64,000 nucleotides of DNA from Cokeromyces recurvatus (taxonomy: Eukaryota; Mucoromycota; Mucoromycetes; Mucorales; Mucoraceae). The stretch is taken from positions 434,001 through 498,000 of the forward strand of contig NW_026251402.1 in NCBI RefSeq assembly GCF_025118155.1. Direction: 5' to 3'. Shown here piece after piece: positions 1 through 64,000 of the stretch (position 1 is the stretch's first letter; each line of letters starts with the position of its first letter). The translations under genes were made by a program, and so were the position numbers. A model generated the notes under the pieces. It was given only the letters and a program-made list of their open reading frames with translations, had not been told where the DNA came from and made no database searches.

Positions 1-416
1 AATATACAAATCTGATTTCAATTTAAATAGAAGTAATGATATGCCATTATTGCTTATTAATGTATAGTTAAAAATCATATTATTATGTGTTTGTAAGATA
101 ACAAAAAGCTATCTCTAATTGAATAATATTTAATGCTACCTCTTTTCTTGGATTATGTAAAGCAATAGTATCTAGTTTTTATTGAAACAGATATGTATTA
201 TTAAAAATATGGGTATAATAAAAGATCTTTTTCATAATATACCATTTAAATTATTAAAGGATTGCTCTAAATGAAATATATTACGATATCAATATTAAGC
301 TTTATTATCAAATAACTTGATGCTATACGTTATGTAAATAATAATCAAGCATTTGTAGACCCAATTACAATAATAGAAAATCATTTATTATTATTTACAA
401 AGGTAATAGTCAATGA
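1..416. other. AT-rich intergenic stretch, no gene seen
   Basis: Very AT-rich sequence downstream of the minus-strand POLE3-like gene. I see no extended reading frame with protein-like composition and no RNA gene on either strand. It probably holds the 3' flank of the neighbouring gene. Confidence 0.5.
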
Positions 417-899
417 TTATTCTTCGTCATCATTTCTATCCACATCTTCCTCTTCTTCTTCATTTTGTTCCTCCACTTCATTATCTTCCTCAGATCTTAA
501 TTTTTTAACATCAACAGACATAACATCGTCCTCATCGTCATCGTCCTCATCATCGTCCTCATCAAGCGATCGCTTTTGTCCTCGTGTCAAGTTCTCTGTC
601 TGTGCGTCCTCCTCCTCATCTTCTTTAGCTTTCGATTCATCTCTTTCTTTCTTCTTTTGCTTCTTTTCTAGCGCTATTTGTTGAAAGACTAAAAATGATC
701 GTATATATTTTTGATTCAATAGAGGTTAATTCACTTGAAAATAAAAAGAAAACTTATTTGTTCAATAGTGGATTACCTGTTAAGGATTCCTTAAGCTCAG
801 GAGCTAAATGATCTAATTCCACAATTTCTAAAGCTTTGAAAACGTCAGGCGCACTAATTGTTTTGTGATTTGCCCCCTTTGCAACATCATTAGCACTAA

Positions 900-930
<31 letters not shown>

Positions 931-1202
931 CAAAAAAGACTACGTTGTTAATTTACTGAAAGCATTCTAATCGTTTTTTTTTTAATCGCATTACACTGAA
1001 GAAATATAATTAATAAAAACAGTGGCAGCTTTACTAACAGCTAACTTTGCATCTTTTTGTAATGCTGTTCCAGGTGGAAGCTATTATAAACAAGAAATAA
1101 GAAAACGGATGCATAACAACAAAGTAATCACTTTACAGCTGCTTTTAAAACTCTTGCCACATTTGCTTTTGGTAATTCATTATCTTCAATACTACTAGAC
1201 AT
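417..1202 (-). CDS. DPB4: DNA polymerase epsilon histone-fold subunit (POLE3/Dpb4-like)
   Basis: Spliced minus-strand gene with four exons as I read it. The protein starts [20 protein letters not shown] and continues [19 protein letters not shown], the N-terminal histone-fold helices of POLE3/CHRAC17. The next exon carries [20 protein letters not shown], the fold's last helices. The last exon is basic, then strongly acidic (long D/E runs ending [15 protein letters not shown]), like the acidic tail of POLE3. Family knowledge: the protein pairs with a POLE4/Dpb3-type partner in polymerase epsilon and in chromatin-remodelling complexes such as CHRAC, in the nucleus. The methionine inside the last exon (near 719) is not the start, because that exon joins in frame to ...[10 protein letters not shown]. 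One intron contains an AT dinucleotide run near 903-927. NF-YB-type proteins share the fold but lack this acidic tail. Confidence 0.87.
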
Positions 1203-1405
1203 TTTCAAGTTGAAAAAAAAAAAAAAAAAAAAAAACTGAGCAACACGTCTTTTGATTTAAATAGCGAAAGTAGATCGTTTTTTTTTTTTTTTTGTTTGTT
1301 TAGACGGTCACGATAACAGGATCATCTCCGAAAGAAATATAAATATCATCGTAAAGTATGCGTGTGAAATAATAAAATCTGAAATCTTGTCTCTTTTACT
1401 TTAAT

Positions 1406-2329
1406 ATGAATACAGAACAAAAAGTAAGTAAAAAAAAAAAAAAACTATTTTTCATATTCTAATCATATCATTTTATATAAACACATACACACATAAAAGA
1501 AGCCTGTTCTTTTCAATTATTATAGATCTTCTGCTTCCTGGCGTATTCGTATTGCTTTAGAATGGAAAGGAGTTCAATATGATTATGTGCCTATTAATTT
1601 GTTAAATAAAGAGAATGTAAGAATTATTTATTGGCAAGAAACCTCTCCTCCCCCTTTTTTTTTTTTTTAAAAAATATGTATGTATTATTTAGTTCTCTGA
1701 AGAATATCGCAAAATAAATCCTGCTCAAAAACTACCTGCATTTACTACAAAGGATGGAGACCTTATAGCTCAGAGTCAATCTATTATTGAATATATTGAG
1801 GAAACTTATCCAGGTAAGTTTGAAACTATTTATATAAAAACATGTGACGTTTTACTTTTATTCATTAGAGCGTCCAATGCTTCCAAAGTGTCCAGTTCAA
1901 AAAGCTTATGTAAGGAAAAAGATTGTATTCTAAAATAGTAGATGTTTAAATTAATATTTATATATACAGGTTCGCGAGATTTGTCAAATAATTGCTTGTG
2001 ATATTCATCCCCTTCAAAATCTTGGCGTCCTTCAACGTATTGGAGGCGATGATCAAGATAAAAAGATGGAATGGGCTAATACCACCGTCACACTTGGCTT
2101 TAAAGCCTTAGAAGCTAGACTTGAAAAGCTTTCAGGCACTTACTGTGTCGGTGATTCAATTACTATGGCCGATATGTTCTTAGTTCCTATGGTTGGCAAT
2201 GCGAACAGATGGAATGTTGATATGACTCAATTTCCTATTATTAGTCGTATTCACAAGGCTTTATCTACTTTACCTGAATTTATTGCTGCTTCTCCACAAA
2301 ATCAGCCTGATTGTCCCAAGGGAAATTAA
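1406..2329 (+). CDS. maiA: Maleylacetoacetate isomerase (zeta-class glutathione S-transferase)
   Basis: Plus-strand gene of about six exons. A tiny first exon encodes MNTEQK and splices to [20 protein letters not shown]. This contains the zeta-class active-site motif SSxSxR, in which the serine activates glutathione. Later exons give the thioredoxin-fold end (NPAQKLPAF, then [16 protein letters not shown]) and the all-helical C-terminal domain ([15 protein letters not shown]). The order and length of about 220 residues match GSTZ1/MAAI. Known role: glutathione-dependent isomerisation of maleylacetoacetate to fumarylacetoacetate in tyrosine and phenylalanine breakdown. I chose the start at 1406 because the second exon lacks a suitable methionine and joins in frame to it. 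The stop is followed by a T-rich 3' region just before the next plus-strand gene. Confidence 0.9.
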
Positions 2330-2490
2330 TAATAATAATGTATGAAATGCATGAATCTAAATAAAGTCACGTTATCATGCTGCTTTATTATATTCATCTA
2401 TTTATTTTTTTTTTAAATGAAAATTATCTTTTTTTTATTTTTTTTTATTTTTTTTTTTGATTTTTTTCTTTAAAAAAAAAAGAAGAGACA

Positions 2491-3326
2491 ATGAGCTTAA
2501 ATTGGGTTATGTTAACGCAGGATGGTACTGCACCTGTGCCTTTACCTCAAGAAAAAATGTTCTTTACCCAAAAAGATGTTAAATTAGTTTTAGATTGTAA
2601 CGATTCGTAAAGTTATTGCCATTTATACATGTTGCAATGACAAGTAATTAACTTTTTTTTTAAATATATATATATTATAGAGTAGGAGGATATCCAGGCA
2701 ATTCAGAGTAACTATTTGTCAATAAACATGTATATATATATATGTATATATGTGTATTAACTTGTATATAGAGGATATTACGAGTCAAATAAAGGAACAG
2801 TTATATTATCTAATCAAAGAGTAAGTCATAATAATAGCTAAGTATACTACTACTAAATGAAAATAAAAATAATAGATAATCTATTTGGCACAGCCATCCT
2901 CTACACATAATTCTTTGACGACAATGCCGCAATTTAAAAATTTAACCATTCCAATTTTGAATTTTAAAAGTTGGAAATTAGAACAACCATGGTTTGGAGC
3001 AAACTATATATCTGGCACTGTTATTCCTGTAAAAAAAAAAGTTGCTATGATGATAAAAGATATAATTTAACACAGACTAAACTTCTTAAATAAATACATA
3101 GGTGCAAGGTGGCGGATTGACAAAGAATAGTCAATTAAAGTTAACTTTTACTGAAGGAGGCGCAATTGAATTTACAACTATTTTACGTAGTTTATTAGAA
3201 CGTATGGGAGAAGTAAATGAAATCCCCAGAGAATATGAACCTTTACCTGCATATGAAGGCAATGGTGATAATAGCGGCAGCAGTACAAATCATGCTAATG
3301 AGCCACCACCTCAATATACATTTTAA
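2491..3326 (+). CDS. WBP2-like protein with GRAM/PH domain and PY motif
   Basis: Plus-strand gene of about five exons. The protein starts MSLNWVMLTQDGTAPVPL and has a GRAM-like core: FFTQKDVKLVLDC, a short GYPGNSEGYYES loop, GTVILSNQRIIYLAQ, then FKNLTIPILNFKSWKLEQPWFGANYISG. It ends with a proline-rich tail containing PPPQY, a PPxY motif of the type bound by WW domains. This layout (GRAM followed by a PY-motif tail) is that of the WW-domain-binding protein 2 family, here shortened. Family knowledge links it to WW-domain partners such as HECT ubiquitin ligases; a Rsp5-type partner here is inference. It starts about 160 nt after the isomerase stop on the same strand. Confidence 0.83.
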
Positions 3327-3574
3327 TTTTATGCATATATAAAAGTGTCTTGATATAAAGATATGGTTTTATTATTATAGTGATGCAAAGTAAAAAGTAC
3401 AAGTATATAAATATATCTTTTTTTTTCTTTTTTATATTTATATATAAATATGTATAAATATATTTATGTACAAAATAATGATATATATAAATATAAATAT
3501 ATATGTGTATATTCATTTATAATATAAATAAATATTATATGTATACACGTATTGTTCTTTTTTTTTTTCCCTTT

Positions 3575-3870
3575 TTAACCAAATGTGGAAACAATATGCG
3601 CTAATTGAAGTAAGCCACTCGAAGAAGAGTTATTGGTCTTTTTACTACTACTACTATTACTATTATCTTCATCTTTATCATCGGACTTTGTAGGTCGTTT
3701 ATGGTTCTCATTCTTCTTATTATGATGAGTTTGTGTGACGTCAGCTAATTCTTCCTCATGTTTAGCTGGATGAAGTAATGTATATGGGAAACTTGGATTG
3801 TGCGGTCTTGCGAATGTTAAAGGACGATGTTGATAAAACAGAGAAGAGTTTATAGATGGTTTTTCAGTAA

Positions 3871-3905
<35 letters not shown>

Positions 3906-4751
3906 TTTGTGGTGGTGGTAGTGGGTAAAAGAGTAGTATCAGGTTTAGAATGATGTTGAGTATAGGTATTATTATTATTCACTTTGGTATCATCCATAAT
4001 ATGGTGAATAGAAGGTAAAGAAGTGGTAGAGGGTGAAGGAGACTTTTCATTTTCTTTTTGATGAATAGGAACTGACTTTTTTAAAGGAGAAGGAGATTTT
4101 ACAGCTGGAGTTAATGGTAAAGGGAAATTAAATCGAACTGATGTGTATTTTTCATTTGTTGTATTGGTATTTGTTCTTAACGATTGATGATAATTAGAAA
4201 GATGCTGATCAATTGTTAGTGGAGGCTCTACTCTAACGGGATCAGAACGGATACGATGATGAGCATGAAGACGTGGTCTTGGTCTTGCTTCCTCTACGAT
4301 TCCCCTCTTTTGTGATCTTCTCGATTTTGGTGACATATGAGTTCTGTAATGCTGCATCATGTTATCTTGGCGTGAAAATCTAGATTGGCAACCGGGAAAT
4401 AAGCAGGGAAAGTTCTTTTCACCTGTATGAATCCTGTTATGTCTAGCAAGATGGCCACTAGTAATAATGTAAATAAAATAAAATAAACCAGAGAGAGATA
4501 GATATCTATTTATATGTATTTATTTTATTATTTTACCTGGTTGTAAAGCTTTTATTACATCCAGGCTCAGTACAGTGATATTTTCTTTTAGATTGCTGTT
4601 GAGACGTATCTTGTTGTTGTTGTTGCTCATTCGAAGATGGACTATTTTGTTCAATGTCAACATTTGAATTTAATAAACTAACTTGTCTACCTGATGCATT
4701 TTTTACTGATAATAAACTTTCATTCATTATAATTAAAGGGGAAGACGACAA
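3575..4751 (-). CDS. C2H2 zinc-finger transcription factor, Nrg1/Rgm1-like
   Basis: Two-exon minus-strand gene; the intron is about 4458-4536. Two adjacent C2H2 fingers span the splice: YHCTEPGCNKSFTTSGHLAR then the linker HTGEKNFPC and the second finger ending SRFSRQDNMMQHYRTH. The SGHLARH and SRQDNxxQHYRTH helices are those of the yeast Nrg1/Rgm1/Usv1-type regulators, which bind CCCCT-like (STRE-related) sites. The N-terminal 60 residues are Q/S rich; the long C-terminal part is low-complexity, with a poly-Thr run and poly-Ser/Asn near the end. DNA binding is well supported; whether it represses (as Nrg1) or activates is unknown. The 1.75-kb upstream gap contains several CCCCT/AGGGG words, so self-regulation is possible but untested. 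Confidence 0.83.
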
Positions 4752-6503
4752 TACTATTTTTTTTTTCTTTTTTAAAAAAGGAAAAAGAAAAAAGAAAAAA
4801 ATTAAAATAAGTTTCAGAGACCAAAAAAAAAAAAAAAAAGATCAAATGAGGTTTTATATGAAGATAGTGTATTATATAATTATTTTAAACTCCAGTCCGC
4901 GGAAATTACAAAAATGGTGAAAAAAAAGAGACCCTTAGCCATAAACGATCATAAGGGTGCCCAGCTCAAAACCATGAACCACTCATAAAAAAGGGGTTCT
5001 TTTTATTTATTTATTTTATTTTTCATTTTCTAATAATAAATTCACACACATCGATATAATTCTTATTATTCCCATTTGTGTACTATGATTTCCTCGGAAT
5101 AAAAAAGATGCATATTTTTAGGAATGGACCCTGTTTAAATGATAAACAATAAACATTTATTTATGACATAATAAATATCATTATATAATATCAGCATGTA
5201 AGAAAGAAAGAAAGAAAAAAAAAAGAAGGATATATACATGTCTCTACTACTATTACAAGCTAGACCAGTGCTTTTTATACATATGAGCATAGGTTTATGC
5301 TATTCTACTACCATACCACAAATGTCAAAGTGATTATTAATAAAAAAAAAAGGGAAATAACAAATGCCACTTGACTGTCTGAAATCGAATACTTACTTTA
5401 AAGGAAAAGAAGGATTGTTAACAGTATTATGTATAAAAAGTCGGTTTATTATATCTTACTAGAGTTGCTTTTCTTTCAAAATTATATAGACTTCAGTCAT
5501 ATACATTGCTTATTCTTAACAAAAATGCTCTCTAATGTTCTTCAAAGGGCCAATATACATAATAGTTTCTCTTTTATATTACTCAACGTGGTAATCAACC
5601 TATTTCTTTGAGTTAGGATCTTGCCATTTGCAAGTATCCTTTACTTTTAACTATATTTGCTTTATCAATAAACACACAAGCTTTCAAATAGCACATATCT
5701 ATACTTTAGAATCAAATCTTTCTAACTCTGTAATGCCACACAATACACCAAATTCGAATAAAGAAAAAAAAAAAAGGGAATTAAACTAGCCCCTTTCCTG
5801 AAATTATACAACATCATTTTGGTTATTTTTTAATTACTAGATCCAAACAAACAGTGTTTATCAAACTGTAGCCCATCATAAGATGAGGGGGGAGGGAGTT
5901 TCTTTACAAGCTATTTGGTAGAATAGTGCACATTCTTATTTTAAAGGGAAGGGAGGCTTTTTTTTTTGAATTCGTGAAAACTCCTAATCTTTATTACATT
6001 ATCTGTTTCCATTAAATTGTTCAGGTCAATAACTCTATTATATTGAATTTCTTTATAAGAAATAAAAGTATTATCAATACTAATAAAGAGGAAGAAGGGA
6101 TACTAATCAATAACGTCACACAACAAAGAAGGTCGAACAGATTTGATTTCATTTTCAGCAAATTAAATTAAGACAAGAGAGCTTAATTTTCTATTCTACG
6201 CATTAAAAGCGAGTCTACTAAATTGAAAAGCTAAAATCTTCATTACTTGAAACACGAAAAAAGATTATTTTTTTTCCCTTTAAACCAGGGACAATAACCA
6301 ACAATCTTCTGTAATAGTTTTTTCTTATTTTCTTTATGTACGTAATGAATTAAAATTCCGTCTTTTAGCTATCTTTACGGGGTGACCCTGTTATTTTTTT
6401 TTTTTTTTTAGGCTACTGCTGCCTTTTATATTTTTGTTTTTTAACCCCACTCTTATTTTGTTCCTTGTTTTATCAAATAACAAAAAATAAAATAAAAAAA
6501 ATA
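4752..6503. other. Long divergent intergenic region with hairpins and CCCCT words
   Basis: About 1.75 kb between the divergent zinc-finger gene and the phosphate carrier gene. No convincing coding sequence was found; short reading frames here have no protein-like features. It holds two small hairpins near 4931-5000 followed by a T run (see findings). It also has several AGGGG/CCCCT words (for example near 4993, 5793 and 5886) that could bind STRE-type factors, and a T tract near 6391-6410. It probably contains the promoters of both flanking genes. Confidence 0.45.
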
Positions 6504-7863
6504 ATGGTCCCATCTCAAGAAACCCTCAAGAAGAACTTCATTATCCCCTCTCCTGCTGGTGATGCTGTTGCTCCTACTGGTGCAAACCTTTATGCTCGTT
6601 TTGCTCTTGCCGGTGCTATCTGTTGTGGTATCACTCACGGTGCAATGTAAGTTTTTTTTTTACCATGTAATTATGAATGTATACATGACCTAACCATTTT
6701 AACAAAATAGGGTAAAATAACATAAATGAACATACATACATACATATATATATACATATATACATGTATATAAAGAAAATGATTAATAATTTCATATCAT
6801 AAATAGACTCCTGTTGATGTCGTTAAGACTAGAATTCAATTGTCTCCCGAGATTTACAACAAGGTAATAAAAATAATAATAATGGAGAAGAAAAAAAAAA
6901 TTTTTTTTGTTAACACAACTATTTAAAGGGTATGATTGCTGGTTTCCGTCAAGTCGTTCAAGCTGAAGGTGCTGGTGCCTTGTTGACCGGTTTTGGTCCT
7001 ACCGCTGCTGGTTACTTCTTGCAAGGTGCTTTCAAGTTTGGTGGTTATGAATTCTGGAAAAAGACCTTTATTAATGCTATTGGTGTTGAAAAGGCATCTG
7101 AAAACCGTACTGCCATTTATTTGGGTGCTTCTGCTATTGCTGAATTCTTTGCTGATGTTGCACTCTGTCCATTGGAAGCTACTCGTATTCGTCTTGTCTC
7201 TCAGCCTACCTTTGCTTCTGGTCTTCTTTCTGGTTTCTCCAAGATTATGAAAGAAGAAGGTGTCCTTAAGGGTTTCTATTCTGGTTTCGGTCCTATTTTA
7301 TTCAAACAAGTTCCTTATACCATGGCCAAGTTCGTTGTCTATGAACGTACTACGTAAGTCTTTTTTTTTTTTCTTATATTGAATTATAAACGTACATACT
7401 GATACATTTTTTTTATTTATTAACATAGTGAATTGATTTTGAAATCTTTGGATACTCCTAAGGATCAAATTGCTCCTTCTACTATGACTGTTGTTAATCT
7501 TAGTTCTGGTATTGTTGCTGGTACAGTTGCTGCCATCGTTTCTCAACCTGCTGACACCTTGTTGTCCAAGATTAACAAACAAAAGGGTGCTGCTGGTGAA
7601 TCTCTTACTTCTCGTCTTGTTACTATGGCTGGTCAACTTGGTTTCAAGGGTCTCTTCTTGGGTCTTGGTCCTCGTATTGTTATGGTTGCCACTCTTACTG
7701 CTGGTCAATTGTAAGTATTTTATTAATTAGAAAATAAGGAGGAGAGGGAAGGGAGAGAAGATTGACATGGATTAACGTTTATTTTTTTTTTTTTTATAGC
7801 GCTATTTACGGTGATATTAAGCGTGTTTTGGGAGCTACTGGTGGTGTTGAAATTGCTAAATAA
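6504..7863 (+). CDS. MIR1: Mitochondrial phosphate carrier (Mir1/PiC)
   Basis: Plus-strand gene. The protein contains three mitochondrial-carrier repeats with the signatures [26 protein letters not shown] and [12 protein letters not shown]. It also has [12 protein letters not shown] and [12 protein letters not shown], typical of the phosphate carrier rather than other carriers. Known role: H+/phosphate symport across the inner mitochondrial membrane. Length is about 310 residues, normal for the family. Exons as read: 6504-6646, a single base at 6711, 6807-6863, 6929-7353, 7429-7710, 7800-7863. The first join needs that one extra base: GCAAT + G + ACTCCT gives the conserved AMTPVDVV, whereas direct joining shifts the frame (see findings). 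Codon use is C/T-rich and regular (GGT, GCT, AAG), as in highly expressed genes, unlike its neighbours. Confidence 0.95.
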
Positions 7864-8015
7864 TTTACTTGATTATGATTTTACATATACACACTATATA
7901 CAACACAACACAACACATATACTATTTCTATCTTACTTTAGAATTTTAAACCTTTATATTTATATTATTACAGAATTGGTTGTTATAAATAAAATAAAAA
8001 AAAAAAGAGAGACTA

Positions 8016-8551
8016 TCAAATATTCTTTACCGAATTATTTTTTGACGTAGAGGAGGTAGTCGTGACAACTGGGCTACTTGCTGACCTTTCCAGTGTTATT
8101 GGTGCGCCCGTTACAGTAGTTAATCTTTTTAATATAGAATTCCAGCTTTCAATTTGGGATTGAACTACAATCTAAAAATGTATGTGTATGAATATAACCA
8201 GGAGGATGACTTGAAAGAATTCATTTTACCTGATAAGGAAATGGATTACCTTCAGTCGTTGTAATAGAAGGTATATGTTCTTTATATTCATTAACCATAT
8301 TTAATATTTTCAACAAGCATTGTATAAATTGATGTTCGATTGATTTGTTTAATTTGATTTTTTCTATAAACATGTATAATATATAAACATTACTGTTAAT
8401 ATAATATAATATAAAGCTACCTTGTTCTGAAACAGGTGTAGGAATCATGTTTAATGTGATGATCCATTGTTCCCAACACACATGTTCTTCAGATTTAGAA
8501 AATTGAAACCAGTTCTTTTTTAATTTCTTTTCATAAAATAAAACTGCCAGC

Positions 8552-8595
<44 letters not shown>

Positions 8596-9145
8596 TATGT
8601 GTATGTGTGTATGTATGTATGCATGTATTAATTCTTCTCTCTTTCTGTCTTTATTATTATCATCATTACCTTTCCTTGCTTTAATTGACTTGTGTTATGC
8701 AAAAACTCTACTATCTTTTCTTCTATCAAGTTCTCAACTTCACTATTATCTGTAATAGACTAAATCAAAAAGGGGAAACAAAAAACAAATATTGTTATTA
8801 TACATCTATCTATCTATCTATTTGCGTACTTTACAACTGTTGTATTTAATACTCTAAGCTCACGAGGTATGACGTTAGTTAACAGACGATGAAAAAAGAT
8901 GGAATGTAATAATCCTTTAATGAACGTTAGTCAATTGTAATCAATTACTATTCTATTTCTTTTCTTTAATACCTCGAAGAACATCTTTTACTTGATTCCT
9001 TGGTAACCCATTCTTTTATCAAAGAAAAAGAGGGGAAGAGAGAGGAGAGAGAGAGAGAGATAAAGGGGGAATTAAATTAAGACAATCATATTAATAGGAT
9101 GGATAATACCAATTCTAACTTGAATTCTTCTAATGAACTAGTCAT
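8016..9145 (-). CDS. ATG101: Autophagy protein ATG101
   Basis: Minus-strand gene of seven short exons. Assembled motifs in order: FKLELNGLPRNQVKDVLRG then LLHSIFFHRLLTNV (N-terminal HORMA strand/helix), LAVLFYEKKLKKNWFQFSK, HVCWEQWIITLNMIP, and KILNMVNEYKEHIPSITTTE followed by GNPFPYQ. The NWF segment corresponds to the family's WF finger, and CWEQW to its conserved tryptophan strand. ATG101 is a HORMA-fold partner of Atg13 in the autophagy-initiating Atg1/ULK complex; it is absent from Saccharomyces but present in most fungi. The tail (TTSSTSKNNS) is disordered. One intron contains a (GT)n microsatellite on the plus strand. I chose the start at 9145 because its first exon joins in frame to NGLPRN. 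Confidence 0.86.
8554..8620. repeat. (GT)n microsatellite inside an ATG101 intron
   Basis: A run of GT dinucleotides about 35 nt long followed by degenerate TGTATG units. On the coding (minus) strand it is (AC)n, lying before the acceptor of an intron between the LKQGK and LAVLFY exons. Confidence 0.85.
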
Positions 9146-9229
9146 TCTTTTAATGTAGATGTATATAGATGTATATATGTATATGCGTATATATTTTAAA
9201 AGGAAAAAAAAAGAACTAGAGTGATTGAA

Positions 9230-9271
<42 letters not shown>

Positions 9272-9460
9272 CCCTCTCCAAAGAAAAAATTATACTTGTA
9301 CAGCTCACACTATACTTATTTAGGATATCAGCATGAATATGAAGGGTTTCAGCATTAAATAATTCAACTCGTTTATTATACAACGCTTTTCCTTTTCTAT
9401 CAACATCCTCTACAATTATATACACTTATTATATATACATATATGATGAATAATGCTATT
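9146..9460. other. Gap between ATG101 and MET7 with a T39 tract and a small open frame
   Basis: Contains a T tract at 9233-9271 on the plus strand. A minus-strand open frame at about 9290-9425 has non-repetitive composition (includes KALYNKRVELFNAETLHIHA). It lacks an obvious partner exon and may be a 3' UTR of MET7, a small gene or chance. Confidence 0.4.
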
Positions 9461-10338
9461 TTATTGTGGTTGAATACCAAGGACAGTTAACATATTTCCT
9501 ACCATAATCAGACTTCCAGTTGTCAAGATTTGAACTTGCTCTTTATCATTTGGTAAATTATTCGATCTATTAATAGCAAATTGAACAGTATCTTCAATCG
9601 TTTCTACTACATGAACACAGTCTTTATAAAATTCAGGTACTTGCTCAAGCCAACTTTTAGCCAATACTTGCTGTACAGACGTAATCTCTTCCCTGGAATC
9701 TGTTCTATTGGTATTATCTGCGGTATAACCTTCTTTAAAGGTAACATTAGTAGTAAACACAACATGATCAAAATGAACTTGAGGTTGAATTTCAGAGATA
9801 ACCCTTAATAATTTACTACTATCACGACCATGAGTACAGTTGAAAACCAAAATACGTAATGCTTTTGAATTATGTTCTGCAATGTCCTTGAACCATGCTG
9901 CACATACCTGAAGACTTTCAATCGTATGTGCACCATCCAAGTACCATGTTACATTATTATTATTATTGCTACCATATTTAGTCTCTTTTATAGGTAATTC
10001 TTGACATCTTCCTGGCCATTTCACCATAGCTAATCCTTGTCTAAATTCTTTAGGAACTTGCTCATTATTATCAAATTGAATACCACGTATTTTCTTTAAC
10101 CATATTTTACATATTTCAATAGCTGTTAATGCATTATACTTTTGATGAATACCAGCTAAACCAAGTTTTATATCGTCTAATTTACAAATATCTTTAGCAT
10201 GGACAATGGTTAAAGGTGCATTCTTTTCTTGAGCTCTTTTCTTTACTACTTCCATAGCTTCAGGAACTTGTTTAAATGAAATAACAGGCACACCAGGCTA
10301 TAAATAATATATTATTTCATATGACTAGATTACTCTAT

Positions 10339-10373
<35 letters not shown>

Positions 10374-11126
10374 TTAATAATCCCTGCCTTATGCCATGCA
10401 ATTTGGTCAATTGTATTCCCCAATATAGAGACATGATCTAAACCTAAAGCAGTGATACCACATACAATTGGCTTTTCAATGATATTTGTAGAATCATATT
10501 CACCACCTATGCCTACTTCCAAAATAGCACAATCTACCTACATTATTATAAGTTTTCTTTCTTTCTTTATTTTAATCAATTAAAGTTTACCTTTTCTTGT
10601 ATAAAGGCATGTAAAGCAACCAAAGTCAAGAATCTAAAATAAACAGGCTTATCAGGATGCTCTCTTTTATTCCTTAATAAAGCTTGTGTATCTTGTTCTG
10701 ATAAATTCAAAGCTCTAATTGCTTCTTCTTTAGTAGCTTCTAATCTTTCCCAAACATCTTGAAAATATCTAGAAAATAACTCTTCACTAATAGGTTCACC
10801 ATTAATACGAATACGTTCTCGAACAGCAACAAGATGAGGCGAGGTAAATAAACCGGTTTTGATGTTGGAATCATAGTGATGAAGTATCGATTGAGTCAAA
10901 GCGCTTGTTGAACCTTTGCCTTTTGTACCTGTCACATGTATTAAATTCAACTTGTCAAAATCCTTGGGCTCGTAACCTATACGTCTAAAGTGCTCCTTCA
11001 TTTCTGGTAAACTCTTTTCACTTGCACGAGGTCCTGCTTTACGGAGCTGTTCTAATAAGGCTGCATTACTTTGTAATGAATTAAGTTTTTCAACTGCTTC
11101 GTTATATGTGAATTTCCTTTTTGACA
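9461..11126 (-). CDS. MET7: Folylpolyglutamate synthase
   Basis: Minus-strand gene of three exons. Key motifs: P-loop [13 protein letters not shown], folate-binding [14 protein letters not shown], the Mur-ligase-type metal/substrate segment [23 protein letters not shown], and the C-terminal domain motif LDGAHTIES. Length of about 490 residues and domain order match eukaryotic FPGS (Mur ligase middle and C-terminal domains). Known role: ATP-dependent addition of glutamates to folates, retaining them in cytosol and mitochondria; required for methionine synthesis with MET6, also in this window. Start chosen at [15 protein letters not shown]; an upstream in-frame methionine would add a lysine/phenylalanine-rich stretch with no family likeness. 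The intron after exon 2 contains a T29 tract at 10342-10370. Confidence 0.93.
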
Positions 11127-11340
11127 TTATTGAACTATTTCTTTTCTGAATAAAAAAAAAACGAAAAAAAAAAAGTTTTTTATAATACATAGAAATAATA
11201 ATAAAACCGATATTTATATGTATATTTTTGTATATACACAAATATACACATATTCATATACACATATTCATACACATATAAAAAATAGGTGTATCTATAA
11301 AAAAAAAAATAGATAGATAGATTTGATAATCCAATCAAAT

Positions 11341-12200
11341 TCAAGCATCTACTGTTGGAGTTATCCAACCTTCAATCCCTTTCACCAGTTCCTCGCCAAT
11401 TGCATTCACCTCAGCCACATTTTTGCCTACAACACTCACGACAACACGAGCACCGTCTTTACCTTCACCCCAATTAGGATAACTACCAATCTTGATGTGC
11501 CTTTCCTTGCATTGGTTTTGTAGTTGTGTCAAAAAGGGGGCAATGTCACCTTCCTTTAATTGTGTCGCCACTTGAACACGATGATAGGCCTCTGGATGAT
11601 CACCCAGGAGAGCTCTAAAGTGCGGCTTTAAGGATTCAAGAAGGATTTCAAACAATCGAGGAATACCTGGTAAGACATGAATATTTTTATTGACCACAAC
11701 TACAGGTACCCATATATCATTATGATTACGCAGTTTTTCAGATGGTTCAGGGAATAGGGCCATGCGCTTTCTCTCTTCTGTTAATTTCCAATCTGGAAAT
11801 CTCTGTTTCGATACTTGTTCCATTCGTTGACACGTCTCTTGATCGAGTTTTAAAGATAAATTATAAGCCTTTGCGAGTGCTGAATAAGTGATATCATCGT
11901 GAGTAGGACCTATACCACCACTTGTAAATACAAGATCATGTTGACTTGAGAGTCGTTTAATTGTTTCCTTAATAGCTTCATAATCATCAGGAATGGTTTC
12001 AATTCTCTTTAATTCGACACCCAACTCAAATAAATATTTCGCTATCACAAGTAACATATTATTATTATTTCTCTCAACAACAACAACAACAACAAAATAG
12101 GACAAATACCTAAATAATTAGCATTTGAATCCCTTGTTTTTCCATTTAAAATCTCGTCACCAATTATACAACAAGCAGCAGTAAAGTTTTTTTGACTCAT
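11341..12200 (-). CDS. MoaB/Mog (CinA-type) molybdopterin-binding-domain protein
   Basis: Two-exon minus-strand gene. The first exon encodes MSQKNFTAACCIIGDEILNG and TRDSNANYL; the second continues AKYLFELGVELKRIETIPDD. TSGGIGPTHDDITYSALA is the MoCF/CinA nucleotide- or pterin-binding signature, and LPGIPRLFEILLESL is the following conserved turn. These are the motifs of the stand-alone MoaB-like domain found in CinA and at the N-terminus of animal FAD synthase. The protein ends soon after this domain (about 275 residues), with no PAPS-reductase-type FAD synthase domain. The exact reaction of these short fungal proteins is not established to my knowledge. The short AAC/TTG run beside the intron is a poly-CAA microsatellite. 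Confidence 0.82.
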
Positions 12201-12304
12201 AAAAAATATATTTTTTATTCTATTTTGTTTCCCAAAATTAAATAAAAATGGTTTCAACATGCTATTTCTTTTCTTTTATGATAATAATAAAAAAGAGAAT
12301 TTTT

Positions 12305-12338
<34 letters not shown>

Positions 12339-12632
12339 GGGGGGGGGAGAAGAGAGAGGAGAAGAAGAAGAGGGGAAAAGGATAGGTTTTTCTTAACTTT
12401 AACCCTCCATATTTACACTGTTACATCTTTCCTCTCTTCCCCCTCCCCCCCCACACACACACATACATACAAGAGATGATAATAACCAAGAAAGAATTTC
12501 TATACAAAGAAGATTTTTTTTTTTTGCAATAATGATGAAAATAGTATGCATTATATAAAATAAGTTACTATTATGAAATTGCATAATGATGATAGGTCAA
12601 AAAAATTTCCATTTTTAGTAAATTAAATAAGC
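12201..12632. other. Intergenic gap with a T31-G10 junction
   Basis: No gene seen. It contains T31 (12307-12337) directly followed by about ten G (12338-12347), then purine-rich sequence. It separates two minus-strand genes and probably includes the promoter of the MoaB-like gene and the 3' end of the arrestin-like gene. Confidence 0.5.
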
Positions 12633-14110
12633 TTATGAAGATAAACGTCGATGATAAAGAGTAGGTACGGTTAAATGACCTGAAGCATCTTCTTGTGGTT
12701 GAGACAAAATAAATTCATCGTCTACAACATCAATAGGACTACCAGGACCCCAGTTACAATCACTACCTACAGAAGAAGATAATAAATTAGGAGAACCTTC
12801 AGAGATGATGAAGTTGGGTAATTTAGTATGGGTGGATTGATGATGATCAGCAAATGGTATATGTACTCTAGTCAGTGTTGTTGTATGAGGTATGGTAGAA
12901 ATAAATAAGGGCAATCGAATGACGAGTGGATTTAATAAAAGTTGAGAAAGAGAATGATGATGATTTCCTATGAGAGCAGGGACTAGAATAAAGATTTCAT
13001 AAGAAATATCCATATATTCCCCAAATTGACTGCTTTGAGTGGTAGGTACGCAATAGGAAGGTATTTGAATTGGACAAATGGTTACATTGTTTCTACTCTG
13101 TTTCGGTATTGTAACATAAAATGATTCACATAAAAGTTGACGTTGCTTATGTCTGTAAGAAGGTCCTGAGGTAGGTAAATCAGGATAATCTTTTTCCCTT
13201 GTTTTTGAATGAAATGAGGTTGTAGTCGAGACTAATAAGAGCTGTATTTGATTTATACTACAAGAAGTTTGATTGTGTGTATTTAACTTTATGGAACACA
13301 AATCACCTATCATAATAGGTAGGTATACATTAGATTTCATTCTTTTACAAGTTCAATTTTATATACAACACATACCAGGACAGGATGATGGGTTCACTAA
13401 GCTTGCCGTCATCTCAACATTGTCCATTTTAATCGTCTTTTCATTTTTATATAAATAGTCATCTGAAACAGTAACCAAAGGCAAATAAGTTAAAGGGATG
13501 ACTGGAGTCAATTTTGTTGATAAAGATGAACTAGTATCCAAATATCCTTGTAGAGAATATTCAATACGATGACCAAGATGGGTGTCCTTTATTGTAGGTG
13601 GATAATTCACACTGGAAGGTAACTGAATAGCAAATAGATACATATGACTTCCCATGTCTAAAAATACATTTTCTATACTAATGTTAAGAATATAAATAAA
13701 TATATACATGGATATAAATGTATATGCATATATCTTTCTATTTATTACCTTCTTCTTCCTGTTCCCAAATAGTGGATTCAATTGAAAACAATATATTTTG
13801 CTGATTTTTATTTAATTCCCATTCTTCACATTTAAATAAAACTCGTATTGATTTTGCTTTAATTGGTTTCCCAAGGATTAGTTTCACACTACCTTAAAAG
13901 AATGAGTATAATAAGCATAATACACATATATACGTTCATGTAATATACAGGTATATATATATATATGTGTGTGTGTGTGTATACACGTATGTATAATTCC
14001 AGTTTACCATTAATAATCGATCCTGGACCAAATGCAACATCATTACTAGGTGTAATAGCCAATTCGAACGTTTGTATAGGATTTGATTTGAAAACATTAG
14101 TAAACTTCAT
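12633..14110 (-). CDS. Arrestin-like (alpha-arrestin fold) protein
   Basis: Minus-strand gene of about four exons. The N-terminal exon encodes MKFTNVFKSNPIQTFELAIT then FGPGSIINGSVKLILGKPIK and AKSIRVLFKCEEW, a typical Arrestin_N start. GHRIEYSLQGYLD is another arrestin strand. The long last exon contains the presumed C-terminal sandwich (SYEIFILVPALIG, then LLNPLVIRLPLFIS) and a disordered acidic tail (DVVDDEFILSQPQEDASG). No PPxY or LPxY motif was seen, so a Rsp5-adaptor role like Rod1/Art proteins is not supported; the shorter Bul/Rgp1-like or orphan arrestins are alternatives. An upstream in-frame methionine at 14164 would add MMEPTTPTFYRNF and cannot be excluded as the start. Confidence 0.75.
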
Positions 14111-14461
14111 TTTCTTTAAATAAATAAAATTCCTATAAAATGTGGGGGTGGTTGGTTCCATCACAGTAGCTGACTATACTAAATATATAAAATATCGCAG
14201 TTTAAAAATAGTTGGGTCTCTCTCTCTCTCTCTCTCTTTTCTAGGGTTTAAACGCCGCGTAACATACTATATAAAGGAGAAAGTGATTTTTAATTGGTTT
14301 ATCATTTATTTTCTGATTGTTGACTCAATTTTAATGCAGCAATCATGACCGAAGTCTGTGGTGATAATTCATCAAAGCCACATTTAGTAGTGGTGCAGTG
14401 ATACTTTATTTATGCGAAATTCAACTTTTTTCTTTTTCTTTTTCTTTTTTTAATTATAATA
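14111..14461. other. Divergent promoter region with a CT microsatellite
   Basis: Gap between the divergent arrestin-like gene and the small plus-strand gene. It holds a (CT)n run near 14216-14237 and T-rich sequence immediately before the plus-strand start. No coding feature seen. Confidence 0.5.
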
Positions 14462-14818
14462 ATGAATGATACTATCATTAAGACACATAAAAATAATTTG
14501 GATCGATATTATGAATTTCATATTTATGACAAAAATATAGGCAGTTACATGTATTCAAATTCAGAATATGCTCCTTGCCCTATAGTCGTCATGTCTCGAC
14601 ATCAAGGCTTTCAATGGAATGATGAATTATTTGTTAGTCCTTATCGTAGAAGTGCGGGTTATGAATCTCATAAAAGTATGAGTCTTCAAGATAAAGATAA
14701 TAAAATATTATCTACAACAACAAAATCAAAAGACCAACAACAAGAAATAGATCATGAGTCACCACCTGAAGTGATCGATATCAATTTAACAGAAGCTGAC
14801 TGTGATGTTTGGCCATAA
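14462..14818 (+). CDS. Small protein of unknown function, 118 residues
   Basis: A single open exon starting MNDTIIKTHKNNLDRYYEFH. The composition is protein-like rather than low-complexity in its first 80 residues (includes SEYAPCPIVVMSRHQGFQWN and VSPYRRSAGYESH). After a hydrophilic linker it ends PPEVIDINLTEADCDVWP. I do not recognise the family. No signal peptide or membrane segment is visible. It starts after a T-rich leader about 350 nt from the divergent arrestin-like gene and converges with the MIT-domain gene 50 nt downstream. Being uninterrupted for 357 nt in AT-rich DNA, with a clear start context (ATAATAATG), supports a real gene. Confidence 0.6.
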   Translation: MNDTIIKTHKNNLDRYYEFHIYDKNIGSYMYSNSEYAPCPIVVMSRHQGFQWNDELFVSPYRRSAGYESHKSMSLQDKDNKILSTTTKSKDQQQEIDHESPPEVIDINLTEADCDVWP

Positions 14819-14867
14819 TTTTATTTTATTTTATTTCTTTATTTAATATTTTAGAAGATAATTGGAT

Positions 14868-17487
14868 TTATTCGTTTACCCAAGAAGCGCCTCGTTTTAA
14901 CCATTTGGCAAGTAATACTGCGATATCTTTAACAATGAAACTACCTACAATATGATTGATAATGGCACATATTTTACTTAATTTCAAGATTAATACATTA
15001 TAGTGTGGACTCTTTAAAGACCTTTTCCTTTCACCATCATAATAATTTAACCAATTTTCTAAATATCTACATTAATAATGATAATAACAGTAATAAAAAA
15101 AAAAAAACTAATTTTTAATGTTATTTACCTAATACATGAATCTTTGTAAATAGCTTCTGTAATACTTCGATATAATTCTTATATTGATCTTCACTAAAAA
15201 AAACAAGTAAATAAAATAAATATAAAATAACTCTTCCTATTTTTTCTTCTTTTTTTACGTTTTTGTTAAACTAAATGCATTCATTCTTTCAACTGATTTT
15301 GTTAGTTTAGTTCCCCAAGACATAAATGATTGTGCTTTCTTTCCTGTATCGATTCGACTGATAACAGATATTGAATCTCGATTACTGTTATTGTTCATAG
15401 CACTATTTTGTTGATGATTTGTTCCATTATTATTAGTTTCAGATAAGCTTACTCTTTTTAATTTCTTGGATAATATCAGCTGAAGTTGTTCAATTGAATG
15501 TTCGAATTGCTCTAAAAGTTTTATGGAACTGGATAAATCATTTAAATAATTCCAATTTTCGAGTCGTGCAATATCATTCATTAATGTCTCACAAGCAGAG
15601 ACTTTAATATCTACGGATGAAAGTCGTATATTAGGTTGTTGCCTAATTCAAACCAATAAATAAAATGTGAATGAATTTGACTCGTTCTATTAAAACTGGG
15701 TTCAGGGAGAGGAATCTCTCACACTCACACTCACACTCACACTCACTCACTCTCTCTCTATATATATATTTTACCATAAGGCTTTGGGTATATAAAGTTT
15801 TTGAGTAATATAAGCACCTTCCAACATACTTTTTTCCAAAGCAAATAATAATCCAAATCGATTATTGTCTACATTTGTAAACTCATTGTTCACAAATGGA
15901 GAATCATTTTCTTTTTCTTCTTGATTATCATCATACAGAGTCCTTTTAGTTGTTTCAAGATAATCTATATCATTTGTTGTAACTGGCTTAATTTGATCTT
16001 TAATAAAATAACCGTAATGACTGTGATTCCCCGGTGAATGCGATAGTTTATCTTTGTTACGACTCATAGAGAAACCTTCAATCGAGAGTCGATTGATTGC
16101 CTTTCTACGCATAGACCCTAAACTGCCACCTACAGAGGGTCGAGCGATGACAGATCGAGTCAGTTGATGAGGAGGTGAAGTAGACAATAGACTATCCTCT
16201 TGAGGAGATGATACTGAAGGTACAGGTTCAGGTGCTATCATAGAAGAAGATCTTTGCATGATTGGAGATGTTAATTTTAACGGTAAACTACTTGTACGAA
16301 CTTCAGTCTTGTTTTTATCATTTACTATTTCTACTTCCTTTTTCTTTAATGAGGGTAAAGTCATTGTTGGCTGTTCTATAATTGAATCAAATACACATGA
16401 ATCTGATGAACTAATAGATGATCGATTAGGATGAAGTGGGGTCGTTAAAGAGGGGTTTCCAGTTAATAAAACTGAGCTTTGCTGATGTTCTAAAGATCGA
16501 TAATCCACTTTATTCTTATCCTCTTCCTCTTCCTCTTCCACCTCTTCTTCTTCATCTCGAGTATCATTCAGCTTTTTCTTGACAAGTTGACGAATAGGCG
16601 TACTTTTAGAAGATTGTGGATGAAATACAGAAACTTTAGATATATTATTACTGAATGCGTCATGTCCATTTTTGTTCATAGATGATGAAGATGCCATTCT
16701 TCGAATAGCTAAATTATTAGAGATAATTGACGATGTTATTGATTTGGAGTCTTGTTCTAAACCATTATTCACTGAACTTAATAGCCTAATTCTTTCTAAA
16801 TATGAGTCATGCTAAATTTGTTTATATTAGCCATAAGTATATGTATATAACTATCTATCTATGTATATATCTATGTGTGTGTGTGTGTGTGTGTGCGCGT
16901 ATAAATATATATAAGTATATATGTATATATATATATATATATACATAAATACATGTATATTCATATATGCGTATATAAATATATTTGATCCCTCCTTCCC
17001 CTTTATAATTCAATATGTAAGCACAAACAAACAAATAAATAAAATAAATATATTTGTATATATGCATATTTAATAAACTCATTTACCTCTTTTAACTTTT
17101 TCCTCTCCTTCCCTCCCATAACTCCGCTTCTTTCTTCTCTCACACACACTCACTTCTCCTTCCTCCTCCCCCCCTTTTTTTTATACATATGAAACTTACA
17201 ATAGTTTGTAATCTTTGACGTTCACTTTCTTTTTTTACACTAGATAGCACACGTTCCAACAAAGAGATGGCCTCTTTATAAGCATGTATAGCACCAGGAA
17301 CATCATTCATCGAATCACATTGAACAGCCATATTTGCTCTTTGTAAAGCAGATCTTAAAATAAGTTTAGAAATATCCTTTGAATCAGGCACAATGTTAGA
17401 TGATGATGATGATGATGTTTGTTGAGTTGGGAATGGCTCTTTATTTAATGTCATTAAATTATTATTTGCTGTTTCAAAACTGCTCAT
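14868..17487 (-). CDS. MIT-domain protein of fungal type
   Basis: Minus-strand gene of five exons. The first exon encodes a low-complexity leader, then ALQRANMAVQCDSMNDVPGA and IHAYKEAISLLERVLSSVKK, a three-helix MIT domain. It joins exon 2 as RQRLQTI-HDSYLERIRLL. Exon 2 is about 340 residues of Ser-rich disordered sequence with an acidic run (EEEEVEEEEEEDKN). Exons 3-5 encode a helical C-terminal region: MNDIARLENWNYLNDLSSSI, EDQYKNYIEVLQKLFTKIHV, and ENWLNYYDGERKR, ending GSFIVKDIAVLLAKWLKRGA. MIT domains bind ESCRT-III tails or related endosomal partners; the function of this fungal group is unknown to me. The first intron (16812-17199, 388 nt) is the longest in the window and full of GT/TA repeats. 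For the last join I used the acceptor before AAAATTGG because the earlier one creates a stop. Confidence 0.78.
15715..15760. repeat. CACACT/CT microsatellite in an intron
   Basis: A run of CACACT hexamers passing into CT and TA dinucleotides, inside the intron between exons 2 and 3 of the MIT-domain gene. Confidence 0.8.
16855..16985. repeat. Compound GT/TA microsatellite in an intron
   Basis: (GT)n near 16872-16896 followed by imperfect TATA/GTATA repeats, inside the 388-nt first intron of the MIT-domain gene. The apparent reading frames here are tyrosine/isoleucine-rich artefacts of the repeat. Confidence 0.8.
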
Positions 17488-17955
17488 TAAATATTAAAAT
17501 ATTAGTTATATTATCAAAAAAAAAGTAATAATAATAATAAAGAAGACAAACAAGTATTAAATATTATAAGGTAACAAATATAAATACAATATATGCTAAA
17601 AAAAATAGGCAATTTTTTTCTTTTTTTTTTATTGTGTATGTGTAATAGTAAATGTCTGTGTGTCCTGTAGGAATATCACATCATGGTTCTTTTTTTTTTT
17701 TTTTTTGTTTTTTTGTTTTTCTCCTTAAGATATCATTCAGTTTATTTAAACATTTATAAATCTTTTTTTACACCAATAATGCTTTCTCCTTCTTCATTAT
17801 ATAATATTTTAGTGTAGATTTTTTTTTTTTTTTTGTTTATTTATTTATGTTTGTCATACCTTACAAGTATCATATGAAGCTACATATATTAAACGAAATA
17901 ATTTGATTTGTCTCCTATATCATGTATATAAAAATATATATTACATTCTTCTTCT

Positions 17956-18008
<53 letters not shown>

Positions 18009-18183
18009 CTTTTGATAAGGCTTTTGCTACTCTTACATTAATAATGTTACATGGATATTTTAATAAATACCTCTTTTTTTTTTATTAATTTAATTGAGGC
18101 TTTAGGAGACTGCTAAATCAAAAAAAAACAAGTACTATCATATACATTTTTTATTTTTTATTTTTTCATTCTCCTTCTCCACT
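17488..18183. other. Intergenic region with several T tracts including T51
   Basis: Divergent promoter region between the MIT-domain gene (-) and the methyltransferase gene (+). It contains T tracts at about 17694-17706, 17820-17834 and 17958-18008 (51 T). No gene seen on either strand. Confidence 0.5.
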
Positions 18184-18985
18184 ATGATTAATAGTTGTAG
18201 CTTACCCTTATATTATATTCGTTTTTTAAAGCCACCACCAAAAGAATGTCTAATTGGTCAGCATTTCACTATTGTATGGACGATTGAAAGTGATCTTGGT
18301 GATCAAACATATTGGGAGACTGTACCTATTACGATCAGTTTACAAGGAAGTTCAAGACTTGGCTTACGTGAGCTTAATGCTGATCCCAAAAGTAACTTGA
18401 GAAAGAGGGCACTAAAACCTTATTCTGATGATAAACAACAAAAGGTAACGCTTGCACGGGATATTCCTGTTACCTTTGATCCATTTCAAGGGGGTGGTAT
18501 TGTTACTAAACTGGTGATAGAGCAACTACCGGGAGAACCTTTACCGATAGGAGCTCAAGTCCATGTTCAATTGAATATGCTTTTATCGCCCATAGCTCGA
18601 GTATCCCCCAATACGGCTACTACATGTCATTCTGTCTGGCAGAATACATATCAATTTCAATCTCAAATCTGGTTAATCCCCACCTGGTCAACACCTATCT
18701 TGACTACCATGGCAAAACAAAGACACGTTCAAATAAAACAAAGCGGTGATCAAGCAGAAAGAATTTTAGCTGTCAAGAAGCAAAAGTTAATACATATTCG
18801 TGAAGATGCTGTTCAAAGTATAGCTAGACATATTTGGTACATATCAATTAGCAGTAGTGTGTGTACGTGTGTATATATGTCTTTTCTTTATTACTAATAA
18901 ATTAATTAGGGATTGTGGACTGGGCATGTGTCAATTTTTATCAGAATATAACATGGATTCTAAATATAACTCCATTCTGGAATTA

Positions 18986-19016
<31 letters not shown>

Positions 19017-19490
19017 AAAGACGGTGCTAAATACATTTAATTCATTTCATTATTAGGTAGTGGAACCGGCTTAGTTGGCATTTATGCTGCAGAATTATTA
19101 AAACCTGAATGTGTATATTTAACAGATCTTTCAGATGCACTGGAAATTATGAAACAAAATGTAGCTTTAATGGATAAAAATGATACCAATGTAAAAATCT
19201 TTATACATGAATTAGCATGGGGTTCTGAAAAGCAAGATATATACGGAGACGTTAATCTATTACTTTTAACTGATGTACTTTATAATCAATCATCACATGA
19301 CTTGCTTATTGCTACATTAGATTGGATGTTAGACAATCCTGAATGTAAAGCATTACTTTCATATAAAGAACGTAACCCTGATGAAAGAGTTTTTTTTACT
19401 AAAATTAAAGAAAAAGGATGGAAATGTGAGCGTGTAGACAATTATGATCATTTAATTTGTGAAATATATTGGATATATAAAACCAAATAA
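18184..19490 (+). CDS. Family-16 lysine methyltransferase-like protein with N-terminal extension
   Basis: Plus-strand gene of three exons. The last two give a class I methyltransferase: IARHIWDCGLGMCQFLSEY, then ILELGSGTGLVGIYAAELL (SAM motif I), VYLTDLSDALEIM, VNLLLLTDVLYNQSSHD (the D-V-x-Y region of Methyltransf_16), and a C-terminal LLSYKERNPDERVFFTKIKE. This order is that of the METTL21/EFM-type protein methyltransferases, whose known substrates include chaperones and elongation factors. The first exon adds about 200 residues before the domain (KPPPKECLIGQHFTIVWTIE and later AQVHVQLNMLLSPIARV) that look like a beta-rich domain I do not recognise. The join at W-D is phase-consistent and conserved in the family, so the extension belongs to the protein. 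Substrate unknown. Confidence 0.82.
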
Positions 19491-19521
19491 AACAAGAAAG
19501 TTTTTTTTGTCACCTAATTCT

Positions 19522-19572
<51 letters not shown>

Positions 19573-19735
19573 CAATCAATCTGGGGTAAAACAAAGTATT
19601 ATGGAGTGAAGAAAAGCCGATCCAATTAAAATATGCCAAAAGAAAAAAAAAAGGTTACCCGTTACTCTTTTCCCTTACTTTTTTACTTTTTTTCTTTTTC
19701 ATTTATTATCTTCAGCATCAATTTATTATCCGACT
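19491..19735. repeat. T48 tract and promoter of the Mcp2-like gene
   Basis: T tract at 19525-19572, then T/C-rich sequence leading to the start at 19736. No coding feature. Confidence 0.6.
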
Positions 19736-21027
19736 ATGAATCAAGGTCGAATACTTTTTCAACATAAAGTATTACCAAAGAGATCACTGCTTTCATTTTC
19801 ACACTCTTATACAACAATAACAACTCGTAAAAACAAGAGTCTTGTACGTCGTATCATCAATGGTGCAGCTATCGTTACCCTCTCTACTACGGTAACAGTT
19901 GGCCTCGGAGGTACTCTATTGTATAACACAAATGATAAATTTCGTCATGTCATGAACGCATTAGAACGAAGTGCCATTGCAGGCACTGTAGGAGTTAAAG
20001 TTGCTCTGGATTATCAACGTACACTTTCAAGGGAATACAGCGATGAGAAATGCTATAGAGACGCTAAAAGAGCTTGCCATCAGCGTTGCGCTGAGAGAGT
20101 ACTTGCTGCCATTCAGCGACTTGGTGGTGTCTATGTAAAATTAGGACAACATATTTCAGTAATGCAATATCTCTTACCAAATGAATGGTGCCAGACAATG
20201 CGTGTACTACAAGATCGATGTGATCCTACTTCTCCTGAAGATATTAGAAATTTATTTATAGCTGACCTGGGATTACCAATAGAAGAAGTATTCGATGAGT
20301 TTGATTGGACCCCCCTGGGTGTAGCATCATTAGCACAGGTCCATCGTGCTCGATTATCGGAAAAGAGCATTCAGATTTTAAAGGAAAATCATCAAGATGG
20401 TTGGGATGATGGGAATGATCGTTGGGTTGCTGTGAAATTACAACATCCCTATTTAGATGAATATTGTCAATTAGACATGGATACTGTTTCCTTTATTTTT
20501 GAAATTATTAAACGTGTTTTCCCAAATTTTGGTTTTGAATGGTTTGCTGAAGAAATGAGAGAATCTATTCCTAAAGAGTTAGACTTTATTCATGAAACAC
20601 AAAATGCTCGAAGAGTGGAAGCAAACTTTGCAAAAGAGAAATCAGATCATCGTACCTCATTAGTTATTCCTAAGGTCATTTGGGCAAAGAGAAGAATTAT
20701 GTGCATGGAGTGTGAGTATAATGAAAGGCGTACAAAATTCCTTATATACATATATATATATTTATTCATCTGTTTGTTCATATAGTTATTCATGGTTCCA
20801 GAATAGATGATATAGATTATATGAAAAAGCATAATATTGATCCAAAGAAAGTATCTGCAGAGCTTACTCGAGTATTTTCCGAAATGATTTTTTTGCACGG
20901 GTAAGTGCGGTTATGAATATATTTGTATTTTTGTATAAAGTAAAAATACATGTGTATTTAAATTATCTTGTTTTATAGCTTTGTTCATTGTGACCCTCGT
21001 ATGTATAACATTTATGATGTTTATATG

Positions 21028-21094
<67 letters not shown>

Positions 21095-21779
21095 TTATAA
21101 TAATAACAACTTATCTTTAGATCCTGGAAATGTTTTTATTCGCCCCACTACTGATCCAAAGCATTCAAAACATAATTTCGATCTTGTTTTACTTGACCAT
21201 GGATTATACCGAGAACTCTCTGATCAACTTCGATCTGATTATGCTCATTTATGGACATCATTAATTAAAGCAGATGAGGATGGCATTCGTGAATATTCCC
21301 ACCGTGTAGGCGGTACTGATATTTACCAATTGTTTGCATGCATGCTCACTGGACGTGAATGGGATAAAATCAGTCAATCTGATTTAAATAGTGTTCGTGA
21401 GGTAGATGAAGTGGGTCGTATGTCTGAAGGAGCACTTAGGTATTTAACTGAGGTAGCTGATATTCTTGGTAAATTGCCACGACCTGTTCTTTTACTACTC
21501 AAGACGAATGATCTTTTACGACATGTGGATGAGAAACTAAATACAATTGCTGATGATCGAACGACATATATTATTATGGGTACCTATTGTTCGAAAGCAG
21601 TTTGGCTAGATACCAAGAAATACATTTTTGAAAAACTTCACTCTGTTGGATTTAGTTTTAAATTATTTAAACAATTATTTCATGCTTGGTGGCAATATAA
21701 ATCACTAGTTTATGCTTTGTGGCTTTATCATGTTAGTACAAAACTGGCTGAAAGATTGAACTGGGCGGAAAGAAAATGA
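19736..21779 (+). CDS. MCP2: ADCK/UbiB-family mitochondrial kinase-like protein (Mcp2/ADCK1 type)
   Basis: Plus-strand gene of about four exons. The N-terminus is basic and Ser/Thr-rich with a hydrophobic stretch (NGAAIVTLSTTVTVGLGG), like a mitochondrial presequence plus membrane segment. Family motifs: VYVKLGQ (KxGQ), ASLAQVHRA (Ala-rich loop in place of the glycine loop), AVKLQHP (invariant Lys), KELDFIHE, FVHCDPHPGN (catalytic loop) and LLDHG (DHG in place of DFG). ADCK1/Mcp2 proteins act at the inner mitochondrial membrane in lipid homeostasis; the N-terminal KxGQ inhibits ordinary protein-kinase activity in this superfamily. The intron between CDP and HPGN contains a 61-nt T tract (21032-21092). 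The last exon extends to the basic end ...LAERLNWAERK. Length about 590 residues, normal for the group. Confidence 0.9.
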
Positions 21780-21910
21780 AAAAAAAAAATACAGAATTAA
21801 TAGTAGAAGGCATAATAGAAACTCATTTATATGAATAGAAAAAAAAAAAAGTTTTTAATTTTATTACGTAATAAATAATGAACCCCTATTTTATTTTATT
21901 TTATTTTTTT

Positions 21911-23785
21911 TTAAATGCAGCTAGCCTTATTAGTATAGAACCTTAACAATGTTCGACATCGTATATGAAGTGAAGTCGAATCTGGTTCATGCTTATGATT
22001 ATAAGCATCAGCATTACTTTCTTCGATTAAATTTGTCTCATTAAAGTAAGCTATAAAATATCTCTCATTATCAACACTTGAAATTTTGATATACATCTTC
22101 TTATAATCGTCAGAGGTCTTCTTGATCCAATAAAATGTGTCGAATGAGGTATATGGCATAGTAATCATCATTGTCGACTTCTTATTTTTATCCTTTATAG
22201 TTGTATGTTCAAGTATAAAATGCTTTAAATTAGGCAATCGAATAGAGAGTTCAAATAGGAAATCCTCATTGACATTAGACTTTACTATAGCTAATTTCTC
22301 TACTGTTTTGTTAATCTGGATACTAGGGTTACAATTTAACAGATCTAAATTTTCCAATGATAATCGTTTTAGACGAGGACAATGCTTAAACAATGTATCC
22401 ATAGAATAACCAATGCCGGTAGTAAAATAAGAAGAGATATTGTTATTATGTGATACGTTATCGTTACTGTTGTTGTTGTTCCTGACTTCAATTCCAAAAT
22501 TAATTTCCTCCACAGTGTCTCCAAGAATTTGTATAGCATGCGTATGAGGTAGATACAATAGCTCTGTATATGTTCCGAAATACATTTCCAATTGTATTAA
22601 TTTATTTCTCAAATAATTCTTAGGTTCGCTGCTGCTGCTGCTGCTGCTGGTGGTGGTGGTGGTGGTGGTATTCATTGATTTGATATGTATTAAGCCAGCA
22701 CTTATTTGCTTACGAACGTGAACTGGTTCTAAATATCTCAACCGAAGTGATAAAGTATTCTTAATGGATTCCTTGTAATAACGGCAAATATCAATGATAT
22801 TATCGGTAGCGATGTATTGTATGTTGATGGAAGGGATTTGTGAAATATATTGGAAAAAATTCGCCATTAGTTCAGATGTCAAGGAAAATTTAGCACGAGC
22901 TAATAAATTGACTGCATCTCGATCCACTTTTTCATTTAATGATAACTGTTCGAGACAAGGAAATTTATACATTAAATAACCAAGTGAATCATTATTATAT
23001 ACCGACATATTAACAGCTAAACATTTTATAGTGGGTCGTTGTTCAATTTCAAGTAAACTCACAGGATGATTCTGAGAGGGGGAAGGTATGTCCATTGGCT
23101 GATAGGCAATGATCTCTAGCTTTTCCAACGTATTACTACAGTTCTGAATATAATCATCTAATTGATATAATTGTTTATCTGTATGAATCTGAATGGATAA
23201 TTCCTGAAGATGAACAAATTCTTTCAAACGATGCGCAAGAAGCTTAAATTCTTTTGTACATCTCCTTTCCCCTTCTGTTATTCTCTGTAAGCTGTCACAA
23301 AGTAAAAGACGAACGATGGTCGTTCGAAAGACAGACATGGTACAATTGTAGTGCATAAGGTCTTCTTCTGTACTTGGAAGATTGGTTGACTTTAGCGCTT
23401 GCCATCGATCAAAATATCTATCGTGTACTAATTTCATCCAGAATTCCTTTTGAGGCTTACAGATACGTATGTTTTCAATTTTAGGACATATCTTTGCAAA
23501 CGTTGTCATATAATCCTCAGGATCCCAAACAACGCCTTCTAATAAATTCATCAAATTAAGTGATTTTACCATCTGTCCAGGTCGTCCAGGAGATGATCTC
23601 AATAACTGAATAAAACTATCTGCTTCTGTCTTTTTGCACAAAGTAACATTGGAATAGCGAATCTTTTGAGCACAATGATACCATCTTTTACAAGTAAGTT
23701 GAAGTTGATCAATTTCTGAGGAATACGGTGCAAAATGACTAAAAATTGTTAATGTAATTTCAATTGATAGATTATCCCATGACAT
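21911..23785 (-). CDS. F-box protein with leucine-rich region
   Basis: A single uninterrupted exon of 624 codons. The first 45 residues (MSWDNLSIEITLTIFSHFAP then CKRWYHCAQKIRYSNVTL) are an F-box that would bind Skp1 in an SCF ubiquitin ligase. The rest contains scattered leucine-rich segments (for example VKSLNLMNLLEG, LKRLSLENLDLLNC, LPNLKHFILEHTTI) consistent with degenerate LRRs recognising a substrate. A coding microsatellite gives TTTTTTT followed by SSSSSSS near residue 370 (22640-22670). Substrate unknown. It converges with the Mcp2-like gene, about 130 nt between stops. Confidence 0.8.
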   Translation of the reverse strand: MSWDNLSIEITLTIFSHFAPYSSEIDQLQLTCKRWYHCAQKIRYSNVTLCKKTEADSFIQLLRSSPGRPGQMVKSLNLMNLLEGVVWDPEDYMTTFAKICPKIENIRICKPQKEFWMKLVHDRYFDRWQALKSTNLPSTEEDLMHYNCTMSVFRTTIVRLLLCDSLQRITEGERRCTKEFKLLAHRLKEFVHLQELSIQIHTDKQLYQLDDYIQNCSNTLEKLEIIAYQPMDIPSPSQNHPVSLLEIEQRPTIKCLAVNMSVYNNDSLGYLMYKFPCLEQLSLNEKVDRDAVNLLARAKFSLTSELMANFFQYISQIPSINIQYIATDNIIDICRYYKESIKNTLSLRLRYLEPVHVRKQISAGLIHIKSMNTTTTTTTSSSSSSSEPKNYLRNKLIQLEMYFGTYTELLYLPHTHAIQILGDTVEEINFGIEVRNNNNSNDNVSHNNNISSYFTTGIGYSMDTLFKHCPRLKRLSLENLDLLNCNPSIQINKTVEKLAIVKSNVNEDFLFELSIRLPNLKHFILEHTTIKDKNKKSTMMITMPYTSFDTFYWIKKTSDDYKKMYIKISSVDNERYFIAYFNETNLIEESNADAYNHKHEPDSTSLHIRCRTLLRFYTNKASCI

Positions 23786-23820
23786 TATAATAATAAATAG
23801 AAATGAAGCTCTTTTATTTC

Positions 23821-23886
<66 letters not shown>

Positions 23887-23964
23887 AAGGCATTTAAGCC
23901 ACCACTATAAAAGGATTTCGCATTATTATTATTTTGTACGCGCCTAAAACTATTATATATTTAT
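23786..23964. repeat. Divergent promoter with T32 and (GT)15
   Basis: Between the F-box gene (-) and JMJD7 (+) there is T32 (23824-23855) directly followed by a (GT)n run to about 23885. These are the only conspicuous elements of this short divergent promoter. Confidence 0.7.
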
Positions 23965-25415
23965 ATGGAGCCAAAAAAAGATATTCATACTGCCTTTCTT
24001 AAATATATAAAAGAATATCAAGGTTTGTTGCTGTTATATTCTTCTTGTTCTATTTTTTTTTTACAAGTTGTAGGATAGTACTAATGAAGCTTAGATATTA
24101 ATGGTACTCATGTCCATGTTTATGAAAGGCCGCCTTCTGCCATTGAGTTTCTAAGATCATCCGTTCATCCAAATAGACCTGCCATTATAAAAGGTTTAAT
24201 ATAAATATTGATGTTCATATTTATGCAGCAGTTACTTATATATACATTTATTAGGTGCAATTGATCATTGGCCTGCACGTACAAAATGGACTAATGAATA
24301 TTTAAGATCAAAAATGGGAGAAACAATAGTAACTGTTGCAGGTATGGTTTGAAAAATATTGAAAACCATGATATATATATGTATTTATTTACTTATTTGC
24401 TCTTCTTTTCTTTATTGCGCTAGTTACTCCTAATGGGTATATATATATAGATATATATACATGTATACAATTTCAAATTTTGTCTTGACATGTTTTATTT
24501 ATTATTGACAGATATGCTGATGCAGTAACATATGACCCTATTACCGATAAAGACTATTTTGCTATGCCTTATGAGGATCATATGACCTTCAATTCATTTT
24601 TAGATATAATGGAAGGCAAAGTAACATCAGACAATGCTAATTATATTTCTTTACAAAATGGAAGTTTACCCATCGAATATAGTGCTATAGAAAAGGATGT
24701 GGATCCTGATATTACCTGGTGTAGTGAAGCATTAGGTAAAAAACCAGATGCTGTCAATTTTTGGTTTGGAGATGAAAAGAGTTCAACTTCTTTACATAAG
24801 GATCCTTATGAAAATTGTTATGCTGTTATTCGTGGACAAAAGACCTTTATATTATATCCTCCTACTGAGTATTATTGTATGCATGGTAATAATATATTTG
24901 TATATAGTTAATGACAGGGACGCGTATTAGGAAAGAGTAACATTACATAATAGAATCACTTTATCAGAATGCTATTTATGAACTTAATCCAACTACTAAC
25001 AAGCTAGAATTGAAACCATTAGCAGAATCTGAAACTACGCCCTGGATTCCTGTTAATCCTCTTTATCCTGATTTTATTAAATATCCTCGTTTTGCGTATG
25101 CATGTCCTATTACTGTAACATTAAATGAAGGTGACATGCTTTATTTACCCGGTATGTATTATTATTATAATAATGATAATTATAAAAGAATAGGCTGCTT
25201 ATTTTTTTTTTTTTTTTTAACAACTAGCCTTATGGTTTCATCAAGTTTTACAAAAGGGAGATGAAGGTGTAATTGCGATTAATTATTGGTATGATATGGA
25301 TTACAGTAATATGCTATATTCAACCATGAGCCTTTATAGAAGATTGATGACAGGCATCATGGAAGAAAATTACGAGTTATTGAAAGATGATGAAGAAGAT
25401 GATGGTGTTTATTAA
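23965..25415 (+). CDS. JMJD7: JmjC-domain lysyl hydroxylase JMJD7-like
   Basis: Plus-strand gene of about seven short exons. It begins MEPKKDIHTAFLKYIKEYQ; the following exons give HVHVYERPPSAIEFLR and RPAIIKGAIDHWPARTKWT, the cupin lead-in of JMJD7. The catalytic exon has VNFWFGDEKSSTSLHKDPYE, with the HxD iron ligands (HKD), and ENCYAVIRGQKTFILYPP. The last exons carry YLPALWFHQVLQKGDEG, giving the second histidine. Known role of the family: 2-oxoglutarate- and Fe(II)-dependent lysyl hydroxylation of DRG-family GTPases in the cytosol. Length of about 330 residues fits. Its stop codon overlaps the stop of the convergent acetyltransferase (25412-25415). Annotators may prefer one fewer intron near 24890-24965; that splice is the least certain. 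Confidence 0.87.
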
Positions 25416-25945
25416 AGATCCAAGATGCAATCTATCCAAGGTTCAGGGCCATGAACAACTTCACTAGTTCCAATTTTTTTAAATCCAACGTTTTCGTAAA
25501 AGCTTACAAGTTTAGGTCGACTTAATAAAGCAATACGATTATATTTTTTTCCTTGACCATTACCATTGGCTTTGTTAATATCTTTCAGTTCTTTTATCCA
25601 TGTTGATAAGAGTTTTGTGCCAATGCCTTTATGACGATAATCAGGTGAAACGCATACACTATGTAAGCAAATCGTTTTACCATTAGGTTCATGAACACTC
25701 ATTGATTCATCTGTGACTAAATCAGCATTCGTTAATGTTGTACAGAGAAATGCAATCACTTTCTGATCATCACTATCCATGTCACGCGCAACTGTAAAGA
25801 GTTCAGGGCCTGATTTTGAAGCATAAATAATTCGGTTCTCTAGTTGCTTTCTCGAAGCAGCTTCATCCGGATGATAAGAAGCTTCTTCATATTGATGAAT
25901 AATATCTAAATCGTCTAGTGTAGCAGGTGTATTAATAATTTTCAT
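25412..25945 (-). CDS. GNAT acetyltransferase, arylalkylamine/polyamine N-acetyltransferase-like
   Basis: A single minus-strand exon. The protein has IHQYEEASYHPDEAASRKQL, typical of the AANAT start (E-x-x-x-Y-P-x-D-E-A). It also has SVHEPNGKTICLHSVCVSPD and YRHKGIGTKLLSTW, the GNAT motif A acetyl-CoA loop R-x-K-G-I-G. LLSRPKLVSFYENVGFKKIG is motif B. These features place it with Saccharomyces Paa1 and animal serotonin N-acetyltransferases; the likely substrates are polyamines or arylalkylamines. I chose MKIINTPATL as start; an in-frame methionine at 25972 adds nine hydrophobic residues and is possible. It converges on JMJD7 with overlapping stop codons. Confidence 0.87.
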   Translation of the reverse strand: MKIINTPATLDDLDIIHQYEEASYHPDEAASRKQLENRIIYASKSGPELFTVARDMDSDDQKVIAFLCTTLTNADLVTDESMSVHEPNGKTICLHSVCVSPDYRHKGIGTKLLSTWIKELKDINKANGNGQGKKYNRIALLSRPKLVSFYENVGFKKIGTSEVVHGPEPWIDCILDL

Positions 25946-26334
25946 TTTAGGCAAACAAAAGGAAAATAACAATAATCAGAGTAATAATTTTTTCTTCATT
26001 TTTTTAATCGGAGCTTGATTACGTGATGCTACTGCTACCGATACTTAAAGCTACATACTATGTTTAATCAAGTTAAAACGAGTGTCTGAACTTATTCAGA
26101 ATATAGACATATATGATAACTAGAGTAAAGTAAATCAGCAGCAGAAGGTTATAACCTATTACTTGTATTATTTAGATAATTCTCTAAAGAAATTTATACA
26201 CTACATTTCCAAGTGTACAAATGTATCACTTTCCTTAAGCGTAATTCCTACTGAACAAGGTTTTATTATTATTTTTTGTTTGCAATGTTATTTTGAAATT
26301 AAGAATGTACATATAATATGAGCTTTGTTCCTTG
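25946..26334. other. Intergenic gap, no gene seen
   Basis: AT-rich sequence between two minus-strand genes. It presumably carries the acetyltransferase promoter and the 3' end of the RAB3GAP2-like gene. No other element recognised. Confidence 0.5.
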
Positions 26335-28168
26335 CTATCTTTGATCTGCTTCTATCTCGGTAGTATCCTTTAATATAATCTTTATCTTACGTACTTCTCC
26401 ATCAGGACTAACCAACATACAGTTTGAAAGTCCATCGTATTCACTTTGGTGAGCGGGATTCTTTTTTTTTCTTCTTTCAACACTAACCATACTACTTCCT
26501 AATGGTTCTCGACAGCAAGGAACTAATTGCCATCCTGAGCCTAAATGGTAAGCACCTACTTGTTTACCATGTCTCATTTGAAATACTTTTAAAATCCCTC
26601 TTTTCGATGAATAAATGACGAGAAAGAGCAGTACCTTGGGAGGATACTGATGATTATCGGGCCGTTCAAGATTGTATAACTCATATTCAAATACTTCTAC
26701 CCATCCACATACTGCATCACGTACACCCTTCCACATACGAATCATTTCACCTTCAAATATATCCCATAAAATGACACGACCTAATCCATCTGCAGTGGCT
26801 GCTAGAGTATGATGTTGTGCACTAATAGAAGGAGGACAAACTGAGATGTGATTTATTTTTCGATAAGTGTCATCTATTGCTAAAATAGATGGAATAGGTG
26901 TAGCTGGTTCAATATGGCTTGGTGGTGGGGAACGCATTTGAGGAACAAACGGAGTAGGCGGTCCTGATCTGCTTTGAGTTTTTTCTTGACTATTAGATGA
27001 ACCCCACCACGATTTAGCAAATGAAAATACAGGTGAAGCGACTCTAGACACAACATAGCTTGCCATAGAAGCAGCAGACATTAAAGGTCTTGTTGAATCA
27101 GATGTTGCATAATAAGTCAACATTGGGTGAGCCCCTACAGCTATATACCTTGATGTAGTTGTTTTTGATGTAAATACCGTTGATGTTGAAATAGTGTTAG
27201 ATGGGTCTATGAAAGGTATTTGACTATAAGTTGGTGAAGGTCCTACAATTAAAAAAAAAATAGATATATAGATATATAGACATATAAATATTATATTGCA
27301 TCTCTTCTTGTTATCATTACTCATTACCTAAACTAATAATATCATTTACTTCATCTTGATGTTGAAGGTCCCATTTTTTATAAGTAAATGCAGTATGCAT
27401 ACGTGAAGCATCTATACCACTTTCTCGTTGTCCATCACATACCCTTAATACCATCCAAAGACTTTGTCCATCTATACTTACAACTCGATTCTCTTTAAAG
27501 AGTACCGTGATATCTTCATCTTCATGAAGAGATTTTTGATTCGCTATTTTGGAAATAGGTGGTGGCGTTCTAATCTTTATTGTTAATACAGGTGTTGTTT
27601 CTAATTGTTGTTCAGTTAAAAGAACTCCAGTCTATATATTATAGAGTTAGAAGATTATCTTTCTTTTTTTATTTTAATATCTACCTCTGAAAATACACGA
27701 ATCCAGCCTGTATTATATCCACACATAACATAATTTTGACTATTTGTAAACATATATATTATTACTAAACTTGCTGAAGCAAATAATAATAAAAAAGGTC
27801 TTACGTTAGACGTGTTGAAGGCACAAACAGTGGTAAGCATAAGATGGCAGTAATCTCCTCACTATGAAAAATAATTTTATTTCAGTTTTTTCCTTTTTTT
27901 TTTTTCCCTTCTAAGACTAAGTTTCACTCACTTTGGTTGCAGACAGCCTGAGCCTTGGCCTAAAGCAGAGTATTCACCTTCATTATTTAATTGAACTATG
28001 ACAAATTTTGTCTTATAAGCCAACACAAGTGTACGTCCACAAGCTGATGAAGAGATCAAATAATTATCATTCATAGATACATTAGGTGATGATGAACGTG
28101 TAGTAATATCTGCTGTTGAAGGTGTTGTTTCCTAATATGTATTCATTTATAATAAATTAGTCCCTCTT

Positions 28169-28210
<42 letters not shown>

Positions 28211-28534
28211 TCTTCCTTTAATGCCATTTTTTCTTCTTCTTTTACCTTTTCTTTACCTCATCTACTTCATCTTTAAAAACTTTATTCCAGTCATCTATTC
28301 TCATCAATAATGTGTAAATATAATATATATATACTTGACGAAATTATTATTTTTTCATTAAATAATACCCTCTTTTGGGGATTTGATTAGTTGAGATTCT
28401 TCTAAATTTTCGTCTGTGACATCTTCAATTAAACTTGGAGCTTGCGGCAACTTTCCTTTTAATATCATTAAAATGGGTGTAGGTATTCTGTAATGCGCTT
28501 CCAAGATGCATTTTATCTTTTTAGGGGTCAACAT
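26335..28534 (-). CDS. RAB3GAP2 N-terminal-domain protein
   Basis: Minus-strand gene of about six exons. The start exon encodes MLTPKKIKCILEAHYRIPTP. Middle exons have SSACGRTLVLAYKTKFVIVQ and CGYNTGWIRVFSETGVLLTE, WD-like strands. The long last exon has HHTLAATADGLGRVILWDIF, GEMIRMWKGVRDAVCGWVEV and YSSKRGILKVFQMRHGKQVG. The GRVILxD, RMWKGxRDA and RGILxVW-type motifs are those of the RAB3GAP2_N beta-propeller domain. Rab3GAP complexes regulate Rab GTPases (Rab3, Rab18) and autophagy. The fungal protein is about 620 residues and stops soon after the propeller, so it lacks the long C-terminal half of animal RAB3GAP2. Whether a catalytic RAB3GAP1 partner exists cannot be seen here. One intron carries a (CT)n run near 28172-28206. 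Confidence 0.8.
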
Positions 28535-28658
28535 TGAAATGTTTTTATGAACGTTTATTTAAAAGAGTACGCGTGAAAAAAAGATTTTTTTTTTTATTAT
28601 TATTTTTTACTTGTTTATTTATTTATTTATTTTTTCATAGAGCGAAATTTATGCATTA

Positions 28659-29298
28659 TCATTTTTTTCCTAAAAGCATACTACGAAAATCATCATTTGA
28701 TTTAGGTACATCCTTTTTTTCTTCAGTTGCATCTCCTTTTTCTTTATTTGCACTTCTTGGAGCCAGATTTCTATTTACCGCTCTTCTACCCAGATTTAAT
28801 GCTTTCCCTCTCCTTAGAATGAGCCCACGTGGCTTGGGATTAAAAGAGGGTTGAGGTGCTTGCGTATTTCTCTTATATTTCTTTTTTGAATCAGAAGAAT
28901 CTTCAAGACTATTATCTACAGAGAGCTTGCGTTTATGAGATAATTGAGTGTTAACTACCTCTATTTTTTCATTCTTCTTTTCTTCTTCTTTTTCGTTTTC
29001 CTGAATATCGTTGTTTTCTTCTTCTTTTTCATTTTCCTGAATATTGTTATTTTCTTCTTCTTTTTCGTTTTCCTGAGTATCGTTGTTTTCTTCTGCTTGT
29101 ATTTCCTTGACTTCCTTTTGTTCTTCTTCCTGGTCATCGTCTTCACGATCATTGAATACAGTTTCTTTATCAGATTGCAATTTATGTTGATCCTCTTTAA
29201 AAGCCTTTTCAATAGGTTTTTTAAATTGGTTTCTCTCTGATGCTTTTTTCTCTTTAGCTCGTTGCTTTTGTGCTAATCGATGTGCACTTTTCTTTTTC

Positions 29299-29347
<49 letters not shown>

Positions 29348-31669
29348 TAAAATAAGTACCGACTCTAGTTTGTACATGTATAAAATATAATATTTACTCT
29401 TTCCATAATAAACTTTTCCTTTTGTTTAGCCTCTTCTTCTTCTTCTTTAGCATATTGAATTTCCCATTGCTTTGTCAATCTTTTTGTCTTTCTATTCATC
29501 TTGACTAGAGCTATTTCATATGATTCTAAAGTACCAATTTCATGCTCTACTGTATCCCATACATCCATTAATCTTGCAGGATTATCAATATTCTTTTGGA
29601 TAGCTTGTTTGAATAATGATGAACATACAGTATAATTTCCCTGATCACTTTTAAAGAATGAGAAATTTGGACATGTTTGAAATATATATCTTTACCGTTC
29701 AAATAGTATATATTGTATCCAGGCTTCTGTATTTAATCCTTGTTTTTCAACTAAAGTACTCCAGATTTTTCTAGCTTTGTCATTATCTCCTAATCTATTT
29801 ACTAAAATATAAGCATAATATTTTTCAATTCTAAAGTATGGATCTCCTGAATCAGGGAAAGCTATTATATATGAACATATATTAATGCTAAGAAGACAGG
29901 CATCTGATGTATATATTCTACCTTCATTAAGAATCTCTAAACTTTCTTCAAATACTAGACGTAAATTCAATACAGCATCTTCATCAACTAGTATATAACG
30001 AATTAAATTTTTTTTTATCTTACATATTGCATGTCTATCTATATATACCATCTTCCCAATCCACTCTTCTTCTTTTAAAATCACATTTAGCTAATAAAAC
30101 AGTGACTAAATCATCTAAACTTGATAAAATTGGCTTGGATGCCAAAGCACGATCAAAAATATCTAATATAAATATATACATGAAGGCTTTTTATTCTTCC
30201 TTTAAACAAACTATTTTTTCTTACCATCAATTTGGTCTTCTGGTTTTCCACCTGATTCTAGTAGTCTACCTAAATGAGCCCAAAGGATTCCTGACCATGG
30301 ACAATTACGTATGGCTCTTATACAAATAGTTTCTAAAAAGGATTGTATTCTAGCTCTTTCTAGCTTTTAAATAATGAATAATGTTAATAAGTAATATTTG
30401 AATAAATTCTATATAAAAAATATACCAGGAATAGGATATAATCGTTCCAGAGATTAGCATCTGTACAATAATAAATAATGGCTCGTTCATAGAGTGAACG
30501 TATATGATTTAATGAAGACTTATTCCTTAATCGTTTTTCATATTCAATATATTCATAGAATGAATCTAAATGATAACCTGAAGTCGCTAATTTTAATTCA
30601 AATACATCCCTTTCTTCAGCTGCTACCTTTGTCTTTGCATAGATTTTATTAGCTTCTACCATGGATTGTTCATAATTCAGGTTATCATAATTGGAAATAA
30701 AGCTAGAATAAGCATTAAATGTATCTTCATAATCAAGATGGAGAACTGCTAATCGATCTAAATACATTTTCCTAACTCGTGCAAGCTGCTCTGAATCTTC
30801 TTTATTTTGATCCAACATCCTCAGCTCAAATTCAGAATAAGCTTTCCATATTTCTTGACTTTGCTTAATATTAAATTGAGTAGCATGAACTGCTTTTAAA
30901 AGTTGTTCACGCGTTTCTTCAATCAAAAGATCCTGTTTATCTACGTCATCGTTATTTGTGGACTGATCATTAAACCTTTGTAAGATATAATCAACATAGT
31001 CTTTCCATATAATAATAGCTAATAGTCAATATTATAAAGGGAGAAGAAAGTGAATGAATTTCCTCAAGTTCTTGTTACTTCTTTCTTTCTTTTTTTTTTT
31101 TTTATTTACTCACATTGGTAATCTTCTTGAGCTTCATTATAAAGTTTAAATAACTTTGCTTGTCCTTCTGGTGTGTTTGCTTCTTTCTTGGTGTCATTTA
31201 TCCAGTCAAGCCATAAAGCTATTGTTCTTGTTTGTTAAAAAAAAAGACTTTTTCTTTTTCTCTTTAAAAGAAATGAATGGGAATAACAAACCTTCTGATA
31301 AAGGGAAAACATCATGCATTGATATACGCGCAACTTCAAGTTGTTCAGTTAATTCTAATTCTTTTAAAAGTCCAATAAATTTGACATGTATGTCATATAG
31401 AGAATTATCTTCAGCAAGCTAAAGAAAAAGAATATATTTATATATGTATTTATAAGCTTTCATACAGACTATAAACAATATATTACCTTTTCTTGAAGCT
31501 CAAGTAGTTCATCATAGGCACGTATCGTAGTTTCTGCTTCTTTTGTTTGGTCATCTATGGCCATGGAATCAACATCTTGAACTTCACTAGGATTAATCAT
31601 TTCTTCTTTACTTGCTAGCTGATCTGTAGATGATGATGATGATGTTTGATCAATTGTTTCCATGTTCAT
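28659..31669 (-). CDS. SART3: SART3/Prp24-related HAT-repeat protein lacking RRM domains
   Basis: Minus-strand gene of about nine exons; start MNMETIDQTSSSSSTDQLAS. HAT repeats fill most exons: IWKDYVDYILQRFND, EIWKAYSEFELRMLDQNKED, LYERAIIYYCTDANLWNDYI, IRAIRNCPWSGILWAHLGRL, ARKIWSTLVEKQGLNTEAWI, WDTVEHEIGTLESYEIALVK. After them a basic/acidic coiled region (KKKSAHRLAQKQRAKEKK) leads to an acidic tract with three near-identical 14-residue repeats (unit QENEKEEENN). The end has PRGLILRRGKALNLG and SNDDFRSMLL, the C-terminal LSm-binding motif of Prp24/SART3. In known homologues two to four RRMs sit between the HAT domain and this motif; here only the acidic linker is present. Known role: recycling of U6 (U4/U6) snRNP. 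The missing RRMs are discussed in findings. Confidence 0.83.
28968..29095 (-). repeat. Tandem repeats in the acidic linker of the SART3-like gene
   Basis: Three consecutive near-identical units of about 42 nt encode the motif NNDIQENEKEEE with small changes (NNNIQ, NDTQ). They lie in a single exon just before the nuclear-signal-like RKLSVDNS segment. Confidence 0.8.
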
Positions 31670-31753
31670 TATTTAAAAATAATTAAATAAATATATAAAA
31701 AAGAGCAAAAAAAAAAAAAAAAAAAGAACAAGTCGGTGAATAAGGCATTTGAT

Positions 31754-31800
<47 letters not shown>

Positions 31801-32248
31801 ATAAAATTAAAAAAAATGACATAATATGTTTGATAGATAAATCCTTTTTTTTTTTTTTGTTAAGCTTTTCATATTTTAGAGATGTAATAGTGCTATTTGT
31901 TGTCTTGATAGTAAGAAATTATACAAAAATTGACTACTGAGGTTTAATCCGTTTATTTACTTGAGAAACTAAATTCTTTTCTATGATGAGGTAATCCTTA
32001 AATATTAACCTTACACATTATGCAAAGTGGGTTTATCTCTGTATGATAGAAACTAACATGATTTGATAGAATATCCTTATTTTGTTTAATTGTAAGCATT
32101 AGACTTACTAAATTGTAAATCACCATTCTGATATTCTCCTTTCTTCCCCCCTTTTTTTTTGTTATTGTTTGAGTTTCAATATACTCGAAGAAGGTTTTCT
32201 TTTTCACACCCTTGTTTTTTTTTTTTTTTTTTTTTATCATCATCATTC
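31670..32248. other. Divergent promoter region with T41
   Basis: Between SART3-like (-) and Dus1 (+). A19-21 (31707-31726) and T41 (31756-31796) lie 30 nt apart and could form a hairpin in single-stranded DNA. No gene seen; the minus-strand frame at 32000-32246 is lysine-rich and unconvincing. Confidence 0.45.
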
Positions 32249-32597
32249 ATGCTATTAAAACAATCAAGTCTATTAAAACAATTAAACCACTGTAGATTTT
32301 ATGGAACAAAGACAAGAGGATATGAATTTTATGAAAACATCCTGGGATCACCAAAATATATAGTTGGTCCAATGGTAGAACAATCTGAACTTGCTTTTCG
32401 AATATTATGTCGACGATACAATGCTCATTTGTGTTATACACCCATGTTTCATGCTAGATTATTCAGTGATCCTGATCATGGTCATAAATATCGCATGGAT
32501 CAATGGTCCACTAATCCAGAAGATCGACCTTTGATTGTGCAGGTAAAATAAAATATAAGCCAATGGACTCTCCAAGTTCGTTCCAAATAACTTATTC

Positions 32598-32628
<31 letters not shown>

Positions 32629-33553
32629 TTTATGTATTGTGTACAAAAGTTTTGTGCTAATGATCCTAATATATTATTAAGAGCAGCAAAGATGGTTGAG
32701 GACCAATGTGATGCAGTTGATCTTAATCTAGGATGTCCACAACATATAGCGAAAAAAGGGAAATATGGATCTTTTTTACAGGATGAATGGGAATTGATCT
32801 ACAAGATGATCTCCACATTAGATCGAGAATTAAAAATACCAGTAACAGCCAAGATTAGAATATTTGAAAGTAAAGAGAAGACAGTAGAATATGCAAAGAT
32901 GCTGGTCTCAGCAGGAGCACAATTGATTACAGTACATGGACGGCTACGAGAACAGAAGGGGCATTTAACAGGACTCGCAGATTGGACGAAGATTAGAGCA
33001 GTAAAAGAAGCAGTGAAAGATAGAGTACCTGTGATAGCGAATGGTAATATATTATATCATAACGATTTAAAAGACTGCTTATTACAGACAGGAGCAGATG
33101 GTGTTATGAGTGCAGAAGGACTGTTATATAATCCTATGCTTTTCGATGATAAAAGAAAGATACCACCTATATCATATGATGTAGCCATAGAATATTTAGA
33201 TATTTGTAAGCAACTAAGGCCTAAAATAATAACAAGACCTGGTATCATAAAAGCCCATTTATTTAAATTCTTTCATACATGTCTTCCCATCTTTACTGAT
33301 TTAAGAGAACAATTAGCAAAGTCATATACCTTGGAAGAAATGGAGATAATTACATTAGAATTAAAAAATAGATTAATACAACAAAAGATAAGAGTAGAAG
33401 AGTATTTAATGAACAATAATGATATTTTACTATGTCAGGTATGAAGATATATATATATATATGTATATGTATATAAATATATTATTTATAAAAGAAGACT
33501 TGTAATATTTATATCCACAATTTATTATTGTACAGCCTAAAATAAGAAAATAA
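32249..33553 (+). CDS. DUS1: tRNA-dihydrouridine synthase Dus1-like
   Basis: Plus-strand gene of three exons. Motifs: [20 protein letters not shown] (FMN-binding start of the TIM barrel), [33 protein letters not shown] with the catalytic cysteine in [32 protein letters not shown] and [12 protein letters not shown]. This pattern matches Dus1, which reduces U16/U17 of cytosolic tRNAs with NADPH and FMN. Exon 1 ends VQ and joins FCANDPN; the small last exon adds PKIRK. The start at 32249 gives [20 protein letters not shown], a basic leader that could be a mitochondrial presequence. An upstream in-frame methionine only adds a poly-Phe stretch. Length about 380 residues, normal. Confidence 0.92.
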
Positions 33554-33772
33554 TCCTCAGTAATGAAGATAAAGACATAATAAAGTGATGAATCAGATAC
33601 TGACTATTGAAAAATAAAGAGTCTTTTTATTCGAAATGCACTTTAACTGAGTCATTTTTATGGAAGCATTGCTACTCCTAGTGTGTGTGTGTGTATACTG
33701 AATCCATACATTTGGATGTCATGCTCTCATCTTGTGTCAGTTTCTGCATTACCATTCCACTTTATTGCACTC

Positions 33773-33817
<45 letters not shown>

Positions 33818-34355
33818 CCTCCCCTTCTCCTATGTTACCTAAGCAATACAATAATGGCTCATATTAATCAAAGCCTCCAAGTGAAATAAGTTTACATTTT
33901 CTATCCATTCCGTAGCGTTATTTCCCTTTCTTTTAAAAAAATATTCTTCCTTTATTATCTTTATAGAGTGCTCATTCAAAAGTTTTATCAGTGAAATACA
34001 CAGAAATCAAAACCTCCCTTTGAAATGATAAAAATCACGCATTAGAGAAAAAAAAAATTCCCGCCCCCCTCTCTCTCTCTCTCAATTTCAAAATCCGCTT
34101 ATTTCATGTTGCGACCACTACTGTTGTTCTATAAAAATGAATAAAATATAAGCTTATTTATTGATTCAGGAGGTAACAAACAACAATACACACGTCATAT
34201 GCATTATTTCTTTTTTACCACCTTTCCCCTTAATATTATTGACAAAAAGGAGAAAAGAGATAAACTTTAAATTATTTGGTACAGACACACTATAAAGACG
34301 AAAGAAAGCAAATCTTGTCTATTATTTTCCCTCTTTTTTTACTACCAAAATAATA
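33554..34355. other. Intergenic region with T42
   Basis: About 800 nt between two plus-strand genes. It contains a short GT run near 33680, T42 (33776-33817), a CT run near 34072-34083 and T/C-rich sequence before the next start. No coding feature or RNA gene recognised. Confidence 0.5.
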
Positions 34356-35834
34356 ATGATATTTAATAATTCTTCTTTTATAATACAAAAGATTATAAGA
34401 AAGAAGGTTTTATCATCAAAGAATAACAATAACGGTCATCCTCCTATTCGGCCTTTGTACACGTCAGAAATGATGATGACATCTACAGATAATAATACCA
34501 GTCCGTGGAAAAGGATGTATTCATCACAAAAGACAAAGACTTATAACCTTCAGCAACTCACATGTAGTCCTACTAAAAGACCATCCACTCATACTAATTC
34601 TGGAGAGATATTAATTCATTTTATGGATCAACATCTATCATCAATAACAAATGGAGATGAAGAGCAAAGAGGGATAGCGACTTCGCCTGTAATTATCTAT
34701 AATAGTCAGAAAAAATCATTAAAGAAATCAAGTAAAAGTAGCATTTTATTACCTAAAAGACAACCACATCCTTTAATACTGGATATGTCTTATGTCTTAA
34801 CACTCGATGATGCTGAACAAGATAGAATGGTAGAACAGCATTATTTATTACGTACAGCATTCGGATCTGACTTTAATTCACCTATTCGTTCACAACTACG
34901 AAAGGGGATTGTCGTCTTGGACGTTGGCTGTGGCCCTGGTACTTGGACAATGGAAATGAGTACCGCTTTCCCTCAATCTACTTTTATTGGCATTGATCAA
35001 AAGGTATTCTATCCAAGAGACATCAAGCCACGTAATTGCCATTTTAGGACATGTGATTCTATTGTGGCACACAACAACCATGATAATCCTACTAACAATG
35101 CAGTTCCATTGTTACCCTTTCCTGATAATAGTATTGATTACATTTATCAACGTGATATGAACTGGGCATTAAAAGGACAAGTCTGGCAACTTTTATTACT
35201 TGAATATCAGCGTGTTCTAAAACCAGGAGGTTGGATTGAGTTTGTTGAGCCAGTAAATATGTATATAAATAAATGCATACAGATAAAATGTTATTCTTCT
35301 TTATAACTTTCTCTCTCTCTCTTCATTCATATAGGAACTTGAAACACAAAATAGTCTTGAAAATGAATGTTTTATGAATGATAAATGTAAAAAAAAAATT
35401 AAATATGACTACTTTGTAAACTAGCTATAAATCGTCTCATTTCACTTTGTTATAATTTAATAGTGATTCATGGACTAAGCTTACGTCAACAAGATCCTTA
35501 TGTTGTTCATCGTTTACCTACTTTACTTTCTATTCACGGATTTAAACGTGTAGAAGATATATCTCAAATGTTTCCATTAGGCTGGGGTACCTTTAATGAA
35601 ACAAATTCATCCATTATCACGACTACACCACAAGGGCATTGTTCTGAATTTGCAAGAGCTATGTCAAGTCAATATCTCTTTTTATTAAAATCTTTAAAGC
35701 CTTGGTTATCTATCGTCATGAATCTTAGTTCTGAAAAATATGATGACTATATCACTAGTTTACCAGAAGAATGGAGGCATGCACACACTTATATTAAATG
35801 GCATTCTATCATTGCTCAAAAACCATATATATAA
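34356..35834 (+). CDS. SAM-dependent methyltransferase (class I, LaeA/TAM-like)
   Basis: Plus-strand gene of three exons. After a 150-residue hydrophilic N-terminus comes MSYVLTLDDAEQDRMVEQHY then LLRTAFGSDFNSPIR, GIVVLDVGCGPGTWTMEMST (SAM motif I), FIGIDQKVF, LPFPDNSIDYIYQRDMNWAL and YQRVLKPGGWIEFVEP (post-motif III). Exon 2 (ELETQNSLENECFMNDK) and exon 3 (LIHGLSLRQQDPYV onward) complete the domain, with a helical end. The arrangement is common in fungal secondary-metabolism or trans-aconitate-type methyltransferases, but the substrate cannot be told from sequence. The N-terminal region is Ser/Lys/Asn-rich and probably disordered. No biosynthetic cluster surrounds it. Confidence 0.82.
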
Positions 35835-35952
35835 ATAATAAAAATAATAAAAATATATGTAACTATATACATATATTTATATATATATAAGAATATGTAT
35901 AAAAAGATATACATATATACATATATGTATACATATTTATTTATTTATTTGG

Positions 35953-38590
35953 TTAGGATATTGTTTTCGTAAAGACGACGATCATCATTGCCATATTAAT
36001 TGGCCAATAGACTGTACAAATATAGGTCAAAAACCATGAATGGACAATCTGATAATCTGTCAAGAGAATCTTTAACGTGTCAACTAGACTAAGTTTAGAA
36101 ATATGACAGAATAAGAATGTTAGACACACTGGTGACAATAAGATTAAAATACTAGCTTGAATCCATTTTAGAATAGGATGTTTATCATGACAAGGTTGAA
36201 TTAAACTGTAAGGTACTAAAATTAGAATAGCTGTGGCTACACCTAATGTAAAGTTTAACAGGGAGACAGTAGTGATGACAAGTGCACTTTGAGCAAGACA
36301 GAATGATTTTAAAATTGTTCCATCATGTTCAGTAGACTTTGTATTTTTTATCCATAAGAGACTGAGTGTAATCGTCATGAAAGCAATAAAGACAGAAGTC
36401 ATGTACTGAATTTGAAGAGTCTAAAATAGGATATAAAGTAGAGTATTAGTTACTTTTTTTTTTTTTTTTTTTTTTTTTTATTTTTATTTTTATTTTTATT
36501 TCGGTCTAATTTTACTTTATATTCATCAAATTGATATAAATACTTCCAACCAAATGAAGGCTGCATAATATAAAAGATAATAATACCAGTTATATGTGTA
36601 ATGATCAAGACTGTAAATCCAAAAACTGTATGGCGTTTCTTCAATGAATAAGCAGGTGGAATTAAATTGTTTTCTTTCTTCATTTCCTCTGGTCGATATA
36701 TGTTCTTTTTTGTACCTAAATAATACAAAGATAAAGACTGAAATATGAGAGCACATGCAAACAAGATAATAGGCGGCATGTATTGACTAATAGATACATA
36801 TCGATTGGGTTGTGGTAATAGATAAAAGAAAAATGACTGATGAAAATGCTCTAATAAATTGTTCAAACTACGAAATGTAGATTCAACTAGTCTAATAATA
36901 AAAAAAAAACAGATTTAATATCATAAAATGACTATAGACATCTTATTTTACCTTCCAATACGATTAAAACCAAAGATTTGATTTAGATTGTCACTGCCAA
37001 TAATACCATGTATAGTGATTGCATCAATCTTATAACTATAATATACATATATACAAATGCATCTGTATTAACTCTCCTTTCACTTTTTTTGTCTACTATC
37101 ATTTTAATAGCTTATTTACCGAAGATAAAGTCCTGCATCACTTGAAGGATGTCCAAATACTAAATATTTCATACTTTGTAATAAATGATTTAATGAATCC
37201 AAATAATTACGATAATGACTGAATCCTTCAAATAGATTTCTACTATTGTCGTGAAGAGTAACATGAATACTTGGTATTGTTCTAGTTGCAATAAGAACAA
37301 CAGTATTAATTAAATCCAAGTTGGGTAATTGTCCATTTACTCCCTCTAAGAAAGTTTACATTAGTTTTTCTTTTTCTTCTTCTTTTTTTTTTTTAGCTTT
37401 AGGGCATTTGTTTATTTACCAAAAAGGATACCAAGGCTTTGATAATCTTGTATACCTGGAAAATCCAGGTTTAAAACTCCTTGAACTGCACCAGATCTAG
37501 GCATAATAACCGAGGAAAATTCATCTACATGTGTGTATCTAATATTAATTCTATTTCTTATTCCTTCCTTCTATCCTCTCTCTCTCTCTATCTCTCTTTT
37601 TCATTACCATTTTCAGTTATTCCATGATAAGCGTCTAACCAAGCTTGTGTTCCAGATTGTCCTTCATCTGTTACTAATAAAATCACGTCCTTTGACCAAT
37701 AGACATTTCTTTTGAATAATTTGGCCAATGATAAAAGCGATGCAATACCATTTGTATTATCTATTTTAAAATACTCGTCAATATGTGTACTTGAATGAAG
37801 TGGGGTGTATATCTACATTCTCCTGTTCTTGATTTCCATGAAGCACTCAAAATCAACGCTTCTTTACCATCGCTTCGAGGTGCTTTATTGATAGCAAATG
37901 CATTGACTCCCTTTTAAATATCATTAAATACTTAATTCTTCTTGCTTGCTTTATATATACATCTTCCTTACCATCTTTGGTTCTTTTCCATCAATAACAA
38001 AATGTTGCACTGCAGATACAAATCCAGTTCGTCTAAATTCTTCATGAATAAATTTTGCTCGTCTAAACGCCCCCCCAAAATAATAATAAAATAGATGTGA
38101 ATATAATATTAACAAAGAAATGAAAACATTACGTTTCACTATCTTTTGTTTGAATTTCAAGAATTTTTTGACGATAATCTTCAGCTGTACGAAAGTCGTT
38201 ATAGCCATACTCTAAATTAACCTATTTTGAATGAATAAACTTTCATGACAATTCAATCTTTCATTAAAAAAAAAAAAAAGATAAAAACCTGTCCTGGTAG
38301 TAAAGCATTTTCTGATATATACGTTTGCTTATTATATCCTTCATACGGTAACATCAATATCCAACCAATACCTATAATAAATAATAAAAGACTACTCTCA
38401 TAAACATTATTATTGTTCAGTTGTCCTATGTTCCTTTTTTTTTTTTCTTTTTACAAGTGTGCCTGGGCTACCTTAGGATGGGAATTGATTTTTGTAGTAG
38501 ATTAAAAAGTTTCACTTGTTTTTTGAGATCCCATGTATTCTTTGAAGCTCTCTTCTTTGACCAACGTTCTCGTAATGCACTCAATAGCAT
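35953..38590 (-). CDS. GAA1: GPI transamidase subunit Gaa1
   Basis: Minus-strand gene of about nine exons. Exon 1 encodes MLLSALRERWSKKRASKNTW, a basic cytosolic N-terminus. It joins (acceptor before TAGTCTTTTA) to SSLLLFIIGIGWILMLPYEG, the first membrane segment. The lumenal domain has VNAFAINKAPRSDGKEALIL, KDVILLVTDEGQSGTQAWLD and LNLDFPGIQDYQSLGI, then several hydrophobic membrane segments (for example PPIILFACALIFQSLSLYYL) to the end near VYWPINMAMMIVVF. This is the Gaa1 layout: an M28-peptidase-like lumenal domain followed by a multi-pass C-terminus. Known role: presents substrate proteins and GPI in the ER transamidase. An intron between DEYK and TLQIQY carries T26 with TTTTA repeats (36454-36500). 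Length of about 620 residues fits. Confidence 0.9.
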
Positions 38591-38955
38591 TATTCAATGT
38601 ATTATAAAACAAGTCTTTTTTTTTTTTAAAAAAAAAATGAAATTATGTGTAAAAGACAAACTGATTTTTTTAAACGCAGATGTAAAAAAAAAGGGAAGAA
38701 TTACAGCTGCTTATATTTGTAGGTATGATGATGCTCCATCTTCAATGTTTTCAACTAATGTTTTTCTCATTGCTAATCAACGATGTATATATTTATTTAT
38801 TTATTCAAATAACAAGACAGCAATAAAAATTCAAATAATACATAAAGTTTATGTAATTTTGAAATAGTCAGAGATGTTTAAATAATCATTGTGTTAAGGA
38901 AAAAAAAAAAATCGAACTGGATGACCTCATTATTAGTAAGTAGAATTAGGGCTTC

Positions 38956-38995
<40 letters not shown>

Positions 38996-39232
38996 GGAGG
39001 TTACAACACTTTGATTTATAATTGATTATTATGCCTCTGTTACACTATTTCTCTATGTCTTTTTTTTTTCACAAATGCTTGTATAATTAGCAAAGCCCCA
39101 AAATGAAATGAATCATAAACACGCAAACAACTATATAATATATTTATAAAATAATAAATCATATTGCTAAATTTTAAAAGAGAGGAAAAAAAAAGTGAGG
39201 GAGGAAAGAAGAAGGTAAGAATGAAAGCTCTA
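38591..39232. other. Intergenic region with T36
   Basis: Between GAA1 (upstream side) and the GST gene, both on the minus strand. T36 at 38959-38994. The apparent reading frames are low-complexity. A GTTCGA word near 38910 on the minus strand was checked as a tRNA T-loop and rejected. Confidence 0.5.
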
Positions 39233-40015
39233 TTATTCAAAAGTCTTTTTGAAGCTAGGACGAGCTTGAAGACGTTCATAATAAGCCTTTAAATTTGGAC
39301 GATTAGCATAGACCTGTTCAGGTGTACGAACAATCAGATTACGGAAAAGATAAGGTGTGAAATGGATATCAGCGATAGAATAGGTGCCAAAGAGATAATC
39401 ACCATTTTTCTTCAAGATGGCCTCCGCCTTATCGAGAAACTTGGAGCCTACTTCCCAAAGATGTTTATTGAGCTCGTACATCTTTTCAGCATCACCGCCT
39501 GTATAATTGGATAAAAGTTCTTTAGTGTCCTTGATGTTCTTATTGTAAAGATCAGCATGCTCGGGGGATTGTTGAAGGTATGTCTCCCAACCTTGAATAC
39601 GACCTTCAAGGAAAGGAACAATATCCTTCTTCTTTGCTTCCATTTCTTCAGCATTTCCTGAAGTGAAAAAGAGAGGATTACCAACATCGGCTTTTTCATG
39701 CATTTCCTTCAAAAAGGCGTCTATCTCTTCCTTTTTATCAGGAAGACTCAACTTGTGGCCAGCCAATGTATCAAGATATTCTACAATGGAGATAGAATCG
39801 TCAAGATATTCCTTCTTACCATTTTCATCAATCTCTAATGCTGGAACGGTATGGTTAGGGTTGATTTTCAAGTATTCAGGGGAGAAGTTTTCAGCTTTAG
39901 AAAGGTCAACCTCAACTTGCTTTACATGACTGATATCCAATTCATTAATAGCTAAACGAGGAGCACCTGCCCAAAGAGACAATTTGAAAGTATACAAAGT
40001 AAGATTAGGTGCCAT
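39233..40015 (-). CDS. Glutathione S-transferase
   Basis: A single minus-strand exon. The protein starts MAPNLTLYTFKLSLWAGAPR (thioredoxin-fold beta1/alpha1), then PEYLKINPNHTVPALEIDEN with the cis-proline VPAL, LDDSISIVEYLDTLAG (the DS glutathione gamma-glutamyl site), and a helical C-terminal domain with FGTYSIADIHFTPYLFRN. About 260 residues. The class is not clear; it resembles fungal GSTs with a long alpha4-alpha5 insertion (KKKDIVPFLEGRIQGWETYL). In-frame methionine at 40033 would add six residues. Codon use is regular and biased, suggesting high expression. Likely role: glutathione conjugation or peroxide reduction in the cytosol. Confidence 0.88.
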   Translation of the reverse strand: MAPNLTLYTFKLSLWAGAPRLAINELDISHVKQVEVDLSKAENFSPEYLKINPNHTVPALEIDENGKKEYLDDSISIVEYLDTLAGHKLSLPDKKEEIDAFLKEMHEKADVGNPLFFTSGNAEEMEAKKKDIVPFLEGRIQGWETYLQQSPEHADLYNKNIKDTKELLSNYTGGDAEKMYELNKHLWEVGSKFLDKAEAILKKNGDYLFGTYSIADIHFTPYLFRNLIVRTPEQVYANRPNLKAYYERLQARPSFKKTFE

Positions 40016-41071
40016 TTTTGTTCTCTTTAACAAAATGAATAAAATAAATGAAGATTAAAAAAAAAAAAAAAAAAAAGGAAGAAAATCAAAAAGAGAAAAA
40101 AAAAAATTTGAAAAGCATAATTTATACATGTTTGAGATCCTACCACTAATAATAAGATAGAAATATAAAGAAAGGTTTAGACTCAGAAAAGAGAAATTAC
40201 CTAATATTACGTTGATAAACTTAATCACAAATAAACCCTAGCTATTCTGTTAAGTGGTCATGAAGAGAATATATCTAAAATAACACTCAGGATATTATAA
40301 AAACTACTACAAATTGATAGTGTCTCTTATATCTTTCTTTCTTATTATTTATTTAAGATCGCAGTAATATTTACAATTCATATAAAACGTATCACTAATA
40401 AAAGTTTGCTTATAAATACACGAAAATTTTAAACTTTAATGCTGGTCACATTTCTTACATACACATTAAGCAATTAATCTATGGAATGATATGATATCTT
40501 TATTTAAGCTTCTCTTTTGCATTGAATACCGTCTCTGCAACTAAATATTACACTTTTGTCACGTAAATTACATCCGAAGATTTAAAATTCTTATCATTAA
40601 TCACAATTTGAGCTCAACCAGACAAGCAGCTTTAACGTGCAATTAAAATAAATACTTTATCTGTTTATCGTATACTATCTCATTTAATAAGAGATAGTTG
40701 AAAAAAATAAAATGAACGCCACATTATATTTTTCTTTAGACAGAAGTAGGAACAGTATTGCATTATTATAATCTCTCACTCTCTTTTTAAGATGTATATA
40801 CGCGACGAAAAAGATGATTACAAGGGAGAAAAAGAGAAAAATTTAAAACTAAAGAATTTATATTTATTTATGACAAATGATAATTTTATTATTATTATTA
40901 TTTTTTTTAAAGACTATATACAGTGTTGAACTTTATATATTATACATGAAATTGAAAAAAAAATTAAAAAATAAAAAGAGATGAGATAGTTGGAGAAAGT
41001 GGAAGAAGAAGGGAGGGATATCTAAATTAAAGGTTGAACTTTTTTTTTTCCATATATAAAGAGGTTTAAAC
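40016..41071. other. AT-rich intergenic region, no gene seen
   Basis: About 1 kb between two minus-strand genes. No protein-like frame or RNA gene was found. It should contain the GST promoter and the MET6 3' region. Confidence 0.5.
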
Positions 41072-43460
41072 TTAAGCAAATTGGGTTCTAAGCTGGCGAG
41101 CAACTTCAACCATATTCTTAAGAGCAGCTTCAGTTTCAGTCCATCCTCTTGTCTTGAGACCACAATCAGGGTTGATCCATAATAATTCAGGCTTAAGGTA
41201 TTTGAGTAAATCATCAGCCTTTTGCTTCATTTGTTCAACTGAAGGTACACGAGGAGAGTGAATATCATAGACACCGGGACCAATCTCATTACTAAATTAA
41301 ATATATCATATTAATCATTTTATCCCTCTCATATATACATACATATATATATATTATATATACTTACGGATATTTCTTTGATTCAAAGATCTTGAGAAGT
41401 TTTTCATCAGACCTGGAGTTTTCAATTGTCAAGACATCAGCATCCAATGCAGCAATGGCATCAAAGATATCATTAAAGTCAGAGTAACACATATGGGTAT
41501 GGATTTGAGTTTCATTGCGAACACCAGAGGTAGAGAGACGGAAACAGGCAACAGACCATTCAAGGTAAGCATCCCAGTCAGCACGACGAATAGGAAGACC
41601 CTCACGAATAGCAGGTTCATCTACTTGAATACAAGGAATACCAGCAGATTCAAGATCGACGACTTCATCCCGAAGAGCCAGACCAATTTGAGTACAGATT
41701 TGATTAAGAGGAAGATCATCACGTACAAAGGACCATTTCATCATCGTCACAGGACCTGTCAACATACCCTTCAAGGGCTTCTTGGTAAGGGATTGAGCGT
41801 AGACAATTTCATCAATCGTCATGGGACCACGACGAGAGACATCACCAAAGATAACAGGAGGCTTGACACAACGAGAGCCATAAGATACAACCCAACCATT
41901 CTCAGTGAAATCAAAGCCATGAAGGAGATGACCAAAGTGTTCTACCATATCATTACGTTCAGGTTCACCATGCACAAAGACATCTAAACCGACCTTCTCT
42001 TGGAATTCGATCATCTTCTTCATTTCATTCTTAATAAAGCCATCATATTCTTCAGCAGAGAGTTCACCCTTGTTGAACCTTTGACGAGCCACACGGATTT
42101 CCTTAGTTTGAGGGAAGGAACCAATGGTGGTTGTAGGGAAAAGAGGCAAGTTGAGCTTCTTCACTTGTGCTTGACGACGAACATTGAATTCAGCAGGACG
42201 TTTCCAATCCTCAGGGGAAATCTTGGCAACTCGATCACGAACAGTAGGATTGGTGGTCTGAGAGGAGGTACGACGTGATTGGAGAGCAGCAGCATTTGCA
42301 TCAAGGGTCTCCTTAACAGAATCAAGCCCAGAGTTGACAGCAGATGCAATAGTAACAATTTCTTTTACCTTTTCAACAGAGAATGCCAACCAACTGTAGA
42401 GTTCAGGGTTCTTTTCAGCAATCTTCTTTTCAAAGGAAGTAGAGAAAGGAGTATGAGCAAGTGAACAAGAGGGACCAACGAAAACACGATCTTTACCAAG
42501 GACAGCAACGGCCTTTTGAGTTAATTCAATTGACTTGGCAAGGTCATTAATCCAAATATTACGACCATCGACGAGACCAAGGGACAAAGTCTGCTTATTG
42601 TTCAAGAGAGGTAAAACGGTATCAAGTTCTTCAGGAGCACGAACAAGGTCAAGATGAATGGCATCAACATGAGGAAGAAGTCGAGAGATGTTATTCTCTA
42701 CACGACCAAAGTAAGCAGCAACCAAGATCTTGATCGATGTAGAGGCCTTAAAGGTCTTGTAAGCTTCTTCAAAGGCAGCTTTGGCATTCTCGGGTAAATC
42801 GAAAATAAGAGCAGGTTCATCAATTTGAACCCATTCAGCACCAGCGGCTTCAAGCTGCTTCAAGAGGTCAACGTAATAAGGAAGAAGTTTAGGAAGAAGA
42901 GTGAGGGTATCAAATTGATCAAATCCTTTAGCAGTCTTACCAAGATGAAGGAAAGTAACAGGACCAATAATAACAGGACGTGTTTCAATACCGAGAGCCT
43001 TAGCTGTATTGTATTGTTCAACTGCAACAGGAGCTTGGAGAGTAAATTGTTGATTGGGTTCAAATTCGGGAACAATAAAGTGATAGTTAGTATCAAACCA
43101 TTTCTTCATTTCTTGAGCAGGAACATCCACTTTTTCAGTAGTAGCAGTGGCAGGCTTTTGAAGACCACGACCCATGGCGAAAAATTGCTGAAGAGGGTCC
43201 TTAATATGTTGATAACGAGTTGGAATAACGCCAAACTGATGAGCAGTATCTAAAACACGATCATACAATGTATATTCACCAGAGGGGATATGTTGAATAC
43301 CTTGTTCCTTTTGTAATTTCCATTGACTTTCTTGAATTTTTTGATAGGCAGTCTTAAGTTCGTCAGCTGAAATCTTACCAGACCAATAAGCTTCTACAGA
43401 CTTTTTGAGTTCACGCTTTGCACCGACATAAGGAAAGCCAAGATTAGTAGGAACAACCAT
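41072..43460 (-). CDS. MET6: Cobalamin-independent methionine synthase
   Basis: Two-exon minus-strand gene; the intron lies near 41294-41367 and joins KKYP to [17 protein letters not shown]. The protein is about 770 residues, as expected. N-terminal half: [20 protein letters not shown] then [13 protein letters not shown] and WVQIDEPAL. Catalytic half: [43 protein letters not shown], and [13 protein letters not shown]. Zinc ligands are visible: His and Cys in HTHMCYSD, Glu in TIENSRS, and Cys in [11 protein letters not shown]. Known reaction: transfer of methyl from 5-methyltetrahydrofolate polyglutamate to homocysteine, which depends on the polyglutamates made by MET7. Strong codon bias indicates high expression. 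The long reading frames on the opposite strand are shadows. Confidence 0.97.
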
Positions 43461-45495
43461 TCTTATTTATTTGTTTAGAATCTTGTAAAATTGAAAATAA
43501 AAGAAAAAGATATAAATAATAAAAAAAAACTAATAATAAATAAGCTTGTATTTATACTTTTTTTTTTAAAGTTTAGTTTTTTGTCAAGGATCTGTTATAA
43601 GGAAGTATTAGCAGATTAGATGATATTTTTTTTTTTTAAGATGCCCAATAGATTTTTTTTATTTTTATAATATACAAATTTATCTCCGAATTGACATTAG
43701 AAGATCCTGCAATAGTGTGTTTAATAAATCATATGCTATCAGTTAGATGAATAATGACCAACGCATTTTATACATGATATATTATCATATAATATCTTTT
43801 AATTATGTTTGATTTTAGTTCACTTATTATCATAGGCATGTTATTTTAGATAAAAATTGAAAAATCTCTAAAAATATATTAGTTTATGCAAATTAACCAA
43901 TCAAAATTTAGCATCGACATCTTGCATAATTCAGGAAATCTAAGTAAATGTGCGTACATATTACTATTGTACTTGTTGATTGGGAAAAGGAAAGATGTAG
44001 ATTTGAATACAAAAAAACTACATATTCATCTATAATTTTTAATTTTACACTAAAGACTTTTATAGTTACATATGTTATGTAGGTTCATACTAAATATATA
44101 ATAGTATTTAGAAGGGTTTTATCTGAGAAGGTGTAGTTTAGTAAAATTCAAAATTTAAATGACTTTTTTTTTTTTATTTTTTCTTTTTTTTTTTTTTTGG
44201 GTCATATAAAAATTTAATCAGATAATAAAGAGTGATTTTTTTCCGCTTAAAAATTGTTTTCTTCCTGGAAAATATTCTGTTACAAAAAATAATATAGATC
44301 AGATCCGTAGTTAAAAATTAAGAATCTTTTTATTTATTAAATGCGTTACTACATTGGCATACATATTTCTTGTTTGTTTTACTTTTTATAAAGATTTAAG
44401 ATTCCCACTTGATTTATACAAAGCAAAATATAATAATGTCTGTATGTGCATTGATGTATAAACTTGAGAGACTAAGAATAATACAATTATATTTGTTTAA
44501 ATTGACTTTTTATTTAATAGTGTCATACTATAAATTCTTCTAAATAAAGAAGTGTATACAATCATTTATTAGGTGAGTATATATATTCTTCCAATCGAGT
44601 AAACCTTTCTTAATGCTTTTATATAACGAAATATAACTTTTCCTGACTAAAAAAAAAAAAAAAAAATACTTCATAATAATTAAAGCGGGATGGTCATTTT
44701 TGAATCATGTTTTATACTATATTGTACTACAATAGGGCATATATGTTAGTATAGTAAGATAATATAGTATTGAAGAATAATCATATAAAGCAATTGCTAT
44801 TATACATTTCTTTAACTATTATAAAGTATTAGAAATAACATCTTTAAGCTTTTCCCTTTTTTTTATCTTTAACTGCTTTTAATGCAAAAAGGTGAATATG
44901 TATATACCCAAAAAAGTTACATCTATATATTGTTAATTTAAGAAATAAGTTTATTGTGTTTTTCCAAACTATTTACGCAACAATTTTTCTTCAAAAAAAA
45001 AGAATCTAAATATGTATTTAAATAAATAGTCCTTTTGAGCACGATTGTTTTATACATTGAATTTGCCCAAATCAGTTCAATATATATCAAGTATAAAAAA
45101 AAACTCTTTTGGGTACAAGGGAAAAATGTGAAAGAAAAAAAAAGAGAAGGTGAAGGGGATATATATATTTTATAAGTTATTGCTCTTGTATCCGATGAAG
45201 GAAAGGAGACTTGACAAATAATGTTGACTGTAATGGTTTAGTTTCGATAGGAATATTATATTATATTAAATCTACAAGTGATAATGATGTTTGTTGTAAA
45301 AGTATACAATGTATTTTCTAATATGCTAGTCTAGAAAGTGATTGCAGATGACTTTAAGGTGGCATATTTTTAGGATAGAAGAAATGGGGTCAGCAATAGT
45401 TGTAGGAATGTATAAATAAGAATGTAAACTAAGGCATTGTATGATATAAGTCTTAGTAAGTTTGTGTTTTTGACAAAAACAAAGTTCAGATTTTT
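43461..45495. other. Gene-free AT-rich stretch
   Basis: About 2 kb with no recognisable gene on either strand; it includes T11-T14 tracts near 44163-44198 and several short A tracts. It forms the left part of the repeat-eroded island that runs to 56.5 kb. Confidence 0.5.
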
Positions 45496-45499
45496 ACTT

Positions 45500-46380
45500 T
45501 GCCAATCAATCTCTTAGAGTGTCCTTTGACCATGAACTATTGCTCGAACTTACATGGCTTCTTCTTTCCGTCAATAGTGGCCCTCGATGCCAGCCAAAGT
45601 CCTATCAGTATTCACTCTAGCTGATGATGATTTGCTTGCTTTTTCGACTTCAAGATATATTTTACAAAAAAAAAAAAAAAAAAAAAATCAATATAGTCAT
45701 GAATAAATTTAGGTTATAATCATACTGCATCGGCTACACTTGATTTTTGAGTCATTAAAGGCGGTATCAATAAATCTCTATACTCGTCTCATCATATTCC
45801 CTTTTAATTGGTCAGTAAGAAGTAAATGAGTTTATTTAAACAATCCAAAATATTCCAAAAGGGTATTTCTTACCCGCTCGTTGACAGGGGATTCTTGTTG
45901 TTGGATCTATTTTTTTTTAAATAAAATAGCATCTGTTGATGTCTTGAGGAAATCCATGTAGATTTGCAATCACATAGGCAGATCGTTAAGCTTCTTTTTA
46001 TTGTAACTTTTGATTTCCAAACGCTCTTCGTCGATAAAGTACTTTTCCCGAATCTTATCACTTGTATCCAAAATTAAGGAATACACGAAGCCCAAACAAA
46101 CTTATTACCACGTTACTAACTTTAATCATCTTTAATGGTACATACTGTTCATATTTATAGTCAATTACATACTCTTCCGTTTCTTCTTCTACAATTGTTC
46201 CTGTAGATAACTTCCAACATGTATCCAGATTTAAATTTTCAAATATTTCTATAATTTTGGTTCTATCGCTTGGCAATAAATTCATCATGATTGGTAGTAT
46301 TGGTGGATTCTGTGATTGATTCAACATTTTCTGTTGTAATTGTTGGTGTACATTGACTTTCGCTAACATGACTACTAAAA
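45500..46380 (-). pseudogene. Decayed copy of a lineage-specific (Mucorales-type) repeat protein
   Basis: Minus-strand sequence that reads as pieces of one protein interrupted by stops and frameshifts. From upstream to downstream: CWKLSTGTIVEEE (about 46190), LILDTSDKIREKYFIDEERL then KKKLNDLP (about 46070-45980), LQIYMDFLKTSTDAILFKKK (about 45970-45905), RRVYRFIDTAFNDSK with an internal stop (about 45780), and KASKSSSARVNTDRTLAGIE (about 45600). I associate this motif order with an expanded family of unknown function in Mucorales genomes; that identification is from memory, not a search. Several stop codons mean this copy is dead. It lies directly downstream of a decayed Tc1-like transposase on the same strand. 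Confidence 0.55.
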
Positions 46381-46647
46381 TTCATGGTTGGGTTAGAAGT
46401 AGGTTGAACAATACCTAATCTTTTATCATGAATTAATATGGCAATTTTTCCCCAGTTTGGGAACAATTTTTTTTTAAAAGCAAGTTGCAGCAGACAAGGA
46501 CAACACCTCAGCTATAAGAATAAAAATTTTTATCATTTTTTACACTGTTATCAGTTGATTATTTTTTTTCTTGTCAGCTTATTGTTAGCTGTGTAAAATG
46601 TCCAGGTGGTACTTCTGTTTGAATAGTACCGTAATCACACTATTTTT

Positions 46648-46653
<6 letters not shown>

Positions 46654-46714
<61 letters not shown>
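46654..46714 (+). repeat. T61 homopolymer
   Basis: Sixty-one consecutive T on the plus strand, among the longest homopolymers in the window. On the strand of the decayed transposase it is poly-A and lies 3' of the surviving coding fragments. True length in the genome may differ because such tracts are hard to sequence. Confidence 0.8.
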
Positions 46715-46717
<3 letters not shown>

Positions 46718-46734
46718 GGAAGTTTTTTTTCTTC

Positions 46735-47305
46735 TGAACTACATCTAGTTTACGAAAAATTAAGTCAGTAGCTCCTTTTTCACAAATTGCTCCGATAATA
46801 GTAATAGAAATGCCTCTGTTGGATGGAAGCACAGCTTTAGTAGATAATTCCATGCTCATACCTCCCAAAATTACGTCTTATGTGTATGCTGAATCCCGTC
46901 TTATCAGTGAAAAAACAATTATCAAACCAATTCATTTCTTTATTACTCATCTACTCCAACACATATTTTCCTTCTTCATTGTTTTACTTATGAAGAGCAG
47001 AAAGAGCGATTGACTTACTGTCTAAAAAAGCTGAAAATAGTTTATCTCTTGCCTGCCACATGACAGCAGCAGTAGACTTATCATAATACTGACAGAAAAA
47101 AGTCATTCTGTTATGGCTCAAGTTTTCTATCGTTTCCTCCAGAGCATACCGTCTTTTTGTTACCTGATAAACACTTCTCATTGTTTTCTTTATGTGTTTT
47201 CACATAATGTTGAGCATTTAAAAAATTATATCCACCGTTAGTTCCGCTTTTCTCGGGAATATTTCTTCCTTGGTGACAAAATCGATCAGTTTTTGTACCT
47301 ACATA
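46735..47305 (-). mobile_element. Decayed Tc1/mariner-like transposase
   Basis: Minus-strand fragments in the right order for a Tc1/mariner transposase. First a helix-turn-helix (VQKLIDFVTKEEIFPRKAEL near 47300, with an NAQHYVKTHKEN-like second helix after a frameshift). Then a spacer with ARDKLFSAFLDSKSIALSAL (near 47040). Then the start of the DDE domain FFTDKTGFSIHIRRNFGR (near 46910), where the Asp is the first catalytic residue, and after another frameshift STKAVLPSNRGISITIIGAI near 46840. Stops and frameshifts make it inactive. The remaining DDE part is missing; a T61 tract (46654-46714 on plus) follows. Terminal inverted repeats were not identified with certainty. Confidence 0.7.
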
Positions 47306-48686
47306 GAGGTGTAAGAGTGATACAAGCCTCTGGAATTCTTAGTAGTCACAGCCTTGGTGATAATGATGGGGAGTTTTTTTTTTTTTTTTTTTACCTTTTA
47401 CTTGTCGACTCACTGTTGTTGATTCTCGTTGAATAACAACAATAGTTTCCTTTGAACCTTTACGGAAAGCTTTAAAGCTATCAAGTTCCATTAGCCTCTT
47501 TATGTTTGGCTCATCTTTTTTTTTATCGACTTCATTTTATCTATATCTGATTGTCATTCATGTATTCAGAAGGTATATCTTAAACAGACATTTTTATGTT
47601 TAAAGCTCAAGAAAAAGTTGAGTACATAAAATTTACACGTCTGATTCACAAATAAAAAACAATGGGGTGCAAAAAAAAAAAAAAAGTGATGCACAATCGT
47701 TTAGAAAACACTAATAGGTGTAACTCTACATTTGGAAATATTACCTTGTATATCAATTCAGGAACCAAAGTTCATACATTTTTTAAAAAAAAAACGAATT
47801 TAAGCAATTAAAATAACATTTATATACAATCTATATTGTATTTACTTTAACATGGTAGTATTTTATTATATTATATAGCTCAATTCTTTCATTTTATATT
47901 TTATTATGTATAAAACGTGAATAATTCTACTATTATGCATTTTATATATCAATAAATACAAATAGTCATCTAATATAATCTATATCATTCAATCACAATA
48001 TATACAAATTACTTCTCTATTATAAAAATTATTTGTTACATTAAGAGAGTTCAATATGAGGCTTTTTTGTATACTTTCGGATTAATAGGAATAAAAAAAA
48101 AATAAAAATTAACTAAATATATCATCTTCTATCGTGAAACAAAAAAATTGTTTGTAGTTAAAAAAACAAAATAATAAAAAAAAAAAGTAATAGTATTTAA
48201 GACATAGTCAGAACAATAAAAACAGGGCAGCAAATTTAATGGTTAACTGGTTGCTAGAGGCCATTATTTGACTATTACTAAATTCGGAGTAGGAAGCAGA
48301 CAAATTAATTTAACGCAAATTTTTCTTTTTGTCTTATATTCTACGATCTGTCGTTCTTCTATCGATCATAATACCCATGAAGATATGCATAACTTACTTG
48401 GTATATTTGAAACCACTACAATTATACATGAAGTGAACAAGAAATAAAACACATTTTGGATTTTATTACTTTGGTTGAAACTAATCTTTGGCTGTCACTG
48501 TAACATTTAAGGATTTTTTTTTTAATAAATTTGTGTCCCCTTTGTCTATTACTAAAACAATTAAGTTAAAAAATTCTTATTCACTTTTTTCCCATTTCTT
48601 CCTTCTTTTATTTTTTCTTTTAGATCATAAGCTTATATTCTACATTCCATACATATAAATATATTTTATAAATATATTTATATACA
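47306..48686. other. Repeat-eroded sequence and ERG5 promoter
   Basis: Further minus-strand fragments at 47310-47500 (for example MELDSFKAFRKGSKETIVVI) may be the upstream part of the decayed element. Beyond about 47650 the sequence is AT-rich without coding features and includes the promoter of the P450 gene (T/C-rich just before 48687). A GGGGTGCAAAA(n)GTGATGCAC motif near 47664 could be an element end; this is unproven. Confidence 0.4.
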
Positions 48687-50590
48687 ATGTCTTCAACAAG
48701 GTAAATATTCTTTTTTTCTTATGTTTACCAATCTCCTCTAGAATGAAACTAACTTGTATATAGCCTCTTTGATCCTCGTTCTATTGAATCAGCAAAGAAT
48801 GTGATAAGCACATTTGTTAAATCTGCTTTCTCTCAAAAGCATGCTTCAACTACTGCCATTGTATGTTCTGCTGTTGTTGGCTTATTTGCTTATGAGCAAT
48901 ATGTTTATTTAAAGAAGAAAAAATCTCTTCCCGGTCCTACCCTTAAAATTCCGATTATTGGTGCTTTTATGGATTCTCTTTATCCTACTTTTGAAGGATA
49001 TATGAGTAAATGGAAAAGTGGTGAACTATCATGTGTTAGTGTGTTTGACAGGTAAATATCGTTATCATTTATTAAAGAATAATGATATCTATTATCCCAA
49101 AATATACATGATGTGTATATTTATATAAATGCGGGGGGGATATTGGATTTTTTTTTTTTTTTTTTATATAATTAATCTCAGATAATAATACAATACACAA
49201 TTTAGATTTGTGGTTATCGCTTCAACTTGTGAATTAAGCCGTAAAATTCTTAATGCCCCTGTTTATGCTCAGCCTGCTGTAGTAGATTCTATGAAGTATA
49301 TCCTTTGCGCTGATAATTGGGTATTCTTAAGTGGAAAAGCTCATGTAGATTATCGTAAAGGATTAAACGTTTTATTCACGCGTAAAGCTTTAGGGTAAAA
49401 AAAAAAATTTTTTTTTATTTAATATGTTTCATCGTTCTTAAACAAACCCTTTATATATATGTAGTATCTATATACCTATTCAAGAAAAAGTATATCAAAA
49501 ACATTTTATGGAATGGCTTTCATTAAATGGTGTTTCTGAACAATATCAATTGCGATTCCGTGAACTTAATATGGAAGCTTCACTTCGAGTCTTTTTAGGT
49601 GATTATATGTCTGATGACATAGCAGTAAAAATTTCACAAGAATATTTCAATATTACGGCTGCATTAGAACTTGTCAATTTCCCTATTCCTTTACCGGGCA
49701 CTAAAGTTTACAAGGCTATTCAATCACGTAAATTTATTGTCAAACAATTTATTGAAAGCATTAAAGATAGTCGTTTAAGAATGGCTAATAAAGGTGAAGT
49801 TAAATCAATGATGGATGCATGGATTAATTCAATGAATGAATATGAAATTGAGTGTGAAAGAGAAGGAAAGCCTGCTCCTAGAAAATTTAATGATCGAGAA
49901 ATTGCTTTAACTATCTTGACTTTCCTCTTTGCTTCTCAAGATGCTACTTCTTCTGCTTTAACTTGGGCCTTCCAATTATTAGCTGATCATCCTGATGTCC
50001 TTGAAAAAGTCTATAATGAGCAAATAAAAGTTCGTAAGGGTAATATGAATCAAGAATTATCTTTAGAATTGATGGAAGAGAGTGTTTATTTACGTCAAGT
50101 TGTCAAAGAGATCCTTCGTCTTCGTCCACCTGTATTAATGGTTCCTTATCAAACTATTCGCGAATGGCCACTTACTTCTAATTATACTGTTCCTAAAGGA
50201 GCAATGGTCATTCCTACTACTTATCCTGCTCTTCATGATGCTAATGCATATCCTAACCCTGATGCTTTTAATCCTGATCGATGGGGTCCCGAAGGTACTG
50301 CTGAAAAGCACCCAAAGAATTTTATGGTCTTTGGTAATGGACCTCATCACTGTCTTGGTAAAGAATATGCTATCATGCATTTGATGGCGGTTATTGCTGA
50401 AGCTTCACTTCAATTAGAATGGACTCATACACGTACAGAAAAGAGTGATGAAATTTCTATTTTTGCTACTATTTATCCTCAAGATGGTTGTATTATGAGT
50501 TTCAGACCTAAGAAAATGACCACTAACACCACCCCAACAATCACAACAACAGCAACTACAACTACTACTACTACTACTATTACCGTTTAA
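48687..50590 (+). CDS. ERG5: Cytochrome P450 CYP61, sterol C-22 desaturase
   Basis: Plus-strand gene of four exons. A 14-nt first exon (ATGTCTTCAACAAG) joins to [13 protein letters not shown]. Then come a membrane anchor ([20 protein letters not shown]) and the proline hinge [12 protein letters not shown]. The I-helix is [20 protein letters not shown], where A-S-Q-D-A-T replaces the usual AGxDT and is typical of CYP61. Next EILRLRPP (ExxR), FNPDRW (PERF-type) and [17 protein letters not shown] with the haem cysteine. Known role: delta-22 desaturation late in ergosterol synthesis, in the ER. About 560 residues. After the normal end (IMSFRPKK) a Thr-rich tail is added, ending in a (ACT)n-encoded poly-Thr run. 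Codon bias is moderate. Confidence 0.93.
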
Positions 50591-51266
50591 TTATTTCTTT
50601 TTTATTATTTTTTTCAAACTCTGCATATATGCATATTCTATATTAACTATTCTAATAAAGTTTTCAAATGAAATGATGCTTTTTTATATATATATTAAAT
50701 TGACATATATTTATATCTATAATGTTATATTAAATGATCATTGTGATACATGCACCTATATCTACCTTTTAACGAGCATATTGACTTTCAACTCTTTGCT
50801 GTTTTAACTCAATTTGCGATTCTACTTGATTGATCCATTTCTTAAAAATAGAAAAAAAAAAAGGAAAAAAAAAAGTGATATTTCACATATACGAACTATA
50901 ATAAGAATTGTAATTCGGGATATTTAATGCAACAAAAATGGTAATTGCTTATACAAATATCGTTTTGTTTTTGTTTAACTTATATCATGTAAACACGCTT
51001 TATGTGCATTAACAAATCGAATTATAAAGAAATATAATTCATATATGTTTTATAAATATCTTATTTTATTTTCACGCTTAAATGATAAAAGGATCAATAG
51101 TAATTATTTCATAGTAATTTGACGCATAATTTTATCCACTTTATCCAATTAATCAATAATACTTATTACTTCTTCCTTTGTTCATAAAAAAAAATAAAAA
51201 TCAATCAGAAGTAGTAAAATAATTTTGCTTGCTTTTTGAAGTCTATTTTATTTTATTAAATCCATA
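50591..51266. other. Intergenic region with an isolated 3'-exon-like minus-strand segment
   Basis: Mostly AT-rich. On the minus strand at about 50775-50846 an acceptor-like TTTTTAAG is followed by an open frame reading KWINQVESQIELKQQRVESQ, then YAR and a stop, with no recognisable upstream exon. The rest shows nothing. Confidence 0.4.
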
Positions 51267-51441
51267 ATGAACCATTTCTTATTTGAAGATAGTAAAGGGA
51301 ACCTTCACAACGAAGAAAGTAATCAAGTTTTTGTTCTTTTTAAAATGGAAGTTAATGAAGTTGAATATCAGCGAAAGCCAATCAAATACTTATTGACAGT
51401 GATGTCACTAAAAAAGACGAAACAAACCTATATTAAAAATC

Positions 51442-51483
<42 letters not shown>

Positions 51484-51787
51484 CATTTACTTTATGAGAA
51501 AAATATGAGTGCTTGTACCGCTTCTTGACAACATAAAGTCCCCCTCAGAGCATAGCACAAAGTTGGAAGAAGAAAGCTAAGCTGGCAGGAGATAAAGAGT
51601 TGAATTCCACACAGTTGAAAGAAATAGTCTTGAAAAAAATTGAAGAACGATTTAACTGGGTGAAAAGTCTGCTAGAAACTGATATGAATTACATGAGTAA
51701 TTATATCTTCAGAGATGAAGCCGCATTTCATATTAACATGAAACGATCTGTTGCTCTCCAAAACAGCAACTATCTTCCATCGCTCAG
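51267..51787 (+). mobile_element. Tc1/mariner-like transposase remnant, second lineage
   Basis: Plus-strand open pieces with Tc1/mariner features: LFEDSKGNLHNEESNQVFVL (51276-51335), then after a T39 tract (51445-51483) a frame with KAKLAGDKELNSTQLKEIVL and IEERFNWVKSLLETDMNYMS, followed by YIFRDEAAFHINMKRSVAL. The WVK(x)nTDMxYxSNxxFxDEAxFxINxxRS pattern is the segment around the first catalytic Asp of a Mucorales-type Tc1 transposase (here RDEAAFHIN). The rest of the DDE domain is missing; the frame ends at a good donor (51788) that splices in frame to the following gene (see findings). It differs in sequence from the fragment at 46.7-47.3 kb. Confidence 0.6.
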
Positions 51788-51838
51788 GTACTAAGATATA
51801 AAAATCCTTTTATTCTGAAAATTAATAAATTAATATAG

Positions 51839-53136
51839 CTCTGAAAAGCACGGGGTAATCCGATATGGGTATAATGTAAACTGCCGTGCATCTCTTCCCA
51901 AACACCTTTATACCCAATTGCAAAACGAAATGACAGCAATCAAACAATACAATCTTTGTAGAAGTTACAAGGAAGGGATCAAGAACATTGTCCAAAAGGT
52001 TATTATATATGAAAAGATGTTACAAATAATGATCTAAAACTCTCATTTTTCAATTAATAGATTGATCGTAACGAAATGATGGATTCTATACAAGTCTTAC
52101 GTTCTGTGGAGGGCAATCTAGCTGAGAAAAAGTTGCTCATCGACTTTTTTTCATTATTGTAAGATACATAAATATGATTTTAGGTTTTTACTGATAGTAT
52201 CATCACTTTATATCATAGTGCTGAACAAATTTATGATGATGTCGGTGAAACTCTGTCCGAGTCAGAATCATGCCTGAAGAACAATTTAATAAGCCCCTGT
52301 TTGCAAGCGTGTATAAGAATGCTTCGCAGCAATAAATATGATATTACATATGTACCAGGGGAGGTTGAATTGGCTTCAATGACAGAACAATTAAGTAAGC
52401 AAGGCCTGTTAGATACCCGATATATCTATAAAGCAGATGGTAAAATCAGGATATATGTCAACAAGCAAGAAGTTTTGATTCTTGAAATATCCAGTGCCCT
52501 AGCACAAGCAACTCAAGAAAAGATAAACTTTGATCATTCCAAAGCAATGTTTGGAATGCTCTCAATCTTGAAAACGCTTGCCAACAATTATGACCATGGA
52601 ACTTTCGCGTCTTTTAAGAATATTAAAATTCATTTTGTTCATGTTTATGGTAATAATAATGATTCTATTTGTTTTACACATGAATTAATCTCATCTTACA
52701 TGACTTTGGTTTAATAGGGCATGCAGTTAGACACTGGACAATGATGACACCAGAGCCAGGAGTGTATATAATGACCAAAGAACAAAGGGCAGATATCCCT
52801 TTGTGCATTAACAATATGCATGATGAACTGATATCATTTATCCGTTTGCATTTAAACCTAACTGTGAGATAATAGTTAACTTATTTTAATCGCAATAGTC
52901 ACTGACCGAGTTTTTTTTTTTTTTTTTTTTTTTAGATGCAATTACAAGATACTCTTGATAGTATTGAAGTTTTAAAAATGAGTCATAGAAAGAAATATGA
53001 CGATATAATGATTGACAACCAAGTATTACTGAATGAAGACTTACTTTCTACGGTTGCCAATCCAATGACCATTATGTTAAATGAGGCAAAACATGCTAAA
53101 TTAGTGGTGGAAAGCCCTAAAAGTCCTCAAAATTAA
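51839..53136 (+). CDS. Lineage-specific protein of unknown function, possibly PD-(D/E)XK-like
   Basis: Five exons with clean GT-AG borders and no stops: 51839-51998, 52061-52158, 52219-52649, 52718-52863, 52936-53136. The 5' limit is uncertain because exon 51839 opens in the middle of a codon and needs an upstream exon, most simply the transposase remnant ending at 51787. Recognisable stretches: CRASLPKHLYTQLQNEMTAI, LSESESCLKNNL, GLLDTRYIYKADGKIRIYVN, QEVLILEISSALAQATQEKI, FDHSKAMFGMLSILKTLANN, RHWTMMTPEPGVYIMTKEQR. The D...VLILEISSA...H.KAMFGMLSIL pattern recalls an expanded Mucoromycota family whose core resembles PD-(D/E)XK nucleases or Crinkler-type domains; this is inference from pattern memory. 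The C-terminus is a coiled, charged helix. Unlike the copy at 45.5-46.4 kb this gene looks intact. Confidence 0.6.
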
Positions 53137-56100
53137 AAGATTCAATACTTTTAAATGATATGTCTTTTTTTTTTTAATGTTATGTATTTTATTTTATGTT
53201 AATGATAAACCCAATTAAAGTTTGAAACAAGCTTTGGGATATATTTACAAACGTTAAATTAACTTTAAACGTTATCAAAAGAGAGTATTAATGTACATCA
53301 TTTTGTAGATGTACAAAGGCATTTTATTTGCAAAACAATTGAGTTTTCTATAAAAACTCCTATAAACAGATATGTATATAAAAAAAAAAAGTTAGAATAA
53401 GCCGTCTCTTTTTTTTGTCTGAGAGAAAAAAAAGACAACTTCCCACTTGTAGCTGGGTTGTTAAGGCCAGCCACTAATTTCTCCGGCACTAAAGCAGTCG
53501 CAGTTGGGTGTGAGGCCAACCACTGATCTTTCTAGCGAGCAGCAGGGTACATATATACTTTTACCAGTGTATTTTTCAAACACAAAAAAAATATATATGT
53601 ATATATGTAAAAAGTAAGGACTTATCTTCTAATTGCTTGCCAATAAGATACTTGTTTTGGTGTAGAAAACAGCACATTTCATACCTTTAAACAAATGTAG
53701 AAACAAAAGAAAAAAAATAAAAAAAGGAAAAATTTCAATTTTTAATAATAATAAAAAGGTTTTTAATATCTGCTGATTGGGATATCTATACCCAATTAAA
53801 TCCATCATCAGATGTATCACTGCATTCTTTCTCCTGAAGAGAATATTAAAGGTCAGATTTGTTCAGGGCGGCTCCAACTCCAATATTGGTTTTGTTCGTA
53901 TTCAATTCTCGTTTTTTGTATATATATATATAAATGGATAAGGCAGTATTATGGATGAGCAAAGAAATAAGGCAATAAACTTGGAAGAAGCAGTTGACCC
54001 TTACAACCTTGGCACTTTAATGACCCTGTCCCAGTATCGAGCTTTTCAAAGCCACTTTCCTACTGAAGCTACATAAGAGATTGACTTAAAGATGGAAGAA
54101 CTAGCTGAGGAGTTAGCAGAGGAAATGACTGTGATGGTATGTAATAAAATAAAAGGAAATAAAAGAAAAAGATAAAAGAAAACAAAAAGAAGTATAGTTT
54201 GAGACTTGTTTATTCAATGTAAAAAGAATGATATAAAGACTATTTTGTGTCTACACAATTGCTTGTATTTATACTAATGAATCCTGAATCAAAGAAATAA
54301 AAATAGCTGTCAAAGAACATGAGTCATGAAACAGTGTTAGTATTCAGATATACAAGTCTTGTTGATTCAAGAGACTGATCTATGGATTATCTATTGAACG
54401 TTATAATGATCTGATTAAGTTTTAAATAAAAAATTTATTGTTTGATCTGAGTATATGTTCCTGATATTTTTTTATATTTTATTTTATTGGATCAAAGACG
54501 ACCTGAATCCTTTGTCAGGGTTATAAAAAGAAATACTCGGAAATGATATGACGTCTTATAGTTGACACATTTAGATGATTGAATGTCAATAAGTTTTATA
54601 TTCTTTACAAGATATTATATCCCTCTACATGTAAAGTCCAGGTTGAGATCAGAGAATCTTTGAAGGCTAAGAAAATGAAGATTGATGGAGACAGAAAGAG
54701 AAATATGCCTACAGCGAAGAAAGTGTCTATAGGAACTGTTACTAGACATTATATGAGGTTTATGAGGTTTATTTCCAAGACACTAAATGAAATGGACAAG
54801 TTCCCTGATATCGTGGGGCGGTCTCTTCAATCTTAAAGAATGGGGTTTGTAGTTTCAATTAACGCTTCTGGAAGCCTCAAAGGGTGGAAATCATCTCCTC
54901 AATATACGGTCTTCAGATTCTCAATTGACAATATTGAGGTGACGTTTGTTTGCTTTCTGAATCAAAACATGTTGGGGTAAAGAGGTATTTATTATGATAT
55001 CAGAAATAGACCAATACTTTTACCCCCGCAACACCGCTCAAATATTTAAAACATGGTTATCATCGAAGGGTCAGATACGCCTACATCATTATTAGTAAAT
55101 GCAGAATGTTGACTATTTTTCAGCCTTGAGCTTTGGGAATTTGATAAAAAGAATCTTTATTTTTCCGTGTATAAAGGAATATCGATGAAACTATCAATTA
55201 TAATGACTAATCAACTATGTACCATTTCAGTTTAGAAAACTTTGATAATTCCTTCGTTTTGATGAAAAATTATGTTTAAAAAAGCAATAGTAATCGGAGG
55301 ATTTATGTTTCCTATAACTGCCAGAGTTATTGAAGCAACGACAACGCCATCACCACGACACTATTCAAATTCTGTCTATAGTTTGTAGCATACAAATCGA
55401 TAGGCCTAAAAATATATATGCATATATGAGAGATTATTATTATTAATCATTTGAACATATCAGCTAATATTTATGATATTATTCTATCGCTTCATATTCC
55501 TAAAAATTAGGTTAGAAAGACTCTCTTCAATTACACGATAGAGTTGAGTCTAAGATGTCAACCATTTATCCCTAAATGTTTCTTCAACAAAGAAGTGTAC
55601 CAAGCAGAGCATTGGCAGAGGGTTGAGCATATTATATCTATTCGCTGTTGAAGGAATAGCCAAGGTGATACCCATAACTCTTTGTTATGATTTTACAACG
55701 TGAAGTATAAATCCCATAAGATTCAATTGCATCTGCTCATTTTGCTAAACTTGATCAATTCGATGCCCTAGCGAAAGAATCCGTAAAAACTTGATATTTC
55801 TAAGTAATGTATTATACCAAATATAAAACTACACAGAACTACATTAGCATCGTCAAAAAGGAATAAATAGTTTTTTTTTATTTTAATCCAATGATATTGT
55901 GTATTTGGCTAAACTACACTATGGTACTCAGAATTGAAAAGAAGACGGGCTTAACAGACCTCTTGAAAAAATTAAAATACCATTGTTAAGTTAGTTATTA
56001 TAAGTTTAAATGAAGATTAGGATGTTTATCAAAATGAGAGACAATAAAATTGTTCAAATAACCCCAACATCATAAGCTTGAATCTTTTCTCAATATACAA

Positions 56101-56507
56101 TAGTGGACGTTTGTCTTATACAACCATCCATTAACCATATATGTGTGTATTTTAATTTTAATAGATTTTTCAGGTGGTATCAAGCCCATGTAATTGTCGT
56201 AATTAGTAGCATTCTCAAGGGGAAATTCAACTTCATCAACTTCCATTTTAAAAAGAACAAAAACTTAATCACTTTCGTCGTTGTGAAGGTCCCCTTTACT
56301 ATCTTCAAATAAGAATTAGTTCAATAAAATAAGATAAGCTTCAAAAAGCAAGCGAAATTATTTGCTACTTCCTTTTTTTCTATGACCGACTTTTTAGTCA
56401 GCACGTGAGCCATATTTTGTTTTATGAACGAATAATTTCCGGAGATAATGTATGCTACGCATTAAATCCTTTTTCTCCTTTTATCATTACTTGTTAAATT
56501 AGATATT
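53137..56507. other. Gene-poor repeat-eroded region
   Basis: About 3.4 kb without an intact gene that I recognise. Protein-like scraps occur on the plus strand: MDEQRNKAINLEEAVDPYNL (53952 onward, stopped near 54076), IRESLKAKKMKIDGDRKRN with KKVSIGTVTRHYMRF (54640-54836), and weaker ones to 55700. They look like decayed element or gene-family fragments. A degenerate direct repeat lies at about 53460-53550 (see findings). The last 100 nt should include the MIX17 promoter. Confidence 0.45.
53452..53560. repeat. Two-copy degenerate direct repeat, GC-richer than surroundings
   Basis: The segment GGCCAGCCACTAATTTCTCC (about 53464) recurs about 50 nt later as GGCCAACCACTGATCTTTCT (about 53512). 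Both are preceded by GGGTTG/GGGTGTGA-type sequence. GC content is clearly higher than in the flanks. Confidence 0.55.
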
Positions 56508-57149
56508 ATGGCTCGTTCAAGACAGGTAATAGGATATTAAGGAAAAAAGAATAAACAAATAATTCAATGTTTTATTTATTTAGACTCGTCGTGCTGGTGG
56601 ACCTACTCAACAAACTCGTCGTGCTCATACTATGCCTACTAGACAAGCACCACCTCCTCCTCCTCAACATCACCAGCAACATACCCCCATGCAACATCAG
56701 TCAGCTCCCTCACCTACTGTCGCTCAACCTAGACAACCAGGCTTATTTTCTCAAAGTAAATTTAATAATAATACAATTTTATAACTGCGCATATAATCTA
56801 ACATATCTCTCCCCTCCTCTCTCTCTCTCTCTCTCTCTCTTTTATATTTCTATATGCAGTGGCTTCAACTGCCGCTGGTGTCGCTGTAGGTTCAGCTGTT
56901 GGTCATACAATGGCTAATGGTGTTTCTTCTATGTTTGGTGGTAGTGATGCTCAGCAGACAGAGCCTCAACAACAACAACAGACATATCAACAACCTATGG
57001 TTTCTCAAACACAGACTGGAGGCGCTTCTTGTGAAGCTGATGCCAAAGCCTTTACACAATGTCTTGAAGCTACCAACAATGATATGTCTGCTTGTAAATG
57101 GTACTTGGATGCATTAAAACAATGCCAACAAATGGCGTCACAGTATTAA
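56508..57149 (+). CDS. MIX17: Twin CX9C mitochondrial protein MIX17/CHCHD2
   Basis: Three exons. The small first exon encodes MARSRQ; exon 2 has a TRRAGGPTQQTRRAHTMPTR presequence-like, Arg-rich start and a Pro/Gln/His linker. Exon 3 has a hydrophobic glycine-rich segment (ASTAAGVAVGSAVGHTMANG), a poly-Gln linker and a CHCH domain with two CX9C motifs: CEADAKAFTQC and CKWYLDALKQC. This is the layout of CHCHD2/CHCHD10 and yeast Mix17. Known location: mitochondrial intermembrane space through the Mia40 pathway, linked to cristae and respiratory complex maintenance. About 160 residues, as expected. A (CT)n run sits in the second intron (56817-56840). It converges with VMA5, 85 nt between stops. 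Confidence 0.93.
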
Positions 57150-57234
57150 AATCTTAATTATTTAATAAATCAATATTTATTTGTTTTCATGTATATGTAT
57201 ATGAAAATATATATTTTTATATTTTTTTTTCTTC

Positions 57235-58782
57235 TTATCTGCGTTCATAGTCAAAATCAAGTTCAAATTGAACATAAGGTCGATAACTACTATCATTGAC
57301 AGATTGTAATTCATGATCCAAAAGTTCATCTTGATGATCATTTTTAATAGCCTGTCCATGGACTCCACCTAAACGACCATATTGAGCTACTAAAGTTTCA
57401 TCTACTTTTTTTTCAAATTTGGACTTTGATTGAATAGTAACTGAACAAAAATCAGGAGGTAAACCATAACGAAGAACAGACTCAACGAAAACTCTAAGTG
57501 CCTTAAGATGTAACCAAGCAGCAAAGGCTTCACTAAAGTTGATCTTTGCTAAACGCAGTAATTCAGCATGTTGCTCACGTTCAGTAGCAGATGCTTCTTC
57601 TAATTCACGTTGTTGTGTTTGTAAAGCATCTTCATCATAAGTAAAATCACGAGGAATAAATCTTTCTTCTCTTGCCTTGTGACAATATTCTTCGGCAATA
57701 CGTTTGAATAATGTAACAGAGAATAACCCAAATTCTTCATCTTCGGCAATTTTACTATTATAAACCTCAGTGAGTTTTACAAATTGCTCTGTTACTTGTC
57801 ATTTGTTTATTGTACTTACACAGTAGATCGAGGAACAACCATCTCTGTCAATGTTTCATATTTGTTATTCCATTGCTTATAAAGCGTTTTGGGTACAGCA
57901 ACAATTAAGGTAGTTAAAAATTCAGAATTTAATACGCAATGTTGCTTCTTAACAATACCATTTAAGCTACGAACAGATAAATTACCGCTATAAAAAATAT
58001 AGCAATGTTATTATCTCTCTTTCTCTCTTCCTTTCTCTCTTTCTCTCTTTTTTCTTTATCACTCCTTAATGTTATACATTACGTTTGTTTACGTTGTAAC
58101 GTTTGAAGGGCATTTTTATTTTGGGTATATAAGTTTAACTTGTTCTTCATAACAGTATCAATAGCTGCAACTTCCTATAAAGTGAAAAAAAAAATGTAAC
58201 TTTGTTTTTTAGTTTCATGTTTCATCTATATTAAATTATCCTCTTTACTTGACTTAATGTAGCTGTGGTTTCTTGTAAGGATTTATCGGTACGATACTTC
58301 ATGGTATTCCATTGAAAAGTAGAGATATATTGCTCGATAGATTCTATTGATGTATATAAAAAGGGAAAGAGAGGTGGAAGGGCGAGAGAAGGAAATAAAG
58401 TTAAATACGCGTTCTTAAACTTATTTATGTAATATATTTACTATCATTGACTAACAACTGATCCTGAAGGTTTAACTGTTGACCTTTCAATAAGTTATTC
58501 AACAGGTCGCTCATCTTATTAACTGATTGTTCAAAAACTGAATCATGTTTAATAAGGTCATCTGATAAAAGTACCAATGCATCCAAAGTACCAATCTATT
58601 GAATTATTCGTATTCATTTTCTTTCTTTTTTTTTTTTCTTTTTTTGAATTTTTCTATAATACCTTAAATTCAGGAATGTTTAATTTGTAAGTTTGGGCAT
58701 ATTCTGTTAATTTTCCTTTGATATTTAAAAATGTATTTTGCTTGTCTCCTAAAGCAGGTACCGAGATGAATGTATATTTCAT
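57235..58782 (-). CDS. VMA5: V-type ATPase subunit C
   Basis: Minus-strand gene of about seven exons. It starts MKYTFISVPALGDKQNTFLN, the beta-strand foot common to subunit C. Helical exons follow (DDLIKHDSVFEQSVNKMSDL, NDSIESIEQYISTFQWNTMK, LYTQNKNALQTLQRKQTGNL), then the head domain SEFLTTLIVAVPKTLYKQWN, MVVPRSTV, LFSVTLFKRIAEEYCHKARE and AWLHLKALRVFVESVLRYGL, which is a strong family signature. It ends YRPYVQFELDFDYERR. Known role: peripheral-stalk subunit bridging V1 and Vo; it is released on glucose loss to disassemble the pump. Length about 390 residues, normal. The intron near 57770-57825 has two possible acceptors, differing by a few residues (STVYNSKIAE or STVKIAE). Confidence 0.93.
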
Positions 58783-59498
58783 TTGTTTATGTTTAAGAAA
58801 AAAAAAAGGGAAACGCAAGCTCAGACAAAAAAAAAAAAAAAAAAGAAATGCCTACAAAAAAAGATAAATGCGGACAATTAAAATGCCTTTTTTTTTTTTA
58901 TAATTGTAGTAGATAAACATAACCCTCATTATCTACTTTAAAGTAGTTTATACAGCCAATATTATCATTAAATAGTGCGTGTAAATGACTTGAGATGTAT
59001 AATTCAAGATATATTTTCTTCTTGTTATATTAATTTGTAAAATCAAAGTACAATATTTATATACACTTTTATTAGTTATTATGATAGGAAGAAGTATAGA
59101 ATTACTATGAGTTATTTTACGTAATAGTCTTTACTATGATTACATTTACTAAATCGCTTACACTTTAATTTTCTCTTTCCTTTGAGAAAAAAAAATAATA
59201 AAATAAGAAACGTTTAATATGAATTGATATCTTTTTTATATATTTATAGCATTTTTTATTTTTGAATTCCATATTGGGTAATCTGTTTACGCTTTCTTTT
59301 TGAGGAGAGTTCCGCTAACAAAAAAAAAAAAAAAAAAAGTGCTATATAATATTTCCCTGTTTAGGCAAGATACATACAATTATATTATACATTATTCAGA
59401 TTTATTCATTTAATCTTTTCTTCTTCTTTTGCTTTGTTTTATTTATTTGTTTTATTTTTTTTTTTTGAATTTTCAATATTTAATAAAATAGGATTCTT
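58783..59498. other. Divergent promoter region, no gene seen
   Basis: About 700 nt between VMA5 (-) and the CH-kinase gene (+), AT-rich with A18-A19 tracts near 58829 and 59320 and a T/C-rich leader before 59499. No coding or RNA feature recognised. Confidence 0.5.
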
Positions 59499-62400
59499 AT
59501 GACTTCTAATAATACAATAACAGCAGTCAATGCAACTGTCTTTCAACAAAAACAACCAGAAGAAATCGCAAGACAATACTTAACTGAAGTCCTTGATTTA
59601 AAAGACTTACCAACCGGCACACTGCAAGAAGTATTAAAGGACGGTACTATACTCTGTCGGTATGTATAATACATTAAATCGAACTAATTATTTTCTGTAC
59701 TTACTATTCTTTTTTTTTTATTAGTTTTATACAGCGCTTTGCACCAAATGAATGCATTAATATAAACGAAGGACATAATAAATTTGCCTATGTAAATAAG
59801 CCTTTTTTTTTCTTTCCTTTTAGGATAGAAACTTGATTTATGTAAATTTACTAACCTAATTATTATTATTATTATCAGCAAGATAATATTGGCCAATTTC
59901 TTCGTGTAGCAGAAAATGTATGTTACCATTGCAAATGATACTTAACCTTTTGTTATTAACTAAAAAAAAAAAAAAAAATTGAAAATTAGCTTCATATACC
60001 CCAATCCGATTTATTTCAAACTGTAGACTTATTAGAAGATAAAAGAATGCAAAGTGTTGTATCATGTATTCTTGCAATTAAAAGAATTATGTCCGAAAGA
60101 AAACTCATGCCCTCAAAAAAGATAACAGAGGCACCAGCAACAGGCAAAAGAAGTGGTAATAGTGCTCGTAATTCACTTTTACTTGCATCCACCGCTCTCT
60201 ATCAGAATAGCAAAAACATGAATATCAATATGAATCCAAGTTCATGTATTGGATCCATCAACGATACTGTATATAATAAACTTTATTCTAAAATTTCTTC
60301 AAATTCTACGAAATCATCTGCGAATCAATATTTTCTTAACAACCAACAAAAGAACACCAGTACCTCTTATCTATCTGCTGTAAGTAATAATAACTCAACT
60401 AAAAAGAAAAATAGTATCGATTGGCAAAAGAAATTGAATGGCCATTTAACTGCAACTGACAGAAAGAAGGCAATAGCACCACAAAACACAGCATCAGCAG
60501 CATCAGCAGCAGCAGCATCAGCAGCAGCAACAGCAGCAGTAGGTAACGGGATAGGAGGATACGTAAAATCTCAGGTTCAAATGATAACTACCAATAATAA
60601 TTTAACCATTGCGGAACCCGTAGTCGTTAAAGTCAGAAGGTTCTCTTCCTCTGAGAATAGTGTTAAAAAGGAAGAAGAAAATAGTCAACAATTAGAAACA
60701 AAGAAGCCTGCCACAAAGCTATCACCAGTGACTGTATCGTTGCCTCCTCTACCACCTATACCAAAACCATCTAAATCAACTCCTCTTGTAGCTGCTACAG
60801 AAGTTACAGTCAATGATAGAAAACCAGATACCAACGAAACGAAGTCTACTAAAAATAATAGAGAGACTTATTATACAAATATAGAATCTAGTCGAAAGAC
60901 ATCTTTGAAAAAAATGGGTTCATGTGCTATAACTGTCGAAGGTGATGATGGTATTTCTGCAGTTTATGTAAGTTTTTTTTTCTTCTTCCTTTTCGAGTAT
61001 ATAGTGTGTGTGTGTGTGTTTTGGAGAGGGGAAAAAAAACAAACACGGAAGTATTGATAGATTTATGGTTATATATAATAATAGGCGCTTGGTAAAAGTA
61101 TTGGCAAAGGTCAGTTTGGAGAAGTATTTGGAGGTTTAAATATGGATACTGGGGAGTACGTTGCTATTAAACGCATAAGGAGAAACCAAATGGAATGTGA
61201 TGATATGGTATATATATATATATGCATGATAAATCTTATATATATAACATACATATTTATCTCATTCAAATATACATATAGAATGAAGTAGGCGTACTTA
61301 AGCATTTAAATAGTGAGCACATAGTAAGATATAAGGGATTTTCAAAAGATAAAGAATATTTAAATATCATTTTAGAGTAAGTAATATACATATATAACAG
61401 CTTTGTGTATACACCGTATATCTAATGATTACCTATGTATACAAGATATGTAGAAATGGGTTCACTCCGTAATAATATTAAAGCTTTTGGAAAATTTCCA
61501 GAAAAACTTGCTGCGTCATATACATACAAAATATTATCTGGACTTCATTATCTTCATTCTAAAGATGTGATTCATTGTGATTTAAAAGCAGCCAATATTC
61601 TATTGACAAAGACAGGAGGTTTGAAATTGACTGATTTTGGTGTTTCATTAAGTTTAAAAATGAAAGATGATGAAAATACAGGTGAGCCAGCAGGTACACC
61701 CAATTGGATGGCTCCTGAGGTGATTAAATTTGCAGGTGCCTCTGCAAAGTCTGATATATGGTCTCTAGGTTGTACAGTTGTAGAAATGCTAACAGGGAAA
61801 CCTCCTTATGCAGGCATGCCTTCATTTGCTGCTTTATATAAGATTGTAGAAGACGAAGAACCGCCAATTCCAAAAAATATTAAATTATCAAAGGTATTTT
61901 ACCATTTATCTTGTAAAAATTTGCAAATAATATATAAATTAAACTCTGATCTCTCTCTCTTTCTCTCTTTTAATCCTGTAACATTTATAGGAGGCTACAG
62001 AATTTTTAATGGCTTGTTTTAAAAAGAATCCTGAAGATAGACCATCAGCATATGAGTTAATGAAATCAAAATGGATGGAGTCCTATTTCAAAAGTGATCA
62101 GTCATTATTAGAAGTACCAACAGTAGAATATGTAATAAAAAAGAGCAAAAGTGAAACAAATCTTGAATATTCATCTATGAACTTCAATTCAGAACCTATA
62201 TCTAATAAGGATAGGAATGATTATCTAACTCATAATTTCGTTGATTATCAAACATACCAAGAAGGAGAAAAATGTTCTGGTTGCTCTATTTATATGAAAA
62301 GGCAATGGGTTAAAAGTTGTAAAGGTATACTAAAGATACATCTATATATCTCTATCCAGCTATTATATTAACTTATAATAATATAATAGAATGCCACCTT

Positions 62401-62694
62401 ACATTCCATTCATATTGCATAAACAAGGCGCTACCATGTACTAAAGGTTATCCTATTCCTACCATGGCAATTAAGCCTAACCCTCTTCTTGAAGAAAAAG
62501 TCAGTTCTAATGCAAGATATAAACCATTAGGCCCCATAACAAATATAGTAGGAAAAAATAAGAAATCTTATGTATCCATTATGCAACAGCAACCTAATGG
62601 GCTATATCAACACTTCAAATCTGAAGGCTATTTAAAATCAAAAGGGAACAATAGCAATAGAAGAAACCTTGTAGTATCTTCAATAATGACATAA
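59499..62694 (+). CDS. CH-domain STE-type protein kinase with C-terminal C1-like finger
   Basis: Plus-strand gene of about ten exons, roughly 880 residues. N-terminal calponin-homology domain (about residues 20-130): EIARQYLTEVLDLKDLPTGT, LKDGTILCRFIQRFAPNECI, NKFAYQDNIGQFLRVAENL, LFQTVDLLEDKRMQSVVSCI. A long low-complexity linker follows (Ser/Asn, an Ala-rich run, a proline stretch). The kinase domain has GKSIGKGQFGEVFGGLN, VAIKRIRR, EYLNIILEYVEMGSLRNNIK, VIHCDLKAANILL, LTDFGVSLS, GTPNWMAPEVI and DIWSLGCTVVEML. The kinase most resembles septation-network Cdc7/SepH or plant MAP3K-epsilon. After it come CSGCSIYMKRQWVKSCKEC, then HLTFHSYCINKALPC: a C1-like zinc finger. Catalytic Lys, Asp and DFG are present; HRD is HCD (see findings). 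A role in cytokinesis or actin-linked signalling is inference. Confidence 0.87.
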
Positions 62695-63137
62695 TAAGGC
62701 ACAAACATATTGTATATATTCGCTACCATATTGTAAATAATTTATATACACGTATTTTGTTTTAGTCTTGATTTATGACATAAAATAAAAATTATACTTC
62801 AACTTTTTAAAATACAATTGTTATACATGTACATTATGTATATACACATATTAATAAATTTTTTTCTTACCTATTCGACTTGAATGCTTTATCTTTTTTT
62901 TTTCTTTCATACATGAAGTTTATTTATTTTAACTATAATTTGACTTTTCACATTATTATTAAGTAATTTAAAAATTTTATTATTATTATTTTTTTATTTT
63001 ATTTTTTTGAAAGATAGGAATAAAAAAGGAAAAAAAAAATATCAAGATTGTGGTTTTACATTCAGTGAGTACAAATATGTTTACTATATCTTTTGATAAT
63101 GAAAAATAAAAATATAAAATAGCATAAGTGTTTTTTT
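62695..63137. other. Convergent 3' intergenic region
   Basis: AT-rich sequence between the stop of the CH-kinase gene and the stop of the minus-strand surface-protein gene. No gene seen. Confidence 0.55.
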
Positions 63138-64000
63138 TTAAAGCAAGAAAATAGCAGCACCAAGAGCACCGGCCATACAAATAACACTAGCTTTGAGAGA
63201 AACAGCACCAGAATCCACATGAAGTTGTTTAAGGTTGGCAGAATCAAAGACACTCATATTGTTAGCAGAGGGTACATTGATAGCGCTAGCTTGAGAGGCG
63301 TCTCTAGTAACAATAGATTCAGAGTTTGTTGGATCTGGAAGAGCAGATTCAGTAGTAGTGGTAGCTTTGGTTTTAGTTTTGTGTTTGGTTTTGGTTTTAT
63401 TTTCATCGCCATGCTTATCAGAATCAGAAACTTCAGCACGTTTTTCAAGAGAATCAACTTTGTTTGTTGGAGCAGCAGCGAAAGCAGTAGGCATGGTAAA
63501 AGTGAAAGGTGAAATACTAATAGGAGAATGAGTGAATGGGAGTGGAATGAGATGTTCAGTGTCAGTTTCGGTACTGGTACTACTACTACTAGTAGTAGTA
63601 GTAGTTCTGTGTCTGGTTTCAGTTTCAGTGGGAGTTCCAGTAGGTACAGTAAAAGTGAAAGGTGAAAAACTGATACGAGAAGTAGTCATTGGAAATGGAA
63701 TAGGATGTTCAGTGTTAGTTTCGGTACTAGTTCTGGTTCTAGTTTTGGTTCTGGTTCTAGTAAGAGGACCGGTAGGCAGAGGAAGTTCACTTATATCAAT
63801 AATAACAGGTTTAGAGGTATGCTTATCAACATCAGGAACCTTAGCACGTTTTTCAAGAGAATCAACTTTGTTTGTTGGAGCAGCAGCGAAAGCAGTAGGC
63901 ATGGTAAAAGTGAAAGGTGAAATACTAATAGGAGAATGAGTGAATGGGAGTGGAATGAGATGTTCAGTGTCAGTTTCGGTACTGGTACTACTACTACTAG
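63138..64000 (-). CDS. Repeat-rich GPI-anchored surface protein, 5' end beyond the window
   Basis: Open minus-strand frame running off the right edge, so the start and any signal peptide are not visible. The protein is Thr/Ser/Pro-rich with a 136-residue (408-nt) tandem repeat; the window holds one full unit and part of another. Each unit contains ISISPFTFTMPTAFAAAPTN, then KVDSLEKRA, and Thr-rich stretches (TETDTEHLIPLPF, RTRTKTRTRTSTE). After the last repeat a lysine/threonine segment leads to VDSGAVSLKASVICMAGALG and a hydrophobic end AAIFLL, typical of a GPI-attachment signal. A cell-wall or surface role is inferred from composition and anchor. The SLEKRA motifs resemble Kex2-type cleavage sites (see findings). 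Opposite-strand frames are shadows of the repeat. Confidence 0.75.
   Translation of the reverse strand, partial: SSSSTSTETDTEHLIPLPFTHSPISISPFTFTMPTAFAAAPTNKVDSLEKRAKVPDVDKHTSKPVIIDISELPLPTGPLTRTRTKTRTRTSTETNTEHPIPFPMTTSRISFSPFTFTVPTGTPTETETRHRTTTTTSSSSTSTETDTEHLIPLPFTHSPISISPFTFTMPTAFAAAPTNKVDSLEKRAEVSDSDKHGDENKTKTKHKTKTKATTTTESALPDPTNSESIVTRDASQASAINVPSANNMSVFDSANLKQLHVDSGAVSLKASVICMAGALGAAIFLL
63410..64000 (-). repeat. 408-nt tandem repeat inside the surface-protein gene
   Basis: The sequence around GTACTGGTACTACTACTACT occurs at 63571 and again at 63979, an offset of 408 nt (136 codons). Similarity extends over the flanking 150 nt with few changes. A shorter internal similarity (ISFSPFTFTVPT versus ISISPFTFTMPT) shows older duplication within the unit. 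Confidence 0.85.

Follow-up and report, generated by a model that had tools for sequence, protein, structure and literature searches.

A probable single-nucleotide exon in the mitochondrial phosphate carrier gene of Cokeromyces recurvatus

How can a reading frame be carried across an intron-like gap if the coding stretches on both sides fit together only when a single base is added? This question is raised by a gene on the plus strand (6504-7863) of a 64,000-nucleotide stretch of Cokeromyces recurvatus DNA, which was analysed as a whole and is called the window hereafter; all coordinates refer to the window unless indicated, and the host genome comprises 28 Mb. An earlier note, made from the letters of this DNA, had proposed that a lone G within the gap is an exon of its own.

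Gene structure and reading frame

The gene covers 1,360 nt including its introns, which total 388 nt, and the predicted protein matched Pfam Mito_carr (PF00153) in three stretches (E=1e-49). Among the matches listed, the best of those with a name are annotated as mitochondrial phosphate, Cu/Pi or mitochondrial carriers, and the closest protein relative is found in Benjaminiella poitrasii (Mucorales) with 95% identity; solved structures were obtained for distant carriers only (7 distinct sequences). Judged by the Mito_carr repeats and the closest similarity, the predicted product is a mitochondrial phosphate carrier (Mir1/SLC25A3), and the identity assigned in the earlier note is upheld by both Pfam and the named relatives.

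Exon 1 (6504-6646) ends in GGT GCA AT and is followed by intron 1 (6647-6710, 64 nt), which runs from GTAAGT to AAATAG and holds CTAAC at 6690-6694. The putative exon 2 is the single nucleotide G at 6711, the third base of the Met-48 codon, and intron 2 (6712-6806, 95 nt) extends from GTAAAA to AAATAG. Locally, the sequence reads AACAAAATAG up to 6710, G at 6711 and GTAAAATAAC from 6712, and the AAATAG that closes intron 2 at 6806 is followed by ACTCCTGTTGATGTC from 6807. Exon 3 (6807-6863) starts with ACT CCT GTT GAT GTC, and its protein ends in YNK. By translation, exon 4 was placed at 6929-7353, exon 5 at 7429-7710 and exon 6, with the stop codon, at 7800-7863; translation and gene finder together gave intron 3 (6864-6928, 65 nt), intron 4 (7354-7428, 75 nt) and intron 5 (7711-7799, 89 nt). 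Everything that had previously been noted for the bases at 6646, 6647, 6711, 6712, 6806 and 6807 was exact on re-reading. Intron 2 also contains a simple repeat (ATACATACATAC/ATATAT) at 6730-6775, which accounts for the many short matches in a DNA search of the own genome.

With G6711 included, the six exons translate into an intact carrier of 323 amino acids that keeps THGAM-TPVDV; without it, the translation shifts frame and runs into stops, so that exactly one base has to be added across the gap 6647-6806 to hold the frame, just as had been claimed. When donor 6647 and acceptor 6806 were fixed, six candidate exons had an AG before and a GT or GC after them. Two of the six are in frame, and of these only G6711 is free of a stop, making it the single open GT-AG solution in this enumeration. 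The search for a different donor that would keep the frame, which the note had named as a possible refutation, covered single GT-AG or GC-AG introns of at least 31 nt with donors from 6560 to 6699 and acceptors up to 6859. It returned 28 in-frame, open introns, none of which retains THGAM-TPVDV; the nearest alternatives to the 1-nt exon are a GC donor at 6642 (THG-TPVDV) and an intron from 6647 to 6832. The lone G is thus flanked by the AG acceptor of one usable intron and the GT donor of another, it is needed for the frame, and the other canonical solutions lose the protein motif.

Splice signals and chance expectation

A gene finder (Viterbi) was trained without labels in five rounds on 264 kb, namely the window plus 200 kb of another contig, with models of codon usage, donor and acceptor weights and intron lengths. 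It returned 73 genes (65 above the score cut) with 358 introns and, unaided, chose introns 6647-6710 and 6712-6806 with the 1-nt exon between them. The same choice was made after the splice-signal models had been rebuilt minus this gene's five introns, with the codon and length models retained. The gene-finder score was 139.6 with donor 6712 and 121.2 without it, equivalent to a loss of 18 nats.

All four splice sites rank well among the 358 predicted introns: donor 6647 and acceptor 6710 reach the 77th and 67th percentile, and donor 6712 and acceptor 6806 the 82nd and 76th. On the plus strand of the window, 0.6% of 3,035 GT dinucleotides score as high as donor 6712 and 2.3% of 3,360 AG dinucleotides as high as acceptor 6710. 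In 20,000 dinucleotide shuffles of the gap, with its first and last six bases fixed, AGNGT with both introns of at least 45 nt appeared in 2.5% and AGGGT in 0.95%; an AGGGT whose two splice scores were at most 0.5 below the observed values arose in 0.01%. A comparably placed AGGGT was found in none of the 46 predicted introns of 120-260 nt in the genome, and a comparably placed AGNGT in four of them.

With regards to intron length, the predicted median is 74 nt, and 64 and 95 nt are ordinary sizes, as had been noted; a length of 160 nt is uncommon rather than abnormal, with 20 of the 358 introns reaching at least this value, so that it is long, yet not excluded. The branch-like sites fared unequally as well. 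CTAAC, pointed out for intron 1, is over-represented close to the ends of introns (15 of 358, compared to 4.4 expected), whereas TTAAT, pointed out for intron 2, occurs at chance level (69 of 358, compared to 71.4 expected), and the branch site proposed for intron 2 therefore carries no weight.

Among 303 internal exons, the gene finder called three other 1-nt exons, whose removal costs just 0.9 to 2.9 nats each, and all three were rejected as weak or false. The call at window position 61376 is false, as by eye the genomic reading EHIVRYKGFSKDKEYLNIILE runs on as a kinase; it lies in a predicted gene at 59499-62635 on the plus strand, in which a protein-kinase domain was recognised by eye. Since these other calls are weak, a call of the finder by itself is weak too, and the case for G6711 is carried by the 18 nats together with the comparative evidence.

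Two further very short exons appeared in the same output. At approximately 8968 of L032 on the minus strand (C1 approximately 138968), the finder placed a zero-length exon, TAAG-GTAAGA, between introns of 86 and 100 nt. This would be a recursive splice point, and its removal costs 6.0 nats; it may be an artefact, the predicted gene resembling a fusion of neighbours. On the plus strand of L031, a 5-nt exon, CTCCT, was proposed at 1463-1467 between AATAG and GTAAGT, with a cost of 8.8 nats upon removal.

Gene models and transcript-like sequences of relatives

A protein database search scored 8,000 candidates and gave 4,947 relatives, of which the best 120 were aligned; the top 48 rows are mostly named Mucoromycotina. 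Within these best 48 of 4,947 relatives, ten have an indel between residues 39 and 57, a range that surrounds the junction (residue 47.7), and the junction is intact in the remaining 38. Elsewhere after residue 25, with the C-terminal end excluded, only one of the 48 rows is affected (P0046, residues 293-300), and this deletion is also the only indel in the top 48 rows at the other three intron junctions (residues 67.0, 208.7 and 302.7); before residue 25, the N-terminus of these rows varies freely. In rows 49-120, none of the 72 proteins has an indel at the junction, and 47 of them differ in length elsewhere, most often at residues 218 and 266. Querying with just the first 48 residues gave 22 matches and no additional Mucorales protein, and scans of viral and bacterial/archaeal contigs for orthologous DNA found no relative.

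The manner in which the models break agrees with a 1-nt exon. Mucor bainieri P0010 reads GAI-LTDMFNFR-TPVDV, Mycotypha africana P0012 reads GAM-IDELIFLYFHTFNR-TPVDV, and Rhizopus microsporus P0016 and R. azygosporus P0017 read CCETNILFLSR-TPVDV, so that in four of the ten broken models an Arg immediately precedes the Thr (R-TPVDV). Such an Arg would be expected if a predictor retained the last part of intron 1 together with the G (..AGG) as coding sequence before switching to the intron 2 donor. The additional exon that this implies measures 25 nt in P0010 and 43 nt in P0012, both a multiple of three plus one; in P0016, where exon 1 is shortened, it measures 26 nt. Either GAI-IQLSPE or GAI-MQLSPE appears in R. 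arrhizus P0019, R. stolonifer P0025, M. flavus P0033 and R. delemar P0038, which suggests that exon 1 was followed to the same AT and then joined to an AG within the next exon. In Helicostylum pulchrum P0021, CCA is joined straight to TPVDV, consistent with the use of a more upstream donor, and the Apophysomyces model P0048 is broken at the junction and lacks approximately ten residues upstream. Taken from the protein models, which fit, an AG-G-GT arrangement would be present in the DNA of these relatives too.

Other relatives are intact at the junction. P0002, P0003, P0004 (source lgn) and P0006 (source jgi) have the Met codon at the junction, and their contigs measure 1,120, 1,398, 1,053 and 1,063 bases, respectively. 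Beyond the coding sequence, 148, 81 and 91 bases are to spare in P0002, P0004 and P0006, too few for five such introns, and these three are therefore regarded as transcript-like. The contig of P0003 would have room for them, but its unbroken frame of 323 amino acids points to a spliced transcript, since P0122 and P0123 from the same source continue into non-homologous residues, apparently intron. P0003 reads HGAMTPVDV and, outside the junction, shares 299 of 301 residues with the broken Mucor bainieri model; likewise, the intact R. microsporus P0009 and the broken P0016 agree at 302 of 302.

The Umbelopsis-like open frames P0121 (on a 64-kb contig), P0122 and P0123, 90-96% identical to Umbelopsis proteins, cross the junction without an intron, and this read-through indicates that AMT with nothing between is the normal length. 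The best paralogue within the genome (C23:979491-980264, 44%) was considered as well. By eye, its intron lies upstream of PTHSLVTPLD and not at this junction, and it consequently lends no support to the 1-nt exon.

Competing explanations and a possible splicing mechanism

In our view, the 160-nt gap very probably consists of two ordinary short spliceosomal introns around a constitutive 1-nt exon, G6711, which completes the ATG of Met-48. What the earlier note had called a probable single-nucleotide exon thereby receives backing from the only open GT-AG solution and from breaks in the relatives' models that are specific to the junction.

The same mRNA could in principle arise from a single 160-nt intron with one end shifted by a base from the canonical position (GT...TA-G or TA...AG), because the Gs at 6647 and 6806 let such off-by-one readings yield the product of the 1-nt exon. 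We consider this very unlikely, as a non-canonical intron end would be required, the well-scored AG-G-GT would become a coincidence of the kind seen in 0.01% of shuffles, and the Arg-ending stretch before TPVDV in four relatives' models would be left without an account. The loss of a G beside another G is a frequent type of sequencing error, and if a G were missing at TAG-(G)ACT, be it through faulty sequencing or assembly or through a genuine recent deletion, the true gene would have a single ordinary intron. However, independent annotations of at least nine other species break at this very junction and the flanking exons are intact, which makes an error or deletion slightly less probable still.

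Even lower on the scale, at a bare trace of probability, stand the other single introns. Intron 6647-6832 (GAI-IQLSPE) and the GC donor at 6642 (THG-TPVDV) are both in frame and open, and the former type matches the models of R. arrhizus, R. stolonifer, M. flavus and R. delemar. However, acceptor 6832 scores below 99.7% of the predicted acceptors, and its use would delete TPVDVVKTR, which is kept by the transcript-like relatives; the GC donor would cost Ala-Met and ranks lower than any donor among the 358 predicted introns, a result that is partly built into a GT-trained model. Hardly conceivable, to the same degree, is a stwintron or recursive splice point, by which all 160 nt would leave in two steps. 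AG-G-GT does look like a recursive splice point, and stwintrons occur in fungi, yet two nested reactions leave no base, and removal of the whole 160 nt gives a frameshift and stops; here, the frame needs an extra base.

If the single-nucleotide exon is accepted, G6711 would complete GCA AT-G-ACT just upstream of the PxD..K stretch of the phosphate carrier. Inclusion would create the junction GCAATGACTCCT, with GCAATACTCCT expected as the main form if inclusion were not constitutive. The two introns would probably be recognised by intron definition. Acceptor 6710 and donor 6712 lie one base apart and could hardly be occupied at once, and the introns would therefore probably be removed sequentially. 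Once intron 1 is removed, the score of donor 6712 changes from 6.24 to 6.08, and once intron 2 is removed, that of acceptor 6710 changes from 5.69 to 5.18; as both sites still score well once the other intron is gone, either order would be possible. Both the splicing of the Cokeromyces transcript in this manner and the order of removal are inferred. Skipping of the exon (6646 joined to 6807) would cause a frameshift with early stops and hence less carrier; a cellular use of skipping to lower the carrier amount is speculation.

Known single-nucleotide exons and the age of this one

Nuclear single-nucleotide exons are few in the literature examined, and the view of the earlier note that they are known and very rare agrees with the reports on Arabidopsis APC11 (PMC4674806) and on land-plant APC11 and VPS55 (PMC8831610), and with the Fusarium CYP621A exon, described by its authors as the first in a fungal gene (PMC12940212, 2026). 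The closest likeness is to CYP621A: both are nuclear fungal genes with a G within AG-G-GT that repairs the frame in a conserved stretch of the protein, both have faulty public gene models at this place, and relatives without the intron give the normal length (PMC12940212). In the P450 gene of Fusarium (Ascomycota), the G stands second in a Gly codon, whereas it is the third base of Met here; the Fusarium exon is common to orthologues and was proven by RNA reads, whereas the Mucorales exon is predicted from sequence and its sharing is inferred from protein models (PMC12940212).

The plant genes APC11 and VPS55 resemble the present case in having a constitutive or conserved 1-nt exon between spliceosomal introns that was missed by annotation, with intronless relatives (PMC4674806, PMC8831610), whereas in APC11 the exon is an A, the introns are longer (422-nt gap) and cDNA and mutants confirmed it (PMC4674806). 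The placozoan mitochondrial cox1 gene also has a 1-bp exon needed for a conserved residue; it differs by its mitochondrial location and by flanking group I rather than spliceosomal introns (PMC5436844). Fungal stwintrons share two consecutive splicing reactions within one apparent intron, but leave no base, whereas the phosphate carrier gap must keep one. Searches of open-licence literature brought up no report of a single-nucleotide exon in this phosphate carrier gene or in Mucorales. Based on the sequence, the exon is a very probable addition to the known, very small class of nuclear single-nucleotide exons.

The broken models span Mucoraceae (Mucor, Helicostylum), Rhizopodaceae (Rhizopus) and Mycotyphaceae (Mycotypha), with the family of some Rhizopus and Mucor species taken from the genus. 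The exon is thus apparently common to at least three families of Mucorales and, if this holds, would be older than their split; Umbelopsidales seem to have no intron at the junction. A more far-reaching reading, in which the exon was gained after the divergence of Umbelopsidales, is conserved throughout core Mucorales and, since skipping it puts a housekeeping importer out of frame, could turn mitochondrial phosphate uptake on or off through splicing, is unlikely. As to its origin, our guess is that a cryptic AGGGT may have been adopted after the loss of a base at an intron border, as the authors proposed for Fusarium CYP621A (PMC12940212).

A 1-nt exon would explain the altered protein models in the Rhizopus, Mucor, Helicostylum and Mycotypha records. 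If true, single-nucleotide exons would be stable in a conserved gene of core metabolism and would have arisen in different lineages, and the phosphate carrier gene would be a natural test case for the way in which the spliceosome copes with splice sites separated by a single base, an acceptor followed by a donor.
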